From Citromicrobium bathyomarinum (lineage in GTDB: Bacteria > Pseudomonadota > Alphaproteobacteria > Sphingomonadales > Sphingomonadaceae), in assembly GCF_021021475.1 (NCBI RefSeq), contig NZ_JAINWL010000002.1, forward strand, positions 496,001-560,000: 64,000 bases of DNA, in the 5' to 3' direction. The notes beneath the pieces are model-generated. The model had not been told where the DNA came from. It saw nothing but the letters and a program-made list of their open reading frames with translations, and ran no database searches. Each line of letters begins with the position of its first letter. The first letter of the stretch is position 1. This document shows, piece after piece, positions 1-64,000 of this stretch. Both the position numbers and the translations under genes were made by a program.

Positions 1-6
1 GTATCC

Positions 7-1200
7 TCAAGCGGGTGCCTTCAACCCCAGCAGATGGGCGCAATCCTTCAGGAAGATGCGGACATGCGCAACCGGTTTCGCGCGCACCAGCCGCTTGTTC
101 ATATATGCTTCCCAAGTCAGCTGCTGCACATCGCGGTCGGCGCACATGGTCACGAACCGCTCGCGCCGCTTGTCGCTCGAATACCAGAAGTGCTGCATCA
201 TCCCGAGCACCCAGAACACCTTGCCGTGTTCGCGCATGAACGCCTTGCGCGCGCTGCGCAGCGCCGCAGGCTGCCCGGTCGCGAGGAACTGCGCGGCGGC
301 CTGCGCCACGCAGCGCCCGCCCATCATCGCGTAATAGATGCCCTCGCCACTGGCCGGAGCGACCACCCCCGCAGCATCGCCCGCGACAATCACGTCAGCG
401 CCGTTATCCCACCGCTTGAGCGGCTTGAGCGGGATCGGCGCGCCTTCGCGGCGGATCGTCTCGCAGCCATCGAGTCCCAGATCGCCGCGCATCCGCGCAA
501 CCGCGCCACGCAGCGAAAAGCCCTTGTTCGCGCTGCCGACGCCCACGCTCGCGGTTTCGCCGTGGGGGAACACCCATGCGTAGAAATCGGGCGACAGGCG
601 GCCCTGATAAAACACGTCGCAGCGCGATGCGTCGAAGTGATCGCTGTCGTTCGCGGGCGACTGGATGATTTCGTGATAGGCGAACACGCACTTCATCCGC
701 TCGGCCCCGGCGATGTTCTGTGCCGCGACCGCAGAGCGTGCGCCGTCCGCGCCGATCACCAGCCTTGTGCGCACCCGCTGGATATTGCCGCCGCGCTGCT
801 CGCGATAGCACACGGTCGGCGGCTGGCCTTCTTCGCGCTCGATCGTCTCGAACGTGCCCGTGCGCCGCTCGGCGCCTACTTCCGCCGCACGCTCGCGCAG
901 CCATTCGTCGAACACGTCGCGGTCGACCATCCCGACATAGCCGATCTCACCCACCGGCATGTCGACCGTGCGGTTCGACGGGGCGATCATCCGGGCCGAG
1001 CGGGCGCGGGCGACCAGTAGGTGGTGCGGGATCTCGAAATCCTTGAGCAGGCGCGGGGGCACCGCGCCGCCGCACGGTTTGATCCGGCCCGCCCGGTCGA
1101 GCAGCAGCACCCGGTGCCCCTCGCGGGCAAGGTCGGTTGCGATCGTGGCTCCCGAGGGGCCACCGCCGACCACCACTGCGTCGTAAACCGTCTCAGTCAT
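7..1200 (-). CDS. bchP: Geranylgeranyl bacteriochlorophyll reductase BchP
   Basis: The 397-residue flavoprotein would reduce the geranylgeranyl tail of bacteriochlorophyll a to phytyl with NADPH, the last step of pigment synthesis. It begins with a dinucleotide-binding motif, VVVGGGPSGATIA (about residues 8-20), followed by CGGAVPPRLL, typical of the geranylgeranyl reductase family, and has a second FAD motif, VIVAGDAAG, in the C-terminal half. I placed the start at the ATG in MTETVYDAVV because upstream codons in this frame look like out-of-frame translation of the neighbouring gene. Its ATG shares four bases (ATGA) with the stop of the PucC-like gene, indicating translational coupling in a bchG-pucC-bchP operon. 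The order matches other purple-bacterial photosynthesis clusters, so the assignment is firm. Confidence 0.95.
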   Translation of the reverse strand: MTETVYDAVVVGGGPSGATIATDLAREGHRVLLLDRAGRIKPCGGAVPPRLLKDFEIPHHLLVARARSARMIAPSNRTVDMPVGEIGYVGMVDRDVFDEWLRERAAEVGAERRTGTFETIEREEGQPPTVCYREQRGGNIQRVRTRLVIGADGARSAVAAQNIAGAERMKCVFAYHEIIQSPANDSDHFDASRCDVFYQGRLSPDFYAWVFPHGETASVGVGSANKGFSLRGAVARMRGDLGLDGCETIRREGAPIPLKPLKRWDNGADVIVAGDAAGVVAPASGEGIYYAMMGGRCVAQAAAQFLATGQPAALRSARKAFMREHGKVFWVLGMMQHFWYSSDKRRERFVTMCADRDVQQLTWEAYMNKRLVRAKPVAHVRIFLKDCAHLLGLKAPA

Positions 1201-2531
1201 GCCGTCGCCACTCCCTTGTCTGCCATTGGCGCCCTGCGGGTCGCCTGCACCGCCAGCACGGCGGCGAGGATGAACAGGCACGCCTCGATCGCGAAGATCA
1301 GCTGGAAGGCCGCGCCGTCGCGGCCGATAAGGTGGCGCGCCGCATCGACGCCGAGCGCGCCGGTCAGCCCGCCGAGCCCGAAGGCGATCGCCTGCGCTGC
1401 GCCCCACACGCCCATGCGCACCCCCTCGCGGGTGTTCTCACCGGCACCGGCAAGACCCATCATCGCGCCGATCGCGGAGACCGCGAACACGCCGTTGCAC
1501 AGGCCGAGGGCGAAGACATTGGCGCTCAGCGGCCAGCCCGGCCCGGCCAGCGCCGCCATCGCGAGGCCTGCGAGCGCAAGGCCAGAGCCTGTGCAGCCTG
1601 CGACGATCCACACGCGCAGGTCCACGGGCAGCCGTCCTGCAAAGGCGCTGCCGCCCACGCCCGCGATAATCATTCCGAGCAGCACGCCCGAATGCTGGGT
1701 GCCCGAAAGGCTGGTCGATTCTCCGGGCGACATGCCGAAGACCAACCCCGCGAAGGGCTCAAGGATCAGGTCCTGCATCGAATAGGCGAGCATCGAGACG
1801 AAGATTAGCACCGTGAAGCGCCGCGCCGGGGTCTCCTGCATGATCTCGCGCAGCGCCTCGGCGAAGCCGGGAACCTCGCCGCGGGGTCGATCGGAGAAAT
1901 CCTGCATCGCGCGCGGCTCCAGCCGCCAGATCGCTGCGCAGGCGAGCGCGAATGCGGCGAGGGCGACGCCTGCGGCAACGCCGATCAGTCGCGCCTCGCT
2001 GAACGGATCGAGCAGGGCGCCCGCAACGCCTGCGGCAACCACGATCCCTGCGATCATCATCGTCCAAGTAACTGCCGCCGCGGCGGCGCGCCGCTCGGGC
2101 ACGACTCCCGAGGCCAGCAGCGCCAGCATGGAGGTGCCGGCCGCGCCAACGCCTGCTCCGATCATGGTGAAGGCGAAGATCGCCAGCGCGCCGCCCAGCA
2201 ATGCTGAGTCGGGCAGCATAACCGTCGCGCGCACCGCCAGCAGTGCCCCGCCTGCCAGCATCGCCATACCGCCGACGATCCACGGCGTGCGCCTGCGGCC
2301 CCGATCCGATCCGTGCCCCCACAGTGGCCGCGCCAGCTGGACCGCATAATGCCACGCGACCAGCCCGGCGGGGACCGCCGCGGCGAGCGCGTATTCGACC
2401 ACCATAACCCGGTTGAGCAGCGAGGTCGCCAGCATCACGATCGCGCCGATTGCTGCCTGGACCAGGCCCAGCCGGATGATCGCGATCCAGCCGAGACCGG
2501 TCGGGGACGGATGCGACGCGGTGCTGCCCAT
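1197..2531 (-). CDS. pucC: PucC-family (BCD) MFS transporter between bchG and bchP
   Basis: This 444-residue polytopic membrane protein has about 12 hydrophobic segments and belongs to the bacteriochlorophyll-delivery (PucC/LhaA) branch of the major facilitator superfamily. Members help supply pigment or assemble light-harvesting complexes. Family-like segments include LNRVMVVEYALAAAVPAG near the N-terminus and MQDLILEPFAGLVFGMSPGE in the second half. The position between bchG and bchP corresponds to the gene called orf428 or bch2 in Rhodobacter. The start is the ATG of MGSTASHPS, which overlaps the bchG stop by one base (TGATG). lhaA at 14610 is a second paralogue in the same cluster. The exact substrate or partner is not shown by the sequence. 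Confidence 0.88.
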   Translation of the reverse strand: MGSTASHPSPTGLGWIAIIRLGLVQAAIGAIVMLATSLLNRVMVVEYALAAAVPAGLVAWHYAVQLARPLWGHGSDRGRRRTPWIVGGMAMLAGGALLAVRATVMLPDSALLGGALAIFAFTMIGAGVGAAGTSMLALLASGVVPERRAAAAAVTWTMMIAGIVVAAGVAGALLDPFSEARLIGVAAGVALAAFALACAAIWRLEPRAMQDFSDRPRGEVPGFAEALREIMQETPARRFTVLIFVSMLAYSMQDLILEPFAGLVFGMSPGESTSLSGTQHSGVLLGMIIAGVGGSAFAGRLPVDLRVWIVAGCTGSGLALAGLAMAALAGPGWPLSANVFALGLCNGVFAVSAIGAMMGLAGAGENTREGVRMGVWGAAQAIAFGLGGLTGALGVDAARHLIGRDGAAFQLIFAIEACLFILAAVLAVQATRRAPMADKGVATA

Positions 2532-3433
2532 CAGATGTAGCCTCCGAGGCCAAGCCCGGCAGCGAGCATCCCGAGGACGTAGAGCGTTACCCCGGTGGCG
2601 CCATACCACGGGGCATTCCGGGCTGGATTGCGCAGCAGCTTGGGCATGAGCGCGAACTGCCCGGTCAGCAGTGCGGCGACAATTACCGCCGACAGGGTCA
2701 ATCCCCAGGCCAGCAGCAGCGCGACCACGATCGCCTGCGCGCCTGCCATCGTCGCACAAGCGAGCAGGCTCGCGCGGCGCACGCCGAGCACGACCGGGAG
2801 TGAACGCAGCCCGGTCGCCCGGTCACCCTCGACCGCCTTGAAATCGTTGAGCGTCATGATCCCGTGTGCGCCCAGCGAATAGAGCAGCAGCACGGTCAGG
2901 ACCGATGCGGAGGGCATTGCGCCCAGCATCACCGTCGCCCCGGTAAACCAGCTCAGCCCCTCATAGGTCAGCCCGACCACGGCGGGGCCCCACCAGCCGC
3001 TCGACTTCAGCCGGAAGGGCGGGGCGCTATAGGCCCAGGCCAGCGCCAGCCCGATCACCGCCGCACCCAGCACCAGCGGGCCAAGCGCCGCCGCGAGCGC
3101 GAGCGAGAGCAGCGTGCCGGCGATGGCGATGAACAGGCCCCAGCGACCGGCGATCCGGCCCGAGGGAATCGGGCGGTCGGGTTCGTTGATCGCGTCGACG
3201 TGCCGGTCGAACCAGTCATTGATCGCCTGGCTGGTGCCGCACACCATCGGTCCGGCCAGCAGCACGCCGCCCGCGACGAGCAGCCAGCGCCCGTCGACAG
3301 CGGTGCCGGAGGAAACGACTCCGACCGCGAAGGCCCACATCGGGGGGAACCAGGTGATCGGTTTGAGCAGCGCAAGGACATCGCGAGCCGCAGGCGGCGG
3401 CGACGTTTTCAGGGGGAGCGCCGAACGTTCCAT
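2531..3433 (-). CDS. bchG: Bacteriochlorophyll synthase BchG
   Basis: A 300-residue UbiA-family prenyltransferase that would esterify bacteriochlorophyllide a with geranylgeranyl diphosphate at the membrane. The signature NDWFDRHVDAINEPDRPIPSG (first Asp-rich motif) is clear, a second polar motif, LNDFKAVEGDRATGLRSLP, follows, and there are about eight hydrophobic segments. I chose the ATG of MERSALPL. A TTG 36 bases upstream (3469) would also keep the frame, but it lies inside a PpsR-like box and has no visible ribosome-binding site. The gene is followed without a gap by the PucC-like gene and bchP and preceded by ppsR with a 68-base gap holding probable control sites. Confidence 0.95.
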   Translation of the reverse strand: MERSALPLKTSPPPAARDVLALLKPITWFPPMWAFAVGVVSSGTAVDGRWLLVAGGVLLAGPMVCGTSQAINDWFDRHVDAINEPDRPIPSGRIAGRWGLFIAIAGTLLSLALAAALGPLVLGAAVIGLALAWAYSAPPFRLKSSGWWGPAVVGLTYEGLSWFTGATVMLGAMPSASVLTVLLLYSLGAHGIMTLNDFKAVEGDRATGLRSLPVVLGVRRASLLACATMAGAQAIVVALLLAWGLTLSAVIVAALLTGQFALMPKLLRNPARNAPWYGATGVTLYVLGMLAAGLGLGGYI

Positions 3434-3463
3434 GCCGGGCAGCGTATGCCTCGGCACAGCCCT

Positions 3464-3481
3464 CGTCAAACCATTTTGACA
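3464..3481. promoter_or_regulatory. PpsR/CrtJ-like box upstream of bchG
   Basis: The sequence CGTCAAACCATTTTGACA is an inverted repeat of CGTCA and TGACA separated by 8 bases. The PpsR/CrtJ consensus is TGT-N12-ACA (often TGTC-N10-GACA), so this differs at one outer base. An identically spaced CGTCA-N8-TGACA box precedes bchF. It lies 31 bases upstream of the bchG ATG in the short gap after ppsR, a natural place for repression of bchG by the neighbouring regulator. Confidence 0.6.
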
Positions 3482-3493
3482 GTCAATCTGTCA
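3477..3493. promoter_or_regulatory. Perfect inverted repeat TGACAG-N5-CTGTCA next to the PpsR-like box
   Basis: The 17-base sequence TGACAGTCAATCTGTCA has perfect 6-base arms and overlaps the PpsR-like box by five bases. The arms use the same TGACA element in the opposite (everted) arrangement, so it may be a second regulator contact. It could instead be a small hairpin downstream of the ppsR stop at 3502, but no T-run makes it an obvious terminator. Confidence 0.4.
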
Positions 3494-3501
3494 GGTAAAA
3501 T

Positions 3502-4932
3502 CTACCGGGTTTCTTCGCCCTGCTTGCCCAGGCCATAGCGGTTGAGCTTGGAATAAAGGCTCTGCCGGCTGAGGCCGAGAATTTCGGCGGCGGAGGCGCG
3601 GTTGTCCGAAGTGTAGAGCAGCGCCGCCTCGATACACAGACGCTCGATCAGGTCGGTGCTTTCGCGCACGATGTCCTTCAGCGGCATGCGCCCGACCAGA
3701 TCGGTCAGCTCCTCGACCGAGCGGGGCAGTTCCTCGCCCGCTCCGCTGACATCGCGCAGGCGGCGGCCGATCGGCCGGATCACGAAACCGAAATGGCGCG
3801 GTTCGCCGTCCTTTTCGGTGCCGGTCGCGACGGAGGAAATTTCGACCGGCTCTTCCGCCGTCCCGCTCAGCGTGCGCACGACGCTCGATACGTTGCGGGC
3901 GACGCCTTCCTTCTCCATCTGCCCCGCGATCAGGTCCAGATCGATCCCGGGGCGACCGATGAGGCGCGAGAGCGAGCGGCCGTGCAGCTGCTCCTCGCTC
4001 GCGGCGTCGACCAGTTCCACGAAGGCCGCGTTGGCCCGCAGGATACGCATGTCTTCGTCGGCGACGACGAAGGCGTCCGGCATTCCCTCGATCACCGACG
4101 CGAGCACATGGTCGTCCGAAGGCGCGCTTTCGTCCGTCGGGTTGACGATCAGCAGCAGATACTGGCGGCGATTCTGGCTGAACCCGGTCGCGGTAACCAC
4201 GGCTTCGCGGCTTCCCTTGGCGAGCCTGACCGGGATCGGCGCGGCGGCATCCGCGCCAAGGGCGGAGCCCAGCTGGTTCGCCAGCCGATCGCGCGAGCCG
4301 CTGTGAAACAGCCCCTCCAGCTTCTTGCCCTGCAGGCTGTCGGGGCGCACTCCGGCGAGCTTGTAGGCTGCCGGGTTCGCCTCGCGGATGCGGTGGCTGT
4401 CCGCCTCGACGATCAGCACTGCCTCGCGCGAACGGTCGAACAGCATGCGATAGCGCGCTTCAAGCTGGCGCATGCGCATATAGTCGCGCTCCAGCGCCTG
4501 CTGCACCTGCAACAGGCGTTGCTGGGTGCGGGCTGCGTCGCGCAGATCGCGGCCCAGCGCGAGGTGCCGCCCTTCGCTGAGGCTGACGAGCGCGTAGCGC
4601 ACCGGCACATCGCCCTGGCTGGTCGGGTGGTTGACCTGCCGCCAGCGTCCGGCTTCGCCCTTGCGCGCCGCGGCGAGCATTTCCATCACCTTAGGACGAC
4701 TTTCGATGGTTACCGTTTCGAGCCAGTTCGCCCCGGCCCACTCCACCAGATCGGGAAACTCCCGCTCGTCTACCGACACGTCGAGGATGTGACCGGTATC
4801 GTCGAGCACGAGCGCGATGTCGCCCGCCGCTAGGGCCAGGCGTTGGGCGGAATCTGCGTCGAGCGCGCGAAAATGCTCGGCGGGATTGCCGAATTTGCGA
4901 TCCGCGTCGGAGCGGTGCTTCTTGGTCAGCAT
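3502..4932 (-). CDS. ppsR: Photosynthesis gene repressor PpsR/CrtJ
   Basis: This 476-residue protein has the PpsR/CrtJ layout: an N-terminal PAS-like region, a glutamine-rich coiled linker (RTQQRLLQVQQALERDY), two further PAS domains and a C-terminal Fis-type helix-turn-helix (SAAEILGLSRQSLYSKLNRYG). The family represses bch, crt and puc genes under aerobic conditions or high light by binding TGT-N12-ACA. The only cysteine is Cys433, just before the DNA-binding domain and equivalent by position to Cys424 of Rhodobacter sphaeroides PpsR; the second redox cysteine between the PAS domains is absent. A GAGGGGGCGAG ribosome-binding region precedes the ATG. It lies 18 bases after aerR, its usual antirepressor partner. 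Confidence 0.94.
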   Translation of the reverse strand: MLTKKHRSDADRKFGNPAEHFRALDADSAQRLALAAGDIALVLDDTGHILDVSVDEREFPDLVEWAGANWLETVTIESRPKVMEMLAAARKGEAGRWRQVNHPTSQGDVPVRYALVSLSEGRHLALGRDLRDAARTQQRLLQVQQALERDYMRMRQLEARYRMLFDRSREAVLIVEADSHRIREANPAAYKLAGVRPDSLQGKKLEGLFHSGSRDRLANQLGSALGADAAAPIPVRLAKGSREAVVTATGFSQNRRQYLLLIVNPTDESAPSDDHVLASVIEGMPDAFVVADEDMRILRANAAFVELVDAASEEQLHGRSLSRLIGRPGIDLDLIAGQMEKEGVARNVSSVVRTLSGTAEEPVEISSVATGTEKDGEPRHFGFVIRPIGRRLRDVSGAGEELPRSVEELTDLVGRMPLKDIVRESTDLIERLCIEAALLYTSDNRASAAEILGLSRQSLYSKLNRYGLGKQGEETR

Positions 4933-4950
4933 CTGGTACTCGCCCCCTCA

Positions 4951-5817
4951 TCAAGTGGGGTTAAGGACTAGTCCTGTCTTCGCGACCATCTGTTCGGCGA
5001 GTTCGAGTGCCGCAAAGGCATCGTTCGCCGTACCATCTGCGCCAACCTCGTCTGCGATGCCGGGGTTGGCGTTGACCATCCGCCCACCGATCATAACGCA
5101 GGTTTGTGGATTGGACGAAACCGTGCGGATCGCCCGGATCAGGGATTGGAGCGCGGAGCTAGGGCAATCGTTTGTTACGGTCAATCCCACCAGATCGAAG
5201 GGTTTGCGAGAAATCACGGAGAGCAGTTCGCGCCGCTGCGGATCGATCAGAGCTTCGCTTTCCCACCCTGCGCGGGCGAAGACTTCATCGATCATCAGTG
5301 CACCGAATCCGTGCTGATCTCCAGGGATGGCGGAAAACAGTGCCCGTGCAGGGGCTTGCATGGCGCGCTCGACCGGCGGGGTGCGCGAGGCGATCTCGCG
5401 CATCACTTCCTGCAGGCGCCACAGGCCCATGGTGACCTCGACGAAATCGCATTCGTCCTCTTCCCACAACACTCCCAGCTTGCGGGCGGCAGGGGCGAGA
5501 AGGTCGAGGAAGATGGAACGGATATCCTGCCCGGCGCTCATCAGCGCTTCCACTTCGAGCAGAGCGCGGTCGGCCTCCCATTCGAGCAGATTGACCGCGA
5601 AGCTTTCCGCATCGTCGGGCGTGATCGGAGCGCGCTCCTCGACGATCGTTGCCGGGCGTTCGCGCGAATGCGCGAGCATCAGGCGTGGAATCATCTGATG
5701 CTCGACAATGTCGACCAGATCTCTGGTGTGGGCCTGTTCCGCTCGTCGTCTCGAGCCCCGGGGGCTCGGGATCATGCTGCGGAAGGCGGTGGAACCCTTG
5801 CCAAATACCGATGCCAT
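4951..5817 (-). CDS. aerR: Cobalamin-binding antirepressor AerR/PpaA
   Basis: A 288-residue regulator of the AerR/PpaA family, which binds B12 and modulates PpsR/CrtJ. The C-terminal half is a B12-binding fold with DQHGFG (Asp167-x-His169-x-x-Gly172), a GLTVTND strand and MIGGRMVN (GG about 244-245). The middle region has the preceding four-helix module, LGVLWEEDECDFVEVTMG. The start is the ATG of MASVFGKG, which has GGGGAGAG upstream; an in-frame ATG 51 bases earlier (5868) could give a longer form. Long and short isoforms are known for Rhodobacter capsulatus AerR, but here this is only a possibility. It is transcribed divergently from bchF with ppsR directly downstream. Confidence 0.9.
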   Translation of the reverse strand: MASVFGKGSTAFRSMIPSPRGSRRRAEQAHTRDLVDIVEHQMIPRLMLAHSRERPATIVEERAPITPDDAESFAVNLLEWEADRALLEVEALMSAGQDIRSIFLDLLAPAARKLGVLWEEDECDFVEVTMGLWRLQEVMREIASRTPPVERAMQAPARALFSAIPGDQHGFGALMIDEVFARAGWESEALIDPQRRELLSVISRKPFDLVGLTVTNDCPSSALQSLIRAIRTVSSNPQTCVMIGGRMVNANPGIADEVGADGTANDAFAALELAEQMVAKTGLVLNPT

Positions 5818-5957
5818 TTCAGACTCTCCCCAGTCTGTTAGCGGCGCGGAGTGCGTCGACTCGGGCATGCGTTTGCGAGTGCCACTCGGCCCGGGCTGAG
5901 AGAAGCGTACGCCTTAAGTTGAAGAAGCGCAAATCCTCATCTGTCCAATCTACTTGT

Positions 5958-5999
5958 CGTCATGAGAGATTGACACTCTCGCGCAATGAGGCCTAGTCT
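5958..5999 (+). promoter_or_regulatory. Predicted bchF promoter with overlapping PpsR-like box
   Basis: CGTCATGAGAGATTGACA (5958-5975) is a CGTCA-N8-TGACA inverted repeat matching the PpsR consensus except for one outer base, with the same spacing as the bchG box. Its right arm is part of a perfect -35 hexamer TTGACA (5970-5975). Eighteen bases later is TAGTCT (5994-5999), a plausible -10, placing transcription start shortly before the bchF ATG at 6032. Overlap of operator and -35 is a simple way for PpsR to block the whole bchF-hemA operon. The 214-base gap to aerR should also contain the aerR promoter, which I could not locate with confidence. Confidence 0.6.
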
Positions 6000-6031
6000 T
6001 CATCGCGAGAGAGGAGGTCGTCGAAGCCAGT

Positions 6032-7863
<1,832 letters not shown>

Positions 7864-7865
7864 CG

Positions 7866-9450
7866 GTGCAGCTGTCTGTCTGGACCTACGAGGGACCTCC
7901 TCATGTCGGCGCGATGCGGGTCGCGACGGCGATGCGCGGGGTCCACTATCTGCTCCACGCGCCGCAGGGCGATACCTACGCCGACCTGCTGTTCACGATG
8001 ATCGAGCGGCGCAATGCGCGCCCGCCGGTCACCTACACCACCTTCCAGGCGCGCGATCTGGGCAAGGATACCGCCGACCTGTTCCAGCGTGCCGCGCGCG
8101 ATGCCTACGCGCGGTTCGACCCGCAGGTGATGCTGGTCGGATCCTCGTGCACCGCCGAGCTGATCCAGGACGATCCCGCCGGTATGGCCGAGGCGATGCG
8201 CCTGCCGTGCCCGGTCGTCCCGCTCGAACTGCCGAGCTATTCGCGCAAGGAAAACTGGGGCGCGGGCGAGACCTTCTACCAGATCGTGCGTCATATCGCG
8301 GACCGCGATGTGCGCCCCGCCTCGCGTGATGGCCGTAAGCCGCTGGTCAACATCCTCGGCCCCGCAGCTCTGGGCTTCCGTCATCGCGACGATGTGCGCG
8401 AAGTGCGTGGTATCCTCAACCGGCTCGGCATCGATGTGAACTGCGTAGCGCCGCTGGGCGCTTCGCCCGCCGACATCGCCCGGATCGGCGCGGCGGACTT
8501 CAACATCGTGCTCTATCCCGAAATCGGCGACAGCGCCGCCCGCTGGCTGGAGCGCGAATTCAAGCAGCCGCGCACCAAGACCATTCCCATCGGCGTCGGT
8601 GCAACGCGCGAGTTCATCGCAGAGGTCGCGGCGCTGGCTGGCGTCGATCCCGAGCCTGCGCTTGCGGATGGCGAGTCGCGCATGCCGTGGTGGAGCCGTT
8701 CGGTCGACTCGACGTATCTCACGGGCAAGCGCGTGTTCGTGTTCGGCGATGCAACCCATGCGGTCGCCGCCGCGCGGGTCGCGAAGGAAGAACTGGGCTT
8801 CGAGGTGGTCGGGCTCGGCTGCTACAACCGCGAATTCGCCCGCGAAGTGCGCGATGCGGCCAAGCTGTATGGCGTCGAGCCGCTGATCACCGACGATCAT
8901 CTGGAGGTCGAGGACGCGATCGCCGCCGCTGCGCCGGAGCTGGTGCTGGGCACGCAGATGGAACGCCACATCGCCAAGCGGCAGGGCGTCCCCTGCGCGG
9001 TGATCTCGGCCCCCGTCCACGTGCAGGATTTCCCCGCGCGCCACAGTCCGCAAATGGGTTTCGAAGGCGCGAACGTGCTGTTCGACACCTGGGTGCATCC
9101 GCTGGTCATGGGGCTGGAAGAGCACCTGCTGACCATGTTCCGCGAGGATTTCGAATTCTCCGACGCCGCGGGGGCCTCGCACCTGTCTGCCCATTCGCCT
9201 TCTCGTCATGCTGAACTTGTTTCAGCATCCAGTGCGCCAATGGCACCGGCCATCCAGGAGGAAGACTGGACCCCGGAACAAGTCCGGGGTGACGATGAAG
9301 ATACGCTCTGGACCGCAGAGGCCGAGGCCGAGCTGAAGAAAATCCCATTCTTCGTGCGCGGCAAGGCGAAGCGGAACACGGAGAGCTTCGCCGCCGAGCA
9401 GGGCCGCGCCGCGATCGACCTTGAGACGCTGTACGATGCGAAGGCGCATT

Positions 9451-9461
<11 letters not shown>
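7866..9461 (+). CDS. bchB: Light-independent protochlorophyllide reductase subunit BchB, with in-frame palindromic element
   Basis: The 531-residue B subunit pairs with BchN to form the catalytic heterotetramer of dark protochlorophyllide reductase. It starts at GTG ([15 protein letters not shown]), two bases after bchN; the conserved [16 protein letters not shown] segment fixes the start. The nitrogenase-like domain runs to about residue 440, and the C-terminal PCP_red domain (from about residue 483, ending [13 protein letters not shown]) is intact. Between them, about residues 447-477 are encoded by a double-hairpin repeat (9204-9294), giving a low-complexity linker ([10 protein letters not shown]...). 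The reading frame stays open, so the protein is probably functional with a longer linker. The last 11 bases overlap bchH. Confidence 0.95.
9204..9294. repeat. 91-base double-hairpin (REP-like) element inside bchB
   Basis: Two 28-base units face each other across 35 bases. The left unit (9204-9231) folds as ATGCTGAA/CTTGT/TTCAGCAT and the right unit (9267-9294) as ACCCCGGA/ACAAG/TCCGGGGT, each a perfect 8-base stem with a 5-base loop. The loops are reverse complements of each other. Aligned in one orientation the units share CGTCA at one end, ACTTGTT in the middle and TCCA at the other, and differ at eight positions, all stem positions that change in compensating pairs. Such elements are common between genes of sphingomonads (from memory of the group); here it lies within a coding region and is translated. 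Confidence 0.85.
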
Positions 9462-13890
<4,429 letters not shown>

Positions 13891-13891
<1 letters not shown>

Positions 13892-14613
13892 TGGCAAGTC
13901 ATGCAATTCAGCAGGGTGGGGCCACGCCCTACGATCTCAATCGCGACAGGCTGGCGACCTATTTCGACAGCACCGCGCAGAAGGCGTGGATCGACCTGAC
14001 CTCGGACGCGCCAGTCAGCGGGATTCGCGCGACCGTGCGGGCAGGGCGCGATGCGATGCGTCAGACTCTGCTGTCATGGTTGCCGCAAGACCTGCGGCGC
14101 ACCCGCGTGCTCGATGCCGGGTGCGGCACCGGTGCCTTGAGCGTCGAAGCGGCGTTCCGCGGCGCGGAGATGACCGCGGTCGACGTTGCCGCGGGGCTGG
14201 TCGAAGTGGCGCGGCGGCGCGAGCCATCGTTCCTCGGCCATGGCAGGATCGCCTGGCGCGCGGGCGACATGCTCGACCCCGCGCTGGGCGAGTTCGCGCA
14301 TGTCGTGGCGATGGACTCGCTGATCCACTACCGCGAGGCGGATCTGGTCGCGGCGCTGGCCGAGCTGGGTGAGCGGACCTCGCATTCGATGCTGTTCACC
14401 TTCGTGCCGCGGACGCCGCTGCTGTTCGCGATGTACCAGGCGGGCAAGCTGTTCCCGCGCAGCGACCGGTCGCCCCGGCTGGTCCCGATCCTGGAAGACA
14501 GGTTGCGCGCACAGCTGGAAAGCCACCTGCCCGACTGGCGCGTGGCTCGCAGCGAGCGGGTTTCCAGCGGGTTCTACATCAGCCACGCGATCGAACTGGT
14601 CCGCCGCGGATGA
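13891..14613 (+). CDS. bchM: Magnesium-protoporphyrin IX O-methyltransferase BchM
   Basis: A 240-residue SAM-dependent enzyme that methylates the ring C propionate of Mg-protoporphyrin IX before the cyclase step. It shows the class I methyltransferase motif VLDAGCGTGALSVEAAFRGA (about 72-91), a second motif, VDVAAGLVEVARRR, and the BchM/ChlM N-terminal stretch YFDSTAQKAW. Its product is the substrate of AcsF, encoded downstream in the same operon. It overlaps bchL by one base and lhaA by four. Confidence 0.95.
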
Positions 14614-16037
14614 GCCAGAGCGCGCCTCTTGCTGCAAAATGGATGCAGGTGGCCACCGCGTGGCTGCCCTTCGCCGATGCGGCGAGTGCGGAGCTGCCGC
14701 TGTCGCGCCTGTTGCGGCTGGCGCTGTTTCAGGTGAGCGTGGGGATGGCGGCGGTGTTGCTGACCGGCACGCTCAACCGGGTGATGATCGTCGAGCTGTC
14801 GATCCCCGCCGGGCTGGTCGCCACGATCATCGCGATCCCGCTGCTGGTGGCACCCTTGCGCGCGCTGATCGGCCACAAGTCGGACACGCATCGCTCAGTG
14901 CTCGGCTGGCGGCGGGTGCCTTATATCTGGCTGGGGACGCTGATGCAGTTCGGCGGTCTGGCGATCATGCCCTTCGCGCTGCTGCTGATGTCCGACCCCG
15001 ATCATGTCCGGCTGGGGATCGTCTTCAGCGCCATCGCCTTCCTGCTCACCGGGCTGGGGCTGCACACCACGCAAACCGCCGGGCTGGCACTGGCGACCGA
15101 TCTTGCCCCGCAGGACAAGCGCCCGCGCGCGGTCGCGCTGCTTTACGTCATGCTGCTCGCGGGCACGATGCTGGCCGCGCTGGCGATCGGATCGCTGCTG
15201 GTCGATTTCTCGCCCACGCGGCTGGTGCAGGTGATTCAGGGAGCCGCCGCGCTGACGCTGGTGCTCAATCTGGTGGCACTGTGGAAGCAGGAGCCGCGCG
15301 GCTCCTCGCGCATGCCCTCTGACCCCGAAGGGCCGAGCTTTGCGACCCTGTGGCGTGCATTCGTCGCGGAAGAGCGCACCGCACGCCTGCTCGCCGCGAT
15401 CGGCATCGGTGCGGCGGCCTTTGCGATGCAGGATGCGCTGCTGGAACCCTATGGGGGCGAGATTCTGGGCCTGTCGGTCGGCAGCACGACGATGCTGACC
15501 GGAGCATGGGCCGCGGGCGCGCTGGCGGGTTTCTGCCTTGCCGGGCGCAGCCTGTCGCACGGAGGGGACCCCCTGCGGCTGGCGGGCACTGGTCTGGTCG
15601 CCGGGATCGCCGCATTCCTGCTGGTGCTGTTCGCCGCGCCCTTTGCCTCGATCCTGCTGCTCTATGCCGGAGCCTTCGCGATCGGGCTTGGCCTCGGCCT
15701 GTTTTCGGTCGGCACGCTGACCGAAACCATGGTTCGCGCGCGGGGCGAGGGGGCCGGCCTTGCGCTGGGCGCATGGGGCGCGGTGCAGGCGAGCTGTGCG
15801 GGCCTTGCGATCGCGATCGGCGGGGCCTTGCGCGATGCGCTGTCGCACACGGCATCCGCTGGCGGATTGTCGGGCGCGCTCAACACGCCTGCCGCCGGTT
15901 ATGCCGGGGTCTACATCATCGAAATCATGCTCTTGCTGGCCGCGCTCGTGGCGCTCGGCCCGCTTGTCGCGCGGCATCGCGCCGACAGCCCGCAGCCCAT
16001 CGCGCGCCCCTTCGGCCTGTGCGAGTTCCCGACATGA
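14610..16037 (+). CDS. lhaA: Light-harvesting complex assembly protein LhaA (PucC/BCD-type MFS transporter)
   Basis: A 475-residue membrane protein with about 12 hydrophobic segments, in the family of Rhodobacter LhaA, which is needed for LH1 assembly. Typical stretches are LTGTLNRVMIVELSIPA, LIGHKSDTHRSVLGWRRVPYIW in the first cytoplasmic loop and FAMQDALLEPYGGEILGLSVG in the second half. The place between bchM and puhA is conserved in purple bacteria. The start overlaps bchM (ATGA). A 22-base gap with its own ribosome-binding site separates it from puhA, the largest gap in the bchF-hemA chain. Confidence 0.93.
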   Translation: MSQSAPLAAKWMQVATAWLPFADAASAELPLSRLLRLALFQVSVGMAAVLLTGTLNRVMIVELSIPAGLVATIIAIPLLVAPLRALIGHKSDTHRSVLGWRRVPYIWLGTLMQFGGLAIMPFALLLMSDPDHVRLGIVFSAIAFLLTGLGLHTTQTAGLALATDLAPQDKRPRAVALLYVMLLAGTMLAALAIGSLLVDFSPTRLVQVIQGAAALTLVLNLVALWKQEPRGSSRMPSDPEGPSFATLWRAFVAEERTARLLAAIGIGAAAFAMQDALLEPYGGEILGLSVGSTTMLTGAWAAGALAGFCLAGRSLSHGGDPLRLAGTGLVAGIAAFLLVLFAAPFASILLLYAGAFAIGLGLGLFSVGTLTETMVRARGEGAGLALGAWGAVQASCAGLAIAIGGALRDALSHTASAGGLSGALNTPAAGYAGVYIIEIMLLLAALVALGPLVARHRADSPQPIARPFGLCEFPT

Positions 16038-16059
16038 TGGCCACCCAAGGAGAATCCCA

Positions 16060-16833
16060 ATGAGCGACCCGACAATCGTGGGTTCGATCGACATCGCGGA
16101 GCTGGTATTTCTGGCCTTCGTGCTGTTCTTCATCGGCCTGATATTCTACCTGCGGCGCGAAGACCGGCGCGAGGGCTATCCGCTGGAGGATGAGAGCACC
16201 GGCCTGGTGGAATCGCCCGGCGGCGCGCTGAGCCAGGCGAGCCCCAAGACCTTCATCCTGCCCCATGGACGCGGGGCGGTGACCACCCCCACCGGCGGCC
16301 GTGACAGCTTCGACGTGGCCGCGGTGCGCAGCTTTGCCGCTTCCGGCGCGCCCTATATCCCGACCGGCAATCCGCTGGTCGACGGCCTTGGCCCCGCAGC
16401 GTGGGCGAACCGCAAGGATCTGCCCGATCTGGCGGCGGATGGTCGCCCGCGGATCGTGCCGCTGAGCCTCGACGCGCACATCGCCATCGCCGCGCGCGAT
16501 CCCAATCCGATCGGGATGAGCGTCATCGGGGCGGATGGGAAGGTCGCAGGCACGGTCAGCGAAGTGTGGATCGACCGCGCCGAGCATGTGATCCGCTATC
16601 TCTCGGTCGATCTCGGCATGGGCAGGACCGTGCTTGCGCCCATGGCGATGGCGCTGGTGCGCGGACGGCAGGGCCGGATCGTGATAGATGCGCTGACTGC
16701 CGATCAGTTCACGGGCGCTCCTGTTCCCGCAGCGCCGGACCAGATCACTTTCTATGAGGAAGAGCGGATCGTCGCCTATTTCGGCGGCGGCTATCTCTAC
16801 GCCACGCCCGAGCGGCAGGAGCCTGCGTTGTGA
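16060..16833 (+). CDS. puhA: Photosynthetic reaction centre H subunit PuhA
   Basis: The 257-residue H subunit of the type II reaction centre has one N-terminal membrane helix (LVFLAFVLFFIGLIFYLRRE, about 14-33) and a large cytoplasmic PRC-barrel domain. The stretches YPLEDESTG, KTFILPHGRG and GKVAGTVSEVWIDRAEHVIRY are typical. The ATG is preceded by CCAAGGAGAATCCCA, a strong ribosome-binding site, which fits a protein needed in large amounts. The L and M subunits (puf operon) are not in this window. puhB starts at a GTG overlapping the stop. Confidence 0.96.
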   Translation: MSDPTIVGSIDIAELVFLAFVLFFIGLIFYLRREDRREGYPLEDESTGLVESPGGALSQASPKTFILPHGRGAVTTPTGGRDSFDVAAVRSFAASGAPYIPTGNPLVDGLGPAAWANRKDLPDLAADGRPRIVPLSLDAHIAIAARDPNPIGMSVIGADGKVAGTVSEVWIDRAEHVIRYLSVDLGMGRTVLAPMAMALVRGRQGRIVIDALTADQFTGAPVPAAPDQITFYEEERIVAYFGGGYLYATPERQEPAL

Positions 16834-17468
16834 CGGCACGCAAATCTCCTTCGCTCAGTCCGACTCAGATCGATGTGCTGTGGCATCCGCAGGCGGACGA
16901 AGCGGTGCTGTGGCAGGGAAGGCCCGATCCGATGGTGCTTGCCCGCAGCGCGTTTCATACCCCGCTGATCGCCGGCTATTTCGCGCTGCTCGCCCTGATC
17001 GCCGTGGTGATGGGCAGCGGACCGGGCGGTATTGCGACCACGCTCGCCGCAGGCGCGGCGGTGCTCGCGATCCTTTATGCGACGGCCTTCGCCTCGGCGC
17101 GGACCACCCGCTACATCCTGACCGACCGGCGGGTGATCCTGCATATCGGCATCGCGATCGAGAAGACGGTCAATATCCCGCTGAAGCAGATCGGTGCCGC
17201 GCATCTCAGCGAGCGCGGCCACGGCTTCGGGGAGATCGCGCTGGAGCCGAATGGAGAGCGTACGCTTGGCTACCTGCTGCTGTGGCCGCATGCGCGCCCG
17301 TGGCGCTTCGCCAAGCCGCAGCCGATGCTGCGTGCGCTGCCGGGGGCGGCGGATGTCGCCGAGCAACTGGCCCGGGCGGTCGAGGCGTATGAGGCGATCG
17401 AACGCGGACAGGCGCAGGAGCGGCCTGCACAGGCGCGCACGCCTGCGATGGAGGGCGCGCTGGCATGA
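16830..17468 (+). CDS. puhB: Reaction centre assembly protein PuhB
   Basis: A 212-residue membrane protein of the PuhB family, which assists reaction-centre and LH1 assembly. It starts at GTG, overlapping the puhA stop (GTGA). It has an N-terminal soluble part with QADEAVLWQGRPDPMVLARSAFH, two hydrophobic segments (about 50-95), then a PH-like domain beginning YILTDRRVILHIGIAIEKT and ending with a helical tail. The puhA-puhB-puhC order is the standard one. It overlaps puhC by four bases. Confidence 0.92.
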   Translation: MTARKSPSLSPTQIDVLWHPQADEAVLWQGRPDPMVLARSAFHTPLIAGYFALLALIAVVMGSGPGGIATTLAAGAAVLAILYATAFASARTTRYILTDRRVILHIGIAIEKTVNIPLKQIGAAHLSERGHGFGEIALEPNGERTLGYLLLWPHARPWRFAKPQPMLRALPGAADVAEQLARAVEAYEAIERGQAQERPAQARTPAMEGALA

Positions 17469-17941
17469 GCCTGCATCACGATCATGCCGAACCCTCTCCC
17501 AAGGCGCCGCTGCTGGTGATCGCGGCGATCGCCGCATTGTCGCTCGCGCTGGCGGCGTCGGCCAGCTTCGGTCTGGTCGAGCGCGACGCGGTGCCCCATG
17601 TGTCGCGCGCCGCCGCAGGGACCGAGGCCAGCGCGATCCGCAGCCTGACCTTTGCCGACGCACCCGATGGTGCGGTGCTGATCGACGACGGCACGACAGG
17701 CGAGCGGATTGTGCGGGTCGAGCCGGGCACCGGCGGCTTCATCCGCTCCACCGTGCGCAGCCTCGTCCATATTCGTCGCAGCCAGGGCATTTCCGCGCGC
17801 ACGCCCTTCACCCTGACGCGGTGGGACGACGGCTCGCTGACGCTGAGCGATCCCGCGACCGGCCGCGCGCTCGAACTGGGCGGGTTCGGCGACGACAACC
17901 GCGCGGTCTTCGCCGCGCTGCTGCCAGAGGAGGCCGCGTAA
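17465..17941 (+). CDS. puhC: Photosynthetic complex assembly protein PuhC
   Basis: A 158-residue membrane-anchored protein, identified mainly by position and architecture. One hydrophobic segment, [17 protein letters not shown] (about 16-32), is followed by a periplasmic domain with [17 protein letters not shown] and the family-like pattern [19 protein letters not shown]. PuhC is required for LH1-reaction-centre assembly in Rhodobacter. A histidine-rich N-terminus (MSLHHDHAE) precedes the membrane helix. The gene overlaps both neighbours (4 bases with puhB, 1 base with the next gene). Confidence 0.9.
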
Positions 17942-18228
17942 TGGCGCGCCAGACCTTCGAGATTCCCTGCCGCATCCTGGTCGAGCAAAGCTCCGAGCAT
18001 TTCCACGCGCATGTCGAACTGCCGAAGACGGTGGCGATGGAAGCGGGCGACAGGGTTCGGGTGCAGGGCGATCCGATCTCGATCCCCTTTGGCAGCCGCG
18101 AGGTGTTCGAGCGCACCGCCACCGTCACCCGGGCAGGGCCGGTCATGCGCAGCCTCACTCGGATCGCGGCCTATTTCGACCTCGCCGAACTCTACGAGGT
18201 CAGCTTCAACGCCGGGAGGATCAAATGA
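17941..18228 (+). CDS. Conserved small protein between puhC and acsF, function unknown
   Basis: A 95-residue soluble-looking protein starting [18 protein letters not shown], rich in beta-type residues, with no membrane segment, no CxxC and no known catalytic motif. The start shares one base with the puhC stop (TAATG), and the stop shares four bases with the acsF start (ATGA), so it is firmly built into the operon. A hypothetical gene at this position (puhABC-hyp-acsF-puhE) is usual in aerobic phototrophs, which argues for a real role in the cyclase step or in complex assembly. I do not recognise a characterised homologue. It contains one cysteine (Cys10) and two nearby histidines in [10 protein letters not shown]. 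Confidence 0.85.
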
Positions 18229-19286
18229 ACGCCTACAAGCCGATGACCAGCGAAGAGGCGATGGCTCTCGCCACGCAGGACACGATCCTGACCCCGCGGT
18301 TCTACACCACCGATTTCGACGCGCTCGATGCGATCGACGTGTCGCCGGTACGCGATGAGTGGGACGCGCTGATCGAAGAGATGATCGGCGATCCCAACAA
18401 GACCCACTTCAAGCACAATGACAGCTTCACCGGCGTGATCGAGAACCTGCCGCCCGCGTTGCGCAAGGAGTTCACCGATTTCCTCGTCAGCTCGATGACC
18501 TCGGAATTTTCCGGCTGCGTGCTCTATGCCGAGATCGCCAAGCGGACGAAGAACCCCGACGTGAAGCAGCTGTTCAAACTGCTCGCCCGCGACGAGAGCC
18601 GCCATGCAGGCTTCATCAACGAAAGCCTGAAGGATGCCGGGATCGGCGTCGATCTGGGCTTCCTGACGAAGACCAAGAAATACACCTTCTTCAAACCGAA
18701 GTTCATTTTCTACGCGGTCTATCTGTCGGAGAAGATCGGCTACGCACGCTACATCACGATCTACCGGCATCTGGCCGCGAACCCGCAGCACAAGTTCCAC
18801 CCGATCTTCGACTGGTTCGAGGAATGGTGCAACGACGAGTTCCGCCATGGCGAGGCCTTCGCCATGCTTCTGCGCTCCGACCCAAAGCTGCTGCAGGGCA
18901 AGAACAAGTTGTGGATCCGCTTCTTCCTGCTGTCGGTCTACGCGACGATGTTCGTGCGCGATCACAATCGCCCGGTGTTCCACGAGGCGCTGGGCGTCGA
19001 TCCGACCGAGTATGATTACGAGGTATTCTCGGTCTGCAACCAGATCGCCCGGCAGGTCTTCCCGGTCGAACTGGAGACGGACGATCCCGCCTTCCGCGCC
19101 AAGATGGCCCGGTTGCGCCGCGCGGCAGAACGGATCGATGCGGGCAAGGCCGAGGGCGGCATTGGCGGTCTGCTGAAACGTGTCGGCGGAATGGCCGGCG
19201 CGGGCGCTGCCTTTGCCAGCATGTATTTCCACCGCACGCGGACCAATGAACTGCCGCAGAGCGTCAGGCTGCAACCGGCATGGTGA
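18225..19286 (+). CDS. acsF: Aerobic Mg-protoporphyrin IX monomethyl ester oxidative cyclase AcsF
   Basis: A 353-residue diiron enzyme that forms ring E of bacteriochlorophyll using oxygen. It contains ferritin-like iron-binding motifs, including [13 protein letters not shown] (about 122-134) and [11 protein letters not shown] in the second half, and the family segment TEFxG-like [12 protein letters not shown]. The oxygen-independent alternative BchE is not encoded here, consistent with an obligately aerobic phototroph. The start overlaps the preceding small gene, and the end overlaps puhE by seven bases. Some AcsF enzymes need an extra subunit (Ycf54 or BciE); none is obvious nearby. Confidence 0.96.
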
Positions 19287-20080
19287 GCTTTACCGGCCAT
19301 GTCCTGCCGGTGCTGGCGACCATCGCGGTGTGGTTCTTCGCCACCGGGCTGATCGCATGGGCGGCGAACGCTCCGCGCGAAAGCTATGGCCGCAGCCTGA
19401 TATGGGCAGGTGTGGTGGGTGCGGGCGGGATGCTGTGCGTGATTGCTTCGGCCCGAGTGACGGGCGCGGGCGGGGCCTATCTCGGCTTTGCAGGCGCAAT
19501 GGCGATCTGGGGCTGGCACGAATTTGCATTCCTGACCGGCGGGGTCACAGGCCCCCGGCGCGAGCCATGCCCCGAGGGCGCGCACGGCATCGTGCGCTTC
19601 GCAAAGGCGAGCGCGGCGGTGCTGCATCACGAGATCGCGCTGGCGGCGACCGCGGCGATCCTGATCGCGCTGTGCTGGGGCCAGCCCAATCCGATCGGCG
19701 CGCAGGTCTTCGTGCTGCTGTTCGCGCTGCGGCTGGTCGCCAAGCTGAACCTGTTTGCGGGCGTGCCCAATGCCAGCACCGATATCCTGCCGCGCCACCT
19801 CGCCTATCTGACCAGCTATTTCGGTCCCAACCGCTTCACCGCGCTGCTCGCCCTGAGCATTGCGGGCACGCTGGTGCTGGCCGGCTGGCTGGGCGCGCTC
19901 GCGGCGGAGACGAGCGGCCCGGGTGCGTCGGTGGCGGCGAGCCTGCTGTTCGCGATGGCGGCGCTGGGCGCGCTCGAACACCTGTTTTTTGCCCTGCCGT
20001 TGCGCGATGGCGCATTATGGGGATGGGCTATTGCCGCGCGCGACAAGCGGGCGCACACGAACGCGATGAGGGGTCTATAA
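19280..20080 (+). CDS. puhE: Photosynthetic complex putative assembly protein PuhE
   Basis: A 266-residue integral membrane protein with about seven hydrophobic segments. It contains the PuhE/DUF3623-type stretch [21 protein letters not shown] and a short, more conserved region, [20 protein letters not shown], before the last helices. PuhE is thought to influence reaction-centre assembly or bacteriochlorophyll supply in Rhodobacter. The gene overlaps acsF by seven bases, and its TAA shares a base with the hemA start. Confidence 0.92.
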
Positions 20081-21324
20081 TGCACGAGACGGAGATTTCC
20101 CCGATGGACTATAATGCCTTCTTCAAGGACGAGCTCGATGGCGTGCGCGAAGAGGGGCGTTATCGTGTGTTCACCGATATCAAGCGGCACCGCGGGTCCT
20201 TCCCGCAGGCGACCCGCTTCATCGGCGAAGAGACGCAAGCCGTCACCGTGTGGTGCTCCAACGATTACCTGGGCATGGGCCAGCATCCGGTGGTGGTCGA
20301 CGCGATGCACGCCGCGCTGGACGAATGCGGTGCGGGCGCGGGCGGCACGCGCAATATCTCGGGCACCAACCACTATCATGTCGAGCTCGAGCGGGAGCTT
20401 GCGGACCTGCACGGCAAGGAAGCGGCGCTGCTGTTCACCAGCGGCTATGTCTCCAACTGGGCGGGGCTGGGCACGCTGGCGGCGAAGATCCCGGGCTGCG
20501 TCGTGTTTTCCGACGCGCTCAACCATGCGAGCATGATCGAGGGCATTCGTCACAGCCGTGCGCCGTACAAGATCTGGTCGCACAATGACGTCGAGGATCT
20601 CGACCGCAAGCTGTCGGACTACGGCCCGGACGTGCCCAAGCTGGTCGCGTTCGAAAGCGTCTATTCGATGGATGGCGACATCGCGCCGATCGCGGATATT
20701 CTCGACGTCTGCGAACGCCATGGCGCGATGAGCTATATCGACGAGGTGCACGGCGTCGGCCTCTACGGCCCGCGCGGCGGCGGGGTCGCCGAACGCGAAG
20801 GGCTGATGGATCGGATCACCGTGATCGAAGGCACGCTGGGCAAGGCGTTCGGCGTGATGGGCGGCTATATCGCCGCGAGCGCCGACCTGATCGACTATGT
20901 CCGCACCTTTGCCAGCGGGTTCATCTTCTCCACCGCGCTGCCCCCCGCCGTGGCGGCGGGTGCGGCGGCGAGCATCCGTCATCTCAAGGCGAGCGAGATG
21001 GAACGCGCGCGGCACAAGGATCGGGTGGCGCAGGTGCGGCGTCGGCTTGATGCGATCGGCATCCCGCATCTCGACAATCCGAGCCACATCATCCCGGTGA
21101 TGGTCGGCGATGCCAAGAAGTGCAAAATGATCAGCGACTGGCTGATGGACAATCACGGGATCTACGTGCAGCCGATCAATTACCCAACCGTGCCGGTGGG
21201 GACCGAGCGGCTGCGGATCACCCCGTCTCCGGTGCACACCGATGGCGATATCGGGCGGTTGATCGACGCGCTGAGCGAGATCTGGTCGCAGTGCGAACTG
21301 GCGCGGATGGACGCGGTCGCCTGA
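20080..21324 (+). CDS. hemA: 5-aminolevulinate synthase HemA
   Basis: This 414-residue pyridoxal-phosphate enzyme condenses glycine with succinyl-CoA to make 5-aminolevulinate, the precursor of both haem and bacteriochlorophyll. It shows [30 protein letters not shown] and the PLP lysine in [14 protein letters not shown]. The ATG at 20080 overlaps the puhE stop (TAATG); a second ATG at 20104 begins MDYNAFF, the form most homologues start with, so the true start may be eight codons later. As the last gene of the operon it ties precursor supply to pigment synthesis. Confidence 0.95.
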
Positions 21325-21408
21325 TGGCACAGGCGCGCGTCCGGAACTAAATGCCGCACTAACCCGTTGAAAGAAAAGGGGCTGGAGGGAGAAAGCGAGA
21401 AATCCCTC

Positions 21409-21630
21409 ATGTCCGTTTCAAACATGCCGTTGCTGGCGGTGGCCGCACCGCTCAACATCATGACGCTGCTGATCGTGCTCGCGATCATCGCGGTGGTGTT
21501 CTTTCTCTTCATTCGCAAGCGGTCCAACCGCCATCCGATGGACACGCCCGAGGGCAAGGCTGCTGAAGAGATGCGCCGCCGCGAAGCGGAAGAAGAGCGG
21601 CGCGAGGAGGGGCGGCCGAAGGTCGACTGA
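21409..21630 (+). CDS. Small single-pass membrane protein
   Basis: A 73-residue protein with one hydrophobic segment, IMTLLIVLAIIAVVFFLFI (about 18-36), followed by a strongly charged tail of Arg, Glu and Lys that is probably cytoplasmic. The ATG at 21409 is my preferred start; another ATG at 21424 is possible, and a TTG at 21367 would lengthen the N-terminus. It lies 84 bases after hemA and just before a terminator, so it may be the last gene of the photosynthesis transcript or an independent gene. I do not recognise the family. Confidence 0.6.
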   Translation: MSVSNMPLLAVAAPLNIMTLLIVLAIIAVVFFLFIRKRSNRHPMDTPEGKAAEEMRRREAEEERREEGRPKVD

Positions 21631-21678
21631 GGTCGAGCGGGGCTGACGCCGAGATCGGAGACTCCCCCAAGACAAAGA

Positions 21679-21713
21679 AAAGGGCGCCGCCGCATATCGC
21701 GGCAGCGCCCTTT
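21679..21713. terminator. Bidirectional terminator between the hemA side and the cytochrome c gene
   Basis: AAAGGGCGC (21679-21687) pairs with GCGCCCTTT (21705-21713). After one C/A mismatch an inner GCCGC/GCGGC stem closes a 5-base loop. T-rich tails follow on both strands (TTTCTGTG on plus, TTTTCTTTG on minus), so it can end transcription of both convergent genes. Confidence 0.85.
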
Positions 21714-21737
21714 CTGTGTCGATTGTGAAATCCGGTC

Positions 21738-22226
21738 TTACGACTGGGTTTCGAGATAGGCGATCACGTCCGCGCGCTTCTGCGGGTCCTTGATGCCCGG
21801 GAAGATCATCTTCGTGCCAGGAATGGTCGCCTGCGGATCGGCGAGGTAGACGAACAGTTCTTCCGGCGTCCAGGTGATGCCGCTGTTCTTGTTCGCGTCG
21901 GTGTAGTTGAAGTCTGCGACCGTACCGGCCTCGCGGCCGACAACGCCGTGCAGCGACGGGCCGGTCTTGTTCACGCCCGCTTCGACCGAGTGGCAGGTGG
22001 TGCAGACCGCGAACGCCTTTTCACCAGCGGCGGGATCGCCGGTCAGGCTGGCGAATTCGACGTCGGCTGCAGGGGCCGCAGTGTCGGCGGCCGCAGTGGT
22101 CGCAGGCGCCTCGGTGGTGGTGGTCGCCGGAGCAGCCGGTTCTTCGTCGGCGCGGCTATTACAGCCAGCGGAGACAAGCAGGCACGCCAGAGCCATGCTG
22201 CCGACAAAACCATGAGATTTCTGCAT
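21738..22226 (-). CDS. Membrane-attached class I cytochrome c, probable lipoprotein
   Basis: A 162-residue protein with an N-terminal export signal ending LLVSAGC, a possible lipobox whose -3 position is not the usual Leu. A long Ala/Thr/Pro-rich linker (about 25-55) follows, then a cytochrome c2-like domain with haem-binding CTTCH (about 75-79) and a C-terminal methionine ligand candidate in IPGTKMIFPGIKD. The GTKMxF pattern is typical of cytochrome c550/c2. A haem domain on a flexible tether could shuttle electrons between the bc1 complex, oxidase or reaction centre. The position next to the photosynthesis cluster is suggestive but not proof. The terminator at 21679 lies downstream. Confidence 0.85.
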   Translation of the reverse strand: MQKSHGFVGSMALACLLVSAGCNSRADEEPAAPATTTTEAPATTAAADTAAPAADVEFASLTGDPAAGEKAFAVCTTCHSVEAGVNKTGPSLHGVVGREAGTVADFNYTDANKNSGITWTPEELFVYLADPQATIPGTKMIFPGIKDPQKRADVIAYLETQS

Positions 22227-22280
22227 TTAATTATCTCCTCACCTGAACCAACTCACTTAACAGACTCGGTATAAACCCTT

Positions 22281-23600
22281 TCAGTCGTCATTCAAAGGAC
22301 GACCTTTGTCTGAACGAGCGGCGGCGTTTTCGGTTTCCTTGATGAAACGATGGCGAATGCGCGAGACGAGCAGAAAGATCGTCAGGATCACGACCGGGGC
22401 GATCAGTGCGATCGCCACGTCGACTTCGTGTCCTTCCTCGCCAAAGCCGACCGCGCCCTTGGCCATATAGGCGATCAGCGCGACCGCGTAGTAGCTGGCC
22501 GCGATCACCGACAGCGCCTCGACCAGGTTTTGCAGCCGCAGCTGGAGGTTGAAGCTGCTCTCCATCGATCGCAGCAGTTCGAGGTTCTGCGCCTTGATCC
22601 GCGTATCGATCCGCGTGTTGAGCAGCGCGATCACGTCGCCGCTGCGTTCCGACAGGCGCCGCAGCCGATTGACGAAGGTTTCGATCGTGCGGGTCGCGGG
22701 CACCAGGCGGCGCTCGGTGAAATCGGTCAGGCTCTGGTACCCGTCGATCGGCTGGACATCGAGCGCGCCGAGCCGGTCGGCGGCGATCTGCGCGTAGGCC
22801 TGGCTGGCGCTGGTGCGATAGGAATTCTCCGCCCGGATCTGTGCCAGCTCGGCCGAGACCTGCGAGAGTTCGCGCAGCAGCCGCTCATCGTCGCCCCCAC
22901 CATCGCCCTCTGCATCGCCATCATTGACCAGCGCCTGCGCATGGGCGGCGAGCCGCTCTTCCAGCGCGTTCAGTTCGGGCATCAGCCGCTGCACGCGCGG
23001 CAGGCCGACCAGTGCGAGATTGCGGTAATTGCCCAGCTCCTGCAGCCGCTGCACGATCCGCCCGAGATCGTCGGGCTGGCGACCCGGCGCGGAGACCAGC
23101 AGGCGGCCATAGCCATCCTCGCGGATGCGGAAATCGGACCATACGCGCACGCCCGAACACACGTGGCACGATACCAGATCAGCGTCTTCGAAGCCCATTT
23201 CGGGGAGCAGCGCCTCTGCCTCTGCCTCGCCCGGTTCGACGAACACCCTGGTGGCGCGCAGGACCGATCCGGGCCACGCGCCGAACCATTCGGTCAGCGG
23301 GGCCATCGCGTCCTGCCCTTCGCGCGGGGCGATCAGGGTGATGGTGGTCGCTTCGGTGTGGCGTTCCCAAAGAACGGTCAGGTCGCCAGCGAAACGGAGC
23401 ACCGCGTGGCGGCTTTCCTGTTCGATCGAGACCGGCTTGAGCGGCAGCGAGGAAAGGTGGCGTTGTTCCTCCCCGCGACGATCCTCGGCGATCAGGTAGA
23501 CCATCTGCACGATGCGGGCGGGGGCATGGACCGGGGCAAAGCGGCGCAGGTGCATCTCGTGCACCAGTTCACGCCGCAAGGGATGCTCCGTGAAGGCCAT
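22281..23600 (-). CDS. DUF3422 family membrane protein
   Basis: A 439-residue protein beginning MAFTEHPLRRELVHEMHLRR, the typical N-terminus of DUF3422. A large soluble part is followed by a coiled-coil-rich stretch (about 235-350) and two membrane segments near the C-terminus (SYYAVALIAYMAKGAVGF and VAIALIAPVVILTIFLLV). The function of the family is unknown. The ATG at 23600 is preferred over a TTG three codons earlier. The cytochrome c start lies 54 bases past its stop, on the same strand. Confidence 0.82.
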   Translation of the reverse strand: MAFTEHPLRRELVHEMHLRRFAPVHAPARIVQMVYLIAEDRRGEEQRHLSSLPLKPVSIEQESRHAVLRFAGDLTVLWERHTEATTITLIAPREGQDAMAPLTEWFGAWPGSVLRATRVFVEPGEAEAEALLPEMGFEDADLVSCHVCSGVRVWSDFRIREDGYGRLLVSAPGRQPDDLGRIVQRLQELGNYRNLALVGLPRVQRLMPELNALEERLAAHAQALVNDGDAEGDGGGDDERLLRELSQVSAELAQIRAENSYRTSASQAYAQIAADRLGALDVQPIDGYQSLTDFTERRLVPATRTIETFVNRLRRLSERSGDVIALLNTRIDTRIKAQNLELLRSMESSFNLQLRLQNLVEALSVIAASYYAVALIAYMAKGAVGFGEEGHEVDVAIALIAPVVILTIFLLVSRIRHRFIKETENAAARSDKGRPLNDD

Positions 23601-23665
23601 GGCGTGCAATACACCAAACCGGCCAGTTGAGGAAGCGGAACGAAATGCGGCCCGCAGCTCAAGAA

Positions 23666-23692
23666 AAAAGGGGGGCGACTGGCCCCCCTTTT
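23666..23692. terminator. Terminator after the aldehyde dehydrogenase gene
   Basis: AAAAGGGGGG (23666-23675) pairs with CCCCCCTTTT (23683-23692) around a 7-base loop. On the minus strand the stem is followed by TTTTTTCTTG, as expected for ending the leftward aldehyde dehydrogenase transcript, whose stop is at 23700. Confidence 0.85.
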
Positions 23693-23699
23693 CTCAAGA

Positions 23700-25130
23700 T
23701 CAGCTTTCGTGGACGGTCTTGGGGACCATGCAGTGCATCACGCCTTCGGCGCCGTCTTCCTGCCCGTGGCCGGACCATTTGACCCCGCCGAAGGGCGCAT
23801 CGACCGCGCTCACATTCGCGCCGTTGATCGCCAGCATCCCGGCCTCGACATCGGCGGCCAGACGGCTGCGCAGCTTGGGATCGTTGGTCCATGCATAGGC
23901 GGCAAGGCCGTAAGGCAGGCGGTTCGCCTCCTCGATGATCGCGTCGGCATTGGCCATCGGATTGATCAGCGCGATCGGGCCGAACGGCTCTTCGTTCATG
24001 ATGTCCGCATCGGTGGGCACTTCGCTGAGCACGGTCGGCTCGAAGAAGAAGCCCTGGTTGCCGATCCGCTCGCCCCCGGCATCCACTTTCGCTCCCTTGT
24101 CCTTCGCGTTGGCGATCTTCTTGGCGAGGCCTTCGGGCCCACGATCATTGGCCATCGGGCCCATCCGCGTGGCATCGTCGAAGCCGTTGCCCACTGTGAT
24201 CGCCTTCGCCCGCTCGACGAAGCCGTCGCGGAAGGCGGGGAACAGGTCCTGTTCGACCAGGAAGCGGGTCGGGCTGACGCAGACCTGGCCTGCGTTGCGG
24301 TATGCCGCGCCGACCATCGTATCGAGCACGGTGTCGACGTCGCTATCCTTGAATACCATGATCGGGGCATGACCGCCCAGTTCCATGGTGGTGACCTTCA
24401 TGTCCTCGGCCGCCAGCTTGGTCAGGTGCTTGCCCACGGCGGTCGAGCCGGTGAAGGTGACCTTGCGAATGATCGGGCTGGCGAGCAGGTGGCGGCTGAC
24501 CTCGTCGGGCACGCCGAACACCACCTGGCAGACATCGCCCGGAACGCCCGCGTCGAGCAGCGCCTGCACCAGCGCGATGCCCGCCGCAGGGGTTTCCTCG
24601 GACGGCTTGACGATGACCGAGCAGCCCGCCGCGATCGCGCCGCCGATCTTGCGTGCGACGTTGATCGCGGGGAAGTTCCACGCGGCAAAGCCGGCGACCG
24701 GGCCGACCGGCACGTAGATCACCCGCGCGCTCTGGCCGGTCGGGCGGACCAGTTCGCGCCCGTAGGTGCGCTTGCACTCGCCGGCGTAGAATTCGAACAG
24801 CATCGCGCAGTAGATCACTTCGCCGATGGCTTCCTTGACCGGCTTGCCCTGTTCTTTGGTCAGCAGGGTGCCGATGTCCTTCGCGCGTTCGCGGAGCAGC
24901 TGGCCCGCCTTGGTCAGCACGGCAGCGCGCTTGTCCGCGCTTTCCTTGCGCCAGGCGTGGAAGCCCTTGTCCGCATTGGCGAGCGCGGTGTCGAGATCGT
25001 CGGTGGTCGCGGTGGGCAGGCTGCCGAGCACCTCGGCGGTTGCGGGGTCGATCACCTCGATCATGTCGCGGCCCCCGCCGAAAACTTTCTCGCCGCCGAT
25101 CAGAAGGTGGAGATTGGAATGGTCGGACAT
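23700..25130 (-). CDS. NAD(P)-dependent aldehyde dehydrogenase, succinate-semialdehyde dehydrogenase-like
   Basis: A 476-residue enzyme of the aldehyde dehydrogenase superfamily. It has the conserved Asn in FAAWNFPAIN, the cofactor motif FTGSTAVGKHL, the general base Glu in MELGGHAP and the catalytic Cys in AGQVCVSP. Overall similarity is closest to the GabD-like group that oxidises succinate semialdehyde, but substrate cannot be fixed by sequence. A GAGGAGC ribosome-binding site precedes the ATG at 25130; the longer open frame upstream has no aldehyde dehydrogenase features. The gene is monocistronic, with a terminator downstream. Confidence 0.92.
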   Translation of the reverse strand: MSDHSNLHLLIGGEKVFGGGRDMIEVIDPATAEVLGSLPTATTDDLDTALANADKGFHAWRKESADKRAAVLTKAGQLLRERAKDIGTLLTKEQGKPVKEAIGEVIYCAMLFEFYAGECKRTYGRELVRPTGQSARVIYVPVGPVAGFAAWNFPAINVARKIGGAIAAGCSVIVKPSEETPAAGIALVQALLDAGVPGDVCQVVFGVPDEVSRHLLASPIIRKVTFTGSTAVGKHLTKLAAEDMKVTTMELGGHAPIMVFKDSDVDTVLDTMVGAAYRNAGQVCVSPTRFLVEQDLFPAFRDGFVERAKAITVGNGFDDATRMGPMANDRGPEGLAKKIANAKDKGAKVDAGGERIGNQGFFFEPTVLSEVPTDADIMNEEPFGPIALINPMANADAIIEEANRLPYGLAAYAWTNDPKLRSRLAADVEAGMLAINGANVSAVDAPFGGVKWSGHGQEDGAEGVMHCMVPKTVHES

Positions 25131-25228
25131 GGCTTGGCGCTCCTCTTGTGCAACGGTTCGTCTTGTTTTGGCCCCGCCCACCAGAAAGGGGCAGCGGTCG
25201 CTCGCGGCATCAGGTATAGGTCCGGGCC

Positions 25229-25621
25229 ATGATCGCCAAGTTCCTCGCCCTCGTTTTTTTCGCGGCCCAGGCCCCCACCCAGCCCGCACTCCAGCCCGCA
25301 CCGCAGGACGCGCCTGCCGCAGACGCGCTGTCGCCGCTGCCGGCGGACCAGCAGGGCGCGATCCGCTGCTCCGCCGCGTTCGCGCTGGTTGCCGAGCGCC
25401 AGCGGCAGGGGGACGAGGCTGCGCTGGTCTACCCGCCGGTGGGGGAGCGGGGGCGCGAGTTCTTCGTGCGCACCGGCGCCAGGCTGATGGACGAGACCGG
25501 GATGACCCGCGAGGCGGTGGAGGCACGGCTGCGCGCGCAGGCCGGGGTGATCCTTGCAGAGGGCTCGCTCGACGAGATCATGCCCGCCTGCCTGATGCTG
25601 CTCGACGCATCGGGGCTTTAG
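25229..25621 (+). CDS. Small exported protein, function unknown
   Basis: A 130-residue protein with a probable signal peptide (MIAKFLALVFFAAQA) and then a Pro/Ala/Gln-rich linker to about residue 38. The remaining domain is mostly helical and contains two cysteines (Cys47 in IRCSAAF and one in MPACLML near the end) that could form a disulfide. Small helical two-cysteine periplasmic proteins of this kind are frequent in sphingomonads, but I cannot name the family. It is transcribed divergently from the aldehyde dehydrogenase. Confidence 0.7.
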   Translation: MIAKFLALVFFAAQAPTQPALQPAPQDAPAADALSPLPADQQGAIRCSAAFALVAERQRQGDEAALVYPPVGERGREFFVRTGARLMDETGMTREAVEARLRAQAGVILAEGSLDEIMPACLMLLDASGL

Positions 25622-25704
25622 CACGGCGGGCTGAACTGCCCGCTGCGCAAAGTTTCTTTTCAGCATCTGGATTTGCCGCCCCACATGGCCCATCTGCATC
25701 GGCC

Positions 25705-26376
25705 ATGTGGACCATCCACCAATTCCCCCTGTGCCCGTTCAGCCGCAAGGTACGCATCCTGCTGCGCGAAAAGGGCGTGCCCTTCGCACTCCAGCGGCTC
25801 GACCCTTGGAAGGCGGCGGATGACTTTTTCGATATGAACCATGCGGGCCGCGTGCCCGTGGTGGAGGAAACCGAGAAGGGCATCGTGCTGAGCGATTCGA
25901 CCGCGATCTGCGAATATTTCGAAGAGACGGTCGACAAGGCGCCGATGATCAACGGCTCCGCGCTCAACCGCGCCGAAATCCGCCGGCTGGTCGCGCTGTT
26001 CGAGGAAAACCTGTTCGGCGATGTGACCATGCCCATGCTGCACGAGCGGATGAAGAAGCGGCTGGTGCTGCGCGAGCCGCCCGACTCGCGGATCATCCGT
26101 GAGGCGATGAAGCTGGCTCACGCGCATCTCGACTACCTCGACTGGCTGCTGGACCATCGCGCCTGGCTCGCCGGGCCGCAGATGAGCCTGGCGGATATCA
26201 CCGCTGCCGCGCAGCTTTCCGTGGCCGACTATCTGGGCGGGATCGACTGGAAGGACCACGAGCCGACGCGCGACTGGTACGCCGCGTTCAAGAGCCGTCC
26301 GAGCTTCGGCCCGCTGCTGGCGGACAAGATGGACGTGATCCAGCCATCGGCGCACTACGCCCAGCTCGACGACTGA
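25705..26376 (+). CDS. Glutathione S-transferase family protein
   Basis: A 223-residue protein with an N-terminal thioredoxin-like domain carrying CPFS (residues 10-13) at the position of the glutathione-binding active site, then GRVPVVEETEKG and the SxAI-type motif DSTAICEYFEE. The C-terminal helical domain includes AGPQMSLADITAAAQLSVADY. Proteins with CPxS are often lyases or glutaredoxin-like reductases rather than classical transferases. The start is the ATG of MWTIHQFPLC. No operon partner is evident; msrB follows 54 bases downstream. Confidence 0.88.
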   Translation: MWTIHQFPLCPFSRKVRILLREKGVPFALQRLDPWKAADDFFDMNHAGRVPVVEETEKGIVLSDSTAICEYFEETVDKAPMINGSALNRAEIRRLVALFEENLFGDVTMPMLHERMKKRLVLREPPDSRIIREAMKLAHAHLDYLDWLLDHRAWLAGPQMSLADITAAAQLSVADYLGGIDWKDHEPTRDWYAAFKSRPSFGPLLADKMDVIQPSAHYAQLDD

Positions 26377-26430
26377 TACGAAACCCGTGCGCCGCGCAGG
26401 CGTTGGTCCGGCAAAAGGAGATTTCCCGAT

Positions 26431-26847
26431 ATGTCCGACAAGCTCGATCTGACCGAAGCCGAATGGCGCGAACGCCTGACCCCCGAACAGTTCCAGGTCC
26501 TGCGCGAAGGCGGGACGGAACGTGCCTTCACCGGCGCCTACGACAAGCTGAAGGACGAGGGCGAATATTACTGCGCGGGCTGCGGCTCGCTGGTGTTCCG
26601 CAGCGACGAGAAATACGACAGCGGTTCGGGCTGGCCCAGCTTCTATGCCCCGGCGGATGACGGTGCGGTCGAAACCGAGCAGGATACCTCGCACGGGATG
26701 ACCCGAACCGAGGTGATGTGCGCCAAGTGCGACGGGCACCTGGGCCATGTCTTCCCCGATGGGCCCAAGCCCACGGGACTGCGCTATTGCATCAATTCCG
26801 CCGCGCTCGAGTTCGAGGCGGCGGGCGATCCCCCGGTCGGGAGCTGA
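26431..26847 (+). CDS. msrB: Peptide-methionine (R)-S-oxide reductase MsrB
   Basis: A 138-residue enzyme that reduces the R epimer of methionine sulfoxide in proteins. It has two zinc-binding CxxC pairs (Cys48/Cys51 and Cys97/Cys100), the signature [19 protein letters not shown] and the catalytic Cys120 in [12 protein letters not shown] strong AAAGGAG ribosome-binding site precedes the ATG. The companion msrA is 15 kb away at 41917. Confidence 0.96.
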
Positions 26848-26960
26848 GTGGTTAATTGCGGCAAAAAAATGTCGTTCATTCGCCATTGAGCTTCGCCTAT
26901 GCATAGCGGCGAAATTCACGGGCGCGCATGACGACGCGCCATAGGCTGGGACGACCCTGA

Positions 26961-29135
26961 ATGGCGAGGAATACTACCGCACGCGGAGCGGGGCGACGCT
27001 TTCCCGGCGCGCAGACGTGGGAAAAGACGCCGCGCTGGCTTCGCCTCACGCTGATGTGGGGCGCCGGGCTGGCCACGCTGGCAGTTGTTTTCCTGCTGCT
27101 GGCGGTGGCCTTTGCCGCCCGTTCGCTGCCGTCCTACAATGAGCTCAAGGCGGCGCAGAACGCGCAGACCATCGTCGTGCGCGCGGCAGATGGCAGCGAG
27201 ATTTTCGAACTCGGGCCGAGCTATGGCGAATGGCTCGACAGCGACGAGATTCCCGACGAGATGAAGCAGGCGATGGTCGCGGTGGAGGATCGCCGCTACT
27301 ATTCGCATCCCGGGGTCGATCCGATCGGCCTCGCCCGTGCGCTGTATGTCGCGCTCACCGGTGACGGGCGGATCGCCGCGACCTCCACGATCACGCAGCA
27401 GCTTGCGCGCAACGTCTTCCTCAATTCCAACCGCACGCTCGACCGCAAACTGCGCGAGGGCGTGCTTGCGCTCGCGCTGGAGGCGAAGTTCAGCAAGGAG
27501 CAGATCCTCGAGCTGTACCTCAACAAGGTCTATTTCGGCGGCGGCGCCTACGGTATCGATTCCGCCAGCCGCAAGTTCTTCAGCCACCCCGCGACCGAGC
27601 TTTCGACTGCAGAGGCGGCGATCATCGCCGGGCTGGTCAAGGCTCCGAGCCGCTATTCCCCCACCGCCGATGTCGACGCCGCCGTGGCGCGCGCGCAGGT
27701 CGTGCTGCGGCTGATGCGCGAACAGGGCCGGATCACCGCCGCGCAGGCGTCGGTCGATCCCTCTGCGGTGAAGCTGAAGAAAGATGTCGGCCAGAACTCG
27801 GTCCGCTATTTCACCGACTGGGCCCTGCCGCAGCTCGATCTGCTGCTGCCCAACACGATGGAGCCGATCGAAGTGTGGACCACGCTCGACACCGGGATGC
27901 AGCGCGCAGCCACCGCCGCGGTCAAGGCCAACGCGCCCAAGGACACGCAGGGCGCGCTGGTATCGATGGACCGCGACGGCGCGATCCGCGCGCTGGTCGG
28001 CGGCACGGATTATGTGACCAGCAATTTCAACCGCGCGACCGTTGCCCAGCGGCAGCCGGGATCGGCGTGGAAACTGTTCGTCTATCTCGCCGCGCTCGAA
28101 TCCGGCTACCGCGCGGACGACACCGTGGTCGACGCGCCGATCACCATCGATGGCTGGAGCCCGAAGAATTACAACGGGCGCTACGCGGGCGAGATGACCC
28201 TGCGGCAGGGCTTCGCCTACTCGGTCAACACCATCGCTGCGCAGCTGGGCAACGAGGTCGGCTTCGGCACGGTTGCCTCTATGGCCCGCCGGTTCGGCAT
28301 CGGCTCGGATGTCTCCACCTACCCCTCGATGGTGCTGGGCACCTCCGAAGTCCGCCTGCTCGACATGACGCGCGCCTTCGCCTCGGTTTCGGATGGTGGG
28401 ATGGCCGTGCAGCCCTATGGCATCGCCAAGGTGACCACGGCCGACGGGCAGACGCTGTACGAGCGCGAGCCGCCGCAACAGGTGCGGCTGGTGCCCGATT
28501 ATGTCGCAAGCCAGATGACCGACCTGCTGCAGGCGGCGGTGCAGACCGGCACCGGTCGCGCGGCGCAGATCGGCCGCCCGGTCGCAGGCAAGACCGGCAC
28601 GACCAGCTCCAACAAGGATGGCTATTTCGTCGGCTTTTCGTCCGGCCTGACCACCGGCGTGTGGATGGGGCGCGACGATAACAAGGCGGTCGCTGGCCTC
28701 TCCGGCGGAGCGGCACCGGCGAAGGCCTTTGCCGCCTTCATGCGGTTTGCAGTCAAGGATCGCCCGGTCGAACCCTTCGACACCGATACTGATCTGCCCG
28801 AATGGCAGGTCGAGCCGGACGAGGAATTCTACTACGGCGATCCGGAGGATTATTACTTCATCGATGAGCAGGGCAACCTGATCGAGCCGGGCCGCCGCCC
28901 GAGCGAGGAAGGCCCGGCGAGCGAGGGCGCGACCGAGCGCCCTCGGCAACCGGGCGAGGGCGCGGATGGCGAGCCGCAGGCGATCGACGACGATTTCCTC
29001 GACCGCGCGATCGGTGGCAACAGCCAGGGCGGGCAGGGCAATCGCCAGCAGCCGCCCGCGCAGCAGCCCCCGCCTCAACCGCGTCAGCAGCCCGAGCGTA
29101 ACGAGCCTCCGCAGCAGCGCCAGCGGATCTACTAG
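26961..29135 (+). CDS. Bifunctional penicillin-binding protein (PBP1A type)
   Basis: A 724-residue class A penicillin-binding protein that polymerises and cross-links peptidoglycan. After a short cytoplasmic tail there is one membrane helix (about 33-53). The glycosyltransferase domain carries EDRRYYSHPGVD and TSTITQQLARN. The transpeptidase domain has the catalytic serine motif SAWK (Ser368, Lys371), SVN (421-423) and KTGT (from 544). The tail after about residue 610 is acidic and then Pro/Gln/Gly-rich, probably disordered. The ATG at 26961 has no strong ribosome-binding site. The 113-base gap upstream contains nothing I can identify. Confidence 0.93.
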   Translation: MARNTTARGAGRRFPGAQTWEKTPRWLRLTLMWGAGLATLAVVFLLLAVAFAARSLPSYNELKAAQNAQTIVVRAADGSEIFELGPSYGEWLDSDEIPDEMKQAMVAVEDRRYYSHPGVDPIGLARALYVALTGDGRIAATSTITQQLARNVFLNSNRTLDRKLREGVLALALEAKFSKEQILELYLNKVYFGGGAYGIDSASRKFFSHPATELSTAEAAIIAGLVKAPSRYSPTADVDAAVARAQVVLRLMREQGRITAAQASVDPSAVKLKKDVGQNSVRYFTDWALPQLDLLLPNTMEPIEVWTTLDTGMQRAATAAVKANAPKDTQGALVSMDRDGAIRALVGGTDYVTSNFNRATVAQRQPGSAWKLFVYLAALESGYRADDTVVDAPITIDGWSPKNYNGRYAGEMTLRQGFAYSVNTIAAQLGNEVGFGTVASMARRFGIGSDVSTYPSMVLGTSEVRLLDMTRAFASVSDGGMAVQPYGIAKVTTADGQTLYEREPPQQVRLVPDYVASQMTDLLQAAVQTGTGRAAQIGRPVAGKTGTTSSNKDGYFVGFSSGLTTGVWMGRDDNKAVAGLSGGAAPAKAFAAFMRFAVKDRPVEPFDTDTDLPEWQVEPDEEFYYGDPEDYYFIDEQGNLIEPGRRPSEEGPASEGATERPRQPGEGADGEPQAIDDDFLDRAIGGNSQGGQGNRQQPPAQQPPPQPRQQPERNEPPQQRQRIY

Positions 29136-29182
29136 GCGCGATCACCAGCCCGGCGTGCCGGGCGCGCCACCACTCCAAAGGA

Positions 29183-29214
29183 AAAGCCCCGGAGGATCGC
29201 TCCTCCGGGGCTTT
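29183..29214. terminator. Strong bidirectional terminator between the PBP and htrA
   Basis: A perfect 14-base stem, AAAGCCCCGGAGGA pairing with TCCTCCGGGGCTTT, has a 4-base loop (TCGC) and T-rich tails on both strands. It lies between two convergent genes and would serve both. Confidence 0.92.
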
Positions 29215-29256
29215 CTTGTCTTTAGGCTCCCACAAGGGGGCGTCGGTGGCGAACCC

Positions 29257-30786
29257 TTACTGGATCCGCACGCCGATATAGCCCGAGGGGCCACGCACGC
29301 GCTGGATGCGCAGCACGACCGAGGGGCGTCCGTCGGCCTCGGCAGCGCGAACGATTTCCTCCAGCTGCGCGGTGGTGGTGACCGGCTGGTAGTTGGCCGA
29401 AAGGATGATGTCGCGGCGCTGGATCCCCTTGCGCGCCGCGTCCGAGTTCTGGTTGACCGCTGCCACGGCCAGCCCCTGCGTATCCGCCGAGACGCCCAGC
29501 TGGCGCGCGATCGTCGGATTGATCGGCACGACGCCAAGGCCCAGCTTCTCTGCCAGGAATTCGCCCTGATCGAGCGGCGCGTTCATCTCGTCTTCTTCGT
29601 CGTCGGCACCGAACATCTGCGACTGGGCCAGCTCTTCCGCGCTCGGGCGGGTGCCGACCTTGACGTTCAGCTTGCGCCGCTTGCCGTCGCGGATCAGTTC
29701 GACGGGGACGGTCGTGCCCGGCTTGATGTTGGCCACCAGGAACGAGAGCGTCTGGTCCGGGGTCACTTCACGGCCATTGACCGAGACGACGACATCGCCC
29801 GCCTCGATGCCCGAGCGCGCTGCCGCCTCGCCATCGACCACCGACTGCACGATCTCGCCGCGGTTGCGCGGCAGGCCGAGCGCGGCGGCGAAATCTTCCG
29901 TCACCGGGCCGATGCTGACGCCCAGATAGCCACGTTCGATGGTTTCGCCCTTGCGCAGCCGCTCCACGATCGGCGCGGCGGTGTCTGCCGGAATGGCGAA
30001 GCCCACGCCCACGCTGCCACCCGAGGGCGAGAGGATCGCGTTGTTGATGCCGATCACGTTGCCCTGCATGTCGAACAGCGGGCCGCCCGAGTTGCCGCGA
30101 TTGATCGCCGCGTCGGTCTGGATGTAGCGGTCGTAGGCACCCGCGCCTGCCGTGCGCAGGACCGACGAGATGATCCCGCTGGTCACCGTGCCGCCGAGGC
30201 CGAAGGGGTTGCCGATCGCGACCACCCAGTCACCCGCACGCGCCTTCTCCGAATCGCCGAACTTGACGAAGGGGAAGGGTTCGCGGCGGTCGATCTTGAG
30301 CACCGCGAGATCAGACTCGGCATCCTTGCCGACCAGCTTCGCCTCATATTCGGTGCCGTCGGGCATGGTCACTGTGATCTCTTCGACCGTGCCGTTGCCC
30401 TGCGGGGTGACGACGTGGTTGTTGGTCACCACGTAGCCATCGGCGGAGACGATGAAGCCCGAGCCGAGCGACTGTCCTTCACGGGTGGTCGGCTGGCCGC
30501 CGCCACGATCGCCGAACATACCTTCGAACGGGGTGCCCGCGAAGGGGTTGGTGCTTTGCACTTCGACCCGCTGGCGGGTGGAGATGTTGACCACCGCCGG
30601 GGCGAGTTGTTCGGTCAGGTCGGCGAAGCTCGCCGGGGCGCCCGCACGGGGGACCGCCGTCTGGATCTGGGGGTCCGCATTCTGGGCAACTTGCGCGCCA
30701 GCCGGCTGGCCGGTCACGAGGGAAATGGTCGCGCCGCCGATCAGCAGCGCCGAAGTCAGGCCATAAGCATATCGCACGGGTCTCAC
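29257..30786 (-). CDS. Periplasmic serine protease HtrA/DegP
   Basis: A 509-residue protease-chaperone of the DegP/Do family. It begins with a signal peptide (about 1-32), followed by a trypsin-like domain with triad His124 (TNNHVV), Asp159 (ESDLAVLK) and Ser233 (GNSGGPL), then two PDZ domains (about 290-380 and 425-505). The start is a GTG; two in-frame GTGs (30786, 30777) are possible, and AAGGA sits just upstream, spaced better for the second. It follows hflK-hflC on the same strand, so the three may form a membrane/periplasm protein quality-control unit. Confidence 0.93.
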   Translation of the reverse strand: MRPVRYAYGLTSALLIGGATISLVTGQPAGAQVAQNADPQIQTAVPRAGAPASFADLTEQLAPAVVNISTRQRVEVQSTNPFAGTPFEGMFGDRGGGQPTTREGQSLGSGFIVSADGYVVTNNHVVTPQGNGTVEEITVTMPDGTEYEAKLVGKDAESDLAVLKIDRREPFPFVKFGDSEKARAGDWVVAIGNPFGLGGTVTSGIISSVLRTAGAGAYDRYIQTDAAINRGNSGGPLFDMQGNVIGINNAILSPSGGSVGVGFAIPADTAAPIVERLRKGETIERGYLGVSIGPVTEDFAAALGLPRNRGEIVQSVVDGEAAARSGIEAGDVVVSVNGREVTPDQTLSFLVANIKPGTTVPVELIRDGKRRKLNVKVGTRPSAEELAQSQMFGADDEEDEMNAPLDQGEFLAEKLGLGVVPINPTIARQLGVSADTQGLAVAAVNQNSDAARKGIQRRDIILSANYQPVTTTAQLEEIVRAAEADGRPSVVLRIQRVRGPSGYIGVRIQ

Positions 30787-30944
30787 GTCCTTCTGGTTCC
30801 TTTTTTCTACTCGTCGACCTCAGCCCTGTCGGTAACGCAGGGGGGCCGTTCTCTATCCCCGCCGCACTCAAAGGGCCGGGCGCTTAATCGCGTTTGAACA
30901 GCCCGGCATCGCGCACTGCGGACGCCGAACTGTTCGACGAACGG

Positions 30945-31793
30945 TCAACGGCGTCCGCGGAACTGCCGCAGATATTCGTTGTCGGGCGAGAGGATGATAT
31001 TGCTCTCGCTCTTGGGCTGACCGTTTTCGTCGGTCGCCGCGAAGGTTGTGTCGTAGCTCTGCATCGCGCGGTAGAAATCGTAGAATTCCGGGTCCTTGCC
31101 GAATGCGGTGGCGTAGACCCGCGCGGCCTGGGCATCGGCCTCTGCGCGGATGATCCGCGCATCGCGGCTGCCCTGCGCGCGGATCGTGCGCGCCTCGCGC
31201 TCGCGATCGGTTTCCATCCGCTGGAACGCCGATTGCAGCGGCGCGCCATCGGGCAGGTCGGTCCGCTTGATCTGCACATCGATCACTTCCGCGCCGTACT
31301 GGCGGGCCTGCCGGTCCAGATTGGTGCGGACTACGGCCAGCGCACTGCCGCGTTCCGCCGTCAGCATGGCCTGGAAGGTGCGGCGGCCGAGTTCCTGCCG
31401 CAGGACCGAGTTGAGGATCGGTTCCAGCGCGGTGCGCACCCCGTCGGTGGTGCCCGCACGTTCGACCATGCGCACCGGATTGACGATCCGGAACCGGGCA
31501 TAGGCGTTGACCAGCAAGCGCTGCTGGTCCTGCGAGAGCACTTCCTCGTCGGTCATTTCGAGGTCGAGCACGCGCTTGTCCACGCGGCGGACCGTGTCGA
31601 CAAACGGAATGCGCAGATAGAGCCCGGCACCCTTGGTGCCGTTGATCGTGTTGACCGTGCCCACCGGCTCACCGGTGCGCAGGACGACCGCCTGCTCGCC
31701 TTCGGGGACGATGTAGATGCTCAGCATCAGCGCCACCAGGCCGACGCCGGCGAGGACCAGCAGGCTACTATATCTTTGCCACAGGTTGCTCAT
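30945..31793 (-). CDS. hflC: Protease modulator HflC
   Basis: A 282-residue SPFH/stomatin-family protein with one N-terminal membrane helix (LLVLAGVGLVALMLSIYIV) and a periplasmic band-7 domain beginning VPEGEQAVVLRTGEPVG. With HflK it forms the large ring complex that regulates the membrane protease FtsH. The ATG of MSNLWQRYSS is preferred over a GTG two codons upstream because GGGAG is well placed and it starts two bases after the hflK stop. The 157-base gap to htrA holds no open frame long enough for the DUF2065 gene sometimes found here. Confidence 0.93.
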   Translation of the reverse strand: MSNLWQRYSSLLVLAGVGLVALMLSIYIVPEGEQAVVLRTGEPVGTVNTINGTKGAGLYLRIPFVDTVRRVDKRVLDLEMTDEEVLSQDQQRLLVNAYARFRIVNPVRMVERAGTTDGVRTALEPILNSVLRQELGRRTFQAMLTAERGSALAVVRTNLDRQARQYGAEVIDVQIKRTDLPDGAPLQSAFQRMETDREREARTIRAQGSRDARIIRAEADAQAARVYATAFGKDPEFYDFYRAMQSYDTTFAATDENGQPKSESNIILSPDNEYLRQFRGRR

Positions 31794-31795
31794 GA

Positions 31796-49402: not shown

Positions 49403-51039
49403 TACGCGGTCTCCAGAATAAGCGCGGCGAAGGGGGGCAGGGCGCTGGTGGTGGCGCCATTGGTGGCGAGCAGTTCGCGCCCTGTCACGTCGATCGCGTG
49501 CTCGCTCGCGCCCAGATTGAAGACGCACAGCACGCTCTGCCCTGCGGCCTCGCGGGTCAGCCACAGCAGGTCGCCATCGGCGCGGCACTGCGCGACGCGC
49601 CCCTGCCGCAGCGCGGGGGTTTCGTTGCGCAGCGCGAGCATCCGGCGGGTGAAGCCAAGCAGCGCCTCGGGATCGTTCGCCTGGACATCGACCGCGCGGG
49701 TCCGGTTGGCCTCACCGACCGGCAGCCACGGCGATCCGGTGGAAAACCCGCCCCTTGGATCATGCGCGACCCACGGCATCGGGGTCCGCACCCCGTCGCG
49801 CGAGAGGGTCAGCGGCCAGTTGGCGATCGCTTCGGGGTCGTGGAGCAGTTCGAAGGGAATGTCGTCCTGTTCCAGCCCCAGCTCTTCGCCCTGATAGATG
49901 ATGATGTTGCCGCGCAGCGAGGCGAGCAGCGCCATCTTCATCCGCGCGAAGGCGGCGATGTCTTCGGGCGAGCAACCGGCCGGGCACCAGCGCGAGACCG
50001 CGCGCGGGGCGTCGTGGTTCTCGAACGCCCAGCTGGGCCAGCCGGTGCCCGGATCGTCGGGCCATTCGGCCAGCGCGGCGCAGACCAGCCCGGGGGTCAG
50101 CCGGTCGGCATAGAGGAAGTTGAAGCCATAGGCGGAATTGAGATGCGCCTCGCCCTGCGTGAAGGCCTTCATCTCCGCCTCCGCCTCGTCCCCGCCGACC
50201 TCGGCGACGGTGAAGATTGCCCCCGAATCGTCGGTGTATTCGTCGGTCAGCGCGCGAATCCGCTCGATGAAATGCGGGATGTCGGGGTGCGACATGTTGT
50301 ATTTCTTGAGCTGGAAATCGAACGGGCGCGTGCGCGGCTTGTCGGTTGCGGGCGCGGGCGGATTGTCGCGCAATTGCGGGTCGTGCATCGCGAAATTGAG
50401 CGCATCGATGCGGAAGCCGTCGACCCCGCGATCCAGCCAGAAGCGCATCACGCCCAGCAATGCATCCTGCACTTGCGCGTTGTGCACGTTGAGCTGCGGC
50501 TGGCTGCTGAGGAAGTTGTGCAGATAATACTGCCCGCGCCGCGCATCCCAGGTCCATGCCGGGCCGCCGAACACGGACTGCCAGTTGGACGGGGGCGACC
50601 CGTCGGGCTTGGCATCGGCCCATACGTACCAGTCGGCCTTCGCATTGGTCCGGTCCGAACGGCTCTGCGCGAACCATTCATGCTCGTCCGAGGTATGCGA
50701 ATAGACCTGATCGATCAGCAGCTTGAGGCCGAGTTCGTGCGCGCGGGCGACCAGCGCGTCGAAATCGGCGAGGGTGCCGAAGATCGGATCGACATCGCAG
50801 TAATCGGAAACGTCGTAGCCGAAATCCTTCATCGGGCTGGTGAAGAAGGGGCTGACCCAGATCGCATCGACGCCCAGATCGGCGACATGCTCCAGCCGCG
50901 AAGTGATGCCCGGCAGATCGCCGATGCCGTCGCCGTTGGAATCCATGAAGCTGCGCGGATAGATCTGGTAGATCGCCGCGCCGCGCCACCATTGCGCGTC
51001 TTTCGCAGCAGCGGGAGAGGGTTGCATCGCGCTCGCCAT
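49402..51039 (-). CDS. GH13 alpha-glucosidase (oligo-1,6/maltase type), cytoplasmic
   Basis: A 545-residue glycoside hydrolase without a signal peptide. GH13 motifs are complete: the nucleophile Asp in GVDGFRIDALNF, the acid Glu in FTVAEVGGDEAE and the third Asp in FENHDAPR, with IYQGEELGLEQDDIPFE near the end, typical of the maltase/isomaltase subfamily. It would hydrolyse imported maltose and short oligosaccharides. The ATG of MASAMQPS shares a base with the upstream GH13 stop (TGATG); MQPSP four codons later is an alternative start. Confidence 0.94.
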   Translation of the reverse strand: MASAMQPSPAAAKDAQWWRGAAIYQIYPRSFMDSNGDGIGDLPGITSRLEHVADLGVDAIWVSPFFTSPMKDFGYDVSDYCDVDPIFGTLADFDALVARAHELGLKLLIDQVYSHTSDEHEWFAQSRSDRTNAKADWYVWADAKPDGSPPSNWQSVFGGPAWTWDARRGQYYLHNFLSSQPQLNVHNAQVQDALLGVMRFWLDRGVDGFRIDALNFAMHDPQLRDNPPAPATDKPRTRPFDFQLKKYNMSHPDIPHFIERIRALTDEYTDDSGAIFTVAEVGGDEAEAEMKAFTQGEAHLNSAYGFNFLYADRLTPGLVCAALAEWPDDPGTGWPSWAFENHDAPRAVSRWCPAGCSPEDIAAFARMKMALLASLRGNIIIYQGEELGLEQDDIPFELLHDPEAIANWPLTLSRDGVRTPMPWVAHDPRGGFSTGSPWLPVGEANRTRAVDVQANDPEALLGFTRRMLALRNETPALRQGRVAQCRADGDLLWLTREAAGQSVLCVFNLGASEHAIDVTGRELLATNGATTSALPPFAALILETA

Positions 51040-52850
51040 CAGTTGCGCCCCAGCTCGCACACGGCCCAGCCGAAGGGGGGAAGGGTGAACCGCGCGCTGC
51101 CCGGCGCGGTCGGTTGGGCGGGGCAGGTGCCGTCGAGGGTTTTCAGCGTGGTTTCCTTCATGTCGATTTCCACGTTCCGCGTGATCGCTTGCCCACTGGT
51201 GTTGAACACCAGCAGGACAGTCTGCCCGTTTTCGGGGTCGCGGCGGATGAGTGAGAGCAGGCCCGGCTCGCGGTCGAACGTGCCGATTTCGGTGAGCCCG
51301 CGGCTCAGCGCGGGCGTCGCCTTGCGCAGCGCGGAAAGCCGCGCGATCATGCGGTAAAGCGGGTGGTCGGCGGCATAGTTCGCGTCCGCCGTAGTCGCCT
51401 GCGTGCCGAGCAGGTCGTTGTCGTTGTAGTCGGCAACTTGGCTGGCGAACATGTCCTCGCGCGCCTGCTGGTCGTTGCCGTCGGAGATGAAGCCCTGCTC
51501 GTCCCCGTAATAGACCGTCGGGATGCCGCGCAGGGTCAGCAGCATCGCATGGCCCAGCATCGTGCGCGCAAGCAGGTCCGACTGGCCGGCATCCGGATTG
51601 CCCGCTTTCACGAACATCGAAAAGCGGCCCATGTCGTGATTGCCGAGGAAGGTCGGCAGGCGCAGCGCGGCTTCCTCGCCGCCCGCGTAGAGCACATCGC
51701 CTTCGAGCATCTGCACCAGCACTTCGGGCGAGGCATTGTCTGCCACCACATCGCGCACCGCGGACTGGAAGGTGAAGTCGAGCACGGCGGGCAGGGCGTC
51801 GCGGTGGGTGTAGGCCGCCAGCGGGCCGGGCCGCGCACCGTCGACATAGACTTCGCCGAAGATCAGGAAATCCGCGATCCCCTTCGCCTCGGCGCGCGCC
51901 TGCATCGCGGGCACGAAGGCCTGCCAGAACTCGGGGTTCACATGCTTGACCGTATCGATCCGGAAACCGTCGATCCCGAACCGGTCGATCCAGCTGCCGA
52001 AGATATCGATCATCCCGGCAAGCACGCGCGGATGCTCGGTCGCCAGATCGTCGAGCCCCGCGAAATCGCCGTAGACCGCGCTTTCGCCCCACCACTCGCT
52101 GTTGCCGCGATTATGGTAGTAGATCGGATCGTTGAGCCATGCGGGCACTTTGATGTCCCGCTCCGCCTCGGGCACCACGGGGGTGTAGGCGAAGCGCGGA
52201 TCGGTCAGCTTGGCCCAGTTCTCTGGGCTGGGATCATCGTCGCCCGCGAAGCCCGGGTTGATCCGCTCACCCTCGGGCCCGCCAAGGGTGGAATAGGGAT
52301 AGTCCGCCTTGCTGCGATAGGCATAGTCGCCGCCCGCATACTGGATGACGTCGGCGGTGTGGTTGGTGATGATGTCCATATAGACCTTCATCCCGCGCGC
52401 GTGCGCCGCATCGACGAAGGCCTTGAATTCGGCATTGGTGCCCAGATGCGGGTCGACCGAGGTGAAGTCGGTCACCCAATAGCCGTGGTAGCCCGCGCTC
52501 TCGTCACCCGCCGGGCCCTGCACCGGCTTGTTCTTGAAGATCGGCGCGAACCAGATCGCGGTGACGCCGAGGCCCTGGATATAGTCGAGCTTCTCGGTCA
52601 GGCCCTTCAGGTCGCCGCCGTGATAGAAGCCGCGATGGGTCGGGTCGTAGCCGCTTTGGAGCCGGTCCGCCGGATAGCCGCCGGTATCGTTGGCCGTATC
52701 GCCATTGGCGAAGCGGTCGGGCAGGACGAAGTAGATCACCTCGTCCTGAGACAGGCGCTCGCCCGTTGCGGCGGCTGGCTCCTGCGCGAGCGCGGAGGTG
52801 GCAACGCCGAGCAGGCTGGCTGCGGCGAGCAGGGTGACGGCGCGCTTCAT
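51039..52850 (-). CDS. GH13 alpha-amylase, periplasmic
   Basis: A 603-residue GH13 enzyme with a signal peptide (MKRAVTLLAAASLLGVATSALAQ). It shows the calcium/catalytic region motifs YMDIITNHTADV, the nucleophile in FGIDGFRIDTVKH, the acid in LIFGEVYVDGA and the third Asp in FLGNHDMGRF, plus an all-beta C-terminal domain. It likely cuts starch or maltodextrins in the periplasm or on the outer membrane into oligomers for GH97. The start overlaps the halogenase-like gene (ATGA). Confidence 0.94.
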   Translation of the reverse strand: MKRAVTLLAAASLLGVATSALAQEPAAATGERLSQDEVIYFVLPDRFANGDTANDTGGYPADRLQSGYDPTHRGFYHGGDLKGLTEKLDYIQGLGVTAIWFAPIFKNKPVQGPAGDESAGYHGYWVTDFTSVDPHLGTNAEFKAFVDAAHARGMKVYMDIITNHTADVIQYAGGDYAYRSKADYPYSTLGGPEGERINPGFAGDDDPSPENWAKLTDPRFAYTPVVPEAERDIKVPAWLNDPIYYHNRGNSEWWGESAVYGDFAGLDDLATEHPRVLAGMIDIFGSWIDRFGIDGFRIDTVKHVNPEFWQAFVPAMQARAEAKGIADFLIFGEVYVDGARPGPLAAYTHRDALPAVLDFTFQSAVRDVVADNASPEVLVQMLEGDVLYAGGEEAALRLPTFLGNHDMGRFSMFVKAGNPDAGQSDLLARTMLGHAMLLTLRGIPTVYYGDEQGFISDGNDQQAREDMFASQVADYNDNDLLGTQATTADANYAADHPLYRMIARLSALRKATPALSRGLTEIGTFDREPGLLSLIRRDPENGQTVLLVFNTSGQAITRNVEIDMKETTLKTLDGTCPAQPTAPGSARFTLPPFGWAVCELGRN

Positions 52851-54400
52851 CGGGCGGTCTCCGGAACCGGGGTGGGGGATGGATTGGTAGCGCGGGGCAT
52901 GCAGTAGGCGCGCAGAAACTCGACATGCGACGGCATGGCATCGACCAATCGGCCGATCCCCGCCTCGATCTCGCCCAGCATCCGCTCCAGCGCAGCCGGA
53001 TCGGTCGACGCGGCGAGCGGGTGGAGCGATTGCGGCATCACCTCCTGCCCGATCAGCACCTGCGCCCAGCCGGGGATGGTGAACAGCTCTTCGTGCTCGC
53101 GATGGATGAAGCCGCTGGCTTTGAACTGCTCGATCTTCGCGGTCAGTGTGTCGGGCAGGGCCATTTCCCGGCAGCGATCCCAGAAAGCTTCGCCGACGCG
53201 CCCGTTCGCCCAGTAATGCAGGATCAGGAAGTCCCGGATGCGGGTCCATTCGAACTCGGCTTGCCGGTTGAACTCCGCGCGCATCGCGGGCGCAGGCTGC
53301 TTGCTCGGCAGCATGTTGAGGAACCGTGCGATCGAGGACTGGATCAGGTGGATGCTGGTCGATTCCAGAGGCTCCATGAACCCGGCGGCCAGTCCCAGCG
53401 CGAGGCAGTTGTGCGACCATTGCTGCGCGCGCATCCCGGTGGTGAAGCGCAGGCGATTGGGCGTGGCCTGAGGCGCGCCGTCGAGATTGGCGAGCAGCTG
53501 CGCCTCGGCCTCGTCATCGGAGAGATAGTCGCTGCAATAGACCAGCCCGTTGCCGATCCGGTGCTGCAACGGAATGCGCCACTGCCAGCCGGCGGAGTGC
53601 GCGGTGGAGCGGGTGTAGGGGGTGAACTCCCCTTTCGTGGCGCACGGCACAGCGACCGCGCGGTCGCAGGGGAGCCAGTGGCTCCAGTCCTCGAACGCCG
53701 TCGCCAGTTCCTGCCCGAGCAGCAGGCTGCGAAAGCCGCTGCAATCGATGAAGAAATCGCCCGCGATCCGGCGTCCGTCCTCCAGCGTAACCGCCGCGAT
53801 GTCGCCGCTTGCGCCATCGCGCTCGACCGAGGCGACCTTGCCTTCGATCCGCGACGCGCCGCGGGCTTCTGCCAGGCGGCGCAGGTACGCGGCGTAGAGG
53901 CTGGCGTCGAAGTGGTACGCCCATGGCATGTCGGGCACGCTGTGCCCGGCATCACCGCGCCACATCTGCATCTTGAGCGCACGGGCGGCGCGCTCGTTGA
54001 GCGAATAGGTCGCGAGGTCTTTTGCCACGCCCAGCTCGCGGCCGCGCAGCCACAGCTGATGGAAGGGGAGCAGGCCCGCGCCCGTGCCGATCTCGCCGAA
54101 GGCGTGCATGTAGCTGGCACCCGCGCGCGACCAGCCGGCGAATTCGATGCCCAGCTTGAAGGTGGCTTTGGTCTCGCGCAGAAACTCCGCCTCGTCGATC
54201 CCCAGCGCCTGATTGAACAGGCGGATCTGCGGGATCGTCGCCTCGCCCACGCCGACCGTGCCGATCGCCTCGGACTCGACCAGCGTGACCGCGCAGGGCG
54301 TCAGCCGCGCGAGCGCCGCCGCCGCCATCCACCCGGCGGTGCCGCCGCCGACGATGACGATGGCGGGCGGTTCGGTTTCGCTGGAACTGGTCCGGATCAC
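52847..54400 (-). CDS. Tryptophan halogenase-family flavoprotein
   Basis: A 517-residue protein with the FAD motif IVIVGGGTAGWMAAAAL near the N-terminus, the lysine-containing ATFKLGIEFAGW segment equivalent to the catalytic Lys of PrnA/RebH (about residue 82), and the WxWxIP halogenase signature as WQWRIP (about 275). The C-terminal half has ESTSIHLIQSSIARFL. The GTG at 54400 is preferred because GGAG lies 6 bases upstream; a GTG two codons earlier would touch the ribosome-binding site. Such genes recur next to TonB receptors in Caulobacter and sphingomonad sugar loci; their substrate is unknown. Confidence 0.9.
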   Translation of the reverse strand: MIRTSSSETEPPAIVIVGGGTAGWMAAAALARLTPCAVTLVESEAIGTVGVGEATIPQIRLFNQALGIDEAEFLRETKATFKLGIEFAGWSRAGASYMHAFGEIGTGAGLLPFHQLWLRGRELGVAKDLATYSLNERAARALKMQMWRGDAGHSVPDMPWAYHFDASLYAAYLRRLAEARGASRIEGKVASVERDGASGDIAAVTLEDGRRIAGDFFIDCSGFRSLLLGQELATAFEDWSHWLPCDRAVAVPCATKGEFTPYTRSTAHSAGWQWRIPLQHRIGNGLVYCSDYLSDDEAEAQLLANLDGAPQATPNRLRFTTGMRAQQWSHNCLALGLAAGFMEPLESTSIHLIQSSIARFLNMLPSKQPAPAMRAEFNRQAEFEWTRIRDFLILHYWANGRVGEAFWDRCREMALPDTLTAKIEQFKASGFIHREHEELFTIPGWAQVLIGQEVMPQSLHPLAASTDPAALERMLGEIEAGIGRLVDAMPSHVEFLRAYCMPRATNPSPTPVPETAR

Positions 54401-54507
54401 GCTCACCTCCCATCCTCACCCGCCCGCAGGGCGCATGGCAAGAATTAGGGCCCGGGGCAGACGGCGCGGCTTGGGAGGAATGCGCCGCCTGCTCCGGACC
54501 TTGGCTA

Positions 54508-57270
54508 TCAGAACTTGAAGGTCGCGCCGACGAGGAAGCGGCGGCCATATTCCTGATAGTCGATCACCGCGCGCGGTTCGGGCACGTTGAACTGCGAGAC
54601 GAACGGCGCGTTGGTGAGGTTCTGCCCCTGGAGGTAGACCGAGAGCCCTTCCAGCGCGCTGCCCGGCTGGAATTCATAGCCGATCTGCGCATCGACGATC
54701 GTCTCCGCCCGCGCCAGACGCCGCGTCGGCGAACCGCCGAAGCCGCTGAATTCGCCGATGAATTCGGAGCGATAGCGGACGCTGCCCCGGGCGCTGAAGC
54801 CGTTGAGGTCGTAATAGAGCGTGCCGTTGGCTACCCATTCCGAATAGCCGGAAATCGGTGCGATATCTCCGTTGAAGTCTTCCACTTCCGACTTGGTGTA
54901 GCCCACGCCGCCGGTCGCGCCGAAGCCTTCGAGGCCGGAGAAGAAGGCGTCGAACGGTACCGTCGCCGACAGTTCGACCCCGTAGAAGTTACCGCCGCCG
55001 GTGTTCACCTGCGTATCGAGGAAACCGATGGTGGTCGCCGGGGTCTGACCCGCCGGGGTCGGTAGGCCGGAATAATCGAAGGTGTAGCGCCCGTTGGCGA
55101 TCCAGTTGACGATATCCTTGTAGAAGGCCTGCACGGCGACGACGCCCGCACCGTTCGCGAAGTACTTCTCGATATTGAAGTCGACCGCATTGGCCCGGTA
55201 CGGGCGCAGCAGCGGGTTGCCGCCGCCGCCGCTGATGAACGGCGCCACACCGGTCGGGCTTTCGCCCGCGTTGGTGTTCACGCCATAGCTGATCGCCACG
55301 CGCAGATCGTCGAGACGCGGGCGCTGGATCTGGCGGCTGGCGGCGAGGCGGAAGACCCACCCGCTATCGAGCCGCAGCGAGAGGTTGGCGCTTGGCAGCA
55401 CGTCCCAGTAGTCCGCGCCGAGCGACACGTCGACCGGCTGGCCACCGGCGAACGCAAGCCCGGTCGAGTTCTGGTCGGTATTGATGGCCTGCACGCCGAA
55501 ATTGCCGGTCAGCACGCCGATGCCCAGTTCCTGCTCGATATCCGCCTGCAGGTAGATGGTCATCAGGTCTTCGGTGATGCCGTAGGCCTTGGCCGGAACA
55601 TCGTTGGAGGTGTTCGGGTCGAGGATCAGCGTGCCATCCGCGATCAGGTCGCGGACATCGTAGCTGACGATCGGGCCGAGGCCGAGATAGTCGAGGTCGG
55701 TCGGCCGCAGCAGAGCGCCCGTGGGAATGGCCACTTCGGTTGCGCCGCCCGGCGGCGAGACGAAGAACTCGTCCGGCGTCAGGCTCTTGGAACGGTCGGT
55801 ATAGGCCATCCCGAAATGCATGGCCGACAGGAAGCCGCCCAGTTCTTTCGATACGCCCACGCGATACTGGAACAGCTCGTCGGCAATGATGCGGTTGTTC
55901 CAGTAGCCGGCCTGCACCCGCGCGCCGCCCCAGCCGAGCGGGTCGGTTAGCCGGATCAGGCTCGGGTCGCTGTAGTCGAGCGTGTGGGTGAACGCGGTGC
56001 CGTTGGTGTCGGAGGTGAAGCCGATCGTATCGGCCGCGCCGTTGCCCCCGCCATAGCCGGTGCCCGAATAGCTTTCGATGCTCAGTTCGTTGCGGTCGGT
56101 GCGCGAATAACCGAAATCGAAGAACGCGCTCCACCCGTCGTCGCCGTCGTAATCGAGGTTGAGACCGCCCGAATAGAGGTCCGCCTGGCGCTGGAACACG
56201 TCGTTGCGCACCACGCCGCGCACATCGGTGAAGGTGCCGGACTCGGCGAAACCGCCGAACGGCCCGTCGACCACGCTGCTGGTGGTGTAGGGGTTGCTGA
56301 AGCCCAGCGGCAGCTCGATCCCGCGCTTGGACTGGTCGTCGTCGAAACTGGAATAGAAGCCGTCGACGGTGACCATGAAATTGGGCGACGCCTGATACTG
56401 CAGCGTGCCGTTGACCCCGAAGCGCTTGAGCCGGGTCGAGGTGACGAAGCTCTTGTTGCCGCCGATGATGTAGGGATTGCCGGGCGTGCCATCGCCGGCA
56501 TAGCCCCAGGCGTTGAATTCCTGCAGCTGATAGGGCTCGTCGGTATAGGCCGCCGCCAGCGCGACGCCGATCGTGTCGTCGGCGAACTGGTCGACGAAGG
56601 TCGCGTTCAGGCGATAGCCGTAATCGCGCGAGCCCGCGTTGAGCGCGCCGATATCCGCATAGGAACCCTTGGCCCCAATCGCGAAGATCGGCTCGTCCAC
56701 TTCCAGCGGGCGGATCGTGCGCACGTCGATCGTGCCGACCAGGCCCTGGCCGACGAGGCTGGCCGAGGGGGTCTTGTAGACATTGACCTGGCTGACGACT
56801 TCGGAGGGGTACTGGTCGAATTCGACCGCGCGGCTATCGCCGGTAGAGGTCTGTTCGCGCCCGTTCAGCAGCGTCTGGGAGAAGTCGGGGCCGAGGCCGC
56901 GAATGGCGATCACGTTGGCGCGACCGTTGAGCCGCTGCGAGGTGATGCCGGGCAGGCGGGCGATCGATTCCCCGATCGAATCATCGGGCAGCTTGCCGAT
57001 ATCCTCGGCAGTGACCGATTCCAGGATCAGGTCGCTGTTGCGCTTCTCGTTGACCGCGCTCTCCAGAGCGGCGCGAAAGCCGCTGACCACGATCACGTTC
57101 TCGTCGGTATCGTCGTCGGCAACCGGCTGACCGTCTTCTTCCGTATCGGGGACGGGCGGCTGGGTGGTCTGCGCGGCGGCGATGCCCGGCACGGCAGCAC
57201 CGGCCAGGATCAGGGCGATGGCACAGGTGCGCAGGCTGGTGCCGCTGCGAAGCGAATTGCGGTAGGACAT
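54508..57270 (-). CDS. TonB-dependent receptor for maltodextrin-type sugars
   Basis: A 920-residue outer-membrane receptor with a signal peptide (about 1-33), a TonB-box-like segment (ENVIVVSGFRAALESAVNEK), the plug domain (ITSQRLNGRANVIAIRGLGPDFSQTLLNG) and a 22-strand type barrel ending in YQEYGRRFLVGATFKF with the terminal Phe. The family segment SGFRAALESA...KRNSD is typical of the sugar-transport subclass in Caulobacter and sphingomonads. It heads the minus-strand glucan operon; the halogenase-like gene follows after 107 bases. A 362-base gap separates it from the divergent LacI-type regulator. Confidence 0.93.
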   Translation of the reverse strand: MSYRNSLRSGTSLRTCAIALILAGAAVPGIAAAQTTQPPVPDTEEDGQPVADDDTDENVIVVSGFRAALESAVNEKRNSDLILESVTAEDIGKLPDDSIGESIARLPGITSQRLNGRANVIAIRGLGPDFSQTLLNGREQTSTGDSRAVEFDQYPSEVVSQVNVYKTPSASLVGQGLVGTIDVRTIRPLEVDEPIFAIGAKGSYADIGALNAGSRDYGYRLNATFVDQFADDTIGVALAAAYTDEPYQLQEFNAWGYAGDGTPGNPYIIGGNKSFVTSTRLKRFGVNGTLQYQASPNFMVTVDGFYSSFDDDQSKRGIELPLGFSNPYTTSSVVDGPFGGFAESGTFTDVRGVVRNDVFQRQADLYSGGLNLDYDGDDGWSAFFDFGYSRTDRNELSIESYSGTGYGGGNGAADTIGFTSDTNGTAFTHTLDYSDPSLIRLTDPLGWGGARVQAGYWNNRIIADELFQYRVGVSKELGGFLSAMHFGMAYTDRSKSLTPDEFFVSPPGGATEVAIPTGALLRPTDLDYLGLGPIVSYDVRDLIADGTLILDPNTSNDVPAKAYGITEDLMTIYLQADIEQELGIGVLTGNFGVQAINTDQNSTGLAFAGGQPVDVSLGADYWDVLPSANLSLRLDSGWVFRLAASRQIQRPRLDDLRVAISYGVNTNAGESPTGVAPFISGGGGNPLLRPYRANAVDFNIEKYFANGAGVVAVQAFYKDIVNWIANGRYTFDYSGLPTPAGQTPATTIGFLDTQVNTGGGNFYGVELSATVPFDAFFSGLEGFGATGGVGYTKSEVEDFNGDIAPISGYSEWVANGTLYYDLNGFSARGSVRYRSEFIGEFSGFGGSPTRRLARAETIVDAQIGYEFQPGSALEGLSVYLQGQNLTNAPFVSQFNVPEPRAVIDYQEYGRRFLVGATFKF

Positions 57271-57405
57271 GACTCTTCTCTCTCTCCCGTGTGCGGCGCT
57301 GCCATTCCCAGCGTCGCCAGATGCGCGTGGCCCGGTCTCGATCGGCCGGTCCTTGGCGCGTCTGCGGCGGTCATAATGCAGCACCGTGGGCGCGCCGGAA
57401 GATCG

Positions 57406-57415
57406 CATACGTATA
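57406..57415. promoter_or_regulatory. Candidate LacI-type operator 1
   Basis: CATACGTATA contains the perfect palindrome ATACGTAT with a central CG, as in many LacI-family operators. It is 136 bases upstream of the TonB receptor ATG. Similar sites occur at 57589 and 58665. The remaining parts of the 362-base gap between the divergent genes show no open frame or terminator. Confidence 0.4.
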
Positions 57416-57588
57416 CGCGTGCCCTGCGCGGCGATGGTGCGCGTGGGGCTGTGGCATAAATGTCGATGGCCCGCTTGCGCGGCGCGCAGGGGGCCATCAT
57501 AGGCGCAATCACGCCATTTTCGCGGCTGCGAGGTGCGCCGCCCGGGGTGCGGCAATTGCCTTGCACGGCGACCTGACGTAATCCGATG

Positions 57589-57598
57589 AATACGTAAG
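57589..57598. promoter_or_regulatory. Candidate LacI-type operator 2
   Basis: AATACGTAAG shares ATACGTA with operator 1 and lies 35 bases before the regulator's preferred ATG, so it could mediate autoregulation and act with site 1 by looping (about 180 bases apart). Confidence 0.35.
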
Positions 57599-57632
57599 CA
57601 TGAGAGGCGCACGACGCCTTTCGGGAGAGAGC

Positions 57633-58661
57633 ATGGGCCGCACCCCGTCAGGCAGGCCGACCAGCTTCGATATCGCCTACCGGGCCGGCGTCTCGCAGCC
57701 CACGGTCAGCCGTGCGCTGCGTGGCGACAAGTCGGTCAGCCAGGCGACCCGCGAGAAGATCGAGCGGATTGCGCGCGAGCTGAACTATGCGGTCGATCGC
57801 AATGCCTCCTCGCTCAGAACCCAGCGGACCAATACCATCGCGCTGCTGTTCTTCGAGGACCCGACGCCCGACGAGAGCATGATCAACCCGTTCTTCCTCT
57901 CGATGCTCGGTTCGATTACCCGCGCTTGCGGAAACCGCGGACTCGATCTGCTGATCTCTTTCCAGCGCATGGAAGACGACTGGCACGTCAAATATCAGGA
58001 CAGCAAGCGGGCGGACGGGCTGATCCTGCTCGGCTATGGCGACTACACGCTCTACGCTGAGAGGCTCGCCCAGCTGGTCAAGGCGGGGACGCATTTCGCC
58101 CGCTGGGGATCGGTCAGCAGCGACAGCAGCGGGGCCACTGTCGGTTCGGACAATATCGACGCGGGGCGGCTGGTCGGCGAACACTTCATCGAGCGCGGAC
58201 GCATGAAGGTCGCGTTTCTGGGCCATGCGGACGAGCATTATCCCGAATTCGCGCACCGCTATCAGGGCCTGTGCGAGGCGCTCCGCAGCAACGGCGTGCA
58301 GCCCGATCCGGCGCTGCAATTCGACGCGGTGACATCGGACGAGGCGGGCTATGCCGCCGCGCGCCGCCTGATCGAAAGCGGCGCTGCGTTCGACGCGGTG
58401 TTCGCGGCGAGCGATGTGATCGCGATCGGCGCGATGCGCGCGCTGGATGAGGCGGGGCTGTCTATTCCGGGCGATGTCGCGGTGGTCGGGTTCGACAATA
58501 TCCCTGCCGCCAGCATGACCCACCCGCCGCTCTCCACCATCATGCAGGACACGCAGGGTGCGGGCGAGCTGCTGGTGGAAACGCTGCTGGCGCATATCGA
58601 AGGCTCCGACCCGCCGCCCACGCGGCTGCCGACCAGGCTGATCGTGCGCGCAAGCTCCTGA
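57633..58661 (+). CDS. LacI-family transcriptional regulator of the glucan locus
   Basis: A 342-residue regulator with an N-terminal helix-turn-helix (SFDIAYRAGVSQPTVSRALRG, about 9-29), hinge helix and a periplasmic-binding-protein-like domain with GDVAVVGFDNIPAASMTHPPLSTI near the end. LacI regulators beside TonB receptor/GH13/GH97 genes usually respond to maltose-type sugars. The ATG at 57633 has GGGAGAG upstream; an ATG at 57600 is possible but lies at the operator site and lacks one. The MFS transporter follows 114 bases downstream on the same strand. Confidence 0.92.
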   Translation: MGRTPSGRPTSFDIAYRAGVSQPTVSRALRGDKSVSQATREKIERIARELNYAVDRNASSLRTQRTNTIALLFFEDPTPDESMINPFFLSMLGSITRACGNRGLDLLISFQRMEDDWHVKYQDSKRADGLILLGYGDYTLYAERLAQLVKAGTHFARWGSVSSDSSGATVGSDNIDAGRLVGEHFIERGRMKVAFLGHADEHYPEFAHRYQGLCEALRSNGVQPDPALQFDAVTSDEAGYAAARRLIESGAAFDAVFAASDVIAIGAMRALDEAGLSIPGDVAVVGFDNIPAASMTHPPLSTIMQDTQGAGELLVETLLAHIEGSDPPPTRLPTRLIVRASS

Positions 58662-58664
58662 GCG

Positions 58665-58674
58665 CATTCGTATG
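58665..58674. promoter_or_regulatory. Candidate LacI-type operator 3, upstream of the MFS gene
   Basis: CATTCGTATG differs by one base in the core from ATACGTAT and lies 102 bases before the MFS start, in the gap after the regulator's stop. Together with the two other sites it suggests that both arms of the locus are controlled by the same protein. Confidence 0.3.
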
Positions 58675-58775
58675 TTGCTTGTCCGGCCTCCCGGATTGGT
58701 GAAAGCCTTGCCCCATCATCGATCGGCAGGGTGACGCGAGTTCGCCCGCCGACAGGGGAAAGGATAACAAGGCCG

Positions 58776-60305
58776 ATGGAGAAACCACGCCAGAGCTGGG
58801 CGGGGCTGTGGAACATCAGCTTCGGCTTCTTCGGAATCCAGATCGGCTTCGTGCTGCAGAATTCCAACATGAGCCGCATCTTCCAGACGGTGGGGGCATC
58901 GCTCGACGATCTGCCCGCGCTGTGGGTTGCCGCGCCGCTGACCGGGCTGATCGTCCAGCCGATCATCGGCTACCTGTCCGACCGGACGTGGAACCGGCTG
59001 GGCCGCCGGCGGCCCTATTTCCTGACCGGGGCGATCTTCGCCGCATTCTCCCTATTCCTGATGCCCTTCGCGCCCGCCTTCGCCGCGCCGCTGGTGTTTG
59101 CGGCAGGCCTGCTGTGGCTGCTCGACGCATCGCTCAACATCTCGATGGAGCCGTTCCGCGCCTTTGTGGGGGACATGCTGGACAAGTCGCAGCACGCGAC
59201 CGGCTATGCCGTGCAGACCGCCTTCATCGGCAGCGGCGCGGTGGTCGCGGCGATCTTCCCGTGGTTTCTGGAGCATCTGGGCGTCGCCAATATCGCGCCG
59301 CCAGGGCAGATTCCCGACACCGTGCGGTGGAGCTTCTGGGCGGGCGGGGGCGCGCTGTTCGTGGCGATCGCGTGGACCGTGCTGACCACGCGAGAATATT
59401 CGCCCGAGGAAATGGCCGCGTTCGAGGCCGAGAACCAGATCGAGCAAAGCCACACGATCCGCGCGCTGGCGGCGAAGAACTACGGCTTCGCACTGGTCTG
59501 GCTGGTGGCGGGCGCGGCGGTGATCCTCGCAGTTGCGCCGCTGGGGCTGGAGAAGGAGATTTACCTGCTCGGCGGCCTGCTCGCGACCTACGGCCTGCTC
59601 AGCGCGATCGGCATTTCCATGGCGCGCAAAGGCCAGTCGGCCAACATGCTGTCGAGCATCGTGGGCGACTTTTCCGGCATGCCTGAAGTGATGAAACGGC
59701 TCGCGCTGGTGCAGTTCTTCAGCTGGTCCGCGCTGTTCATCATGTGGATCTATTCCGGCCCGATCGTGTCGCAATATTTCTACGGCAGCGCCGATGCGGC
59801 GAGCGCGGCCTATAACGACGGCGCCAACTGGTGGAACCTGATCTACACCGTGCAGAACGGGGTCGCCGCGATCGCCGCGCTGTTCGTGCTGCCGGTGATG
59901 GCGCGCAAGTTCGGCCAGGCATACACCCACATGGCATGCCTGCTGGCGGGCGCGCTGGGCTTCCTCGGCTTCTTCGTGCTGCGCGATCCGATGCTGCTGA
60001 TCGGGTGCGAGGTGCTGAAGGGCATTGCGTGGGCCAGCATCCTCGCGATGCCCTACGCGATCCTCGCCAGCAATCTGCCGCAGGCCAAGCTCGGTATCTA
60101 CATGGGGCTGTTCAACATCTTCATCGTGGTGCCGCAGCTGCTGGTGGCGACGATCATGGGATCGATCATGAAGGCGTTCTTCCCCGGCGAACCCATCTGG
60201 ACCATGCTGTTCGCCGCCGCCGCGTGGGCACTCGCCGCGCTGGCCATGCTGCGGGTCGGATCGGTCCTGCCCGCGCAATCCAGTACGGAGACCACCGATG
60301 CGTAA
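58776..60305 (+). CDS. SLC45-like MFS sugar transporter
   Basis: A 509-residue membrane protein with about 12 hydrophobic segments. LWNISFGFFGIQIGFVLQNSNMSRIFQTVGA and GYLSDRTWNRLGRRRPYF are typical of the SLC45/GPH-like sucrose-maltose transporters found in sphingomonad and Caulobacter maltodextrin loci. It likely imports maltose or maltodextrins through the inner membrane. The start is the ATG of MEKPRQSW, with AAAGGATAACAAGG upstream. The stop overlaps the following GH13 gene by eight bases. Confidence 0.9.
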   Translation: MEKPRQSWAGLWNISFGFFGIQIGFVLQNSNMSRIFQTVGASLDDLPALWVAAPLTGLIVQPIIGYLSDRTWNRLGRRRPYFLTGAIFAAFSLFLMPFAPAFAAPLVFAAGLLWLLDASLNISMEPFRAFVGDMLDKSQHATGYAVQTAFIGSGAVVAAIFPWFLEHLGVANIAPPGQIPDTVRWSFWAGGGALFVAIAWTVLTTREYSPEEMAAFEAENQIEQSHTIRALAAKNYGFALVWLVAGAAVILAVAPLGLEKEIYLLGGLLATYGLLSAIGISMARKGQSANMLSSIVGDFSGMPEVMKRLALVQFFSWSALFIMWIYSGPIVSQYFYGSADAASAAYNDGANWWNLIYTVQNGVAAIAALFVLPVMARKFGQAYTHMACLLAGALGFLGFFVLRDPMLLIGCEVLKGIAWASILAMPYAILASNLPQAKLGIYMGLFNIFIVVPQLLVATIMGSIMKAFFPGEPIWTMLFAAAAWALAALAMLRVGSVLPAQSSTETTDA

Positions 60306-61683
60306 ACTCGCCATCGCCGCGCTGCTGGCCTGCGCCGCAGCGCCCGCCGCCGCGCAGACCGCCGATCCGTGGCAACCCCGGCCCTTCGTCGAGATCGAGC
60401 ATCCCGAATGGAGCCGCGATGCGGTCCTCTACCAGATCAACACCCGCCAGTTCACGCCCGAGGGCACCTTCGCCGCCGCGCAGAAGGAGCTGCCGCGGCT
60501 GAAGGAGCTGGGTGTCGACATCTTGTGGCTGATGCCGATTCACCCGATCGGCGAGGTCAACCGCAAGGGCACGCTGGGCAGCCCCTATTCGGTGCGCGAC
60601 TATTACGCGGTCAATCCCGAGTTCGGCACCGAGCAGGACCTGCGCAACTTCATCGACGCCGCGCACGCGCAGGGCTTCCACGTCATCCTCGACCTGGTGG
60701 CCAACCACACCGCGTGGGACAATGCCCTCGCGAGCGAGCATCCCGACTGGTACGAAAAGACCTGGGACGGCCATTTCCGCCCGACCCCGTGGTGGGACTG
60801 GTCCGACATCATCGATCTAGACTGGTCGAAGCCCGGGGTGCGCGAGCATGTCGGCAAGGCGATGGAATACTGGGTCCGCGAATTCGACGTGGACGGCTAT
60901 CGCGCCGATGTCGCCGGCTATGTCCCGATCGATTTCTGGGAGACGATGCGCGCACGGCTCGATGCGATCCGCCCGGTCTTCATGCTGGGCGAGGTGCAGC
61001 AGACCGTCCACCACCGCGCCGCCTTCGATGCGACCTACGCATGGGACTGGCACCATACAGGCAAGCGGATCGCAAAGGGCGAGGCGGATGCGACCGCGCT
61101 GTTCGGCTATTACGCCGAGAACGAGAGCCTGTGGCCGCGCGAGGCCATGCGCCTGACCTATATCGAGAACCACGACAGCAATGCGTGGGAAGGCACGATC
61201 TACGAGAATTACGGTGACGGGCTGGAAGCGCTGACCGCGCTCGCCTTTACCGGCGAAGGGCTGCCGCTGGTCCATAACGGGATGGAGGCGTGCAACGCGC
61301 ACCGCCTCGCCTTTTTCGAGAAGGACCCGATCGACTGGAGCCAGCGCGAAGGCTGCGACTATGGCGCACTTCTCAAGGACCTGATCGCCTTTCGCACCGC
61401 CAACCCCGCGCTGGGCAACGGGCAATGGGGCGCGGTGATGCAGCAGGTCGTCAACGACAGGCCGCAGCAGCTGTTCGGCTGGGTCCGGCAGAAGGACGGC
61501 AACAAGGTGGTCGGCCTGTTCAACCTCTCCGACACAGCGGTCGAGGCGAGGCTGGCGGACGGGCTGGCGGCGGGCACCTACCGCGAATTTCGTGACGGAG
61601 ACGCGGTTACCATCGCGGCGGGCGATACCGTGTCGCTGCCCGCCTGGGGCTTCCGCCTGCTTTCGACCGGGGGCGAGCGATAG
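60298..61683 (+). CDS. GH13 alpha-amylase-like enzyme, exported
   Basis: A 461-residue GH13 protein with a signal peptide (MRKLAIAALLACAAAPAAAQ). Motifs: LVANHTAWDNAL, the nucleophile Asp in VDGYRADVAGYVP, the acid Glu in FMLGEVQQT and the third Asp in IENHDSNAWEG. The region after the barrel ends with a short beta domain. It is a distinct subfamily from the other two GH13 enzymes here. The gene overlaps the MFS stop by eight bases, so transport and hydrolysis are coupled. Confidence 0.92.
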   Translation: MRKLAIAALLACAAAPAAAQTADPWQPRPFVEIEHPEWSRDAVLYQINTRQFTPEGTFAAAQKELPRLKELGVDILWLMPIHPIGEVNRKGTLGSPYSVRDYYAVNPEFGTEQDLRNFIDAAHAQGFHVILDLVANHTAWDNALASEHPDWYEKTWDGHFRPTPWWDWSDIIDLDWSKPGVREHVGKAMEYWVREFDVDGYRADVAGYVPIDFWETMRARLDAIRPVFMLGEVQQTVHHRAAFDATYAWDWHHTGKRIAKGEADATALFGYYAENESLWPREAMRLTYIENHDSNAWEGTIYENYGDGLEALTALAFTGEGLPLVHNGMEACNAHRLAFFEKDPIDWSQREGCDYGALLKDLIAFRTANPALGNGQWGAVMQQVVNDRPQQLFGWVRQKDGNKVVGLFNLSDTAVEARLADGLAAGTYREFRDGDAVTIAAGDTVSLPAWGFRLLSTGGER

Positions 61684-61745
61684 GATCGGCAGGCCGGAAC
61701 TACCCCGGGCGTTAAATCATCACATAGCTATGCGGCTGGAAATCC

Positions 61746-61760
61746 GGGCAAGGCTTGCCC
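61746..61760. promoter_or_regulatory. 15-base palindrome upstream of zwf
   Basis: GGGCAAG-G-CTTGCCC is a perfect 7-base inverted repeat 69 bases before the zwf start. It could be an operator for the Entner-Doudoroff genes or a stem ending the amylase transcript; without a T-run the former is somewhat more likely. The rest of the 145-base gap shows nothing definite. Confidence 0.4.
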
Positions 61761-61828
61761 TAGGATAGCTGCGGTCTGGCGGTTGCTGGAACATTGCTCC
61801 GCCGCACGATTATCAGGGAGCGACCTTT

Positions 61829-63277
61829 TTGAAGCGACACCCCTCTTCCTCGCTCCTTTTGTTCGGGGCGACCGGCGATCTAGCCAAGCGGATGCTGCTG
61901 CCATCGCTCTACGCGTTGCACGAAGACGAGCTGATCGCGGCTGATCTGCGGATCGTCGGCACCGCGCGCAGCGAGCTGTCCGACGAGGAGTTCCGCACGC
62001 TCGCCAAGGAAGCGCTGGACCAGTACCTGCCCGATGACCGCAAGGACGAGGCCAAGATCGCCTCTTTCCTCAAGCATCTACAATACCAGCCGCTCGACGC
62101 ATCGACGATCGAGGGGTTTGACGATCTCGCCGCCAAGCTGGGCGATATCTCGGGCGGGCTCTCGATCTTCCTGTCGACCGCGCCGTTCCTGTTCGAACCC
62201 ACGATCAAGGGGCTACAATCCGCCGGGCTGGCGGGCGACAATGTGCGGATCGGGCTGGAAAAGCCGCTCGGCAATGATCTCGCCAGTTCGGCCAAGATCA
62301 ACGATGCGGTCGCCAGCGCCTTCGCCGAAGACCGGATTTTCCGCATCGACCACTATCTGGGCAAGGAAACGGTCCAAAACCTGATGGCGCTGCGCTTCGC
62401 CAACATGATGTTCGAACCGCTGTGGAACGCCAACCACATCGACCATGTGCAGATCACCATCAGCGAGACGGTGGGTCTGGAAGGGCGGCACGGCTTCTAC
62501 GACGAGACCGGCGCGCTGCGCGACATGGTCCAGAACCACATGCTCCAGCTGCTTGCGCTGATCGCGATGGAGCCGCCGGTCGATTACGACGCGGCCAGCG
62601 TGCGCGACGAGAAGGTCAAGGTGCTGCGATCGCTGCGCCCGGTTTCGCCCGAGGAAATGGTCCGCGGCCAGTATGGCAGCGGGGCCGTGCAGGGCGAGGC
62701 GGTGGAAGGCTATGCCGACGATCTGGGCGAGGCGTCCGACACCGAAACCTTCGTCGCGATCAAGGCGCATGTCGATAGCTGGCGCTGGCAGGGCGTGCCC
62801 TTCTACCTGCGCACCGGCAAGCGCATGACCGAGCGGCGCAGCGAGATCGTGATCCAGTTCAAATGCGTGCCGCACAATATCTTTGCCGGGCGCGGCGGGC
62901 GGCTGGATGCGAACCGGCTGGTGATCCGCCTGCAGCCCGAGGAATACGTGCGGCTGATGGTGATGGCCAAGCAGCCCAGCATGGACCGCGAAGGCGTGAC
63001 CTTGCGCGAAGTGCCGCTGGACCTCTCGCTGACCCATGCCTTCGCCAAGGCCCGCCGCCGGATCGCCTACGAGCGGCTGCTGCTCGACCTGATCGATGGC
63101 GACCCGACGCTGTTCGTGCGCCGTGACGAGGTCGAGGCGCAGTGGCGCTGGGTCGACGGCATCCGCGCAATCTGGGCGAAGGAAGACGCTCCGCCCAAGC
63201 GCTACGGCGCGGGCAGCTGGGGGCCGAGTGCGGCGATCGCTCTGACCGAGCGTGACGGGGTGACCTGGCATGAGTGA
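61829..63277 (+). CDS. zwf: Glucose-6-phosphate dehydrogenase Zwf
   Basis: A 482-residue enzyme oxidising glucose 6-phosphate to 6-phosphogluconolactone, the entry of the Entner-Doudoroff and pentose phosphate pathways. The coenzyme motif LLLFGATGDLAKRMLLPSLY and the active-site RIDHYLGKETVQN are intact. The start is TTG, supported by GGGAG eight bases upstream and by similarity beginning a few residues later. The stop overlaps pgl by eight bases. Confidence 0.95.
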   Translation: MKRHPSSSLLLFGATGDLAKRMLLPSLYALHEDELIAADLRIVGTARSELSDEEFRTLAKEALDQYLPDDRKDEAKIASFLKHLQYQPLDASTIEGFDDLAAKLGDISGGLSIFLSTAPFLFEPTIKGLQSAGLAGDNVRIGLEKPLGNDLASSAKINDAVASAFAEDRIFRIDHYLGKETVQNLMALRFANMMFEPLWNANHIDHVQITISETVGLEGRHGFYDETGALRDMVQNHMLQLLALIAMEPPVDYDAASVRDEKVKVLRSLRPVSPEEMVRGQYGSGAVQGEAVEGYADDLGEASDTETFVAIKAHVDSWRWQGVPFYLRTGKRMTERRSEIVIQFKCVPHNIFAGRGGRLDANRLVIRLQPEEYVRLMVMAKQPSMDREGVTLREVPLDLSLTHAFAKARRRIAYERLLLDLIDGDPTLFVRRDEVEAQWRWVDGIRAIWAKEDAPPKRYGAGSWGPSAAIALTERDGVTWHE

Positions 63278-63887
63278 TCTGCGCTGGGCACCCGATGGCT
63301 CCGCCAAGGCGGTGGCCGACCATATCGAACGCGTGGTGGGGGCCAGCGATGCGCCGGTGATCGCGGTGCCCGGCGGATCGACCCCGGTGGCGATCTTCGC
63401 CGAACTGGCGGAGCGCGGGCTCGACTGGAGCGGGGCGACGATCATGCTGGGCGACGACCGGCAGGTGCCGCGCGATCACGAGGCGAGCAATCAGGCGAAG
63501 CTGGAGCGTGCGCTGGGCGACAGCGGGGCGCGGATCGTCGCATTGGAAGAGGGCATGGCAGTGCCCGATCTCGACCTGTTGTGGCTGGGCATGGGAACGG
63601 ATGGGCACATCGCCTCGCTGTTCCCACAGATGCAGGCCGAAGACCGCCCCGGACGCGCGGTGATCCGCACCGTGCCCGATCCGCTTCCCCCCGAAGCGCC
63701 GTTCCCGCGTCTGAGCATGAATTTCGCCGCGCTGACCAAGGCCCCGCGTGAGAGCATCATCGTGCTGCGCGGAGCGGACAAGAAGCAGGTGATCGAGCGG
63801 GCGCAGGATTGTGCAAGTGACCTGCCGGTCGCGCGCTTCCTGCGCGAGGCGAGCGGCCCTGTGACCATCTACTGGAGCGCGCAATGA
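63270..63887 (+). CDS. pgl: 6-phosphogluconolactonase
   Basis: A 205-residue enzyme of the DevB/Pgl type, hydrolysing the lactone made by Zwf. It has VPGGSTPVAIFAEL, the MLGDDRQVPRDHEASN active-site region and WLGMGTDGHIASLFP. It is short but complete compared with usual lengths of about 220-240. The stop overlaps the next start (ATGA). Confidence 0.95.
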   Translation: MSDLRWAPDGSAKAVADHIERVVGASDAPVIAVPGGSTPVAIFAELAERGLDWSGATIMLGDDRQVPRDHEASNQAKLERALGDSGARIVALEEGMAVPDLDLLWLGMGTDGHIASLFPQMQAEDRPGRAVIRTVPDPLPPEAPFPRLSMNFAALTKAPRESIIVLRGADKKQVIERAQDCASDLPVARFLREASGPVTIYWSAQ

Positions 63888-64000
63888 CACTGAACGACAC
63901 CGTCGCCCGCGTCACCGACCGGATCGTGGAGCGTTCGCGCGACGGGCGGGCGCGCTATCTCGACCTGATCGAGCGCGCGCGGGAAGAGGGCGTCCACCGC
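63884..64000 (+). CDS. edd: Phosphogluconate dehydratase Edd, 5' end only
   Basis: The first 39 codons (MTLNDTVARVTDRIVERSRD...) match the N-terminus of Edd, which dehydrates 6-phosphogluconate to 2-keto-3-deoxy-6-phosphogluconate. The rest lies beyond the window. The zwf-pgl-edd order is standard in Entner-Doudoroff operons of this group. Confidence 0.85.
   Translation, partial: MTLNDTVARVTDRIVERSRDGRARYLDLIERAREEGVHR

Follow-up and report, generated by a model that had tools for sequence, protein, structure and literature searches.

A double hairpin in the bchB linker

The window, by which we mean the whole 64-kb stretch of DNA that was analysed, carries bchB, whose product scored 618.7 bits against TIGR01278 (cut-off 490). 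An earlier note on this DNA had described a 91-base element of two facing 28-base units inside this gene, and we confirmed its presence and architecture (Table 1). Both units have an unpaired CGTC tag at one end and a CCA tail, and both form a perfect 8-bp stem closed by a 5-nt loop (arms 9208-9215/9221-9228 in unit 1 and 9270-9277/9283-9290 in unit 2). The loops of the two units, CTTGT and ACAAG, are complementary, as had been claimed. The pattern GTCA-N6-ACTTGTT-N6-TCCA matched the 64-kb window exactly twice, with 0.00 matches expected from 100 dinucleotide shuffles, and a separate scan of the window for CGTC-tagged perfect hairpins returned these two units only. The RNA fold of the element stretch, computed with regard to the effect on mRNA between bchB and bchH that the earlier note had suggested, had a z of -4.1.

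Table 1. Positions of bchB and of the parts of its insert in the window.
Feature	Position	Strand	Description
bchB (protochlorophyllide reductase subunit B)	7866..9461	+	GTG start, 531 aa, stop included; TIGR01278 over cut-off
CGTC-tagged REP head-to-head heterodimer	9204..9294	+	91 bp; encodes BchB residues 447-476
Unit 1, TGCTGA type	9204..9231	+	CGTC + 8-bp stem + CTTGT loop + CCA
Spacer between units, 35 nt	9232..9266	+	fast evolving, pS 0.525 among 6 congeners
Unit 2, CCCCGG type, inverted	9267..9294	-	28 nt
PCP_red domain coding part (residues 482-526)	9309..9443	+	Pfam; directly after insert

The element lies in the linker between the nitrogenase-like and PCP_red domains of BchB and leaves the frame open. 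This placement, also proposed in the earlier note, agrees with the Pfam bounds, with Oxidored_nitro at residues 12-413, PCP_red at 482-526 and the element-coded residues in between, and with the 531-aa ORF. We infer that the insert peptide is made as part of BchB, where it most likely acts only as a spacer. In an AlphaFold2 model of BchB (38 sequences, mean pLDDT 71.3), residues 443-477 had pLDDT below 50 and formed neither helix nor strand. This is weakly in keeping with a flexible, disordered linker, since the model is moderate and residues 382-433 also fell below 50.

The class to which the insert belongs, intragenic CGTC-2 heterodimers, is already described in alphaproteobacteria. According to the main text of a survey of these repeats (Di Nocera, De Gregorio and Rocco 2013, PMC3733652), CGTC-2 REPs resemble the bchB insert in their CGTC tag, 8-bp stem, 5-nt loop, CCA tail, head-to-head heterodimers and alphaproteobacterial hosts, and some of their copies are intragenic, with truB and tRNA synthetase genes of E. 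litoralis and S. alaskensis named. The same text gives A/T pairs at the first and second stem positions of CGTC-2 units as almost invariable; unit 1 has A/T pairs at both positions, and unit 2 has A-T at the first and C-G at the second. The insert had originally been likened to Rickettsia palindromic elements, which are also read in frame inside conserved genes (in-frame fusions are described in a 2024 review, PMC10969869). The likeness holds as far as the superfamily tag, since the main text of PMC3733652 places RPE-4 and RPE-6 in the CGTC-tagged superfamily. However, the Rickettsia elements are about 150 bp long (PMC10969869) rather than 91 bp, host and sequence differ, and CGTC-2 REP heterodimer is the better name for the bchB insert.

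We found bchB in seven of ten genomes of the genus, and all seven carry the insert at the identical place. In one of them (G007) both hairpins have decayed and a 21-nt filler has been gained, with the frame still open; in another (G006) both hairpins have changed with pairing kept, and three extra codons lie beside the insert. The BchB linker is 50 aa long in the window's genome and 50-57 aa in the seven congeners. Outside the genus, the linkers parsable at 78 of 80 loci (all except L074 and L096) were 26-71 aa long (mean 44.6), varied freely in sequence and length and were often Ala/Pro-rich. None of the hairpins listed for these 78 linkers was of the CGTC unit type seen in the bchB insert, so the expectation that relatives lack the insert held among them, but not for the bchB-bearing congeners. 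As the total linker length is ordinary, the repeat fills most of a normal-sized linker; the element does encode the roughly 30 residues that had been reported as added, but there is no net gain. Comparison of the congeners shows that the insertion is old, having entered in the ancestor of the genus and been inherited since as an open coding stretch.

Among six congeners, with the decayed G007 copy left out of the counts, synonymous divergence was lowest in the unit codons (0.163), intermediate outside the insert (0.314) and highest in the spacer (0.525); values as low as that of the units were seen in 3.7% of random window pairs. Pairing in unit 1 was 8/8 in all six, and in unit 2 it was full in three and imperfect in three (6/8, 7/8 and 7/8). 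The low synonymous change and the kept pairing are a weak sign that the hairpin DNA as such has been conserved or homogenised, and selection or conversion may act on this DNA more than on the peptide. One alternative is that the hairpins are kept for a selected function, in which the peptide or RNA structure improves DPOR or bchB-bchH expression. Retention of the insert in every bchB-bearing congener, the low synonymous change in the units and the strong RNA fold would all fit such a function. However, p for the low divergence is only about 0.04, the G007 gene stays open after losing its hairpins, linkers outside the genus differ freely, and other repeats fill the BchB linker in other lineages, as described below. 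We therefore regard a selected function as unlikely.

Dispersed copies and shared insertion sites

At no more than one mismatch, the window's genome contains 20 units and the other nine congeners contain 4-22, while the reversed pattern gave 0 in all ten. These counts confirm a dispersed, mobile-type double hairpin. They also refute an origin by chance, in which low-complexity linker evolution merely came to resemble a repeat: BchB linkers are indeed variable and often Ala/Pro-rich, but an exact two-unit architecture with 0.00 expected, built from a unit that is dispersed in the same genome, leaves this explanation with practically no probability.

About ten copies in the window's genome are dimers, mostly with a unit spacing of 62-65 nt. 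Across the genus, 69 unit loci yielded 61 unit pairs, of which 60 were heterodimers; the spacing was 62-65 nt in 49 pairs, 374 nt in six and other in six. Flank similarity sorted the 69 loci into 19 sites, and since 15 of these sites, covering 65 of the 69 loci, are common to at least two congeners, most copies are old. The earlier note had predicted that the unit would occur in many intergenic spots; it does recur in the genome, but the copies, about 20 units, are few and lie also within truB and cysS. The dimer seen in bchB also occurs, with frame and orientation unchanged, in truB of G004, G005, G008 and, with the second unit deleted, the window's genome (G000), and in cysS of three of the ten genomes (G001, G005 and G008), and NCBIfam confirmed both host proteins. 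The repeat is thus read in frame within the open frames of unrelated conserved genes, namely bchB, truB and cysS. Separately, one member of the family (G074) holds 262 units at no more than one mismatch, an expansion far beyond the window's genus.

The earlier note had predicted a gap in relatives that matches a clean insertion; the sites compared gave no clean insertion with a target duplication, and several of them carry other inserted sequence. One truB site, translated in nine congeners (G009 was left out), carries four different inserts (loci L281-L290), and for each non-CGTC insert there, two or more further matches were found elsewhere in the loci compared. Other CGTC-tagged families, starting at the same junction, occupy one intergenic site in congeners (L315-L320 vs L004). 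In other lineages, the BchB linker of Erythrobacter sp. AP23 matched 8 other places in its own genome at E below 1e-4, and those of Sphingomonas hylomeconis and Sandarakinorhabdus sp. AAP62 each matched more than 15 in theirs at the same threshold. These three linkers were chosen by eye, and the copy search was positive in all three; L094, also suspected, was left out. A self-complementarity scan for inverted-dimer linkers gave 4 of 85 at p <= 0.01, three of them outside the genus, and missed both the window's own linker (p 0.17) and L069 (p 0.19). The scan is therefore insensitive, and the claim for other lineages depends on those three hand-picked linkers. The presence of different dispersed repeats at the same site, in BchB linkers of three other lineages and in truB within the genus, shows tolerant linkers to be recurrent landing sites. 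An enzyme linker filled by different repeat families in different lineages offers a natural series, outside Rickettsia, for studying how selfish DNA turns into protein.

Altogether, the observation made in the earlier note was confirmed and its interpretation partly supported, and two points go beyond it: the different repeat families at fixed protein linkers, and the association with a nuclease gene described next.

A GIY-YIG nuclease gene between inverted units

The main text of the 2013 survey reports no dedicated enzyme for CGTC-tagged REPs (PMC3733652). We rejected a RAYT as mobiliser, as a search of the window's genome for Y1_Tnp (PF01797) gave 0 matches, with 5 of 14 control genomes positive. 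The same genome contains a 126-aa GIY-YIG ORF between two inverted units, which are the same units as in the bchB insert (contig C6 146,790-147,190; L016:1518-1898). In its longest reading, both the start and the stop of this ORF lie inside the bounding units. PF01541 covers residues 22-96 of 126 (E 1.2e-14), making the product a small stand-alone domain, and residues Y25, G33, Y36, G38, R51, E71, E83 and N102 are invariant in 24 GIY-YIG sequences. NCBIfam gave no match to the protein and PADLOC weak ones (best E 0.0017). The gene has a DsrE-family gene on one side and ruvB on the other. Six of the ten congeners have this bounded arrangement, with a spacing of 374 nt.

A homologue at E <= 1e-8 was found in 98 of 149 family genomes. 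Among the 30 best loci from these 149 genomes, which represent 26 genera, the gene was bounded by units on both sides in 26 and on one side in 4, compared with 0 of 800 random windows. A second pass with the gene relocated also counted 26 loci bounded on both sides, whereas the remaining four now comprised 3 with units on one side and 1 with none. Of 40 more distant loci, hand-picked from the homologue list partly to include genomes without units, 31 had units on both sides and 38 had them on one side or more; the corresponding control counts in this looser search were 2 and 93 of 800 windows. The control windows were drawn at random within the 80 bchB loci, and thus not from the same genomes as the nuclease loci. 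Among 15 named records (of 33, from a plasmid collection), the gene was bounded on both sides in 10: Azospirillum lipoferum, Neorhizobium, Sinorhizobium meliloti, Rhizobium sp. CIAT894, two Shinella, Novosphingobium aromaticivorans, Sphingobium, Aeromonas caviae and gonococcus. In the records of Photobacterium, R. tumorigenes, Planktothrix, Spirosoma and Sinorhizobium C101 it lacked units on at least one side. The gene of Azospirillum lipoferum 4B, bounded by CGTC units, sits between sufB and sufC (L364:701-982). The nuclease gene is thus associated with the same inverted units at its ends.

The arrangement recalls REPIN-RAYT systems, in which inverted REP doublets likewise accompany an enzyme gene flanked by units (for the RAYT side, PMC3733652). 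Those systems have a GTAG tag and a RAYT tyrosine transposase, whereas here the tag is CGTC, the genome has no Y1_Tnp match and the candidate partner is a GIY-YIG nuclease. The GIY-YIG nuclease may be the missing enzyme of the CGTC-tagged repeats, and the bounded gene offers a direct candidate for a widespread repeat class whose 2013 description left it apparently without an enzyme. This candidate spans one sphingomonad family, other alphaproteobacteria, one gonococcal and one Aeromonas record, and a single small protein is enough to test it. Neither GIY-YIG nor bchB occurs in the main text of PMC3733652.

The bounding unit types vary between loci and include CTTGT, CTTGA and 4-nt-loop dRS3-like forms. 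Left and right types agreed in 67 of 69 cases (shuffled mean 29.5, maximum 40). To build the nuclease tree, 100 loci were reduced to 88 distinct sequences of sufficient length, of which 78 were labelled and counted after exclusion of 8 without units and 2 mixed. On this tree, of whose 85 inner branches 42 are unresolved, there are 8 changes of unit type, compared with a minimum of 24 in 500 shuffles. These results bear on the idea that an unrelated enzyme, a RAYT elsewhere or one lost since, moves the units, and that the nuclease gene was caught between two of them long ago. PF01797, undetected in the window's genome now, could indeed have been lost, and most copies are old, with 65 of 69 loci in shared sites. 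However, the arrangement recurs in 26 genera with different unit families, and also in the Azospirillum, Sinorhizobium, Shinella and Novosphingobium records, and a single capture would not in itself account for the match between unit type and nuclease tree. We consider such a passive capture quite improbable.

Unit number also follows the nuclease. The 31 genomes with a close homologue (E <= 1e-39) have a median of 20 units, and all 31 have at least one; the medians are 4.5 and 1 in two weaker homologue classes and 0 in the 51 genomes without a homologue at E <= 1e-8, 33 of which have zero units. The Spearman coefficient between unit number and the nuclease is 0.62 across the 149 genomes, uncorrected for relatedness. 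Six genomes without a detected homologue carry 8-59 units. Flanks of the nuclease gene are shared in 14 of the 30 family loci, so the gene mostly stays in one place and behaves like a resident gene, and its inheritance is largely vertical.

Proposed mechanism and its alternative

We favour, as the probable explanation, that the bchB insert is an ancestral non-autonomous CGTC-2 REP heterodimer in a tolerant linker, and that its partner is the small GIY-YIG nuclease, which cuts unit hairpins whose repair spreads the dimers. In detail, the nuclease would recognise the unit as a DNA hairpin and cut it; when the cut is mended from another copy, dimers would spread to other sites or be exchanged between them. 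This process would resemble homing and not strand transfer. It counts against mobilisation that GIY-YIG enzymes, being hydrolytic, have no known strand-transfer step. Within genes, insertions would persist only if they left the frame open and the protein could accommodate a flexible peptide, as would be the case in BchB, TruB and CysS. Mobilisation of the units by the nuclease is what we infer here; no transposition event was seen in the comparisons.

More tentatively, we propose a wider version to which we give clearly less than even weight. Here CGTC REPs would be kept and spread by clade-matched GIY-YIG nucleases, via homing-like cut-and-copy at DNA hairpins, as a second REP system that is independent of RAYT. 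BchB and TruB linkers and intergenic sites would then swap repeat families and so rewrite enzyme peptides. Copying into sites that already hold hairpins would lead a few tolerant linkers and intergenic sites to change occupants.

Alternatively, the nuclease could, without spreading the units, treat them as marks that show where to cut, for instance so that uptake of single-stranded DNA is limited or shaped, with the units being useful and amplified in some other way. GIY-YIG nucleases of the Ssn family, according to a 2025 report, are said to cut single-stranded DNA at a repeated sequence and to modulate transformation in Neisseria; like our candidate, they are small stand-alone GIY-YIG proteins tied to a repeated hairpin. 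In our comparisons, a gonococcal GIY-YIG gene was 57% identical over 81% of the query and bounded by dRS3-like units, and the largely vertical, single-locus inheritance of the nuclease gene would also suit a role of this kind. However, the nuclease gene with a unit at either end is laid out like an element, its ends recur in a shorter, dispersed dimer, and the same site holds different repeats in different congeners. On balance we find this use as cutting sites possible but rather doubtful.

The reported Ssn work concerned single-stranded cutting and transformation, and may already cover part of the link between nuclease and repeat; what we add are the in-gene repeat dimers and the different repeats at one site. 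We found no paper joining GIY-YIG with dRS3 or with 'repetitive extragenic palindromic' in a search of largely open-access literature, and we do not claim that the link is unpublished.

A minor feature of the units is a filler of 21-22 nt that appears inside a unit after position 18 or 19. We saw two strict cases (L292/L199, which is cysS of G001, and L008/L200) in addition to the decayed bchB of G007 (L031). Possibly such fillers are repair scars at a cutting site.
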